Origin: a virus
Length of the DNA: 35,436 bases
Virus record (IMG/VR): IMGVR_UViG_3300023181_000059
Coordinates: 1 to 35,436 of that record
Reading direction: 5' to 3' (one strand)
The notes below the pieces were generated by a model. The model had not been told where the DNA came from and ran no database searches. It saw only the letters and a program-made list of their open reading frames with translations. Positions within the stretch are counted from its first letter, which is position 1. Each line of letters begins with the position of its first letter. Both the position numbers and the translations under genes were made by a program. Positions 1-35,436 of the stretch are shown in pieces.

Positions 1-164
1 CGAGTCCGGAGTGGCAGAATGTTAACGGGATGTTGTACTCGCTGTATCCTGAAGCTCAGAAAAAGATTAAAGACCTGGAAGGTCAAGTGGGTAAGACGGT
101 AGATTCAGAAGCAGTAAAGAAGCTACACAAATTGAAAGAAGCTTTAATGGACGCATTGAAATAA
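1..164 (+). CDS. C-terminal part of coiled-coil lysis accessory protein (XhlA-like)
   Basis: Open from the left edge (codons begin at base 3) to TAA at 162-164, giving 53 residues that start SPEWQNVNG and end in a Lys/Leu-rich amphipathic helix. The frame matches the open frame at the right edge (35256-35436), so joining the ends gives one protein of about 114 residues with a charged helical N-terminus. Short helical proteins of this kind, sometimes XhlA-like, often sit just before holins, and the next gene here is a holin. Seen: frame and helical composition. Inferred: lysis role and circular continuity. No membrane segment is visible in the part present. Confidence 0.6.
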   Translation, partial: SPEWQNVNGMLYSLYPEAQKKIKDLEGQVGKTVDSEAVKKLHKLKEALMDALK

Positions 165-271
165 TGGCTAGTTGAAGAGACACTGTCTACACGCCGTACC
201 AAAAGAAATTAAGAACACAGACCGTTAATTTTATAAAACAGGTTCAAGAGAACCGGAAAAGGAATAAGAAT

Positions 272-517
272 ATGTCAGCACTAACAACAAAAACATTCTG
301 GGCCGATGCGATTGAACGCTCAGTTAAAACTATCGCTCAAGCCATGATTGCACAGCTCGGTGCAGGAGCCTTTGGATTACTAGACGTAAACTATGTCACC
401 TTGCTTTCTGTAAGTGGCTTAGCGGGGCTTATATCGCTTCTCACGAGTATTGCTAGCTCATCTACAGGTAATAGTAACTCAGCAAGTCTTGTCGTTGAAA
501 CTGAAGAACTAAAATAA
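272..517 (+). CDS. Holin, phage r1t type
   Basis: An 81-residue protein that should insert in the cytoplasmic membrane and trigger lysis by giving the endolysin access to the wall. The N-terminal signature TTKTFWADAIERSVKTIAQ, a short hydrophobic stretch around residues 25-40, a small linker containing LLDVNY, and a second hydrophobic segment (about 46-64) ending LTSIASS match the phage r1t holin family. A serine-rich, acidic tail follows. The start is supported by AGGAA about 8 bases upstream; a short hairpin (GGTTC/GAACC) lies just before that site. It follows the coiled-coil gene by about 100 bases. No endolysin is adjacent; the only muralytic candidate is at 6951-7304. Confidence 0.85.
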   Translation: MSALTTKTFWADAIERSVKTIAQAMIAQLGAGAFGLLDVNYVTLLSVSGLAGLISLLTSIASSSTGNSNSASLVVETEELK

Positions 518-545
518 TGGGTAATAACATAACGAAGAGTGCATA

Positions 546-557
546 ATGGGTACCCAT
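546..557. repeat. Perfect 12-bp palindrome
   Basis: ATGGGTACCCAT reads identically on both strands. It lies in the 120-base gap between the holin stop and the following terminator. It may be an operator or half of a small hairpin; no partner copy was found elsewhere in the window. Confidence 0.3.
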
Positions 558-642
558 ATACCAGCGGGAGCTTAAAATGAATACATATTACAGCGGTTCG
601 TAGTATAATAGAACTATCAATTTAGTTGATAACCGACGATAT

Positions 643-679
643 AAAATAAGCCTCACGATTGCTAGGGGCTTATTTTATT
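643..679 (+). terminator. Rho-independent terminator after the lysis cassette
   Basis: Ten-base stem AAAATAAGCC (643-652) pairs with GGCTTATTTT (667-676), extended inward by two weaker pairs, with a loop of about 10 bases. The 3' arm ends in a T-rich run. It sits about 125 bases after the holin stop and just before the homing endonuclease gene, so it should end late/lysis transcription. The flanking A and T runs could let it work in both directions. Confidence 0.75.
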
Positions 680-712
680 GACATTTTTTATAATATGGAT
701 TTTAATAGAAAT

Positions 713-1237
713 ATGGAATATATTAAAATACCACTACATGGAAAATATGGTGATGGAAAATTTACACTTGTTGATGGTGATTATGATGGTGAATACTTTT
801 CTTCTTACCGGTGGTATCTTAACCCTAATGGATATGTAGTTCGTAAAACTTTCCCTCATGAAGGTAGAGGGAAAAATGATATATACCTTCACAAAGAAGT
901 TTTAAAAGTTTCTAAAGGCTATGTTGTTGACCACATCAATAGAGACAAACTAGATAATCGAGGCATAAACTTAAGACCATTGACGATGAAGGGTAATGCG
1001 ATTAACCGTAATAGAAATAGCTATACAGATAGAAAATATAAAGGTGTTAGTCGCCCGACAAGTACTTATATTACTGTTGATGGGGAAAAACACTCCTTCC
1101 GCAGTAAAAATAAGTGGCAAGCCGTACTTGGTTATAAATTCCTTGGAACATTTTCCAGTGAAGTCGAAGCAGCCAAAAAATGGGACGAAGAGGCGTATAA
1201 ATTATATGGAGATTTAGGCGTATACAACTTACGTTAA
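713..1237 (+). CDS. HNH homing endonuclease with C-terminal AP2 DNA-binding domain
   Basis: About 174 residues from ATG 713 (ATG 695 and TTG 659 are in frame; the TTG lies inside the terminator loop and is unlikely). The N-terminal part carries the family pattern VDGDYDGEYFSSYRWYL...GYVVRK. An HNH_3 core follows, with VVDHINRDKLDNRGINLRP and a following N-rich segment; the DH pair and Asn residues are the metal-site signature. The C-terminus is an AP2-like domain (KYKGVS ... FLGTFSSEVEAAKKWDEEAY). Such proteins nick or cut phage DNA and spread as free-standing selfish genes. It is clearly more AT-rich than the genes after it, has no good ribosome-binding site and lies behind a terminator, all consistent with recent insertion. 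Confidence 0.85.
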   Translation: MEYIKIPLHGKYGDGKFTLVDGDYDGEYFSSYRWYLNPNGYVVRKTFPHEGRGKNDIYLHKEVLKVSKGYVVDHINRDKLDNRGINLRPLTMKGNAINRNRNSYTDRKYKGVSRPTSTYITVDGEKHSFRSKNKWQAVLGYKFLGTFSSEVEAAKKWDEEAYKLYGDLGVYNLR

Positions 1238-1258
1238 TTGTATTATCATTAAATCACA

Positions 1259-1438
1259 ATGACGGAACGATTAACTAATCCTGATAGAATCGACCTACTG
1301 AATGAAGCAGTCGAAATCACTTCTTTAACGAATCATGAGAAGGTATCACTCCTCGGTGCGCTGGGTCTCTACACCTGTGAGTTTGATGATTACATCAATC
1401 CACCCGAAGCAACGAGTACCTGGAAAAGTATTAACTGA
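1259..1438 (+). CDS. Hypothetical protein, 59 residues
   Basis: ATG 1259 to TGA 1438 encodes MTERLTNPDRIDLL... with two predicted helices and an acidic C-terminal half (CEFDDYINPPE). It is not recognised. There is no strong ribosome-binding site, but the stop is one base before the ATG of the next gene, which suggests coupled translation. Base composition is closer to the next two genes than to the AT-rich endonuclease upstream, so these three look like one small operon. Confidence 0.6.
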   Translation: MTERLTNPDRIDLLNEAVEITSLTNHEKVSLLGALGLYTCEFDDYINPPEATSTWKSIN

Positions 1439-1439
1439 C

Positions 1440-1835
1440 ATGGAACGATACCCAACCCGTCACGGCGTTGGTATCTCCCCTTTTGAACTTGGCTTGCCGG
1501 AATCTCATCTAGACCTGTCTCGGGAGCAGAATTGGAACAATCATCATAATGGCTGGGAAGCTCGGGCGTTTGGCTCTCTGGCTCTTTTACAAACTTTCCG
1601 AGATTTAGAACGCCACCAATTTCTCATGCCCGTTGACCAACACGACACGTTGCACCGTTTATACAGCCCGCCAGCAATGCCAACCATCGAACAAGCAATG
1701 AATATCGTTGTTGAAGCCCAGGAGGCCGGAGAACGCCTGAGAACAGGTTCCGCACGCAATCCTGTCTTCAAGTCTTTAACGAAAGATGTCCTACGACGAG
1801 TGAGTAATGATTATAACTTATTGAGGAGTGCCTAA
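1440..1835 (+). CDS. Histidine-rich hypothetical protein, 131 residues (HH..W / HxxLH type)
   Basis: Start chosen at ATG 1440 (MERYPTRHGVGIS), directly after the previous stop; a longer in-frame start at 1335 would overlap the upstream gene almost wholly. Conserved-looking elements are NNHHNGWEAR, an LxTFRDLERHQFLMP segment, then HDTLHRLYSPPAMPT and a helical C-terminus. The spacing of HH, Trp and a later H..LH resembles uncharacterised proteins I recall from Saccharibacteria genomes; the histidines could bind metal. That comparison is from memory. It overlaps the next gene by one base (TAATG). Confidence 0.65.
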   Translation: MERYPTRHGVGISPFELGLPESHLDLSREQNWNNHHNGWEARAFGSLALLQTFRDLERHQFLMPVDQHDTLHRLYSPPAMPTIEQAMNIVVEAQEAGERLRTGSARNPVFKSLTKDVLRRVSNDYNLLRSA

Positions 1836-2026
1836 TGGAAAACAATCATACGGAGTGGCCACTGGCGAGATTAGACCAACGCGGGAGAGAATTAACCCAA
1901 GCCATTAATGGCAATTACCTGAATCCGGAACGTAAAGCTCAGGTCCAGCATGAAATCAGCCTTATCGCCACAGAGCTTTGGTTTCGGCACGAAGAGGGTG
2001 AATTAGAGCTGGTGAACACAAAGTAG
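1835..2026 (+). CDS. Hypothetical helical protein, 63 residues
   Basis: Starts on the A of the preceding stop (TAATG) with a ribosome-binding site inside the upstream gene (GAGGAG). Predicted to be two helices: LARLDQRGRELTQAI and PERKAQVQHEISLIATELWFRHEE. No domain recognised. The coupling to the His-rich gene suggests a shared function. Last gene of the rightward run before the non-coding region. Confidence 0.6.
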   Translation: MENNHTEWPLARLDQRGRELTQAINGNYLNPERKAQVQHEISLIATELWFRHEEGELELVNTK

Positions 2027-2286
2027 GGACGGCCTGGTCAAAGTTACCGTCCCCCCACGGAAATAGAACATCGTATGACAAACTAAAAGAGCATTCATTG
2101 AGTTGCTAAACCTCCTTCAGATGACGAAGAAATCATATGCCATACCACTTTCATAACGTTAAAGCGGGAACGGTGCAATAGTACCCTGCTATCTACCCTC
2201 ATCATAAATAACCAGAAGCGGTTTGTAAGTGAGAAACCTCTCATATAGACTAGAATAGCCCACTTATCAACAGTGGCAGTGTAATA
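2027..2286 (+). other. Non-coding, hairpin-rich stretch
   Basis: About 260 bases without a credible gene. It begins with a hairpin right after the stop (GGGACGG with CCGTCCC). Further small hairpins occur: AGCGGG with CCCTGCT near 2164-2193, GGTTT/AAACC near 2220-2236, and CCACT/AGTGG near 2260-2276. The stretch ends in the strong terminator at 2287-2317. It could be a structured 3' UTR or a small RNA, but no long closing stem is visible, unlike the RNAs at 2639 and 7307. Confidence 0.35.
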
Positions 2287-2317
2287 AAATAACCTCCGTA
2301 TTTAGCGGAGGTTATTT
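2287..2317. terminator. Bidirectional rho-independent terminator
   Basis: Perfect 12-bp stem AAATAACCTCCG (2287-2298) with CGGAGGTTATTT (2306-2317), loop TATTTAG. A/T runs on both sides give a T tract in either direction. It separates rightward transcription from 1259-2026 and the convergent leftward gene at 2374-2574, so it probably ends both. Confidence 0.85.
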
Positions 2318-2373
2318 GTATCTGGCGAAGGATGAATGGTTGAACCCAGGATTCGCTCGTCGCGATGTGTCTA

Positions 2374-2574
2374 TTATAGCGCAACTGTACGATTAGTAAA
2401 GAAGTACCAGATACCACTCAAAAGGCCTACAAGAGGGCTTACAAACATGATAAAGGCACCAATTGGGCTAATGAACGGAATAAGTCCGATAACCAAGCCA
2501 AGCAGGTACGTAAGTCCCCAGGCTACTAACCCCACTACTATTGATAGAATGATTCGTGATGCAAGTGATTTCAT
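2374..2574 (-). CDS. Small two-helix membrane protein
   Basis: The only convincing leftward gene: 66 residues, with two long hydrophobic segments (about residues 8-32 and 38-60) separated by a short turn (PFISPIG). The C-terminus is short and polar (FFTNRTVAL). The start is supported by AAGGAA 8 bases upstream on the minus strand. A 3' terminator (2287-2317) and a weak upstream promoter make it a complete leftward unit. No family recognised. A leftward membrane protein in a phage could be an exclusion, immunity or lysis-modulating factor; this is inference. Confidence 0.7.
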   Translation of the reverse strand: MKSLASRIILSIVVGLVAWGLTYLLGLVIGLIPFISPIGAFIMFVSPLVGLLSGIWYFFTNRTVAL

Positions 2575-2603
2575 GTTAGTTTCCTTATGTTAAGTACAAA
2601 ACT

Positions 2604-2609
2604 ATTTTA
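2604..2609 (-). promoter_or_regulatory. Possible extended -10 promoter for the leftward membrane protein
   Basis: On the minus strand TGT-TAAAAT reads as an extended -10 element about 30 bases before the ATG at 2574, which would start the transcript near 2597. No convincing -35 hexamer at 17 bases. The same TGT-TAAA pattern occurs at the leftward promoter near 3626. Confidence 0.4.
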
Positions 2610-2638
2610 ACACACACTAAAAGACTTTCCTTTTCCCT

Positions 2639-3218
2639 TGTAACAGCGGGGGGAGTTAATATTGAAGCTATTCCCTGAAGTGTGTAAGTCTAACTCCTAT
2701 TCGTTATTACTAGTTAAATCTAATTTATAAGCAAGTAATGTATTAAGAGTAGTCGTTATTCTATTAAGGACTAGGTAACTATTTATTAAAGGTATAAGCG
2801 CAGTGGTTTCAGGATAATAGCTTGTGAAGTCTTATGCTTACCGACATTCATTCTTGGCTCATCATTATGTATTACGGGAGCTACCAGTAACCTTATTGAA
2901 TTATCTATTACCCACAGCATAAACCACTACACTAATACCTTTAATTGTTATAGACAGAATGCAAGTGGTAATTAATAGGCTACTGATTAGGCACTAAAGC
3001 TTTACAGACGTTTATTAAGTCCTACAATCTGAACGGACGCCATTTACCAAATGCGTACCATCTATAACATAGTTCCAAATTTTTAAGGTATCTATATTGA
3101 TATTCTCTCATACTTCAGTACAAAAGCAGACTTTACGATAGTCTAAAACGTTGAGCGCATTTATAGTTCATTTAAGTCCAACTAAAGGCATACGTCAGCG
3201 ACTCCCCGGACTGTTGCA
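2639..3218 (+). ncRNA. Large structured non-coding RNA candidate (about 580 nt)
   Basis: No open frame of note in this stretch, but a set of long-range complementary segments. The closing stem pairs 2639-2646 with 3211-3218 (TGTAACAG/CTGTTGCA, one G-U) and 2650-2656 with 3201-3207 (GGGGAGT/ACTCCCC), with a 3x3 internal loop. Inside are 2785-2795 with 2935-2945 (11 bp, perfect); 2802-2809 with 2921-2928 (8 bp, perfect) across a 6x6 internal loop; 2818-2822 with 2879-2883; and 2946-2954 with 3061-3069 (9 bp, perfect), which abuts and could stack on the 11-bp helix. Local hairpins lie at 2750-2773, 3005-3031, 3038-3055 and 3128-3144. An alternative pairing, 2652-2658 with 2691-2697, competes with the closing stem. 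Size, phage location and architecture recall the ornate large RNAs GOLLD and ROOL, but I cannot match it to either. Strand + is favoured only by the G-U pairs and the terminator at 3262; no clear promoter was found. Confidence 0.55.
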
Positions 3219-3254
3219 TAAATAATATCTACTTGCTATAATTAAATTAGCAAG
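3214..3254 (+). promoter_or_regulatory. Strong housekeeping-type promoter overlapped by an inverted repeat
   Basis: TTGCAT (3214-3219), 17-base spacer, TATAAT (3237-3242) preceded by TGC. A 7-bp inverted repeat, CTTGCTA (3232-3238) and TAGCAAG (3248-3254), straddles the -10 box and start site, an arrangement typical of an operator; in RNA it would be a hairpin. The predicted start is near 3249, and a terminator follows only about 15 bases later. The -35 lies in the 3' arm of the closing stem of the large RNA. Confidence 0.65.
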
Positions 3255-3261
3255 AGAGCAA

Positions 3262-3293
3262 GCCCGATACGAAAGTGTCGGGTATTTCTATTT
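3262..3293 (+). terminator. Rho-independent terminator
   Basis: CCCGATAC (3263-3270) pairs with GTGTCGGG (3275-3282), including one G-U pair, around a GAAA tetraloop, followed by TATTTCTATTT. It lies 20-50 bases after the promoter at 3214, so it would cap a transcript of only about 45 nt or end the large upstream RNA. The GNRA loop and the G-U pair favour function on the + strand. Confidence 0.75.
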
Positions 3294-3371
3294 ATACCGC
3301 CCTATTTGTGTTCGCAAGAAAGCAAATAGTTACTTACTACTATACACAAAATACCGCTTATGTACAACCAC

Positions 3372-3495
3372 AAAAAAAGAAGTCCTCGTGATTGTGAGGA
3401 CAACTAATGTTTATTTTCCATTCGTTATGAAAGGTATATGCAATAAGGTACGAGCCTGGCGGTGATTCACTACTTCTAAAGTGCAGTCAGATTAC
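3372..3495 (-). ncRNA. Small leftward RNA candidate (about 125 nt)
   Basis: Bounded by a leftward promoter (3502-3530) and a leftward intrinsic terminator made of GTCCTC/GAGGAC (3382-3387 with 3396-3401) followed on the minus strand by a run of seven T (3372-3378). No plausible coding frame between them. Near its 5' end GCAAT can pair with a downstream ATTGC, enclosing a smaller hairpin. Could regulate the divergent early or large-RNA transcripts; its target is not evident. Confidence 0.5.
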
Positions 3496-3501
3496 ATTGC
3501 T

Positions 3502-3530
3502 ATCATACTGCTTAAGATTAAGTTAAACAA
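3502..3530 (-). promoter_or_regulatory. Leftward promoter for the 125-nt RNA
   Basis: Read on the minus strand: TTGTTT (3530-3525), exactly 17 bases, TATGAT (3507-3502). Predicted start near 3495. Both hexamers are close to consensus (four of six in the -35, five of six in the -10). Confidence 0.55.
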
Positions 3531-3543
3531 GCCTGAAATATAC

Positions 3544-3619
3544 AAAAAAATAGCCAGAGGGAAAGGGCATGAGTTGAGTACTGGTGGGAGTAGTTCAACT
3601 AAGGCTTCTCTGGCTATAT
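3544..3619 (-). ncRNA. Small leftward hairpin RNA candidate (about 75 nt)
   Basis: A 10-bp perfect stem (3550-3559 with 3608-3617, ATAGCCAGAG/CTCTGGCTAT) encloses a 6-bp stem (3572-3577 with 3595-3600). On the minus strand the outer stem is followed directly by seven T residues (3550-3544), so it is a terminator as well as the body of a short RNA. A leftward promoter (3626-3654) would start transcription at the first stem base. The rightward frame from 3481 to 3666 runs through this structure and looks spurious. Confidence 0.5.
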
Positions 3620-3625
3620 CTTTAT

Positions 3626-3654
3626 ACTTTAACAAATATAGTAATTTAATACAA
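3626..3654 (-). promoter_or_regulatory. Leftward promoter for the hairpin RNA
   Basis: Minus strand: TTGTAT (3654-3649), 17-base spacer ending TGT, TAAAGT (3631-3626). The -10 is only 4/6, but the TG extension helps. Predicted start near 3619. It stands back to back with the rightward early promoter at 3663. Confidence 0.45.
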
Positions 3655-3662
3655 TATCCTTA

Positions 3663-3691
3663 TTGATTACCATAAGCTAACGTGCTATACT
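3663..3691 (+). promoter_or_regulatory. Early-operon promoter
   Basis: TTGATT (3663-3668), 17 bases, TATACT (3686-3691) with TGC directly upstream. Predicted start near 3698, giving a leader of about 25 bases before ATG 3724 that includes GAAAGGG. It drives the run of closely spaced genes up to at least 6442, with no internal terminator seen. Confidence 0.7.
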
Positions 3692-3723
3692 AAGGACATA
3701 AGCAAATGAAAGGGCTATACAAT

Positions 3724-3819
3724 ATGACAATACAAGTAGAACAAATTAAGAGTACGTATTACTTAGGTACAGTTGACGGAGTATCATATAACGTATACCC
3801 GGATGGTCACTATGCGTAA
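3724..3819 (+). CDS. Hypothetical 31-residue protein, first early gene
   Basis: ATG 3724 to TAA 3819: MTIQVEQIKSTYYLG... ending VYPDGHYA. A GAAAGGG ribosome-binding site lies at a suitable distance, and it directly follows the early promoter. It overlaps the next gene, whose ATG (3812) lies five bases before this stop. The sequence is beta-like (VDGVSYNVYPDG). It could be a real small protein or a leader peptide for the next gene. Confidence 0.5.
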   Translation: MTIQVEQIKSTYYLGTVDGVSYNVYPDGHYA

Positions 3820-3994
3820 CAAAACTTATTATGTACAAAGTAACAACCTAGAACTTTTTGAAGATAAAATTAACGAATATTTATCTTATGGGTATATTAT
3901 TGTTGGCCCAGCAAAAATTGCATTTGATAAAAAAGGCAACATTAAACAATATTTTCAATCGTTACTTAAAGAAGGAGATAGTAATGTCTTATAA
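3812..3994 (+). CDS. DUF1737-like small protein, 60 residues
   Basis: Start chosen at ATG 3812 inside the end of the upstream small gene; the longer TTG start (3773) would overlap it more. MRNKTYYVQSNNLELFEDKINEYLSYGY, then ...GPAKIAFDKKG and YFQSLLKE, follows the pattern of DUF1737: an N-terminal strand, a helix ending in a G-aromatic turn, then GG/polar and a final Q-containing strand. Function of the family is unknown. The next gene starts within its 3' end. Confidence 0.6.
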   Translation: MRNKTYYVQSNNLELFEDKINEYLSYGYIIVGPAKIAFDKKGNIKQYFQSLLKEGDSNVL

Positions 3995-4232
3995 CAAAGA
4001 AAAAGATTATGAAAAATTTATAAAAGTTTGGTTAAAAGCAAAAAAATTAAAACTACGTTATTCTTACGTGGCAGATAAGCTTGAGATTACTGAAGACGAA
4101 GTTGCTGGTACAGCTATGTATTTACGGAATCGTGGCGTTAATTTACCTAGTCTTAGTAAAACTGTAGAACTTGATACTGATAGGCTTAATAAACTTATTG
4201 ATGGCGCTCTTAATAATATGGGAGTTAAATAA
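3984..4232 (+). CDS. Possible winged-helix DNA-binding protein, 82 residues
   Basis: ATG 3984 has a strong GAAGGAG site 6-8 bases upstream, so this start is preferred over the longer in-frame one at 3858. The N-terminus is very Lys-rich; then YSYVADKLEITEDEVAGTAMYLRNRGVNLP reads as helix-turn-helix followed by the LRxxG turn of a small winged helix. It ends in an acidic helix. It overlaps the next gene by one base (TAATG). Early position plus HTH suggests a regulator; inference only. Confidence 0.6.
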   Translation: MSYNKEKDYEKFIKVWLKAKKLKLRYSYVADKLEITEDEVAGTAMYLRNRGVNLPSLSKTVELDTDRLNKLIDGALNNMGVK

Positions 4233-4957
4233 TGAAAGAACTATATAAAGCACTCGCATCATTTCAAGCAGAAGTACCCCACATTTATAAAGGTGCAAGC
4301 GGATATGGTTACAAGTTTGCAGACTTAGGCGAGATTAACGAGATTATTAAACCACTACTCACTAAGAACGGGCTAGGGTACGTCCAACCATTAGACGGTG
4401 AAAGTCTCAAAACTATCATCTTCCACGTTGAATCAGGTGAAAGTATTGAATCAAGCGTACTTATTCCACAGCACGTACAACTGGCGAAGATGAACGAGTT
4501 TCAAGTATTAGGTAGTGCTATCACGTACCTACGCCGATACAGCCTCTCAAGCATGTTAGGGCTTATCACAGATGAAGATGCGGACGCAGCCGGTGAACAA
4601 GTAAAGCAAAGTCAGAAAAGTATCAACGATAATTTAGCGATAGTAAAACAACGTAATAAAGATAAAGAAGTACGCAACCGCCAAGAAGAAGCACAGGCTG
4701 GTTCAGAACCTATGGGGATGGAAGGTGATACAGAGGGTATCGAAGAGTTTAAGAGTACACTGGCACGAGCTAAGGTACAAATTAACGAAATGCTTGAAGC
4801 TCACGATTATACACGAGCAGACCAGAAGAAAGCTTTTATCTCAATTGTGCTAGAAAAGGCAACCATTGATACGATTGATGACGCAAATGCTGTTGCAGAT
4901 GCTCTTGATGCAGAAGGTGATGATGGTATTAACCAGGATGGAAGTTACAACAAATAA
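4232..4957 (+). CDS. erf: ERF-family single-strand annealing protein
   Basis: 241 residues. The N-terminal two thirds match the ERF family (P22 Erf type): MKELYKALASFQAEVPHI, then YKFADLGEINEIIKPLLTKNGLGYVQ, a beta-rich segment with HVESGESIES, and the characteristic LGSAITYLRRYSLSSMLG followed by DEDADAAG. These proteins form rings on single-stranded DNA and anneal complementary strands, typically for recombination or circularisation of the phage genome. The C-terminal third is acidic, low complexity and probably the host-interaction tail. It is the only clear DNA-metabolism gene apart from the NinG-like nuclease at 5810. Confidence 0.9.
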   Translation: MKELYKALASFQAEVPHIYKGASGYGYKFADLGEINEIIKPLLTKNGLGYVQPLDGESLKTIIFHVESGESIESSVLIPQHVQLAKMNEFQVLGSAITYLRRYSLSSMLGLITDEDADAAGEQVKQSQKSINDNLAIVKQRNKDKEVRNRQEEAQAGSEPMGMEGDTEGIEEFKSTLARAKVQINEMLEAHDYTRADQKKAFISIVLEKATIDTIDDANAVADALDAEGDDGINQDGSYNK

Positions 4958-5178
4958 TGAGTAAATTATTGCAAGAAATATGGGATAATGTCGGACATGA
5001 TACCTATGAAGACGGTGTCAGGTCAATTTTAGAAGCTTTCGAAAGTGCTTTACCAGAACTAAAACTTGGTCAACCTAGAGGCGCTTTACTTCATAATACT
5101 GTTGGATATAACTCAGCAATCCATGAGATGAGAAAAACAATTGAAGAAGCTATTAACGGATTGGATAATAAGAACTAA
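4957..5178 (+). CDS. Hypothetical helical protein, 73 residues
   Basis: Starts on the last base of the erf stop (TAATG). Sequence MSKLLQEIWDNVGHDTYEDGVRSILEAFESALPEL... is mostly helical and acidic at the start, with a second helix HEMRKTIEEAINGL. Unrecognised; coupling to erf suggests a recombination accessory. Confidence 0.65.
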   Translation: MSKLLQEIWDNVGHDTYEDGVRSILEAFESALPELKLGQPRGALLHNTVGYNSAIHEMRKTIEEAINGLDNKN

Positions 5179-5179
5179 T

Positions 5180-5356
5180 ATGGATAAAGAATATAAAGGA
5201 ATTTTCGTCGGTTTAGAAGTAAAACTAGGCGAACACTTACCCGGTCAGGGATTAGCTACCACTATTATATTATTGGAAGAGCTACGCGATAGAGAACCCC
5301 ATTTGTTCAAAGTCGCTCTGAAAGCAATGCAAGAAGCATACGGCGAGAAGCTATGA
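5180..5356 (+). CDS. Hypothetical protein, 58 residues
   Basis: ATG 5180 follows the previous stop by one base, so it is preferred over the upstream in-frame start (5141). MDKEYKGIFVGLEVKLGEHLPGQGLATTIILLEELRDREPHLF...: a short strand region, then two helices. Not recognised. Confidence 0.55.
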   Translation: MDKEYKGIFVGLEVKLGEHLPGQGLATTIILLEELRDREPHLFKVALKAMQEAYGEKL

Positions 5357-5393
5357 ACCCTGCTAACTATAAAACACAAGAGGAAGTATAAAA

Positions 5394-5801
5394 ATGAGTA
5401 ATGAAATTGAGAAATACAATCCAACATCAATTATGAAAAGCGTTACAGATAAAATTAAAGTAACATTTGCAGAACTAATACCTGATGCAGAATGGGAGAA
5501 TCTTGTAAAAAAACAGGTTACATTATTCTTTGAAGATAAAACCGACAGATACGGTACAGTGACACAGTCTGAATTTACAAAGATGTGCCAAGAACTTATA
5601 AGGGAAGTTGCCAGGGACCATATTAAAACCCACATGGAGAAAACATATAAGAGGTCGTTTGATAAGAATAATAATCAAATAGATGAAGCTGTAAAAGAAA
5701 TGGTCATGAATAATGCCAGTAAAATGTTTACAAATATGATGTCACAAGCCGCTTCGCAAGCTGTGTGGAATATGCAAAACAATATTAATAACCAACGCTA
5801 A
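5394..5801 (+). CDS. Hypothetical helical protein, 135 residues
   Basis: Good ribosome-binding site (GAGGAAG) 10 bases before ATG 5394. Almost entirely helical, with Asn/Gln/Met-rich C-terminus (MFTNMMSQAASQAVWNMQNN). Contains aromatic WENLVKKQVTLFFEDK and a Lys/Arg patch (KTYKRSFDKNNN). No family recognised. Located between erf and the NinG-like gene, so a recombination or DNA-binding accessory is conceivable. Confidence 0.65.
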   Translation: MSNEIEKYNPTSIMKSVTDKIKVTFAELIPDAEWENLVKKQVTLFFEDKTDRYGTVTQSEFTKMCQELIREVARDHIKTHMEKTYKRSFDKNNNQIDEAVKEMVMNNASKMFTNMMSQAASQAVWNMQNNINNQR

Positions 5802-5809
5802 GGTTAATT

Positions 5810-6442
5810 ATGAAACAACAAACCTGTAAATATATACTAGAAGACGGTAGCACCTGCGCTTCTATCTACCATACAGCGATGTTTCATAAGCCCAAGAAGC
5901 CATTAAAGCGTATAGCAATAAACAATAAACGCCGGGAAGAATTTATATCAGGAGTCAAAAAGCTCAATGATATGCGCTTACCGCCACTTGAACTTGTATT
6001 AAATAAACCACGTAAAAAGAAAACACCAAGAGCTAGTGCCAAGACAAAAGCCTGGGACGCATTTAGCCTCTATATCCGTACAAGAGATTGTATTCGATTT
6101 ACTGGCGACCCAGAACAAGGTATGTGCGTAACCTGTAAAAACCCATTCCCTCGTACGAAACTCCAAGCAGGCCACTTTGTAGCAGGTCGTGGCAATGCTG
6201 TTCTCTTCAATGAGCAGATAGTCTACTCACAATGCGGATACTGCAATCAGAAGCCTCCTATGGGCTTAGGCGGCAATTACGCAGCGTACACTCTATTCAT
6301 GTTTGATGAAGGTTATAGTCGTGAAGAAATAGAAGGTTTTTTGGCACTTAAGGGAACTACAAAGCAATATAAGTTGCATGATTTTATAGAGATAGAAAAA
6401 GAATATAAGCAAAAACTACTTGACTTAACCATAAGCACATGA
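5810..6442 (+). CDS. ninG: NinG/Rap-like Holliday junction nuclease
   Basis: 210 residues. The basic N-terminus carries a cysteine pair and histidine (CKYILEDGSTC ... H), followed by a Lys/Arg-rich linker. The core matches NinG-type recombination proteins: KAWDAFSLYIRTRD, CVTCKNPFPRTKLQAGHFVAGRGN, then QCGYCNQKPPMGLGGNYAAY. The CxxC, AGHF and QCxxCN elements form the zinc/HNH-like active site. Such proteins cleave branched recombination intermediates and sit near annealing proteins in lambdoid phages, as here with Erf. ATG 5810 follows a weak AAGG site. Symbol given by family resemblance. Confidence 0.8.
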   Translation: MKQQTCKYILEDGSTCASIYHTAMFHKPKKPLKRIAINNKRREEFISGVKKLNDMRLPPLELVLNKPRKKKTPRASAKTKAWDAFSLYIRTRDCIRFTGDPEQGMCVTCKNPFPRTKLQAGHFVAGRGNAVLFNEQIVYSQCGYCNQKPPMGLGGNYAAYTLFMFDEGYSREEIEGFLALKGTTKQYKLHDFIEIEKEYKQKLLDLTIST

Positions 6443-6550
6443 TAGTATTGAGATAGCCGCAAAGGAAAGGGCTACAAGCAAAACGAACGGGATAAAGATA
6501 GACCCAAGCCGTAACTCTGATAAGGCACTCGTAGAGCTTAACAATTAACA

Positions 6551-6664
6551 ATTCGTCTGTAGCTGTGAGGGTTGCGTCCAAGTGGTCAAAGGTGCTTAGG
6601 AGATAATATCAAATTTGAGAATTTCATTGGTTCGAATCCAATACCCTCTCACATACAGACGAAT
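6551..6664 (+). tRNA. tRNA-like element inside an 11-bp inverted repeat, anticodon not assignable
   Basis: 6566-6650 has the hallmarks of a long-variable-arm (Ser/Leu/Tyr-type) tRNA. The T arm is perfect (ATTGG, TTCGAAT, CCAAT; 6626-6642), the D-loop segment AAGTGGTCAAAGG is typical, and an acceptor-like GAGGGT (6567-6572) pairs with ACCCTC (6643-6648). The middle (6596-6612) does not form a proper anticodon stem with T33, so no amino acid can be assigned; AAATT/AATTT could be the variable arm. CCA is not encoded. The whole is enclosed by ATTCGTCTGTA (6551-6561) and TACAGACGAAT (6654-6664), which would lengthen the acceptor helix. It may be a degenerate tRNA, a tRNA mimic or a structured RNA derived from one. 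Confidence 0.45.
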
Positions 6665-6684
6665 ACAAAAAGAAAAGAGTATAT

Positions 6685-6891
6685 ATGACCAAATCAGAAA
6701 ACAAAAAAGAAATGTCTATTGCAGACTACAAACTAGCAATGAGTAAGCAATCACACCGCTACCACTTAATCTTAACAGCAATTGCTTTTACGGTTATCGG
6801 AACAGTGTTCGGTTACTTCCTCTCAATCAACGTCATTAACGACACCCAAGCTAAGGTAGTTAATTCTATCCAGCTATCAGTAAAACAATAG
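6685..6891 (+). CDS. Single-pass membrane protein; possible anchor of the downstream lysozyme domain
   Basis: 68 residues: polar, Lys-rich N-terminus (about 25 residues), one hydrophobic segment at about 28-50 (LILTAIAFTVIGTVFGYFL), then a short periplasm-facing tail. It ends at TAG 6889-6891. The frame one base back is open from 6864 through the lysozyme-like gene ending at 7304 without a stop, so a -1 shift at the AAA codon near 6883 would join both into a membrane-anchored enzyme of about 206 residues. Ribosome-binding site weak (AAGAG). Confidence 0.65.
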   Translation: MTKSENKKEMSIADYKLAMSKQSHRYHLILTAIAFTVIGTVFGYFLSINVINDTQAKVVNSIQLSVKQ

Positions 6892-6950
6892 AACCCATTT
6901 TAAAGCCCTCTAATGCGGTTATAGAACAAAAGGCAACAGTAGAACCAATT

Positions 6951-7304
6951 GTGGCAGTAAAGAAGGTCAGCGAGGCTCCAGTACTGCCACAAACACCAAT
7001 TAGCACCTGTTCAACTGAAATAGCGAAGTATGACTGGCCTCAAAAACAAGCTCATGCCGTTATGATGATTGAAAGCCGGGGAGTACAAACAGTTATTAAC
7101 GATAACCCTGATACCGGTGATTACTCAGTTGGTTGTTTTCAAATTAACCTTATAGGTAAAATGCGAGCAACTCGACCGGCTGAACACCTATTATTACAAG
7201 CCGAACACAACGTCGCCTACGCATACAAAATGTATAAGTCACAAGGTTCGTTCTGTAAGACATCAGGATGGTATAATACCTGTAAGAAACTAAAGTACCT
7301 TTAA
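6951..7304 (+). CDS. Lysozyme-like (transglycosylase-type) domain protein
   Basis: 117 residues from GTG 6951; the frame is open back to 6864 but has no ATG. The core reads HAVMMIESRGVQ...NPDTGDYSVGCFQINL, typical of lysozyme-like/lytic transglycosylase folds: a catalytic Glu in IESRG, then the G-S/x-G-x-FQIN strand that lines the glycan groove. Four cysteines could form disulfides outside the cytoplasm. It should cleave peptidoglycan, acting in lysis or in entry. GTG has no convincing ribosome-binding site, which supports expression as an extension of the upstream membrane protein. It is far from the holin, unlike a usual lysis module. Confidence 0.7.
   Translation: MAVKKVSEAPVLPQTPISTCSTEIAKYDWPQKQAHAVMMIESRGVQTVINDNPDTGDYSVGCFQINLIGKMRATRPAEHLLLQAEHNVAYAYKMYKSQGSFCKTSGWYNTCKKLKYL
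7269..7277 (+). promoter_or_regulatory. Extended -10 promoter for the second structured RNA
   Basis: TGG-TATAAT (7269-7277) near the end of the lysozyme-like gene gives a consensus -10 with TGn extension; the -35 region is poor. Predicted start near 7284, about 23 bases before the closing stem at 7307. Confidence 0.5.
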
Positions 7305-7306
7305 CA

Positions 7307-7562
7307 ATTCAGTCAGTACATGGACATATAAGAAATCATGAGTAGCGCAACCTCTCTGTATGCGAAGTTAGTAACATTTTTTCAGTAGAGCGCCTTATAT
7401 GTTCTTCATGGCTATTAGGAACACCTGTCCTCTCTACGTACGGCAGCCTAATAGTCAGCTAGTAGTGAGAGCCCCATCGTCTCCTTTGGGATACATCCGG
7501 CAATTAACAAAGACGTTAAATATCACTCCAGTCGGCTACTAGCAGCCATGTACTGACTGAAT
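7307..7562 (+). ncRNA. Structured non-coding RNA with 17-bp closing stem and three arms (about 256 nt)
   Basis: Begins three bases after the lysozyme-like stop. The closing stem is a perfect 17-bp pairing: ATTCAGTCAGTACATGG (7307-7323) with its complement (7546-7562). Inside, three helices radiate from a junction: 7324-7332 with 7394-7402 (9 bp, ACATATAAG/CTTATATGT), 7412-7419 with 7447-7454 (8 bp), and 7458-7465 with 7536-7543 (8 bp), all perfect and non-overlapping. Arm 2 has an inner CTGTC/GGCAG helix. No coding frame is present. It has an upstream -10 element and a strong downstream terminator (7631-7658). I do not recognise it as RNase P RNA, tmRNA, 6S or a known riboswitch. Function unknown; a regulatory, packaging or host-interacting RNA are all possible. 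Confidence 0.7.
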
Positions 7563-7630
7563 AACTCATTGCCCGCCATATGCCGTTTACATATACAGAC
7601 CGTGAGCTAGCACCTGGCTCGGCAATACTT

Positions 7631-7658
7631 AAAGCACCCACTTCCACGGGTGCTTTTT
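7631..7658 (+). terminator. Rho-independent terminator
   Basis: Nine-base perfect stem AAAGCACCC (7631-7639) with GGGTGCTTT (7648-7656), loop ACTTCCAC, extending into TTTTT. Closes the transcript of the structured RNA and isolates it from the next operon, whose promoter starts 11 bases later. Confidence 0.9.
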
Positions 7659-7668
7659 GGTTATGCTA

Positions 7669-7697
7669 TTGTTTTTCATGTTAGCTTATGCTACAAT
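7669..7697 (+). promoter_or_regulatory. Promoter of the second early operon
   Basis: TTGTTT (7669-7674), 17 bases, TACAAT (7692-7697) with TGC directly upstream. A short inverted repeat CTTAT (7685-7689)/ATAAG (7696-7700) surrounds the -10 and could be an operator. Predicted start near 7704; ATG 7729 follows after AGGAAAGG. Confidence 0.7.
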
Positions 7698-7728
7698 AAG
7701 AATATATCAAATAGGAAAGGGTATAAGA

Positions 7729-7899
7729 ATGACAATCAACGTAGAATACAACGACACACCACAAAACATTAACGTACACCGTGACCCGTTTGCACACTTC
7801 ACAGACCAAGATTACGAAGAACTAGCCAAGGTATTTCCTTTTATAGAAGACTTCGATGAAGATACGAGTGACCAGTTCCAAGTATTGGAGGATTGCTAG
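7729..7899 (+). CDS. Acidic hypothetical protein, 56 residues
   Basis: ATG 7729 with AGGAAAGG about 10 bases upstream; the longer in-frame start at 7657 lies inside the terminator and upstream of the promoter start, so it is rejected. MTINVEYNDTPQNINVHRDPF..., then a strongly acidic C-terminus (EDFDEDTSDQFQVLED). First gene of this operon; unrecognised. Small acidic early phage proteins are sometimes host-enzyme inhibitors or DNA mimics, which is a possibility only. Confidence 0.6.
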   Translation: MTINVEYNDTPQNINVHRDPFAHFTDQDYEELAKVFPFIEDFDEDTSDQFQVLEDC

Positions 7900-7900
7900 T

Positions 7901-8065
7901 ATGTCACTCTCAGACTACATTCAAAAGAACCTCCCTACTCTTAACAGTGTCTTAACCGATACTACGGAAGAGAAGCCAGAACCTACTACAGAGCTTTACC
8001 AATGTTTAAGCTATTACGACGAGAATAATAAAGTACAGGGTTGTACCTGTGGAGGTTGCCGATAA
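7901..8065 (+). CDS. Small Cys-tail protein, 54 residues
   Basis: ATG 7901 one base after the previous stop, with a GGAGG-like site 10 bases upstream. MSLSDYIQKNLPTLNSVLTDTTEEKPEP..., then YQCLSYYDENN and a C-terminal cysteine cluster (GCTCGGCR) that could bind metal or form a thiol site. Overlaps the next gene by one base (TAATG). Unrecognised. Confidence 0.6.
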   Translation: MSLSDYIQKNLPTLNSVLTDTTEEKPEPTTELYQCLSYYDENNKVQGCTCGGCR

Positions 8066-8184
8066 TGAGTAACTGGATAGACGAAGCAATGCTCGATTAC
8101 ACGATATTCAAAGCTAAGTACGCAGAAGCAGTAAGGGCAGGGCTATTAACAGAAAACCAAGTATGGAGGCGTTGGCTTGTATGA
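8065..8184 (+). CDS. Hypothetical 39-residue protein
   Basis: ATG 8065 to TGA 8184. MSNWIDEAMLDYTIFKAKYAEAVRAGLL...VWRRWLV is one or two amphipathic helices ending in aromatic/Arg residues. A GGAGG site lies 11 bases upstream, inside the previous gene, and it overlaps neighbours at both ends (TAATG, ATGA), the pattern used throughout this operon. Confidence 0.55.
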   Translation: MSNWIDEAMLDYTIFKAKYAEAVRAGLLTENQVWRRWLV

Positions 8185-8399
8185 GTAAATTAGATGACAT
8201 TCTGAATGAATCAAACTTTACGCCAAATACCTACTATGGTCGATTGGCAAAAGATGCAATTAAGGAAATTTTTATAAACCAACTAGGTAACTATGAAAAA
8301 GAGTTAATAGGTTCAACGGCTTTGCAAGAACGAGATTATGAAGCAACGGCACGTAACCAACTACGAAAAGAAATTCTCAATAAGATTGGAAAATTATAA
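8181..8399 (+). CDS. Hypothetical helical protein, 72 residues
   Basis: ATG 8181 overlaps the preceding stop (ATGA) and has GGAGG 11 bases upstream; the in-frame ATG 8163 is less likely. MSKLDDILNESNFTPNTYYGRLAKDAIKEIF... followed by a second helix DYEATARNQLRKEILNKIGKL. No domain recognised. Ends TAATG with the HTH gene. Confidence 0.6.
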   Translation: MSKLDDILNESNFTPNTYYGRLAKDAIKEIFINQLGNYEKELIGSTALQERDYEATARNQLRKEILNKIGKL

Positions 8400-8653
8400 T
8401 GTCACAAACTACAAAACTACTCACTATGCTACGTAAAGCTGGCAAACACGGCCTAGAGAACTATAAGTTCCCTCAGCAAGGCATTCTACGCTACAGTGCG
8501 AGAATTGCCGAGCTACGAGCAGAAGGCTTCAACGTATACTGTGAACGCCTCGCTATCAACGGACGATATACAGGAACATTCAAGTATTACCTCATAGAAG
8601 AAAAACCTAAGTCCAGTTGGACTAAGCACCTATTTAATAAGAAAGCAGAATAA
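8399..8653 (+). CDS. Helix-turn-helix (winged-helix, HTH_39-like) protein
   Basis: 84 residues. TTKLLTMLRKAGKHGLENYKFPQQGILRYSARIAELRAEGFNV fits the phage/conjugative-element helix-turn-helix type often annotated HTH_39: a first helix ending at a G-turn, a recognition helix with RIAELRAEGF, then a wing strand ending YYLIEE. Likely binds DNA; in this operon it could regulate early transcription or replication. Tail is basic. Confidence 0.65.
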   Translation: MSQTTKLLTMLRKAGKHGLENYKFPQQGILRYSARIAELRAEGFNVYCERLAINGRYTGTFKYYLIEEKPKSSWTKHLFNKKAE

Positions 8654-8827
8654 ATGACCGGAAAACAAACCCTCACCGAAGCCCAACGGCAACAGAAGCG
8701 CGAAAGCGGACGAAAAGGCGGCCTCGCCAAAGTTCCCAAAGGTTTCGCCGTCCTCACCCCCGAACAACTAAAAGAAGTATCAAGTAAAGGTGGCAGTAGT
8801 GTCAAAAAGCAAACTCCAAAAAACTAA
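8654..8827 (+). CDS. Small KGG-motif protein, 57 residues
   Basis: ATG 8654 directly follows the previous stop. Contains two KGG blocks: ESGRKGGLAKVPKGFAVLTPEQ and VSSKGGSS, resembling the repeated motif in YciG/Con-10 type small stress proteins. Strongly basic, probably disordered. Base composition is distinctly richer in GC than all neighbours (8695-8765), suggesting separate origin or a constraint on the DNA itself. No function assigned. Confidence 0.55.
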   Translation: MTGKQTLTEAQRQQKRESGRKGGLAKVPKGFAVLTPEQLKEVSSKGGSSVKKQTPKN

Positions 8828-8873
8828 GATAGGTTTCGAATACCTTGAATCAGAACCTGGACATAAGAAATGA
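8799..8873 (+). CDS. Possible 24-residue peptide (GTG start)
   Basis: GTG 8799 to TGA 8873, overlapping the end of the KGG gene and, by ATGA, the start of the next gene. Kept only because it bridges a gap in an otherwise fully overlapping operon. No strong ribosome-binding site; may be chance. Confidence 0.25.
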   Translation: MSKSKLQKTKIGFEYLESEPGHKK

Positions 8874-9013
8874 TACCGGAACACAAACTACTCCTCCAGA
8901 AGATGAAGCGCATCGACAAGTTCTTATACAAGATGAACACAGAAATACTTTGGTACACCTATAAGAAAGCAGAATCCATATTAAACTTTAGAGCAAATAA
9001 GGAGAACGAGTAA
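8870..9013 (+). CDS. Basic hypothetical protein, 47 residues
   Basis: ATG 8870 to TAA 9013. MIPEHKLLLQKMKRIDKFLYKMNTE..., a single Lys-rich amphipathic helix region with WYTYKKAE. Ends TAATG with the next gene, which has its ribosome-binding site (AAGGAG) inside this one. Unrecognised. Confidence 0.55.
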   Translation: MIPEHKLLLQKMKRIDKFLYKMNTEILWYTYKKAESILNFRANKENE

Positions 9014-9444
9014 TGAGCAACCCATGTAAACTCACTCAAGATGAAGTTAAGATAAGTACAGTATTTGACGGGAGCGACTGTTGCACGGATTGTAACTATT
9101 TAGTATCTGACCATCGACCTACCCATAAAGAAGATACAGAACAAAAACAGCAAGCTGCATTAGCAATATTTGGTGGCAACTCACCAGAAGCATTGCCTAT
9201 TAACTGGGAAACCGACAGCCGTATACCTAGAATACTAGCCCTTATTAATAGAGAAACAGTAAAAGCCCAAGAAGATTTAATCACTAGGTTAAATGATAAA
9301 TACCCACACTTGCCGAGTATTGAAGATATTGCTGCTAATGTTGTTTCCGAAAATAGAGATTGGGTTATATCGGTATTGTTTGAATTTGATTTGTTTGGTG
9401 GAGAATTACATCGCACAAAAGAACAGCTTCAAGGAGAACGGTAA
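9013..9444 (+). CDS. Hypothetical protein with N-terminal Cys cluster, 143 residues
   Basis: Good AAGGAG site before ATG 9013. Residues about 20-35 hold SDCCTDCNYLVSDH, a CxxC plus His cluster that may bind zinc. The rest is helical, with an acidic/hydrophobic stretch DWVISVLFEFDLFGGEL near the end. Unrecognised. One-base overlap with the next gene. Confidence 0.65.
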   Translation: MSNPCKLTQDEVKISTVFDGSDCCTDCNYLVSDHRPTHKEDTEQKQQAALAIFGGNSPEALPINWETDSRIPRILALINRETVKAQEDLITRLNDKYPHLPSIEDIAANVVSENRDWVISVLFEFDLFGGELHRTKEQLQGER

Positions 9445-9650
9445 TGGATAAGTATAAGGCAATATTTTATATGCACGGTTTTACTAAAGAAGTAGATATG
9501 TCAGGTACGCCAGGAATAGATGTTGGTTTCTCATTACCAGCAGACACAACAACAGAAAAAAACAAATCATTGAGTATTTACTTTAAGCTAATGAGTTTTG
9601 ATGGTGAAGTAGCAAATTATCACTTTTATGGCTCAAGGGAGATGAAATAA
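9444..9650 (+). CDS. Hypothetical beta-rich protein, 68 residues
   Basis: Ribosome-binding site AAGGAGAA before ATG 9444. Alternating polar/hydrophobic strands: YKAIFYMHGFTKEVDM, IDVGFSLPAD, LSIYFKLMSFDG, ANYHFYGSREM. A small beta sheet is likely. Ends TAATG. No family recognised. Confidence 0.6.
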   Translation: MDKYKAIFYMHGFTKEVDMSGTPGIDVGFSLPADTTTEKNKSLSIYFKLMSFDGEVANYHFYGSREMK

Positions 9651-10138
9651 TGTCACGACGTAACCAAGACGATTGGGAAGAAAAAACATTAACACCTGAA
9701 GAAATGGATATAGTACATGGTATCACTCCCTCAGAACCCTATGAAGATGAGCTACTTAAACTTTGGGAATCAATGTTTGGTGACAGCCAGACAGCTCGTG
9801 CTAATCAATACGTAGTTAGCTATAAGACTTTTATGGCACTCATAAAATCCCATACAGAAAAAGCCCTCAAAGAACGTGGCTTCGTATCACACGGTGGTCA
9901 TAAGATGTACACCGAGGCTGAGGTAGAACAGAGAATAGTGGAAGCCGAATTTATGGTAGCTTCTTCACTCATGATAACCATGTCGCCTCTTATGGTACAC
10001 AGACTTGAAAAGAATTTTCCTGAAATGACTGGCGAAGTAATCGGTAATCTATATGAAGAAATAAAGACAGTTATGAAACCGTATCAAGACCATCGTAAAG
10101 CTTTAATCACTAAAGACAGAGGAGAAACAGTACAATGA
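9650..10138 (+). CDS. Hypothetical helical protein, 162 residues
   Basis: ATG 9650 overlaps the previous stop. Acidic N-terminus (NQDDWEEKTLTPEEMD), long helices, and a Met-rich segment EFMVASSLMITMSPLMVHRL that is hydrophobic but interrupted. C-terminal basic helix ends with DRGETVQ. Overlaps the following tiny gene by four bases (ATGA). Unrecognised. Confidence 0.65.
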   Translation: MSRRNQDDWEEKTLTPEEMDIVHGITPSEPYEDELLKLWESMFGDSQTARANQYVVSYKTFMALIKSHTEKALKERGFVSHGGHKMYTEAEVEQRIVEAEFMVASSLMITMSPLMVHRLEKNFPEMTGEVIGNLYEEIKTVMKPYQDHRKALITKDRGETVQ

Positions 10139-10221
10139 GTAAAATCAAGGATGAAATAGAATCAATGTCTTACGAATGGCAGGACGCATTGGCGTCAATG
10201 ATGGAGATAGAAGATGAGTAA
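10135..10221 (+). CDS. Possible 28-residue acidic peptide
   Basis: ATG 10135 to TAA 10221: MSKIKDEIESMSYEWQDALA followed by SMMEIEDE. AGAGGAG lies upstream at normal distance, and it overlaps both neighbours (ATGA before, 8 bases after), which fits operon style. Probably a real small gene. Confidence 0.5.
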   Translation: MSKIKDEIESMSYEWQDALASMMEIEDE

Positions 10222-10531
10222 AGTTACAAAAACAATCTTAGACCCTACTAAAGAAATAGGCCGTGTCAGTATATCAATGGATAACGAAGAACCTCTTTAT
10301 TTCGATAAAGCTGGATTTCGCATACCTTTAGTCGAAGTTGAGGTTGATTATAAACCAGAATACGACTTTGAACAAAGTGATATTAAACATTGGTATTTTA
10401 GATATAAGAGTGAAGCGTATCGAGATGTCACTACTAAAATTGCTACATTCAGAAGCCGTAATAAGTTTACCTACATCTTAACTGCAATGGTTATTGTAAC
10501 TTTCGATAAGTATATTGGCAGGTTTTTATGA
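10214..10531 (+). CDS. Hypothetical protein, 105 residues
   Basis: ATG 10214 has GGAG about 10 bases upstream. N-terminal beta-rich region (IGRVSISMDNEEPLYFDKAG) then PLVEVEVDYKPEYDFEQ, aromatic WYFRYKSEAY, and a hydrophobic C-terminus (FTYILTAMVIVTFDKYIG) that may be a buried strand or a membrane-associated helix. Overlaps the next gene by four bases (ATGA). Confidence 0.6.
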   Translation: MSKVTKTILDPTKEIGRVSISMDNEEPLYFDKAGFRIPLVEVEVDYKPEYDFEQSDIKHWYFRYKSEAYRDVTTKIATFRSRNKFTYILTAMVIVTFDKYIGRFL

Positions 10532-10740
10532 GCAATAACCTCACCCAACAAGAAGAGATAGACGCGATACTCAAGAAATTCAATCATGACATGAATAATC
10601 TAATGAACGAACTAACTGAAGAATCACCCTATCCAGCAGCCCGTACAGCCCTCACCCAGATGTTGATTAAGGCACAGGAACGAGTATTGGACGACATTAC
10701 TAAAAACCCTGGTGGGCTATTTGCAATCGACCCAACCTAG
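10528..10740 (+). CDS. Hypothetical protein, 70 residues, interrupted by amber codon
   Basis: ATG 10528 overlaps the preceding stop. MSNNLTQQEEIDAILKKFNHDMNN... is helical; it ends FAIDPT at TAG 10738-10740. The same frame continues for 37 more sense codons to TGA 10852-10854, which overlaps the ATG of the next gene exactly as other junctions in this operon do. The full gene was therefore probably 10528-10854 (108 residues when the amber codon is read) and TAG is a nonsense mutation, a sequencing error or a read-through site. Confidence 0.6.
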   Translation: MSNNLTQQEEIDAILKKFNHDMNNLMNELTEESPYPAARTALTQMLIKAQERVLDDITKNPGGLFAIDPT

Positions 10741-10854
10741 GGTCAACCAGATGGCTACCCTGAAATTCGACTTGAACCAGACGGCGCACATTTATGGATT
10801 AGGGATTACAAACTGTCGCTTCAACAATCATTAAACAAAGGAACAAAGGCATGA
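10741..10854 (+). pseudogene. In-frame extension beyond amber codon
   Basis: Codons after TAG read GQPDGYPEIRLEPDGAH and continue LWIRDYKLSLQQ before TGA. The residue pattern (PDG turns, alternating strand residues) looks like protein rather than random sequence, and the end overlaps the next ATG by four bases. No good independent start: the out-of-frame ATG 10750 gives only 27 residues. Confidence 0.5.
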
Positions 10855-11090
10855 GTACTTTTACCGATGAAGAAATAGATAAGCTACAAGAGATTATGAA
10901 TTCAATACCAGATTATTTTGATGATGTTGATGAGATTCAATGCCCTCATTGTGGCGACTCTCTAGGGCTAGAAGCTGCCGAACCAGCATTTTATACAGAG
11001 GAAACTTTGGATATGGAGTGCGACAACTGTAATAAAAAGTTTACCATCAACGGCTCAATGAGTTGGAGTTGGTCAACAGAAATAGTATAG
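10851..11090 (+). CDS. Zinc-ribbon-like protein, 79 residues
   Basis: ATG 10851 with AAAGGAAC upstream. Acidic N-terminal helix, then IQCPHCGDSLGLE (CxxC) and, about 25 residues later, MECDNCNKKFTINGS (CxxC): a four-cysteine zinc ribbon. C-terminus WSWSTEIV. Possibly a nucleic-acid binding or transcription-related factor; inference from the fold only. Its stop overlaps the ribosome-binding site of the next gene. Confidence 0.65.
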   Translation: MSTFTDEEIDKLQEIMNSIPDYFDDVDEIQCPHCGDSLGLEAAEPAFYTEETLDMECDNCNKKFTINGSMSWSWSTEIV

Positions 11091-11104
11091 GAGGCCACCT
11101 AACC

Positions 11105-11608
11105 ATGACTAACAATTTAACGTTCCCATGTGAAGGTAGCGAATTTAAAGGTTACCATAAGCTTGAAATTGTAAGTGAAATACCGGATAAAGACGCTAAC
11201 ACAGTTGTTGTGACAAGAAAATGTGCATGGTGTGGAAAGATAAAAGTAAACACGGAGCTTGTAAAACAAACAATGACTAACACAGATACACATAGAGGGC
11301 TAGACGATAAAGCACTACGAGAAGCCTTGGACAGTATCTTACACCTGAATGGCTGTCAGCAATACACTAACGGCTGGAATACTGGTAAAAAGGGTAAAGA
11401 CCTAGACATGAAAGATGTTGATAGGTTAGAAAAGTTAACTTTGAAAGAAGTATTTGCCTTAGTGAAAGAGCAGCAACAGACATATCTAACATTGTCTTTA
11501 GGTAATGACACTCATATTCACGATGGTGCAGCTGGTGACGAGGCTACATGGGAAGCAGCACAAAACAGTCTTAGGGCTGAGATTAAGGAAAAATATGGAA
11601 CTAAGTGA
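11105..11608 (+). CDS. Hypothetical protein with CxxC motif, 167 residues
   Basis: ATG 11105 chosen because AGGAGG lies 10 bases upstream; the in-frame start at 11063 is inside the zinc-ribbon gene. N-terminal part has TFPCEGSEF...TRKCAWCGKIKV, three cysteines with one CxxC, possibly with His/Glu completing a metal site. Then helical repeats (DDKALREALDSIL; LKEVFALVKEQQQTYL). End overlaps the next gene by 14 bases. Unrecognised. Confidence 0.6.
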   Translation: MTNNLTFPCEGSEFKGYHKLEIVSEIPDKDANTVVVTRKCAWCGKIKVNTELVKQTMTNTDTHRGLDDKALREALDSILHLNGCQQYTNGWNTGKKGKDLDMKDVDRLEKLTLKEVFALVKEQQQTYLTLSLGNDTHIHDGAAGDEATWEAAQNSLRAEIKEKYGTK

Positions 11609-11789
11609 TTTAATTTTAACCGAAGAGCAATTAAAAGGTTTTAATATCATAGCAACCCTAAGTCATTCTAGGATTTATCGTACCCGAATAATCCACCCTC
11701 GTACTAAAGGCTATAGAGATGGGTATAGGGCTGGATATGAAGCTGCTCGTGCTGAGCAGCGTAAACGTAACAACTTGGAGGGTAAGTAA
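11595..11789 (+). CDS. Basic hypothetical protein, 64 residues
   Basis: ATG 11595 after AAGGAAAA. N-terminal acidic helix (SDLILTEEQLKGF), then a highly basic C-terminus, HPRTKGYRDGYRAGYEAARAEQRKR, with a repeated GYR/GY motif common in small phage proteins. May bind nucleic acid. Ends TAATG. Confidence 0.6.
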   Translation: MELSDLILTEEQLKGFNIIATLSHSRIYRTRIIHPRTKGYRDGYRAGYEAARAEQRKRNNLEGK

Positions 11790-12151
11790 TGGCTAAAGAT
11801 TCTAACGAAGACCTAGATGAACTTATTGCAAAACGGATTGAAATTGCAAATACAAACACATCTTCTGGCGATAAGGTAGTTCAGATTGCTTGGTTAGCGA
11901 AAGGGATAGACTTGTGGCATAAATCAGATGGCAAGTTTGGTCATTCCCCTGAAGACGCTATGAAGTACATCATTTCATCAGTTACAAGACTAAATGCCAA
12001 CCTCCTCCATAAACAAGATATAACGAGCCGTTTAGATGAGATGAGAAAATTGCACACTGACGAAATTAAGTCTTTCGGCATTAAAACTTACGACTATTCA
12101 GGCGACCGTATCACTTCATTAGAACAAGAACTAAAACGCACGGAAGGATAA
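11789..12151 (+). CDS. Hypothetical helical protein, 120 residues
   Basis: Ribosome-binding site GGAGGG 8 bases upstream. Predominantly helical: DLDELIAKRIEIANTN, KVVQIAWLAKGIDLWH, then a long region ending in a coiled-coil-like ITSLEQELKRTEG. Unrecognised. Three bases before the next gene. Confidence 0.6.
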   Translation: MAKDSNEDLDELIAKRIEIANTNTSSGDKVVQIAWLAKGIDLWHKSDGKFGHSPEDAMKYIISSVTRLNANLLHKQDITSRLDEMRKLHTDEIKSFGIKTYDYSGDRITSLEQELKRTEG

Positions 12152-12153
12152 CT

Positions 12154-12426
12154 ATGGAACTACGCGAAGAACTTAAATCACTTTTAATTGAACATCGCAA
12201 AATGCAATTGATGAAATTGAATACCGATAACTACAAGCTGGAAGAAGACTTTAACGAAATCATAGCCGATATATTAACCTGCATTCAAGAGGCATTGCCT
12301 GAACCAGTAGACAACGACTTCAGAGATGAAGAATATATTGAAAAAGTTAAAATTACATACCAAGAATTAGGCTACAATAAAGCACTTTACGATGTTGTAA
12401 TGATTTTGGAAGCGAGTAAGCAATGA
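12154..12426 (+). CDS. Hypothetical helical protein, 90 residues
   Basis: Site GGAAGGA before ATG 12154. MELREELKSLLIEHRKMQLM..., then DFNEIIADILTCIQEALPEP and a last helix NKALYDVVMILEASK. Resembles the size and helix pattern of the genes at 4957 and 15910, with which it may share ancestry. Overlaps the following peptide gene (ATGA). Confidence 0.6.
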   Translation: MELREELKSLLIEHRKMQLMKLNTDNYKLEEDFNEIIADILTCIQEALPEPVDNDFRDEEYIEKVKITYQELGYNKALYDVVMILEASKQ

Positions 12427-12509
12427 GTATATATCATTTCGTTCAACACACTTTTTGGTATGACCGTTGGCTTTGGCAGAAATGTCCCAAATGCAAGGAG
12501 TTAAAATGA
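12423..12509 (+). CDS. 28-residue CxxC peptide
   Basis: ATG 12423 to TGA 12509. Aromatic-rich (HFVQHTFWYDRWLWQ) with a C-terminal KCPKCKELK, a single zinc-knuckle half. It overlaps both neighbours by ATGA and contains the ribosome-binding site (AAGGAG) of the next gene. Probably real; may pair with another CxxC protein. Confidence 0.5.
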   Translation: MSIYHFVQHTFWYDRWLWQKCPKCKELK

Positions 12510-12778
12510 AAACAATAAAAGACGTACTAGTAAATTTTGATTTTCAAGCTGTAGGAGCTGACCCTGAATCAACCAACGAGGAAATAATCAAACAGGCTTT
12601 GGCTGACATTGAAGCTATTTGCAGGGAAGTGATTGGAGAAACTAGGGAATACTCAAAACTGGAAATGTGTCCTACTTGTAGTCAACGCCAGTATTCATGC
12701 TCATGTGATGTGGCTGAAGAACTACTAATCAACAAACAACTAGCTCGACTTAAACAACTAATAGGGGAAGATGATTGA
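12506..12778 (+). CDS. Hypothetical protein with double Cys cluster, 90 residues
   Basis: Start chosen at ATG 12506 (AAGGAG at good distance) rather than the in-frame 12467. Begins MKTIKDVLVNFDFQ, continues with an acidic helix, then KLEMCPTCSQRQYSCSCDVAEELL with four cysteines, a compact metal-binding loop, and ends in a helix. Unrecognised. Its last four bases overlap the -35 of the next promoter. Confidence 0.6.
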   Translation: MKTIKDVLVNFDFQAVGADPESTNEEIIKQALADIEAICREVIGETREYSKLEMCPTCSQRQYSCSCDVAEELLINKQLARLKQLIGEDD

Positions 12779-12803
12779 CATACACTTTTGCTTATGCTAG
12801 TAT
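12775..12803 (+). promoter_or_regulatory. Consensus promoter for a leaderless mRNA
   Basis: TTGACA (12775-12780), 17 bases ending TGC, TAGTAT (12798-12803). The only perfect -35 in the window. The ATG of the next gene starts at 12810, seven bases after the -10 box, which is the expected transcription start. Confidence 0.75.
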
Positions 12804-12809
12804 GAAGCT

Positions 12810-12914
12810 ATGAACAAATCAGAAAAAGCATTATTTTACACAGTTACATCGTTTGCCGGCATATTTATCTTTGCACTCGTAGGCACAATCTACCTAGTTA
12901 TCAAACAAGCATAG
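12810..12914 (+). CDS. 34-residue single-span membrane peptide, probably leaderless
   Basis: MNKSEKALFYTVTSFAG then a hydrophobic run IFIFALVGTIYLVI and KQA: short basic N-terminus, one membrane helix (about residues 9-31). No ribosome-binding site, and the start codon coincides with the predicted transcription start. Could be a small toxin-like, exclusion or lysis-modulating peptide; no homolog recognised. Its TAG stop forms the first bases of the next promoter. Confidence 0.6.
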   Translation: MNKSEKALFYTVTSFAGIFIFALVGTIYLVIKQA

Positions 12915-12940
12915 ACATATTAGCAAATTAATGATAAGAT
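12912..12940 (+). promoter_or_regulatory. Promoter before the packaging operon
   Basis: TAGACA (12912-12917), 17 bases, TAAGAT (12935-12940) preceded by TGA. Predicted start near 12947, about 20 bases before ATG 12968, leaving room for the strong GGGGGAA site. It would serve 12968 through terminase and up to 17028. Confidence 0.6.
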
Positions 12941-12967
12941 TCTCTCATAACACGGGGGAATCTTTTT

Positions 12968-13090
12968 ATGTCAGGGTCAATAGATTTAACGATACGGAGC
13001 AGCCAAATACGACAACAGCTACCGACTGAACCACCAGAAGCAGTGATAGCAAAGACCAAGGCAATCTTAACAGAGGATGATAGCGAATAA
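12968..13090 (+). CDS. Hypothetical protein, 40 residues
   Basis: ATG 12968 with GGGGGAA 7-13 bases upstream. MSGSIDLTIRSSQIRQQLPTEPPEAV..., then a short helix AKTKAILTEDDSE. First gene behind the promoter at 12912. Ends TAATG with the next gene. Confidence 0.55.
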   Translation: MSGSIDLTIRSSQIRQQLPTEPPEAVIAKTKAILTEDDSE

Positions 13091-13296
13091 TGGCTAATCT
13101 TATGGTAATACCAGAACACAAGTTAATTAAGATGCTACAAGACTGGATGAATCTTGATGTTAATACTCAGCAGCTTATTTATGCCTATGGATATTATCCC
13201 TCTGCTACCTACAAAGAAGATAGAGATAAAATTATAGAATCATTCAAACCTATTGAAGAAGAAATTAAACGTAGAGCAAAGTTGGTATTAAAATAA
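13090..13296 (+). CDS. Hypothetical protein, 68 residues
   Basis: MANLMVIPEHKLIKMLQDWMNLDVNTQQLIYAYGYYP..., then KIIESFKPIEEEIKRRAKLVLK. Helical with an aromatic YAYGYYPS loop. Ribosome-binding site GAGGA in the upstream gene. One-base overlaps at both ends. Unrecognised. Confidence 0.6.
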   Translation: MANLMVIPEHKLIKMLQDWMNLDVNTQQLIYAYGYYPSATYKEDRDKIIESFKPIEEEIKRRAKLVLK

Positions 13297-13568
13297 TGGC
13301 TAACGCAAAACAAAACCGAGCAAGCAAGAATGCTATACCTCGTTTTATTGTACAAATTGTAGACACTAAGACTATTAGCCGCAACAAGAAGGGTGAGAAG
13401 TCCTACCTTAACGTAAGCGCCGCTAGCGACAACTTAAAAGATTTCCTGAAGCCATACACGGAAAAGGAATCAGCAAGCCACCAAGGGGCTTTAAACGAGT
13501 TTGAGAGCATGGTTATGTTCTTTAAGGATGACATCGTAGAAGCTAATATAGTGGGAGACAAAAAATAA
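13296..13568 (+). CDS. Hypothetical protein, 90 residues
   Basis: Basic N-terminus (ANAKQNRASKNAIPRF), beta-like IVQIVDTKTISRNKKGEKSYLNV, then a helical acidic C-terminal half (ALNEFESMVMFFKDDIVEANIV). No recognised family. Overlaps neighbours by one base. Confidence 0.6.
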   Translation: MANAKQNRASKNAIPRFIVQIVDTKTISRNKKGEKSYLNVSAASDNLKDFLKPYTEKESASHQGALNEFESMVMFFKDDIVEANIVGDKK

Positions 13569-13849
13569 TGTTTGGACAAGACGTAGTCGAACGGTTAATG
13601 CAAGAGAGAGCCTTTTTCAGCGACTTGCAAATGAAAAACTTTTTACGAAAGAATAACATACCTTTTAGTGATGATAACCCTGAGAAAACAGTAAAATCAT
13701 TACGCGAAAAAGGTTATAGAGTTATAGATGAAAATAAAACAGATGCTTTTGGTAATGTAGAACATACATTGTTATTTGTTAAAGTACTTGACCAAACTTC
13801 ATACAAGTTAAATGCACCAACTTGGAAAATGGAAGACGTAGATGAGTAA
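13568..13849 (+). CDS. Possible winged-helix protein, 93 residues
   Basis: FFSDLQMKNFLRKNNIPFSDDNPEKTVKSLREKGYRVIDE followed by a beta hairpin (AFGNVEHTLLFVKVL) has the helix-helix-LRxxGYxV-wing plan seen in the HTH protein at 8399. It may therefore be a DNA-binding regulator located just before the packaging genes. The match is by pattern only. Overlaps the next gene by 8 bases. Confidence 0.55.
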   Translation: MFGQDVVERLMQERAFFSDLQMKNFLRKNNIPFSDDNPEKTVKSLREKGYRVIDENKTDAFGNVEHTLLFVKVLDQTSYKLNAPTWKMEDVDE

Positions 13850-14069
13850 AGACCAATACACAATACGCGATGACCCTACTATGAAGCCTAAGACGGTAGA
13901 TATATTAGTTAAACTGATTGGTCGTCACTACGCACAGAGTTACCCGAATGAAAAAGTCCCCAGTGGTTCAACCAAAGAGTACGTTGATTATTTCGTTAAC
14001 ACTCAAAAAGCCTTAGAGGGTAGAGTTGAATCAGTGGAATATTGGTACAACGTAAAGGCAGACAAATAA
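13842..14069 (+). CDS. Hypothetical protein, 75 residues
   Basis: MSKDQYTIRDDPTMKPKTVDILVKLIGRHYAQSYPNEKVPSG..., then YVDYFVNTQKALEGRVESVEYWYNV. Mostly helical with Tyr-rich patches. ATG lies within the end of the previous gene; its stop overlaps the terminase small-subunit ATG by one base. Unrecognised. Confidence 0.6.
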   Translation: MSKDQYTIRDDPTMKPKTVDILVKLIGRHYAQSYPNEKVPSGSTKEYVDYFVNTQKALEGRVESVEYWYNVKADK

Positions 14070-14467
14070 TGCCAGCTGGACGACCAACAAAACTAACACC
14101 AGAACTTATTGAAGATGGTTGGAAGTACTTAAACGAGCTTGATGTAAGTGTCTATACACTCCTACCAACAGTAGAAGGTTTAGCTATTAAACTAGGTATT
14201 TCTAGGGAAACAGTATACCAATGGGAAAAGGATAACGAAGAATTTTCTGACATCGTTAAGAAACTTAAGGTAGACCAAGGTGAAAAACTTATTCAAAATG
14301 CTTTGAATAACAAATACAACGCTTCAATTGCTAAGCTCATTCTTAGTGGTAAACACGGGTATGTAGAGAAGACAGAAGTTGATAATAACATTAGTGGGGG
14401 AGTATCAATCAGTGCTGAACAAGCCGAACAACTTATTAGAGCAAGAACAGAACGCAGCAATTCTTAA
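14069..14467 (+). CDS. terS: Terminase small subunit / DNA-packaging protein
   Basis: 132 residues from ATG 14069. MPAGRPTKLTPELIEDGWKYL, LPTVEGLAIKLGISRETVYQWEK and the following helix (EFSDIVKKLKVDQGEKLIQNAL) match the phage DNA-packaging/small-terminase type with an N-terminal helix-turn-helix (P22 gp3-like packaging family). It recognises the packaging site on concatemeric DNA and hands it to the large subunit. The C-terminal part ISAEQAEQLIRART is a helix that may contact the large subunit. Its 3' end overlaps the large-subunit gene by 56 bases, as often seen. Confidence 0.8.
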   Translation: MPAGRPTKLTPELIEDGWKYLNELDVSVYTLLPTVEGLAIKLGISRETVYQWEKDNEEFSDIVKKLKVDQGEKLIQNALNNKYNASIAKLILSGKHGYVEKTEVDNNISGGVSISAEQAEQLIRARTERSNS

Positions 14468-15899
14468 GGAGATAGCCGTAAATGGCTCATTCGCTGAATA
14501 CTGTATTGCCATTGACCCTAACTACTCATTGCAGTGGTTTCATAAGGTTATCGCACGAAAGCTAGAAGAAGGTTACAAAAGACTATTAGCCGGTGAGAAC
14601 GTACGTTATATGTTTTTTATGCCACCACGACACGGTAAGAGTGATGAGGTAACGCAGAAGTTCCCATCGTGGGTACTAGGTAAAGACCCAGAAATGCAGT
14701 TCATTACCAGTTCTTACTCAGACGAGTTAGCTACAGACTTTGGACAGAACACTCGTTCCATTATGAACAGCCCAGAGTACCAAGCTATGTTCGATACTAA
14801 GCTCAACGCTGATGCTAAGGCTAAAGGTAAGTGGATGACAGGTAAGAAGGGTGGCTATACTGCCGTCGGTGTGGGTGGTGCGTTGACAGGACGTGGCTAT
14901 AAGATTGGTATTATTGATGACCCATTTAAGAACCGTGAAGAAGCAGATAGCGTTGTGGTACGTCAATCACGGCACAAATGGTATCAGTCTACCTTTTATA
15001 CCCGCCAAGAAGGCAACTCAATGATTCTCTTTATCCTTACAAGGTGGCACGAAGATGATCTTGCTGGTAGGGTACTTGCAGATGCAGAAGAAGCAAAAAA
15101 AAGCGGTGAGCCATATGACAACTGGGAGATTATTCAGTTCAAAGCCATTGCTACAGAGGATGATGACTACCGCAAAGAAGGCGAAGCTCTCTGGCCTGAT
15201 AAGTTTCCACTAGAGAAGCTTAAGACTATGAAATCAGCAATGGGTACGTATGAGTTTAGTGCCTTATATCAGCAGACACCAATTGATGAGGAGAACCGTA
15301 AGTTTAAACAAGCCTGGTTCACCTATAGGACTATGGAGCAAGTACGTACCCTTGAGACCTACAACGTAATGACTATTGACCCAAGGGGTAAAGATGACAT
15401 CAAGCAGGGCAAAGACTTTGTAGGTACCACTATTAACTTCATAGATAGTCAGAACCACTGGAACATTATTAGCCAACGGACAAAACTTAGTGCTACAGGT
15501 ATGATTGATATGATGTTTACTAACTGGCAGCGATACAGCCTACATAAGATATGCATAGAAGATAACCAATTCACACAAGGGTTACTCAAGTCTATTAACG
15601 ATGAGATGCATATTCGCGGCGTGTTTATGTACATAGAACTTGTTAAGACAGGCGGAACGCAGAAAGAACTACGTATAGAAGCCCTCGTGCCTCGTTACGA
15701 GCGTGGGGCTATTCATCACATCCTTATTGGGGGGCAGAACCAGTGTGAAGACTTAGAAGAGGAGCTAAAGCTGTTCCCTAAGGCTACTAACGATGACGCA
15801 AGTGATTCACTGGCATATCAGACACAAGCGAGTAGGCGACCTGAGATAGACGGTGATGTTCAAGCTGATACTGGCGACATAGATAGTTTATTTTATTAA
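14412..15899 (+). CDS. terL: Terminase large subunit
   Basis: 495 residues from GTG 14412, chosen because GGGGGAG (14396-14402) is 9 bases upstream; TTG 14379 would add 11 residues. N-terminal ATPase: Walker A PPRHGKS (residues about 71-77), Walker B IGIIDDP (165-171), and coupling motif LTRWHEDD (about 209-216). C-terminal RNase H-like nuclease: first acidic residue in MTIDPRG (about 320), IEDN (about 383) and DDASDSL (about 461-467). The enzyme cuts concatemeric DNA and pumps it into the prohead. Complete and intact. Spacing to the following gene is 10 bases with a GGGGG site. Confidence 0.92.
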   Translation: MLNKPNNLLEQEQNAAILKEIAVNGSFAEYCIAIDPNYSLQWFHKVIARKLEEGYKRLLAGENVRYMFFMPPRHGKSDEVTQKFPSWVLGKDPEMQFITSSYSDELATDFGQNTRSIMNSPEYQAMFDTKLNADAKAKGKWMTGKKGGYTAVGVGGALTGRGYKIGIIDDPFKNREEADSVVVRQSRHKWYQSTFYTRQEGNSMILFILTRWHEDDLAGRVLADAEEAKKSGEPYDNWEIIQFKAIATEDDDYRKEGEALWPDKFPLEKLKTMKSAMGTYEFSALYQQTPIDEENRKFKQAWFTYRTMEQVRTLETYNVMTIDPRGKDDIKQGKDFVGTTINFIDSQNHWNIISQRTKLSATGMIDMMFTNWQRYSLHKICIEDNQFTQGLLKSINDEMHIRGVFMYIELVKTGGTQKELRIEALVPRYERGAIHHILIGGQNQCEDLEEELKLFPKATNDDASDSLAYQTQASRRPEIDGDVQADTGDIDSLFY

Positions 15900-15909
15900 A
15901 GGGGGATAT

Positions 15910-16158
15910 ATGAGCGAACTAAGAAAAGAATTAGAAGAGAAATATAAAGCAGCTGTGTTCGATGAATGGGAGTTTAAAGACTTTATAGATAACGCCCTGA
16001 GTAGTTATGTGAACAGTACGATTGACACAGTGTTAAATGCATTGCCAAAAGAGTTACATAATCAAGGCTTAGAACAACCCGTAGAAGATTTATTTTACAA
16101 AGGCTACAATGTAGCAATTTTAAGAGTTACAAAAATTCTAGAAGAAGCTAAGTCATGA
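15910..16158 (+). CDS. Hypothetical helical protein, 82 residues
   Basis: GGGGGA precedes ATG 15910. MSELRKELEEKYKAAVFDEWEF..., then DTVLNALPKELHNQGLEQP and AILRVTKILEEAKS. Acidic, all-helical; similar in plan to 4957 and 12154. Overlaps the next gene by four bases. Unrecognised. Confidence 0.6.
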   Translation: MSELRKELEEKYKAAVFDEWEFKDFIDNALSSYVNSTIDTVLNALPKELHNQGLEQPVEDLFYKGYNVAILRVTKILEEAKS

Positions 16159-16379
16159 TTCAATTTGGAGAAGAAAACACCAAGCGCAAGTACGAGAACG
16201 GCAAGGAAGTATTGTCACATACCTTTACGATGGTAAAAGAACCAGTAACAGATGACGCCAATGAGCTAAGTCAGATACTACAGTTCCTACGTGAGCACAA
16301 AGACAGCAAGCACATCCTGATTAAACGGGTGTATTCAGACAAGGGTAATCGTTATTTAGAGAAGGAGTGGAGAGCGTAA
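16155..16379 (+). CDS. Hypothetical protein, 74 residues
   Basis: ATG 16155 (ATGA overlap). MIQFGEENTKRKYENGKEVLSHTFTMVKEP, then an acidic helix DDANELSQILQFLREH and a basic strand region HILIKRVYSDKGNRYL. Beta-alpha-beta plan. Ribosome-binding site weak (GAAGAAG). Unrecognised. Confidence 0.55.
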   Translation: MIQFGEENTKRKYENGKEVLSHTFTMVKEPVTDDANELSQILQFLREHKDSKHILIKRVYSDKGNRYLEKEWRA

Positions 16380-16672
16380 TGGATAACAAACAAATACTAG
16401 AAAAAGCTTTTGATAAAATACTTCAATCAAACAATATTCCATACGGGTACACCATGGGTGAGTTGTTGGAAGATATACCTACATTACAACGGTTTGCCAA
16501 AGTATTATGGGGTGAATGGCGTAACGATATAAACTGTAAGGTGTGCGAGTTCCAGCATGAACTCTATAACGAAGACCAATACAAGCCAGAACTTGACGAC
16601 CCTTGGAAGTTTCATCTCACACAAATGGTAATAGCGGATGACCCAATCAAATACCTAGGAGAAAACATCTAA
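16379..16672 (+). CDS. Hypothetical protein, 97 residues
   Basis: Start at ATG 16379 with AAGGAG upstream, preferred over 16367. Helical with a central aromatic VLWGEWRND and a CKVCEFQHE motif (one CxxC plus His), possibly zinc-binding. Acidic C-terminus. One-base overlaps on both sides. Confidence 0.6.
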   Translation: MDNKQILEKAFDKILQSNNIPYGYTMGELLEDIPTLQRFAKVLWGEWRNDINCKVCEFQHELYNEDQYKPELDDPWKFHLTQMVIADDPIKYLGENI

Positions 16673-17028
16673 TGGACACTCGTGGGATATACTGGTGGGC
16701 AGCCATGAACAAGTTTAGAGTAACTATCAACCGCAACCGAGTAGTCTACAAGCTTGGCTACTACGACACTATGGAAGAAGCCTTGAAAGTCAAGCAAGAC
16801 TTCCTAGAGCAATACGAGCTGGATAAAGACAGTAGCGACACCGTGCCTATGTACTCTAAAGAATGGTTTAAACGTGAGCGTCAGAAGCAAGTCGAAAGCT
16901 TTAGCTCTACCTACGGGAGTGGCCATAAGGACAAACCAAAGCAGGTCACTATCATAGATAGGTGGTGGCAAAGTCCCAGTGTTGAATCACTCTTAATTAA
17001 GCAGCAGATACAAAATGACCACGAATAG
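16672..17028 (+). CDS. AP2-like DNA-binding domain protein, 118 residues
   Basis: Residues about 5-50 (GIYWWAAMNKFRVTINRNRVVYKLGYYDTMEEALKV shortened here to its key features) follow the AP2 plan: GxYW, three strands with alternating basic residues, LGYYDTMEEA, then a helix. The remaining half is basic and polar, with no nuclease motif visible. It may be a stand-alone DNA-binding factor or the remnant of an AP2-containing homing endonuclease like the one at 713. Last gene before the late promoter at 17030. Confidence 0.6.
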   Translation: MDTRGIYWWAAMNKFRVTINRNRVVYKLGYYDTMEEALKVKQDFLEQYELDKDSSDTVPMYSKEWFKRERQKQVESFSSTYGSGHKDKPKQVTIIDRWWQSPSVESLLIKQQIQNDHE

Positions 17029-17029
17029 T

Positions 17030-17058
17030 TTGAATAACTAATCTTAAGCACTTACAAT
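17030..17058 (+). promoter_or_regulatory. Late promoter copy 1 (before portal/capsid genes)
   Basis: TTGAAT-AACTAATCTTA block with TACAAT at 17053-17058. The ATAACTA element (17034-17040) starts exactly 19 bases before the -10, as in the copies at 25488, 30830 and 33531, and ACACATC follows the -10 as at 25488. Predicted start near 17065; GTG 17111 follows. Confidence 0.6.
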
Positions 17059-17110
17059 ATACACATCAAGGCTAGTGAGATGTACCACGGCTACTAATAG
17101 GAATTACTTA

Positions 17111-19174
17111 GTGGCCACACCTTATCTAACCAAAGAAAACTTTTCGGAAAAATGGGAAGATGCCAAGACATACATGGCACCCCTCTTCGAGCCTCTCTCG
17201 GAATATGAACGTATTGCCCGTAACCGTCCACACCCTGGTATTAATGCTGCCTACCCAAAGAACACTGACGGTACTTTAGCTGCTATTATTCAAGAACAAC
17301 CAAAGCGGACGATTCAACAAATCCCTACCGGGAAAGTTATGGCTAACGGGGACCAAGTAAAGTCAATCGTTTGTAACTTTGTCTTAACCCAGCGGATTAT
17401 CCCGAACGCTATTTCTCAAGCCGATGTTCTTCAAAAGTCGTGGGGTATTATGAGTAAGTCCCTGACCTTCGGTGGCTACGGCTCAATGACCTTCTTTGGC
17501 AAGCACAACGACTATACCGGTGCAGACTTTAAACTGTTCTATATCAAGGACGCCTTCTTTGAACGAGGCAAGCTGACCTTCGCCGACTGTAACATCTTCT
17601 TCGTGCGTTCATGGTATCAAGTATCAGACATTGACGCCCTTATTGATAAGCACAAAGAGAACGAGCACAGCAAGTGGAACGTCAAGAAGCTTGAAGAACT
17701 GAAAGACCAGATTAAGAAGAAAGAGCAAGAAGCTCAAAGCTCTGGTGAGAAGGAACGAAACAAAGCTGTTGAAGCAATTGAAATTATTACTGGCTTCCAA
17801 ATGGGTATTAAAGCGAAGTTCTTCGTATTCGCTCCTGACCTTGGGAATGATGAGAACGGTATCGTTGGTGAGTTTGACAACGAAGACCCTCGTGGTGTTA
17901 TGCCTATTCAATGGCTCTACGCCAATATCGACTTCGAGAACCCACTTGGCCGCGGTATCGTGGAACTATCTGGTGGTACACAAAACGTCATCGACTCAAT
18001 GCTCCAATCTTACCAATACATGCGCGCCCTTCAGCTTGCTCCTCCGATGGTGAAGCGCGGTAACTGGAACAAGACCCAGGCGAAGCTCCAGCCGAATGCT
18101 CTTATCGACCTCGGTGCTGATGCTAATAACTCTCTTGATACTCTTAAGCTGGACACGACCGCTCTTAATAACTTCACTACTGACTATGGTCTCTTTAAGT
18201 CGCAAATCATCGCCCTTAACAATAACGGTGACACGTCTATTAGTGCTGAAGTAGGTAACCCTGGCTTCTCTAAGACCAGTGCCGGTGTTGAATCTCAGAA
18301 CCTCAAGCTTGGTGTCTCTGATAACTACATGCGTAAACAGTTCGAAGCCTGGTTTGGTGATGTCTGTGAATCGATGTTGAATATCGAGTTTGCCAATAAA
18401 AAGGGGAAAGAAGAACTTCAACTGGACAAAGATACTGCCGATAAGCTCCGTGAACTGAAAGCGAAAGTCACTGAAGATGATAAGTTTGTTATTAACTACG
18501 ACGAATACACCGACAGCCTGAAGTTCACCGTTGACGCTTCAACCTCTGATAAAGCTACTAGCCAAGCTCAACTTGAGTCACTCGATTCATTACTTGCCCG
18601 TATCGAAAACTCGCCTCTCTTTACCGCTCTTCTTGACCAGTACCCAGAAAAAGGCGTGGAACTATATAACCGCTTTACCTCATTAACAGGTGTTGAAGAC
18701 CAAGAGAAGCTGGCGATTGACCTTGAACAATTCAAAGCAGACCGCGAAGAAGCTGAGGCGATGGCTCAACAACAAGCTGCTGCCGCACAACAGGCGCAAG
18801 CCCAACTTCCCGCTGAACTACCAATTGACCCAAGCATGATACCAGAAGGCGAAGTGCTGCCGATGGAACAAGGGATGGAGCAATTGCCACCTGAGCTGTT
18901 AGAAGCACCACAGGAAGGCTTAGAACCAGCCGTAGAGCCAATGATGGAACAACCCATGGACGAGTTTGCTAACCTGCCTGACCCATTAGAAGACGGTGTG
19001 ATTGATGACCAAGACTTACAAGGTTTGTCACCGGAAGAGGAAGAGGCGGTCTATGACATGCAAGAACGCAACATTGATAACGAGATTATCGCTCAAGCCA
19101 TCATCATGATGCGTGAAGGTGTTTCATTAGAAGAAGTCGCCCAGATTGTAGCGCAATCAGAGAGGAATGAATAA
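17111..19174 (+). CDS. Portal protein
   Basis: 687 residues. GTG 17111 (MATPYLTKEN) is preferred, with AGGAA upstream; the more upstream GTG 17075 has no site. Size, position between terminase and scaffold/capsid, and composition fit a podovirus portal, the dodecameric ring through which DNA enters and leaves. Visible elements: RNRPHPGINAAYPKNTDG near residues 40-57; aromatic WGIMSKSLTFGGYGSMTFFGKHN; a charged helical stretch (LEELKDQIKKKEQEAQSS); a GRGIVELSGGTQNVIDSMLQSYQYM segment; and a Gln/Ala-rich then Pro/Glu/Met-rich C-terminus typical of the barrel/crown region. Exact family not assigned. Overlaps the next gene by one base. Confidence 0.75.
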   Translation: MATPYLTKENFSEKWEDAKTYMAPLFEPLSEYERIARNRPHPGINAAYPKNTDGTLAAIIQEQPKRTIQQIPTGKVMANGDQVKSIVCNFVLTQRIIPNAISQADVLQKSWGIMSKSLTFGGYGSMTFFGKHNDYTGADFKLFYIKDAFFERGKLTFADCNIFFVRSWYQVSDIDALIDKHKENEHSKWNVKKLEELKDQIKKKEQEAQSSGEKERNKAVEAIEIITGFQMGIKAKFFVFAPDLGNDENGIVGEFDNEDPRGVMPIQWLYANIDFENPLGRGIVELSGGTQNVIDSMLQSYQYMRALQLAPPMVKRGNWNKTQAKLQPNALIDLGADANNSLDTLKLDTTALNNFTTDYGLFKSQIIALNNNGDTSISAEVGNPGFSKTSAGVESQNLKLGVSDNYMRKQFEAWFGDVCESMLNIEFANKKGKEELQLDKDTADKLRELKAKVTEDDKFVINYDEYTDSLKFTVDASTSDKATSQAQLESLDSLLARIENSPLFTALLDQYPEKGVELYNRFTSLTGVEDQEKLAIDLEQFKADREEAEAMAQQQAAAAQQAQAQLPAELPIDPSMIPEGEVLPMEQGMEQLPPELLEAPQEGLEPAVEPMMEQPMDEFANLPDPLEDGVIDDQDLQGLSPEEEEAVYDMQERNIDNEIIAQAIIMMREGVSLEEVAQIVAQSERNE

Positions 19175-19479
19175 TGGAAGACATTTTACCAAACGACGGT
19201 CAAAGCTTTAACCCTACTAACCTACCAGACGATAGGCAGGAAGAAGAACTGGCTGAACACACCAAGGCAGCTCAAAGCTACCCGATTATTGATGAGCTGA
19301 TTGAAGCAACTGAACAAAAGCTCTCGGAAACTGATTCACTGAGCAAACTCGGTATTGATAGCTCTATGCCCGCCATGCAAGTACAGATTATCAGTGAAGG
19401 CAATAAGAAGTATCAAGCGTTACTGACGAGTCACTTGGAATGGTTAAGGGGGCTTAAAGATACCTACGAGTCGAGGTAA
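19174..19479 (+). CDS. Small head-associated protein, 101 residues
   Basis: Starts on the portal stop (TAATG). Acidic, disordered N-terminus (LPNDGQSFNPTNLPDDRQEEEL), then helices IIDELIEATEQKLSE and KKYQALLTSHLEWLRGLKDTYE. Unrecognised, but genes of this size between portal and scaffold are commonly virion or assembly cofactors. A 12-bp hairpin follows its stop by five bases. Confidence 0.6.
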   Translation: MEDILPNDGQSFNPTNLPDDRQEEELAEHTKAAQSYPIIDELIEATEQKLSETDSLSKLGIDSSMPAMQVQIISEGNKKYQALLTSHLEWLRGLKDTYESR

Positions 19480-19484
19480 GTTGT

Positions 19485-19516
19485 GTTCTGGTGAGTACCC
19501 CACTACTCGCCGGAAC
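19485..19516 (+). other. 12-bp RNA hairpin between portal and scaffold genes
   Basis: GTTCTGGTGAGT (19485-19496) pairs along its whole length with ACTCGCCGGAAC (19505-19516), with two G-U pairs, 8-base loop. No T run, so not a classical terminator. The G-U pairs favour function as RNA on the + strand: a processing or stability element, or an attenuator that lets capsid genes be expressed differently from portal. Confidence 0.6.
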
Positions 19517-19580
19517 AGAGCCTATCCAACTCTCGAATCGTTCACGCTACGAACGTAAAACATAATGGAGGACTTGAATC

Positions 19581-20387
19581 ATGCCGGAAGATGACGGATT
19601 CGCACTAGATGTAAATGACTTTAAAGACGAGTCAGACGCGGTAGAGACGCAGGACACTACCCCAGAGGAATCATCAACCCCTGAGACAAAAGAAACTGAA
19701 GCGGTAGAAGCTGCTCAAGAAACAGACGAACTAGATACGGAGGACAGTGGGGACACTACCGAGGAAAGTTCAGACGAAACAAAAGAGGAAGACAAGCCCA
19801 AGGCCAAGAACAGTGCAGAGAATCGCAAAGAACAGCTCAATAAAGAGATACGCGAATTAGTAGCAACGAGGAGTCAGTTACAACGAGAAGTTGAACAGAC
19901 AAATCAACAGTACTACCAACCGCAATCTGTTGAACAGTTGGTCGAAAGCGGTATGGATGACGTCGAAGCTCGCTTCAAAGCTTTAGAACAAGAACGTGCT
20001 ATTGAGAAATACAACGCTCAAGTATCTGAAACAACGAACGCAGTGAACACTGAATCCTTACAAGTATTCTCCGATTTTCCAGAGTTTGATTCTGAGAGTG
20101 ACCAGTATAACGAATCGCTAGCTAAGAGAGCAGCTGCTGCATATACCAGGGTTGCCGGAATTGTCGAAGACAAGAACACTGGGTTAATCGTAAGTGCCAA
20201 TGTTACGCCTTACAACTTTTATAAAGATTTTGCTGAAACTCACCGAGAAGCAATGACCCGAGGCGAAACATCTGCCCGAAAGAACGTGCAGCGAGAACTA
20301 GCAACGGCTGAAAATCCCGTTTCTACCGCAAAGACGCACGCTCCAAAGAAAGACCAATTCGAAGAAGGCTTTGACTCTATCAAGTAG
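19581..20387 (+). CDS. Scaffolding protein
   Basis: 268 residues, TGGAGGA site before ATG 19581. The first ~90 residues are strongly acidic and Thr/Ser/Glu-rich (low complexity); a basic coiled coil follows (NRKEQLNKEIRELVATRSQLQREVEQ), then an Ala-rich helical middle and a basic C-terminal helix (APKKDQFEEGFDSIK). Position directly before the major capsid gene and this composition are typical of scaffolds, which guide prohead assembly and leave before or during packaging. Ends at TAG. Confidence 0.75.
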   Translation: MPEDDGFALDVNDFKDESDAVETQDTTPEESSTPETKETEAVEAAQETDELDTEDSGDTTEESSDETKEEDKPKAKNSAENRKEQLNKEIRELVATRSQLQREVEQTNQQYYQPQSVEQLVESGMDDVEARFKALEQERAIEKYNAQVSETTNAVNTESLQVFSDFPEFDSESDQYNESLAKRAAAAYTRVAGIVEDKNTGLIVSANVTPYNFYKDFAETHREAMTRGETSARKNVQRELATAENPVSTAKTHAPKKDQFEEGFDSIK

Positions 20388-20416
20388 AAGCGCATTAACC
20401 AAAGGAAATAACCAAC

Positions 20417-21235
20417 ATGGCTCAAAACTTAGCTTCTAAGTACAGCGCAAAAGTTGTTGAACGCTTTAAACTAAAAAGCCTCACCGACAAAGCTGTAAAC
20501 AACGACTACGACTGGACTGGCGTTAACTCTGTTAGCGTTTACTCAGTCGCCACTGCAACTATGGGTACATACACCCGTTCTGGACAAAACCGTTACGGTA
20601 CTGTTACAGAAGTTGACACAACCATCCAAACACTAACCCTAGCTCGTGACCGTGCGTTTACGAAGTCTATCGACCGTCGTAACCGTGACGAATCAATGGG
20701 TGTAACTGAAGCTGGTAAGTTCCTCGCTCGTCAACTTGACGAAGTGATTACACCAGAAATTGACGTATACCGATTGGCTACTCTTGGTACTGCTGCATCT
20801 GTTGGTGCAACTACCGGTGCGACAACTGCTGCAAACGCATACTTAAACTTCCTCGCAGCTCAAACTGTGATTACTGACAAGAAGGTTCCCCTTACTGGCC
20901 GTATCGCATTCATGACTGCACAGTACTACGCATTCTTGAAACAAAGCAACTTCGTGCTTGACTCAGAAGATGCAATGGGTTCACGTCACTCAGGTAACTA
21001 CGGTACTGTTGACGGTACAACTATCCAAGTTGTTCCAAGCTCATACATGCCTACTAACGTTGACTTAATCATTACTCACCCAGTAGCAATGGTTAGCCCA
21101 ATGGTTCTTGAAAGCTACAAGACACACGTAGATGCCCCTGGTATCAACGGTTGGCTCGTAGAAGGTCGTGTAGTATACGACGCATTCGTATTGACTGCTA
21201 AAGCTGACGCAATCGCTAAGCACTCAATCGCCTAA
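20417..21235 (+). CDS. Major capsid protein
   Basis: 272 residues, AAAGGAAAT site. Position after scaffold, size, abundant codon-optimised style and the sequence plan (N-terminal YSAKVVERFKLKS, beta-rich VNSVSVYSV, EVDTTIQTLTLARDRAFTKSIDRRNRDES, helical FLARQLDEVITPEIDVYRLATL, then C-terminal strands VDLIITHPVAMVSP) fit a HK97-fold coat protein. Exact family unassigned. Stop followed by a second stop (TAATAA), usual for highly expressed genes. Confidence 0.8.
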   Translation: MAQNLASKYSAKVVERFKLKSLTDKAVNNDYDWTGVNSVSVYSVATATMGTYTRSGQNRYGTVTEVDTTIQTLTLARDRAFTKSIDRRNRDESMGVTEAGKFLARQLDEVITPEIDVYRLATLGTAASVGATTGATTAANAYLNFLAAQTVITDKKVPLTGRIAFMTAQYYAFLKQSNFVLDSEDAMGSRHSGNYGTVDGTTIQVVPSSYMPTNVDLIITHPVAMVSPMVLESYKTHVDAPGINGWLVEGRVVYDAFVLTAKADAIAKHSIA

Positions 21236-21260
21236 TAACTAAGTAACCAAGGAGAAGATT

Positions 21261-21548
21261 ATGGCAGATAACGTACCATACGCAGACATCAAAGAAGACG
21301 CTGAACGACTTACAAAAGCTCGTTTGGCTGCACAAAACAACAACATTACTGAGAACGACCTAAAAATCGAACCAGTACTACAAGCTGTTACACCTAACGA
21401 CGCAGAAGCGAAGAAAGCCAACACTGGCGGTATCGACGTTGCTGGTTCACCTGATTCATTCAGTGGCCCTGTATCTGACGGTTTTAACGATGGCGCTGTT
21501 GAAGAAGCAGCAACAGGCACTACTAAAGCTAGCAAAGTAGCGAAGTAG
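21261..21548 (+). CDS. Head-associated protein, possible decoration or minor head protein, 95 residues
   Basis: AAGGAGAAG before ATG 21261. Charged helical N-terminus (YADIKEDAERLTKARLAAQ), then a Gly/Ser/Asp-rich, low-complexity C-terminal half. Located right after the major capsid gene, the usual place for a capsid-associated protein. Function not determined. A GGGAGA/TCTCCC hairpin follows. Confidence 0.5.
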   Translation: MADNVPYADIKEDAERLTKARLAAQNNNITENDLKIEPVLQAVTPNDAEAKKANTGGIDVAGSPDSFSGPVSDGFNDGAVEEAATGTTKASKVAK

Positions 21549-21555
21549 TTCAGAT

Positions 21556-21573
21556 GGGAGAGTGGGGTCTCCC
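21556..21573 (+). other. Hairpin after the capsid gene pair
   Basis: GGGAGA (21556-21561) pairs with TCTCCC (21568-21573), loop GTGGGG, 8 bases after the stop of 21261-21548. No long T run follows, so at most a weak or partial terminator that could reduce expression of the following tail genes relative to capsid. Confidence 0.5.
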
Positions 21574-21606
21574 GACCAAGATTAAACTTAATTAGAGATT
21601 ACAATT

Positions 21607-21969
21607 ATGGCAAAACTTAAAGTTATACAGTATGACCCGTTCAAAAAGGGCGATACCCCTGTCTTTGCTTTCCAATTCACTCCACCATACGTAGGGTTTG
21701 ACTGGACAACTATTACCGCAGATATTGCCATGACCGATGTTTCTAATCCCTCAGACAATACAGGTGCGGCCTTCGTTCGACTTAACCAAACACTTACACC
21801 AGACGTAGATAACATAGCAACTGTGAGCGCACAGCCAACCGTCTTGGAAAGTAAAGCACTCAGTGCCGATACTGAATACAAAGTGGAGATTCAACTTAAA
21901 GAAGGCTCAGATAACGTAGCCACCCCGATAACAGGTAAGGTAACTGTAGTACAGGACTACATTATATAA
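21607..21969 (+). CDS. Appendage/baseplate-type protein, 120 residues
   Basis: MAKLKVIQYDPFKKGDTPVFAFQF... then alternating strands: ITADIAMTDVSNPSD, AAFVRLNQTLTPD, YKVEIQLKEG, GKVTVVQDYII. The N-terminal pattern (a short strand, then KGDTPxFxF) resembles upper-baseplate/receptor-binding N-terminal domains that describe measured-value beta sandwiches in phage tails. It precedes a tail fibre, so an attachment adaptor is likely. Family assignment tentative. Confidence 0.5.
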   Translation: MAKLKVIQYDPFKKGDTPVFAFQFTPPYVGFDWTTITADIAMTDVSNPSDNTGAAFVRLNQTLTPDVDNIATVSAQPTVLESKALSADTEYKVEIQLKEGSDNVATPITGKVTVVQDYII

Positions 21970-21970
21970 A

Positions 21971-23392
21971 ATGATTGATAAACGCTACCTAGTATCAGTA
22001 GACCTGTCGAGTCAAAACCAAGGCGTTACTGTCAGTAGCGCATCTGTTAGTGAAACGCAAATAGCCGCAACTACTTTCCTCACTGGGCCAAAAGGGGCAG
22101 ATGGGACAGCAGGAGCTGGTGTTGCCGTTGGTGGAACAATAAATCAATACTTAAAGAAAAATTCAAGTACTAACTATGATACGTCGTGGGATTCACTTGA
22201 TAAAAATGATGTGGGGCTATCAAATGTGGATAATACGTCAGACCTTAGCAAACCTATATCTACACTTACCCAGACTGCACTGAACGCTAAACAAGCTACT
22301 CTGGTCAGCGGTACGAACATCAAAACAGTCAACGGGACTACCTTGCTTGGTTCAGGCGATTTAGTCATAACTGGTGGAAGCGGTACGGTGACTTCTGTGA
22401 ATGCTACAGGTGCTAATGGCGTCAGTGTTAGCGGTGGTCCAATAACGACCTCAGGAAGCCTTACAATCGGTCTCGGAGCTATAACTCCAACGTCGGTAGC
22501 TTCAACTGGTGCAGTGACCGGTACGAACTTATCAGGTACGAACACGGGCGACCAGACAACCGTCACAGGTAACGCTGGTACGGCTACGACTTTACAGACA
22601 GCTCGCACAATTGGAACGCTTACAGGTGACGTGACGACTGCTGGTTCAACCTTCAATGGTTCGGCTAATAACACGAATGCGACGGTCCTTGCGACGGTAA
22701 ACTCCAACGTTGGTACATTCGGTTCTGCTACCCAAGTACCTGTGTACACAGTGAATGCCAAAGGTTTAACCACCGCCTCAGCGAATACCTCAATCCAAAT
22801 TGCCGAATCCCAAGTCACTAACCTTGTCACAGATTTAGCGGGCAAGCTTTCAAATATCACAGGACTTATTACAGCTGGTTCTAACGTCACCATAACAGGA
22901 ACGGGTACATCGGGTAGTCCTTATAACATTTCATCAACAGCAGCCGGAGGAGGAGGCGGAACAGTAACAAACGTATCATCTACTTCTGGTGATGCGACTA
23001 TTGCTAATCCAACGACCACCCCTGCTATTACTATCGTATCTGCACCGAAACTGACGACAGCACGAACAATCAACGGGGTATCATTCGATGGAACGGCTAA
23101 CATCAACGTTCCTACAGGTATTAGCCGGTCAATCGCTATCTTAACGACTGCTTCAACTCTTGGAGCTACAGCAAGTACTGATTATGTAGTATTCGTAGGA
23201 AGCGGCGGCGCGCCTACTTTGCCAACAGCGGTAGGCAATACAAATGCTTATGAAATTAATAACGACAGTGGTGCAGCAATTACTGTTTCTACAACTGGCG
23301 GGCAAACCATCAATGGTAGTACTTCAATATCACTACTGGCCGATGAATCACGTAAATTTTATAGCAATAACACTAACTGGAAGGTCTTCTAA
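21971..23392 (+). CDS. Tail fibre protein, 473 residues
   Basis: Two bases after the previous stop. A short N-terminal domain is followed by a collagen-like bit (TGPKGADGTAGAG) and the fibre linker GGTINQYLKKNSST, then DVGLSNVDNTSDLSKPIS, a motif very common in tail fibres. The long middle is Thr/Gly/Ser-rich, beta-helical in character, with repeated GTVTSVN/GTVTNVS and ARTI-G-..-FDGTANINVP elements. C-terminus is a small beta domain (NDSGAAITVSTTGGQTI). It should form a trimeric fibre binding the host surface. A 239-residue frame on the other strand is a shadow of these repeats. Confidence 0.8.
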   Translation: MIDKRYLVSVDLSSQNQGVTVSSASVSETQIAATTFLTGPKGADGTAGAGVAVGGTINQYLKKNSSTNYDTSWDSLDKNDVGLSNVDNTSDLSKPISTLTQTALNAKQATLVSGTNIKTVNGTTLLGSGDLVITGGSGTVTSVNATGANGVSVSGGPITTSGSLTIGLGAITPTSVASTGAVTGTNLSGTNTGDQTTVTGNAGTATTLQTARTIGTLTGDVTTAGSTFNGSANNTNATVLATVNSNVGTFGSATQVPVYTVNAKGLTTASANTSIQIAESQVTNLVTDLAGKLSNITGLITAGSNVTITGTGTSGSPYNISSTAAGGGGGTVTNVSSTSGDATIANPTTTPAITIVSAPKLTTARTINGVSFDGTANINVPTGISRSIAILTTASTLGATASTDYVVFVGSGGAPTLPTAVGNTNAYEINNDSGAAITVSTTGGQTINGSTSISLLADESRKFYSNNTNWKVF

Positions 23393-23394
23393 CC

Positions 23395-24222
23395 ATGGCA
23401 TACACACCCCCTAATACAAACGGTCAAAAAACAATGGCGAACAGCAGTCCAGTTGTTCTTGCTTCTGACCAAACACAAATACCAGTTCAATTAAACGCAA
23501 TTCAAACTCCAACTACGGGAACTATCACCACAGCTACTTCTGTCGTAACTGCTACAGACATGGCAGGAGTGGGCGCTGTTACTGTATCAATGTACGGTAC
23601 GTACGCTGGTATTACAGTAAACTTTGAAGTCTTCGACTCTGTAAACTGGGTAGCGATACCGGCTTTTCCGATATCGTCTGTCAACCCAGTTGCATCAATA
23701 AGTATTGCACCAACAGCCAACTCAACAACTATATGGAATGTTACACCTTTACTAGGTATTACTCAGTTCCGTGTACGAGCGTCAACGTACACATCAGGTA
23801 CAGCAAACATTCGTATTGAGCCATCTGCACAATTTACTCAACCTAATGTCATAGTTTCCAACCCAACCGCTGCTAACTTGCTTGCTACTGTTTCGGGTAC
23901 TGTAGCCGTCACACAATCTACCAGCCCTTGGGTAACCCGTGAAGCCGTTGCAACGACGCCGACGATTACTCAGGTCACACCAGCTACTACTAGCACAACC
24001 CTAAAGGCTTCAAATGCGAACCGAAAGGCTATTATTCTTGTTAATGGTGGTACGAGTGACTGTTACATAACGTACGGTGCAACGTCTGCCTCTACTGCTT
24101 ATACGTTCTTACTTCCTTCATTAGGTACTACAACAATACGTGGTGAAGAATATTCAGGTGTTATCTCTGGTATCTGGGTAGCAACAGGTGGTAACTCAAT
24201 GCAAGTAACAGAAATAGTATAG
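23395..24222 (+). CDS. Virion appendage protein, 275 residues
   Basis: The N-terminus reads MAYTPPNTNGQKTMANSSPVVLASDQ, a start that recurs in phage structural proteins associated with fibres. The rest is beta-rich, Thr/Ser-heavy, with internal PTTGTITTATSV-like repeats and a C-terminal domain ending GNSMQVTEIV. GGAAGG lies upstream. Probably an adaptor or fibre subunit of the first appendage cluster. Ends TAG, with GGAGATAA for the next gene. Confidence 0.6.
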   Translation: MAYTPPNTNGQKTMANSSPVVLASDQTQIPVQLNAIQTPTTGTITTATSVVTATDMAGVGAVTVSMYGTYAGITVNFEVFDSVNWVAIPAFPISSVNPVASISIAPTANSTTIWNVTPLLGITQFRVRASTYTSGTANIRIEPSAQFTQPNVIVSNPTAANLLATVSGTVAVTQSTSPWVTREAVATTPTITQVTPATTSTTLKASNANRKAIILVNGGTSDCYITYGATSASTAYTFLLPSLGTTTIRGEEYSGVISGIWVATGGNSMQVTEIV

Positions 24223-24232
24223 GAGATAATAT

Positions 24233-24760
24233 ATGCCACAAATTAACTCACCAACCCCCGATGCAACAACTACAAGTAAGGGAAAGATTCAGCTTGCAGG
24301 TGACTTGGCAGGAACTGCTACAGCACCAACTTTGTCTACGACTGCCATTAAACTTGGCTACGCTGAAATTACTTCAAACTTTACGCTTGCGAGTACCACT
24401 AGTAACGTCTTTGCTGATGTAACTGGGCTTTCTAGTACTGTTACTGTTCCAACAGGTGGTCGTGATGTCTATGTAACGTTTAAAGGTACAGTACGTTCTG
24501 CTGCTGGTTCGGGACAGGGCGTAGCCGTGGCTGTAGCTGAGGGTTCAACAATACTCGATTCACTCAACTGGGATTTAGCCACAAGCTCATTTGGCGTCAA
24601 CGCAACGTTCACTGCTCGTATCTCTGCTCCCTCAGCTGGGTCACACACATATAAGATTCAAATAGGTCATACGGCTACCGCAGCACTTGCGGTACTTGCT
24701 GGTACACCAACAACACCAAGTACTTCAGGTAAAGCCTATATTTTAACGGAGATACGATAA
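24233..24760 (+). CDS. Tail fibre/receptor-binding protein, 175 residues
   Basis: The N-terminal tag DATTTSKGKIQLAGDLAGTATAPTLS is a standard fibre-attachment motif. The remaining 130 residues form a beta sandwich (FTLASTTSNVFADVTGLSSTV..., SHTYKIQIGHTAT) ending ...GKAYILTEIR, a plan shared with the C-terminus of the protein at 33582. Overlaps the next gene by one base. Confidence 0.65.
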   Translation: MPQINSPTPDATTTSKGKIQLAGDLAGTATAPTLSTTAIKLGYAEITSNFTLASTTSNVFADVTGLSSTVTVPTGGRDVYVTFKGTVRSAAGSGQGVAVAVAEGSTILDSLNWDLATSSFGVNATFTARISAPSAGSHTYKIQIGHTATAALAVLAGTPTTPSTSGKAYILTEIR

Positions 24761-25302
24761 TGCCCGATATATCACCCTCAAATGTACCGAGTAATACTTT
24801 AACTACAGACATGTTAAGTGATACCATTCCGATGGCAGATGACCCTACAAAGGTGCCAACATCACGAGCAGTCAAGGAAACAGACCAAGTTCTATTTGCC
24901 CAAATTGCTAAGAAAACGGCAGTGCGGTATTGTGAAAATGGTCTCTTTAAAAATGGTACTCCGAACACGGGGGATATCATTGTCTTTACCGATTCCGTTA
25001 CGACCTCAGGGGGAAGCGCAACGTTTTATGCAACATCCGATCATACGGCTACGGGTACCGCCCTTTGTAGTTCAATATCGGCGGATTCTTTCCAACCAAA
25101 CTATCGGGATTCAACGGGAATTTACTTACCAGGTGCAGTAACTGTAGCAGGAAATCTTAAATCAATTTCACAAGCTTTCGCTAAACAAACTTTTACAGGC
25201 ATTACTATACTCACATCAATCAATGTCCTCGGCTCTACAAGTAACGTAGCAATTCCTGATGGCGTAGTCGTGAAGGCTGGCTTCTGGGGTATTGCTGCCT
25301 AA
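24760..25302 (+). CDS. Appendage protein, 180 residues
   Basis: Starts on the upstream stop. N-terminal region MPDISPSNVPSNTLTTDMLSDTIPMADDPTKVPTSRAVKE is the kind of coiled region that precedes fibre tips; then a beta-rich C-terminal domain (NTGDIIVFTDSVTTSGG ... VPD-GVVVKAGFWGIAA). Likely a short fibre or tip protein. Overlaps the next gene by one base. Confidence 0.55.
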   Translation: MPDISPSNVPSNTLTTDMLSDTIPMADDPTKVPTSRAVKETDQVLFAQIAKKTAVRYCENGLFKNGTPNTGDIIVFTDSVTTSGGSATFYATSDHTATGTALCSSISADSFQPNYRDSTGIYLPGAVTVAGNLKSISQAFAKQTFTGITILTSINVLGSTSNVAIPDGVVVKAGFWGIAA

Positions 25303-25490
25303 TGGCTACTGATAAGGAGTTTATCGTCAATAAGAAATTCTTCATTGGCTTCATTACTATACAAGTTATACTGCTCGCTATATTTGCTTACGTAATACTC
25401 AGCCCTAAAACGGTGACCGTCCGGGTTGAAAAGTTAGAACATGCCTTCAGTACGAAAGAAGTGCTTGAGATTATTCCCCCCAGTCTCTAG
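25302..25490 (+). CDS. Small single-span membrane protein, 62 residues
   Basis: Basic N-terminus (MATDKEFIVNKKFF), one hydrophobic helix (IGFITIQVILLAIFAYVIL, about residues 15-33), then a polar external tail (PKTVTVRVEKLEHAFSTKEVLEIIPPSL). Placed at the end of the appendage cluster, before a late promoter whose -35 includes its TAG stop. May be a spanin-like, lysis or superinfection-blocking protein; no family recognised. Confidence 0.6.
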   Translation: MATDKEFIVNKKFFIGFITIQVILLAIFAYVILSPKTVTVRVEKLEHAFSTKEVLEIIPPSL

Positions 25491-25516
25491 CATAACTACT
25501 TTACTCACCGTATACT
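25488..25516 (+). promoter_or_regulatory. Late promoter copy 2 (before internal virion genes)
   Basis: TAGCATAACTACTTTA then TATACT at 25511-25516 and GAACACATC. ATAACTA begins 19 bases before the -10. Shares a 16-base identical upstream block with copy 4 at 33531. Confidence 0.65.
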
Positions 25517-25599
25517 GAACACATCGTAGACCATACTAACTAGGTGGTCGTATCTAACTCCTTGTGGAACGAATTAAAATTTATTACAGGAGAATATTC

Positions 25600-26730
25600 A
25601 TGGGATTTTTTGGCGATTTAGTCGATAACGTAGGAACAGCTTTAAACCTACCGGAGTTTGGTTTTTCCGAAGGAGCCAATGGTGGCTCAAGTGTTAATAC
25701 AGGCCGCATTCCCGCGACCGTGAGCCCGCTAATTAACTCAGCAGGCAGTAAAGGTGTACAAGCAGCTAACAACGCCTACGCAACGAAGAACCCGATACCG
25801 GGTACCTTTTTAAACCCTTCATACAGTCCATACGTCTCTGCAGCACCACAAGGCGGTGTCTTAGGTGCATCGACTGGTGGAGCAACGGCAGGCCGTGCTG
25901 CTGGAGGCGGTACCTCTGCGGCATCATATGACCCAGCTGCCCTTGCTTACTATAATGACCAAGAGACACTGGCTCGCCAAGCTCTCGACCGTCTGAACGC
26001 TCAACGGGGTATTGGTTTAGGAAACGTCCAGAACTCGTACCAAAGCGCATTAAATCAATTACTTGGTTCGAACGCTCAGGCTGAACGGGACGCTGGCTTA
26101 ACAAAGCAACGTACTATTGATGACAACGTCACTGCTCGTTCGAACGTTGACCAAACCGTCGCCCGTCAGGCTCAGGGCTTACGACGTCTCCTCGGTAACT
26201 CATCAAGTGCCGCTCAATACGCTGCTCCGCTTGCAGTTGCTCAACAAGGTAATAAACAACAAGGTGCCATTCAAACATCATTTGGCCGTAACCTTCAAAA
26301 TATCGACATTGCTGATGAAGACCGTAAGAAGGCCTTTGGTTCAGCCCAAGAAGACCTTGGCAACCAACGCCGTCAATCAGAGAACCAACTTAATGCTGGT
26401 CTATTACAAAGTGAAGCACAGATTAACGAACAGCTATCGAACATTGCACTCCAGCGCGCACAAGCTCGTGGCCAAAATTATGCCCAAGCTCGTGGTCAGC
26501 TGACACCGTTTAACGACCGTGTATCTACATTACTTAGCCAGATTGACCAATTGGGAGCAAACCCAGCTATCTCTGCTCGTAACGTGAACTTCACCGCTCC
26601 TACACTCGACCAATACAACGTACAAGGTATTAATGTCGCCCAAGGACAAACACCAGCCCAAGCAGCTGCTGGACAATACGCAAATCTCCTTAATACAGCT
26701 GAAGACCGCAAAAAACGTCAACTATTCTAA
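25600..26730 (+). CDS. Internal virion (ejection) protein, 376 residues
   Basis: Start at ATG 25600 (ACAGGAGAA upstream) rather than in-frame 25564. N-terminus MGFFGDLVDNVGTALNLPE, a Gly/Ala/Ser-rich linker, then about 250 residues of Gln/Ala/Arg/Asn-rich helix (ALNQLLGSNAQAERDAGL..., LNAGLLQSEAQINEQLSNIALQRAQ). This composition fits the small internal core proteins of podoviruses (T7 gp14 or P22 gp7 type) that are ejected with the DNA and help form the channel through the envelope. Followed by the giant ejection protein. Confidence 0.6.
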   Translation: MGFFGDLVDNVGTALNLPEFGFSEGANGGSSVNTGRIPATVSPLINSAGSKGVQAANNAYATKNPIPGTFLNPSYSPYVSAAPQGGVLGASTGGATAGRAAGGGTSAASYDPAALAYYNDQETLARQALDRLNAQRGIGLGNVQNSYQSALNQLLGSNAQAERDAGLTKQRTIDDNVTARSNVDQTVARQAQGLRRLLGNSSSAAQYAAPLAVAQQGNKQQGAIQTSFGRNLQNIDIADEDRKKAFGSAQEDLGNQRRQSENQLNAGLLQSEAQINEQLSNIALQRAQARGQNYAQARGQLTPFNDRVSTLLSQIDQLGANPAISARNVNFTAPTLDQYNVQGINVAQGQTPAQAAAGQYANLLNTAEDRKKRQLF

Positions 26731-26745
26731 CCAGGAGTTTTACTA

Positions 26746-29700
26746 GTGGCATATACTAAAAAGCAACGTTCAGACAAAGGCTTTGACTTCTTTGATAACA
26801 ACGGTAAGAAAATTACCATTGAACAGTATACCCAAGCCACCGGAGCAAATGGTTCAGACCTTCGCAAAGAACTAGCGCGCAGTGGTGACCAAGTATCTCA
26901 AAAGATAATCACTAATGATGGTATTGGGAAAATAGGCAAGAACCTTGTTGACTTTACCAAAACAATCGGTTCCAGTGTCCAACAAGGCTTGGGTGCTGTC
27001 ACGGATGTTGCTCTACAAGGTGGAGCAGTTATCGCCAACCCACTTGCTAAACTTCTAAATCCAGACGTAGCTAAGTACGTTGACCAAGCGACCGTTGATA
27101 CCACTGACCCACTTCGTAAGTTTATCCAATCGCAAAAAGACCTAGAAGGTAAAAGACTAGCCGGTACTTCAGATGTTGACGTCAATGCGACACGTATTGC
27201 CAGTGGCCAAGGGAACCTTCAAGATGTTGCCGCCGTTCTTGGTAAGGGTGCCGAAGTCGCTAGTGCTGCGACGATGTTTGCTAATCCACTATCGCTTGCG
27301 AAGGGAGCAACTGCCCGACAAGTTGCTACAACAGCTGCTAAAGATGCTGCCTTATTTGGTGGGCTTGGAGGTGCACAAGCGGGATTACAAAGCTTTGGTG
27401 AAACAGGTGACCTAGGCCAAGCAGTCAAAGCTGCTGGAACCGGTGCGCTGATTGGCGGAGTCACCCAAGGTGCATTAGATGTTGTCGCACCGGTAGCAGG
27501 CGCTCTTACGCGTCGTGGAGTGAACGACGGTGTACAAGCCGTTAATGATGCGAAGCCTTCGTCTATCGCCTCTCAAGACCCCCGGGTGACGGGATTTGAT
27601 GACCAGTACACAACCCTTGCTCAACAATTCGACACCATACAAGACCCAATCGCTCGCCGAGAGGTTTCTAAAGCTATGGCTCAAAACCGTGTGGAACGCT
27701 TGAATGCTCGTAAGAGTGTAGAGCGTGAGATTGGTCAAGGTGGGTACATTAGGCTTCCAGGAGAAGATAGAGTACGAGTTGAAAAACTGGCACGTCAAGG
27801 TGAAAGGGACGGCTTACCTTTAAACTACTTGAACAAAATAGATACGCAATTCTCAGAGGACTTATTACCAAACAATAAAATATCATATGACAACAAAGGT
27901 GATTTCTTTGATAATCCTGAATCTAGCCGTGAGCAAATTGCTAAAAATATTCAAAAATTGCAATCTGGTGGGAAACTAGACCCGATTATTATAGACGAAA
28001 AGGGCAATGTACTAGACGGTCAACACAGAATGAGTGCATACGAGGCGTTAGGTGTAAAAGAAATACCAGTTTATCGACCTGCTAACAAAGAGCTTTCTAT
28101 TGATAATGAGAGAACAAGAAGGCAAGAGATTTTTGGACAAGACATAACACCTGAGTTTTATAAAAGAATTTCAGATACATCCAGCTTAGACCGTAACCAA
28201 GAAATATCACAACAACCAACGTCCGACCAGTTAGAAAGTTCAATACGTGGTTCGTTCGATAACGGTAACGTCGAAATGCAGAGTATCCAAACCTTACCAG
28301 ATGATAATCCTCGTTCTCGATTTGCTTCAACGACAGCACCTAACAGTGGTAACCTTAGCCCTGAACTAGCTCAAGCTGTTCGAGAGAATGCTTCAAGTTA
28401 TAAGAAGTCTACTAACTCGGGTAGTGTTGAGGAATCTATTAACTTCCTTAATAACCGTACTGAAGATGAAGCAATTGACGACGTTCTGAACCGCCTTAGC
28501 CAGAAGAATATTGACCGCCAAGCTGTTACCGATGCCATTGCCGTTGCTGCTTCACTAGATAATAAAGGTGGTACTCGCAACCTCGAACTGGCTCAGAATA
28601 TCTACGATACGCTTTCTACCCAACTGACGAAGGCTGGTCAAACCGTTCAAGCAGCCAGTATCATCTCTCGCCGTACTCCAGAAGGTATGACTTATAACGC
28701 TTTACGGGAACTCCAAAAGGCTGATGTTCCTGTGACACCAGATATTCGTCAAGCTATTATTACAAAGACTCAAGAAATTGGTCAGCTAAAACTCGGTAGT
28801 GAAGCCCGTGAGGTAGCGACAGCAGAACTACAAAAGCAAGTGAATAGCCTTATCCCAACTGAATTAGTCGATAAACTGGTAGGTACCTGGAAGGCTGGAC
28901 TCCTTACTGGTATTCGTACGACTACAGGTGGTGCATTATCTAACGTTTTGTTCCGTGGTCTCCGAGAAGTCTCTCGCCCGGGAGCAGTCGCAGCGGATAT
29001 GGTAGCCTCCCTGTTTACTGGTAAACGAAGTTCTGTTCTAACTAACAGAGGCAACTGGGCTGGTACAGCCGAAGGCTTACAGAAAGCCGCAAAGTACCTT
29101 AAATCTGGTGTAGATGAACGTTCGTTTAGTGCTGATGGTAAGTATATAGACCGTGAAATTAACTTTAAAAACCCAGCACTAAAGACCTATGTTAATGGTG
29201 TCTTCCGTGTCATGGGTGCCGCTGACCGTCCATTCTATTACTCTCAATTCCGTAACTCTCTCGCAGAGGCTACGATTGTCGAAGCTAAGAATCTTAAGTT
29301 AAAAGGCAAATCTTTTGATGACTATGTAGAAAATGGCATTAAAAATCCAACCGAAGAAGCCACCCAATACGCCACAGACGTGGCCGAACAGGCCGTATTA
29401 GGCAATGACACCTTACTCTCGAACGTCGCGAATAAGCTGCGTGAAGCCGTCTCAAAGCAAGAGAATGCAGCGGTCCGTGGTGTTGGTAAGGCCGCGTTAG
29501 GCGTATTAGCACCGTTTACTAAAGTCCCGTCTGCTTTCTTATCCCGAGTGATTGACTTCACTCCTATTGGTGCAGTAAAAGAAGCCGTCACTCAGATGGC
29601 TAATAAATCCTTAAATCAAAACAAACTGGTTCAAGCTATCTCTGAGGCAGGTACAGGTACGGGTCTTATCTACTTAGGTGCTGAACTTGCAAATAACGAC

Positions 29701-30837
29701 TTACTGACTGGTAACTATCCTAACGACCAAACCGAACAAAACCGTTGGAAAGCCGAAGGGATTACCCCTAACTCAATTAAGATTGGAAATACCTATTACT
29801 CTCTGAACTACGCCGGCCCAGTAGGTGCGTTATTCGGTATTGGTAAATCTATAAATGACGCAATTAAAGACGGTGGCGACTCCGTTGCAGCACTCACGGC
29901 AGGTGTTACACAGCTTGCCAGTGGTACGCTTGAACAATCATTCTTATCAGGTATCTCTGGTGCGCTTGACGCTGTACAAGACCCTAAGCGATATGCAGAG
30001 AACTTTGTCCGTTCACAAGCTGGCTCGGTTATTCCGACTATTCTTAATGATATTGGGAACGTGACTGATGAAACTCAACGTCAAACGAATACTCCTCTAG
30101 AGGCTATCCAAGGCCGCATACCAGGTGCGAGGACAGGTCTTAACCCTAAAATTGACTCCCTCGGAAATGAACTGACTCAAGCAAACCCTGATAAATTAGG
30201 ACGCTTAGTTGACCCCTTCCGCCCCTCTCAAGAACGTTCTACCCCTATCACTGAGGAACTAGACCGCTTAGATAAAGCGGGTCAACCTATCTTCCCGTCT
30301 AACGATAAGACACTGAAGGTCGGCCAAGAAACTATCAAGTTAGATGGCAACCAACAATACGAATACAACCAAGGCGTTGGACAAGAAACAACCCTGATTT
30401 GGGACGGTATTATTAATTCGCCTGAATATCAAGCCCTCAATGATGAGCAGAAAAAAGACATGCTTTCGAATGCGACCAGTGACATTAATACCGTTGCTAA
30501 AAAGCAGTACCTAGAGAAGCTTGGCAAACAAGCAACTGCTGACAAGGTGTCGTACAGCAAACGTCAGCAAACCTACGCTGACGGAGTAATAGACCCAACC
30601 CTTTGGCTGCCGAGTAATTCTGAAATCGCTATCGCCAAAAAGGAAACCGCCCGCACTGCCAAAGTAAGCGCTAAAACTGCCAAAACTAAAACCGCTAAGA
30701 GAAAATCAAGTGGCTCACGAAAGATTGGCTTTAAAGCGCCTAGCTCAGGTGGGTTTAAACGAACTGCCTCGACTGCTGCTATTCAGAAACTCTTGTCTTC
30801 AGCTGGTTCAACCATAAAAGCTAAGAGCATAGGATAA
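26746..30837 (+). CDS. Giant internal virion/ejection protein with central ParB-like domain, 1363 residues
   Basis: GTG 26746 with CAGGAG upstream. The longest gene; position between a small ejection protein and the tail adaptor, and the mix of amphipathic/Ala-Gly-rich segments (LGAVTDVALQGGAVIANP; KDAALFGGLGGAQAG; GTGALIGGVTQGAL) fit a T7 gp16-like core protein that enters the host with DNA. Around residues 395-445 is LDPIIIDEKGNVLDGQHRMSAYEALGVKEIPVYRP-type sequence: the DGxHR motif of ParB/sulfiredoxin-like nucleotide-using domains. Bases about 27740-28250 encoding this are AT-richer than flanks, so it may be an inserted module. C-terminus is strongly basic (KTAKTKTAKRKSS), probably DNA-binding. 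No muralytic domain recognised. Confidence 0.7.
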   Translation: MAYTKKQRSDKGFDFFDNNGKKITIEQYTQATGANGSDLRKELARSGDQVSQKIITNDGIGKIGKNLVDFTKTIGSSVQQGLGAVTDVALQGGAVIANPLAKLLNPDVAKYVDQATVDTTDPLRKFIQSQKDLEGKRLAGTSDVDVNATRIASGQGNLQDVAAVLGKGAEVASAATMFANPLSLAKGATARQVATTAAKDAALFGGLGGAQAGLQSFGETGDLGQAVKAAGTGALIGGVTQGALDVVAPVAGALTRRGVNDGVQAVNDAKPSSIASQDPRVTGFDDQYTTLAQQFDTIQDPIARREVSKAMAQNRVERLNARKSVEREIGQGGYIRLPGEDRVRVEKLARQGERDGLPLNYLNKIDTQFSEDLLPNNKISYDNKGDFFDNPESSREQIAKNIQKLQSGGKLDPIIIDEKGNVLDGQHRMSAYEALGVKEIPVYRPANKELSIDNERTRRQEIFGQDITPEFYKRISDTSSLDRNQEISQQPTSDQLESSIRGSFDNGNVEMQSIQTLPDDNPRSRFASTTAPNSGNLSPELAQAVRENASSYKKSTNSGSVEESINFLNNRTEDEAIDDVLNRLSQKNIDRQAVTDAIAVAASLDNKGGTRNLELAQNIYDTLSTQLTKAGQTVQAASIISRRTPEGMTYNALRELQKADVPVTPDIRQAIITKTQEIGQLKLGSEAREVATAELQKQVNSLIPTELVDKLVGTWKAGLLTGIRTTTGGALSNVLFRGLREVSRPGAVAADMVASLFTGKRSSVLTNRGNWAGTAEGLQKAAKYLKSGVDERSFSADGKYIDREINFKNPALKTYVNGVFRVMGAADRPFYYSQFRNSLAEATIVEAKNLKLKGKSFDDYVENGIKNPTEEATQYATDVAEQAVLGNDTLLSNVANKLREAVSKQENAAVRGVGKAALGVLAPFTKVPSAFLSRVIDFTPIGAVKEAVTQMANKSLNQNKLVQAISEAGTGTGLIYLGAELANNDLLTGNYPNDQTEQNRWKAEGITPNSIKIGNTYYSLNYAGPVGALFGIGKSINDAIKDGGDSVAALTAGVTQLASGTLEQSFLSGISGALDAVQDPKRYAENFVRSQAGSVIPTILNDIGNVTDETQRQTNTPLEAIQGRIPGARTGLNPKIDSLGNELTQANPDKLGRLVDPFRPSQERSTPITEELDRLDKAGQPIFPSNDKTLKVGQETIKLDGNQQYEYNQGVGQETTLIWDGIINSPEYQALNDEQKKDMLSNATSDINTVAKKQYLEKLGKQATADKVSYSKRQQTYADGVIDPTLWLPSNSEIAIAKKETARTAKVSAKTAKTKTAKRKSSGSRKIGFKAPSSGGFKRTASTAAIQKLLSSAGSTIKAKSIG

Positions 30838-30858
30838 CTACTCTATGAAAATTATAAT
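30830..30858 (+). promoter_or_regulatory. Late promoter copy 3 (before tail adaptor)
   Basis: TAGGATAACTACTCTA then TATAAT at 30853-30858 and GAAGACAGG. ATAACTA is 19 bases before the -10. It begins inside the last codons of the giant ejection protein. Predicted start about 30865, very near ATG 30877 whose site (AGGAAAA) would still be included. Confidence 0.65.
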
Positions 30859-30876
30859 GAAGACAGGAAAATAACC

Positions 30877-31557
30877 ATGAACGTTACTCAACTTATAAAT
30901 AAAGCCAACCTGGTTGCAAACGGTAAAGCCACCGCTCCCAGCGCCCCCCGGTACGCGCAGTTCCTTGCCATCGCTAACCTTATGCAGGACGACTGGCTGT
31001 CTGAACCAGGTGTACAGTGGAACTCCCGCTATGAACGACTCTCACTCGGAACTATTACCTCTGACCGTGTTGACATGGACGAAGCCATTTACGAACTATC
31101 GAAGCGAGAAGATGACTACATTGTTATTGTCAGTCCTACCGACCCGAACAGTTATGCGTATTATTCTCTTGTATCTGCTGATGAATTCCGTCGCTACCAA
31201 AACGGCTCGACCTGTGCCGTGATTGGTGATGAGCTAGTCTTCTCTAAGACCTTTGAAATCACTGATAGCTACTACGGTGGTGAAGTGATTGTGCCAGCTA
31301 TTATGAAACTTGACCCACTGGTCAACCCTAGCGATGAAGTACTTGTTGACGACCCAAACTGGTTAGTCTATATGACCGCAGCGGAACGGGTACGTAATAC
31401 TGTGACTAAGATTGGCCAATATCCAGCACTGGTACAGAAGGCTAACAACTTAATGGTGAAGATGAAGGAAGCGAATGACGCACAAGTCAACGTGATTCCT
31501 CTCTATACTTCAGTGATGGGCGAATCATTTGACAGTGAATGGGGATATAATACCTAA
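30877..31557 (+). CDS. Head-tail adaptor / tail tubular protein A-like (T7 gp11 type)
   Basis: 226 residues. MNVTQLINKANLVANGKATAPSAPR..., then helix LAIANLMQDDWLSEPGVQWNSRYERLSLG, a beta-rich middle, and C-terminal helix AAERVRNTVTKIGQYPALVQKANNLMVKM. Length, helix-strand-helix plan and position next to the nozzle gene fit podovirus adaptor proteins that join portal to nozzle. Overlaps the nozzle gene by one base, which is the usual gp11-gp12 arrangement. Confidence 0.7.
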   Translation: MNVTQLINKANLVANGKATAPSAPRYAQFLAIANLMQDDWLSEPGVQWNSRYERLSLGTITSDRVDMDEAIYELSKREDDYIVIVSPTDPNSYAYYSLVSADEFRRYQNGSTCAVIGDELVFSKTFEITDSYYGGEVIVPAIMKLDPLVNPSDEVLVDDPNWLVYMTAAERVRNTVTKIGQYPALVQKANNLMVKMKEANDAQVNVIPLYTSVMGESFDSEWGYNT

Positions 31558-33533
31558 TGGCTTATGTACCTCAGCAAATCCGTCCACCGAAAATTGAACG
31601 GTTATCTTTGCGTTCCTGGATGGAAGGGTATAACTCTACTCTAGACGTCGGGCGTACGCCTCAAAAGGGACTTGTTGGGGCGACTAACGTCTTAATTTAT
31701 CAGGATGGTACGGTTGGTCCTCGGCCGTCTTTAGTGAAATACGGTCAAACTCCTTTAGGGACTATTTTAGGAGAAGTCGGAGAGTTTCTTAACTCGACTA
31801 CTTTAGAGAAGTGGCTGATTACCCTCCAGAACGTCTCTGGCACCACCAAAGTAACGATTTCAAAAGACGGTGGTGCATGGCAAATTATCGACGGCAAGAC
31901 CTACGACAACACCGCCCCAGGACACTTTGTACAAATTGACGAAAAAGTCCTGGTGATGAACGGGGTAGATAATCTTAGTTATTTCAATATCCCGACTGCA
32001 CTCGTGGTGCCCTTCGTAGCTTTGCCTACTCCAACTGCTCCTACGATTACGCCTACAGGGCTTTCTGGAACGACCTATACTTACTACTACACCATTACGG
32101 CAAACTCTACCGTAGGTGAAACGGCCGCCGCTCCAACTGACTCTCAGCAAGTCTCTCTAGTACGAGGGGCATGGGATGAAACAACTAACTACTTAACCAT
32201 TACCTGGGCAGCGGTCACCGGGGCGCAAAGTTATAACTTATATATGGGTGAAACTGCCGACGCTCAATTCTTAATTGCTTCTGCCATAACAGGACTTACG
32301 TATAAAGACTCAGGTATCGCTTCCAAAGATGTCACGCGTACTGCTCCGATTGCTGATACGACCGAAGGGCCAAAAGTGACTCGTGGACAGGTGATTAACG
32401 GTCAAGTCTTCCTTACAGGAGATAAAGATAACCCTCGTTACGTACGTTATGGCGGTTCTGGTATCTCAGCACTCGACTTTTCTCCATACGGTGGGGGTGG
32501 TTGGGTTGAGATTGGCCGTGGTACTAAAGAATTTCCAGTAGTTGTTAAACCGTTCCGAACGGGGCAAGGTACGCCTACACCTATGGTTATCTGTCGGGGT
32601 ACGAATGGTTCTGGTAAACGCTATACAATGACAAGTACCTCTGTGACTGTTGGTGATGAGATTATTCCTTACTTCGATGTTAAAGAAGACAATGGACAAG
32701 ACGGTACCGATTCTCCTGACGGCGTGGTATCGTACCGAGACAGCCTGTGGTATCCCTCTCGCGGTGGATTTAAAACAACTGGTACCCGTCCTCAACTACA
32801 AAACATCCTCTCGACGAATACGGTATCTGAAACTATCCAACCTGACGTGGTAAACTTAAATGTCCTTTCTATGGATAAGTGTGTTGGACTTGCCTACGAT
32901 GGCCGTATTTATTGGGCACTTCCTGTCGGAGCGACCGAAAACAACCAAATCTGGGTACTTGACCTTGACCGAGATGGTGCTTGGATGCTTCCACAAAACA
33001 TTTCAGCCGACTGGATGAACCTCTACGAAGATAATACGGGTAATACCCACCACCTTATTTTAAAAGATAACATTATCTTTGAACTGACCGACTCCCAATC
33101 TACTATGGATAACGGTCAAGCCTTCCCAACCAATATCACTTCTGGACAACTCCGCTTCTCAGAAGACGGTGAAGAATGGGCTACCGTTACCCGTGTTACT
33201 TTTGTATTCCTTCGTCCTAGAGGGGTAATCAATGTGGCGGTATCAGGAAAGACTGAAGACGCTTCCCTCTCGACCGTGGGTGCTGATTCCTTCTCGGCTG
33301 TTTCAACCGCCGTTGGTTGGGCTGAATCTGCCTGGGGAACGCTCCCCTGGTCTACCACCTTATCTGTGCCGATTTCCTACGGTAACTCCCGCGAAAAAAT
33401 CCCGATTGAAATCGAGGAAGATATGAACTGGGTGACCTGGTCAGTAGATTCAACTGAAGCCAATACTTCCTACCAATTAAGTGATGTCATTGTGGAGTAT
33501 GTGAAGATTGGCCTGCTTGATTCCGACGGTTAG
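31557..33533 (+). CDS. Tail nozzle / tail tubular protein B-like (T7 gp12, P22 gp10 type)
   Basis: 658 residues, starting on the adaptor stop. The N-terminal region has the nozzle signature WMEGYNSTLDVGRTPQKGLVGATNVLIYQDGTVGPRPSLV (a short piece is diagnostic: N-x-GxxxPRPSL). Repeated beta blades follow, including VLVMNGVDNLSYF, VNGQVFLTGDKDNPRYVRYGG, YRDSLWYPSRGG and LAYDGRIYWALPVG, consistent with a beta-propeller platform. A fibronectin-like insertion (APTITPTGLSGTTYTYYYTITA...) lies near residues 160-245. It forms the hexameric tail tube tip and carries fibres. Ends at TAG 33531, which belongs to the next promoter. Confidence 0.8.
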   Translation: MAYVPQQIRPPKIERLSLRSWMEGYNSTLDVGRTPQKGLVGATNVLIYQDGTVGPRPSLVKYGQTPLGTILGEVGEFLNSTTLEKWLITLQNVSGTTKVTISKDGGAWQIIDGKTYDNTAPGHFVQIDEKVLVMNGVDNLSYFNIPTALVVPFVALPTPTAPTITPTGLSGTTYTYYYTITANSTVGETAAAPTDSQQVSLVRGAWDETTNYLTITWAAVTGAQSYNLYMGETADAQFLIASAITGLTYKDSGIASKDVTRTAPIADTTEGPKVTRGQVINGQVFLTGDKDNPRYVRYGGSGISALDFSPYGGGGWVEIGRGTKEFPVVVKPFRTGQGTPTPMVICRGTNGSGKRYTMTSTSVTVGDEIIPYFDVKEDNGQDGTDSPDGVVSYRDSLWYPSRGGFKTTGTRPQLQNILSTNTVSETIQPDVVNLNVLSMDKCVGLAYDGRIYWALPVGATENNQIWVLDLDRDGAWMLPQNISADWMNLYEDNTGNTHHLILKDNIIFELTDSQSTMDNGQAFPTNITSGQLRFSEDGEEWATVTRVTFVFLRPRGVINVAVSGKTEDASLSTVGADSFSAVSTAVGWAESAWGTLPWSTTLSVPISYGNSREKIPIEIEEDMNWVTWSVDSTEANTSYQLSDVIVEYVKIGLLDSDG

Positions 33534-33559
33534 CATAACTACTTTAATAAAATTATAAT
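33531..33559 (+). promoter_or_regulatory. Late promoter copy 4 (before second appendage cluster)
   Basis: TAGCATAACTACTTTA then TATAAT at 33554-33559 followed by TAAGACATA. ATAACTA begins 19 bases before the -10. The consensus of all four copies is TnGnATAACTA(C/A)T(C/T)T followed by a TA(T/C)A(A/C)T box, then A(G/C)ACA. Confidence 0.7.
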
Positions 33560-33581
33560 TAAGACATAAAAGGAAACTCAT

Positions 33582-34454
33582 ATGGTTCTCATCACAGACA
33601 AATTTCATAAAGTATCGAGCGGCACCCGGGCGCAACCGACTACACTGACTGCCCAAAAAGCATTGGCTGCTTCGTCTATCTCGACGGCTGCTTTGAACGG
33701 CTGGGCAACAGATACACCAGTTGATTTCCAACTCTATCTTCCCGACTCTAATAACCTTGATAACTTCGGTAACCCAAAACCAATTCCTGGTTCTCAGTCG
33801 GAATGGACTGGTATTGTATCTGGTACAACAATTACCCAATTAGAATTAACGGGCGGTTCGGATACTATCTATCCTATCGGAACAATTGTGGTAGCTCTGC
33901 CAACAGCCAACTGGGCTGATTCACTTGTTGAGGGTATTTTGACCCACGCTGACCCAGACGGTACTTTAAAAGCTAACGCGGTTGATTCAACGGCTGTCGT
34001 TGCCGATAGTATTATTACGACGGCAAAGCTAGCTGATGGGGCAGTGACTAGTGCAAAACTTGCCCACGGTGAAGCTCAGGCAGCTTATACTGCTACTTCT
34101 GAAACAACATCATCAGGTACGTATGTCGACTTAGCTACAGTTGGTCCTGCAGTCACGACTACAGTTGGAGCAAGTGGCAAGGCTCTCTTGATAATTACCT
34201 CCGATTCATTTAACGGGTCGACAGCAGGTTATTGTTTTATCAGTTTTGTTGCATCAGGAGCAAATACAATTGCCGCAACCGATACTATGGCGTATAAGAA
34301 TAAAAACTCCGTTAACGGACAGGAGCTTGGTATGAGTTATTCGGTACTCTTAACAGGTCTTACTCCAGGCTCAACAACATTTACATTAAAATACAAATCT
34401 ACAGTTGGTACGAGTACGTTTACTAACCGTAGATTAGCAGTATTACCTCAATAA
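33582..34454 (+). CDS. Tail fibre protein, 290 residues
   Basis: AAGGAAA precedes ATG 33582. N-terminal domain MVLITDKFHKVSSGTRAQ... with VDFQLYLPDSNNLDNFGNP; then an extended linker of the TTAKLADGAVTSAKLAHG type, the standard trimeric-fibre shaft sequence; then a beta-sandwich tip (AAYTATSETTSSGTYVDLAT ... TNRRLAVLPQ) similar in plan to the C-terminus of 24233-24760. Likely receptor-binding fibre of the second appendage set. Confidence 0.75.
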   Translation: MVLITDKFHKVSSGTRAQPTTLTAQKALAASSISTAALNGWATDTPVDFQLYLPDSNNLDNFGNPKPIPGSQSEWTGIVSGTTITQLELTGGSDTIYPIGTIVVALPTANWADSLVEGILTHADPDGTLKANAVDSTAVVADSIITTAKLADGAVTSAKLAHGEAQAAYTATSETTSSGTYVDLATVGPAVTTTVGASGKALLIITSDSFNGSTAGYCFISFVASGANTIAATDTMAYKNKNSVNGQELGMSYSVLLTGLTPGSTTFTLKYKSTVGTSTFTNRRLAVLPQ

Positions 34455-34464
34455 GGAGAATATT

Positions 34465-34794
34465 ATGGCATCAAACTGTGGTCCAATTGGTTTTACCGCA
34501 GGAGTAACCGGGACAAAAACAACTACTATTGGCATGACTGCAAACTGGATGCGTCTTGAGTTTAGGGGTTCTGGTTTACAACCGTCCACTGGTGTTACCT
34601 ACGGAGCTGACCAATATGCGCTTCCCGATTCTACAACTTCACCAGTTAATAAGATGATTCAAGTAAAAAATACCGCCGGTACGGTAGTACTTGAAGGCAC
34701 TTGGACTAGTTTTACTGGTAATACAGTTGTATGGAATATCACTACTAATACATTAGCTTCTTCTGTATTACCACTAGCAACATTCGGTAATTAA
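34465..34794 (+). CDS. Appendage protein, 109 residues
   Basis: AAGGAGAA before ATG 34465. All-beta: GPIGFTAGVTGTKTTTIGMTANWMRLEFRG, GSGLQPSTGVTYGADQYALP, VKNTAGTVVLEGTWTSF. Small single-domain beta protein, probably a fibre tip or chaperone-like partner of the preceding fibre. Family not recognised. Confidence 0.55.
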   Translation: MASNCGPIGFTAGVTGTKTTTIGMTANWMRLEFRGSGLQPSTGVTYGADQYALPDSTTSPVNKMIQVKNTAGTVVLEGTWTSFTGNTVVWNITTNTLASSVLPLATFGN

Positions 34795-34797
34795 GTA

Positions 34798-35256
34798 ATG
34801 AAAAGTAAGTACTTCACACTAGCAATGATTTTACTAGCACTAATGAATGTACTAACTTTTGTATATGTTACACAGGCTTTAAATAATACGACGCAAATTA
34901 CAAACAAACTCAATAACAACCCTCCGAAGATTGTCTATGTACAAGCAAAGGATGGCTATACACCAATCTTTGGTAAAGACTATTTTAATGGCGCTGCCGG
35001 TATTAATGCGGTTAGCTATTCTATTACAAGAGAAACAGTCAAAGATGTGCCACTATTAGGAGAAAAAGGCGACAAGGGTGATTCTCCTGAATGTTTGTTA
35101 GAAGAAAAAAAATGTCGAGGAGATAATGGAATCGATGGTCGTAGTCAGGAATTAAGATTAAATAGTGATACTAAGAATATAGAGTCGAAATTTACCGATG
35201 CAAAATACTGGGATACACTTATAGCTTGTTCTGAATACCGTTTGGAGTGTCCGTGA
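34798..35256 (+). CDS. Membrane-anchored protein with collagen-like repeats, 152 residues
   Basis: Signal-anchor at the N-terminus (MKSKYFTLAMILLALMNVLTFVYV), then external Asn/Thr-rich linker, a VYVQAKDGYTPIFGKDYFNG segment, and short collagen-like triplets (GEKGDKGDSP, GDNGIDGRS), ending with two cysteines (ACSEYRLEC). No lipobox cysteine directly after the hydrophobic stretch. Likely displayed outside the membrane, in lysis (spanin-like role) or as surface modification of infected cells; collagen-like repeats are common in fibres but are unusual behind a membrane anchor. Overlaps the next gene by ATGA. Confidence 0.65.
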   Translation: MKSKYFTLAMILLALMNVLTFVYVTQALNNTTQITNKLNNNPPKIVYVQAKDGYTPIFGKDYFNGAAGINAVSYSITRETVKDVPLLGEKGDKGDSPECLLEEKKCRGDNGIDGRSQELRLNSDTKNIESKFTDAKYWDTLIACSEYRLECP

Positions 35257-35436
35257 TGGCCACCCAGCAAGGCGATGACATCCAAGAGCTTAAACTGGAT
35301 GTTGGGCTGATTAAAGGTGATATTCGCCGTATCTATAAGGATATGTCCAGCAACCAGAAGGTTATTATTGACCGGATGGATAATTTCGCCTTTGTATCGC
35401 AAAAAGATTATGATACTGATATGACCGCCTTAAACG
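35256..35436 (+). CDS. N-terminal part of coiled-coil lysis accessory protein (continues at base 1 if circular)
   Basis: ATG 35256 overlaps the preceding stop and runs open to the edge: MATQQGDDIQELKLDVGLIK, then a heptad-like charged helix (GDIRRIYKDMSSNQKVIIDRM) and FVSQKDYDTDMTALN. The last base supplies the first position of a codon; bases 1-2 complete it (GCG, Ala) and the frame from base 3 continues for 53 codons to a stop. Short helical proteins with this kind of N-terminus often precede holins in phages. Confidence 0.65.
   Translation, partial: MATQQGDDIQELKLDVGLIKGDIRRIYKDMSSNQKVIIDRMDNFAFVSQKDYDTDMTALN

What the first reader, a model, noticed from the sequence alone, without database searches (positions are those of the whole stretch)
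2639..3218. Large ornate structured RNA in a gene-free region
A 640-base stretch without genes contains several nested, perfect long-range helices (11, 9 and 8 bp) inside a two-part closing stem of 8 and 7 bp that pairs its two ends 580 bases apart. This many consistent, non-crossing helices is hard to explain by chance. Known phage-associated large RNAs (GOLLD, ROOL) have similar size and a closing stem, but I cannot place this one in either class, so it may be a new family. Spending nearly 2% of a 35-kb genome on it suggests a real function.
Basis: partly seen in the sequence, partly recalled or inferred. Interest (0 to 1): 0.87.

Follow-up and report, generated by a model that had tools for sequence, protein, structure and literature searches.

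The report
Phage replication-slot RNA with antisense regulator
A tailed phage known only from metagenomes carries a roughly 730-base structured non-coding RNA, read from the strand opposite its genes and overlapped by a tiny antisense RNA, in the spot where a related phage keeps its replication-starter protein, so it may be a new RNA family that starts or controls phage DNA replication, much as RNA does in ColE1 plasmids.

Summary
The structure is real, and more than chance. It does not end at 3218 and is most likely read on the MINUS strand, from a promoter at 3339-3367 (start ~3332) to about 2600. Four related phage contigs carry counterparts. Their leaders fold alike, with compensatory changes; a covariance model built from two of them finds the window on the minus strand (E = 1e-4). 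No Rfam family matches, ROOL and GOLLD included. Opposite the leader, a conserved plus-strand promoter and terminator define a ~40-nt antisense RNA; its whole single-stranded 5' part (12-16 nt) recurs 60-74 nt downstream in all five phages, so its complement lies in the first hairpin of the large RNA. A relative (TerL 82% identical) has a replication-initiator protein in the same slot and strand, ahead of a similar small membrane gene; no such initiator was found in the RNA phages. Best explanation (about 50%): an RNA-based replication origin or its control RNA, working like ColE1 RNA II/RNA I and paralleling the RNA origins of mycobacterial prophages (PMC7157519), but with no sequence match to those found. 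Not shown: transcription, priming, antisense action. Host unknown; few homologues. The RNA family appears new; the kind of system has precedents.

The parts
3339..3367 (-). minus-strand promoter TTGTAC-17-TATAGT of the large RNA
   Evidence: Same 17-nt spacing in all five phages, at a like distance from hairpin 1.
2600..3332 (-). large structured RNA; 5' end ~3332, 3' end near 2600 not mapped
   Evidence: Minus-strand shared and covarying pairs; leader model hit 3336-3207 minus, E 1.1e-4. Transcription is inferred, not shown.
3207..3332 (-). leader: hairpin 1 (3302-3329), then a domain holding the complement of the sRNA terminator
   Evidence: MFE fold of all five leaders has both features; 3-4% of shuffles do.
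3314..3325 (-). copy 2' of the repeat, in hairpin 1 (plus reading GCAAGAAAGCAA)
3250..3261 (+). copy 1 (GCAAGAGAGCAA): single-stranded 5' part of the antisense RNA
   Evidence: Begins within 1 nt of the predicted +1 and ends at the terminator stem.
3214..3242 (+). promoter TTGCAT-17-TATAAT of the antisense RNA
3249..3288 (+). predicted ~40-nt antisense RNA with terminator 3262-3283
2650..2656 (-). closing stem, 3' arm (ACTCCCC)
   Evidence: Conserved in window and L054.
3201..3207 (-). closing stem, 5' arm (GGGGAGT)
   Evidence: Conserved in window and L054.
2785..2943 (-). exchangeable peripheral domain (module B); shared with L003, replaced by another in L054
2374..2574 (-). 66-aa membrane-protein ORF downstream of the RNA on the same strand
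   Evidence: 60% identical to L003 7880-8074; no family match.
2288..2320 (.). hairpin that could terminate both ways, end of the minus unit
   Evidence: sequence; my judgement, not flagged by the scan
3382..3401 (-). minus-strand terminator just upstream of the RNA promoter

Best explanation
The locus is an RNA-based replication origin, or the control RNA of one, working like ColE1. A structured RNA of ~730 nt (about 380-660 nt in three relatives) is transcribed against the direction of the phage genes and provides or controls the primer for leading-strand synthesis near its 3' end. A ~40-nt antisense RNA from the opposite strand limits it: its single-stranded 5' part (12-16 nt) pairs with the same sequence displayed in hairpin 1 of the large RNA (and with its own complement in the leader), opening hairpin 1 and changing the fold downstream. 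Supported by comparison: the structured minus RNA and the conserved antisense promoter, terminator and repeat. Inferred: transcription of both RNAs, the pairing, and the replication role (from slot exchange with an initiator gene and from precedent). Not shown: priming.
For: Structure: on the minus strand the compared pairs share 24-40 base pairs with up to 9 two-sided changes, with shared pairs far above column shuffles; plus is near chance in module A (4 vs 31) and weaker in both leaders (11 vs 27; 14 vs 24). G.U on minus outnumbers its plus counterpart 21:11. Model R1, from L003 and L004 only, hits the window on minus, E 1e-4, and ranks the syntenic site first in L054 and joint first in L051 (E 0.36 and 0.63). 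Minus promoter with 17-nt spacer in 5/5. Antisense unit: promoter and terminator in 5/5, repeat from +1 (within 1 nt) to the terminator stem in 5/5; a match of 12 nt or more arises at 0.23% of random positions; the internal copy differences in window and L051 are G/A, which keep pairing as G.U. Replication: G013 holds in this slot, same strand, ahead of a homologous small membrane gene, an initiator protein (phrog_19658 E 6e-27; HTH_36); initiator and DnaB searches find nothing in the RNA phages. The circular GC-skew minimum lies close to the slot in G002 and G013 and within about 5 kb in the others. Precedent: RepA and non-coding-RNA origins alternate in mycobacterial extrachromosomal prophages, the RNA being transcribed opposite to the structural genes (PMC7157519).
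Against: No transcript, primer or replication data. Folding-energy z is higher for plus in window and L054, and the win/L054 core alone does not separate the strands; one conserved 10-bp core helix has its G.U on plus. G004 has neither the RNA leader nor a recognised initiator in the slot. G012 is only distantly related, carries an integrase, and has its counterpart beside terS. The GC-skew pattern may reflect early/late gene composition. The ColE1 hallmarks at the primer 3' end were not tested. Without a terminator at its 3' end the RNA could be an mRNA leader.
Confidence: 0.5

Rival explanations
1. An ornate free-standing non-coding RNA of unrelated function, working like ROOL or GOLLD.
For: Similar size, closing stem, exchangeable domains, phage setting; the L051 counterpart holds a tRNA-like element on the RNA strand; ROOL and GOLLD often lie near tRNA islands (PMC12286853).
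Against: No Rfam match up to E 5; no tRNA in the window or relatives; no terminator found at the RNA 3' end; neither the overlapping antisense RNA nor the swap with an initiator gene is expected.
Confidence: 0.22
2. A long regulatory leader of the minus-strand operon of small membrane proteins, attenuated by the antisense RNA (P4 CI or type I toxin-antitoxin style).
For: The RNA is followed by small minus-strand ORFs without a terminator between; window and L003 ORFs are 60% identical; the G013 initiator gene also has a promoter, tail and hairpin in its leader.
Against: The downstream ORF differs in L004 and L054 and is terS in L051; an extended -10 like sequence lies between RNA and ORF in three phages (my reading); 400-700 nt of structure is a lot for attenuation.
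Confidence: 0.15
3. The repeat is a DNA operator for a repressor of two overlapping promoters rather than an RNA pairing site. (This concerns the control only and is compatible with the replication reading.)
For: Copy 1 lies at +1 of the plus promoter and copy 2 at about +7 to +9 of the minus promoter in four phages; in G013 the second copy is inverted, which does not suit RNA pairing.
Against: Repeat ends coincide with RNA start and terminator stem; not palindromic; G/A differences keep RNA pairing; hairpin 1 is kept although the repeat sequence changes.
Confidence: 0.3
4. A packaging RNA (phi29 pRNA type).
For: Structured RNA of a tailed phage; nothing else.
Against: The terminase is 82-95% identical between RNA-bearing phages and one where no such RNA was found, so packaging does not appear to need it.
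Confidence: 0.03

Closest known systems
RNA-based origins of extrachromosomal mycobacterial prophages (non-RepA: RedRock, Alma, LadyBird, Gladiator, Et2Brutus; PMC7157519)
   Same: Non-coding RNA of a few hundred nt opposite to structural genes; same role filled by a Rep protein in relatives; few or no ORFs.
   Different: No blastn match in the phage collection; no parABS identified here; no integrase match in the family, G012 apart; here an antisense RNA and conserved structure are seen; theirs is shown by experiment, ours is not.
ColE1 RNA II / RNA I
   Same: Large structured RNA with an antisense RNA overlapping its 5' hairpins; several hundred nt; no initiator protein.
   Different: Antisense RNA ~40 nt with one hairpin and a 5' tail whose target is duplicated; no Rfam match; RNase H and Pol I steps untested.
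ROOL and GOLLD RNAs
   Same: Large ornate phage RNAs with complex, partly exchangeable structure.
   Different: No covariance-model match; antisense RNA; replication slot.
P4 CI / P1 C4 antisense immunity RNAs (from my own knowledge)
   Same: Small phage RNA complementary to two copies in a leader.
   Different: Here encoded on the opposite strand with its own promoter; the target is a 400-700 nt structured RNA.

Membership tests
ROOL / GOLLD (Rfam) | covariance-model match | tested here: not met
   No match at gathering nor up to E 5 on either strand of window, L003, L004.
ROOL / GOLLD (Rfam) | homo-oligomeric nanocage | not testable with these tools
   Needs cryo-EM.
ColE1-type RNA II/RNA I | antisense RNA overlapping the 5' hairpins of a large RNA | tested here: met
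   By prediction in five phages; transcripts not seen.
ColE1-type RNA II/RNA I | Rfam RNAI match | tested here: not met
ColE1-type RNA II/RNA I | RNase H-processed primer extended by DNA polymerase I | not testable with these tools
   Biochemistry.
Phage RNA-based origins (mycobacterial non-RepA) | no Rep protein in the genome while a relative carries one in the same place | tested here: met
   G004 is an unexplained exception; records may be incomplete.
Phage RNA-based origins (mycobacterial non-RepA) | non-coding RNA region necessary and sufficient for autonomous replication | not testable with these tools
   Plasmid assay.
Phage RNA-based origins (mycobacterial non-RepA) | sequence homology | tested here: not met
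   No full match in 50,697 phage records, only short chance-level hits.
phi29-type pRNA | required with the packaging motor | tested here: not met
   TerL 82% identical in G013, where no RNA leader was found on a whole-record search; indirect.

The most novel reading that the evidence does not exclude
A new family of RNA replication initiators in tailed phages, exchangeable with protein initiators, with swappable structural modules and a dedicated ~40-nt antisense RNA whose target is duplicated in the 5' hairpin of the large RNA.
Probability: 0.42. Interest if true: 0.85.

Novelty: new variant of a known kind. Interest (0 to 1): 0.72.

Why it matters
Few phages are known to use an RNA in place of a protein to start replication, and where that is known (mycobacterial prophages) the RNA's structure and control are not described in the parts of the paper I read. 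This family offers several diverged RNAs with conserved leader architecture, a predicted antisense regulator and a relative with a protein initiator in the same slot, so the question whether RNA and protein initiators are interchangeable in phages becomes testable. It also adds an RNA family absent from Rfam.

Tried and rejected
Plus-strand large RNA ending at the 3262-3283 terminator: rejected as the main reading because module A shares almost no structure on plus and I saw no conserved plus promoter near 2600 (by eye only). pRNA: disfavoured by terminase comparison. Known families: none. Homologue hunting by DNA pattern in viral contigs gave only the phages already found plus a coding-sequence match (L122), and in GTDB genomes 15 chance hits. 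ERF protein search in genomes: nothing. Joint MAFFT of the five leaders misaligns them, so I compared individual folds and used a two-sequence model instead. RNAalifold on sequence pairs gave unstable structures. Background z-scores of coding segments were not obtained (timed out). The thresholds for the leader features were set after seeing the folds, so those chance figures are somewhat optimistic.

Full report
WHAT WAS CHECKED. The window is a 35,436-base virus record of a tailed phage: TerL, Erf-like annealing protein, NinG, major head protein, holin. All major genes are on plus; 2374-2574 on minus is the one plausible exception. Window 2639-3218 is gene-free and folds better than all 200 shuffles on both strands (z -4.1 plus, -3.3 minus). 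No Rfam family matches.

RELATIVES. Erf and TerL searches of viral contigs gave L002 (near copy), L003 (record G002), L004 (G003), L054 (G014), L005 (G004), L053 (G013) and G012 (L051). L054 shares the outer core with the window (82% over window 3060-3345, 73% over 2604-2796) but has another peripheral domain. L003 shares the window's peripheral domain (75%). L003 and L004 share a different core (81%). So the RNAs look mosaic in the same place. No convincing match in phage or plasmid records.

STRAND. I first read the helices on plus. Comparison favours minus. In one search (pairs with probability above 0.3 in both sequences): module A, 31 shared pairs on minus against 4 on plus (shuffles about 2.4); module B, 30 with 7 two-sided changes against 28 with 3; L003/L004 leader, 27 with 9 against 11 with 2; win/L054 leader, 24 against 14; win/L054 core about equal (40 with 6, 42 with 4). 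In helices of 8 bp or more, G.U on minus outnumbers G.U on plus 21 to 11. The core alone would not decide; the leader, module A and the promoter do. Folding-energy z favours plus in window and L054, which I count as evidence against.

THE LEADER. Minus promoters with exactly 17 nt between hexamers are found in all five phages at a like distance from hairpin 1. In all five the MFE fold has hairpin 1 within nt 1-33 and a second closed domain; 3-4% of shuffles do. L003 and L004 are 63% identical there with 9 two-sided changes. A model built from these two alone finds the window at 3336-3207 minus, E 1.1e-4 in 262 kb. With filters off, its best hit in L054 and its joint-best hit in L051 are the expected places and strand, though E is only 0.36 and 0.63. 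A sub-threshold hit in G013 (E 0.95) lies next to its initiator gene, on the other strand.

THE ANTISENSE UNIT. On plus, all five phages have a promoter (17-18 nt spacing) followed within about 15 nt of the start by an intrinsic terminator: a ~40-nt RNA. The part from +1 (within 1 nt) to the terminator stem (12-16 nt) recurs 60-74 nt downstream, at different sequences in different phages but the same within each. The complement of this second copy forms the 5' strand and loop of hairpin 1. The internal differences in window and L051 are G in copy 1, A in copy 2, which keep RNA pairing. An operator for a repressor is a live rival: the copies also sit at fixed places relative to both promoters, and in G013 a similar promoter-tail-hairpin unit precedes the initiator gene with an inverted second copy.

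WHAT IT DOES. G013, whose TerL is 82% identical and whose small minus-strand membrane gene is homologous to one in L003, has in this slot and strand a 152-aa replication initiation protein. Initiator, DnaD-like and DnaB searches found none in G000, G002, G003, G014, and the proteins scanned in the window include no replication initiator (not every ORF was scanned). G004 is an exception: neither RNA leader nor recognised initiator. The circular GC-skew minimum is at 10849 in G002 (RNA at about 10145-10797) and at 21874 in G013 (initiator at about 21190-21640), and roughly 1-5 kb away in the others; gene composition could cause this. The nearest precedent is the mycobacterial prophages in which RepA and a non-coding RNA alternate (PMC7157519). 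Hence the ColE1-like reading, at about even odds.

LIMITS. Few phages, no host, no expression data, 3' end unmapped, two-sequence comparisons. Window and L054, and L003 and L004, are related pairs, so the five phages are about three independent observations. L051 belongs to a GC-rich, distant phage and is a weaker member.

Noticed in passing
window 25488-25524, 30830-30866, 33531-33567: Three related 37-nt repeats, two of them with TATAAT, just upstream of genes at 25564, 30877 and 33582: probable late promoters.
   Followed up: no
L051 2145-2255 (+): tRNA-Leu-like element inside a long helix, on the strand of the large RNA; ARAGORN calls no tRNA.
   Followed up: partly
G013 ERF-oriented ~21640-21700; L145 5038-5100: Initiator gene leader with the same promoter-tail-hairpin design; the hairpin could mask the ribosome site; inverted second copy of the tail nearby.
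   Followed up: partly
window 26746-30837: 1363-aa virion protein with a ParB-like nuclease stretch at residues 393-444.
   Followed up: no
L054 10815-11480: Phage gene for tRNA-His guanylyltransferase (Thg1).
   Followed up: no
window 3382-3401 and 3547-3622: Further hairpins between the RNA promoter and the Erf operon; relatives have different hairpins in the same region.
   Followed up: no
L005 8286-8561 (-): 91-aa ORF of unknown family in the slot of the RNA in G004.
   Followed up: partly
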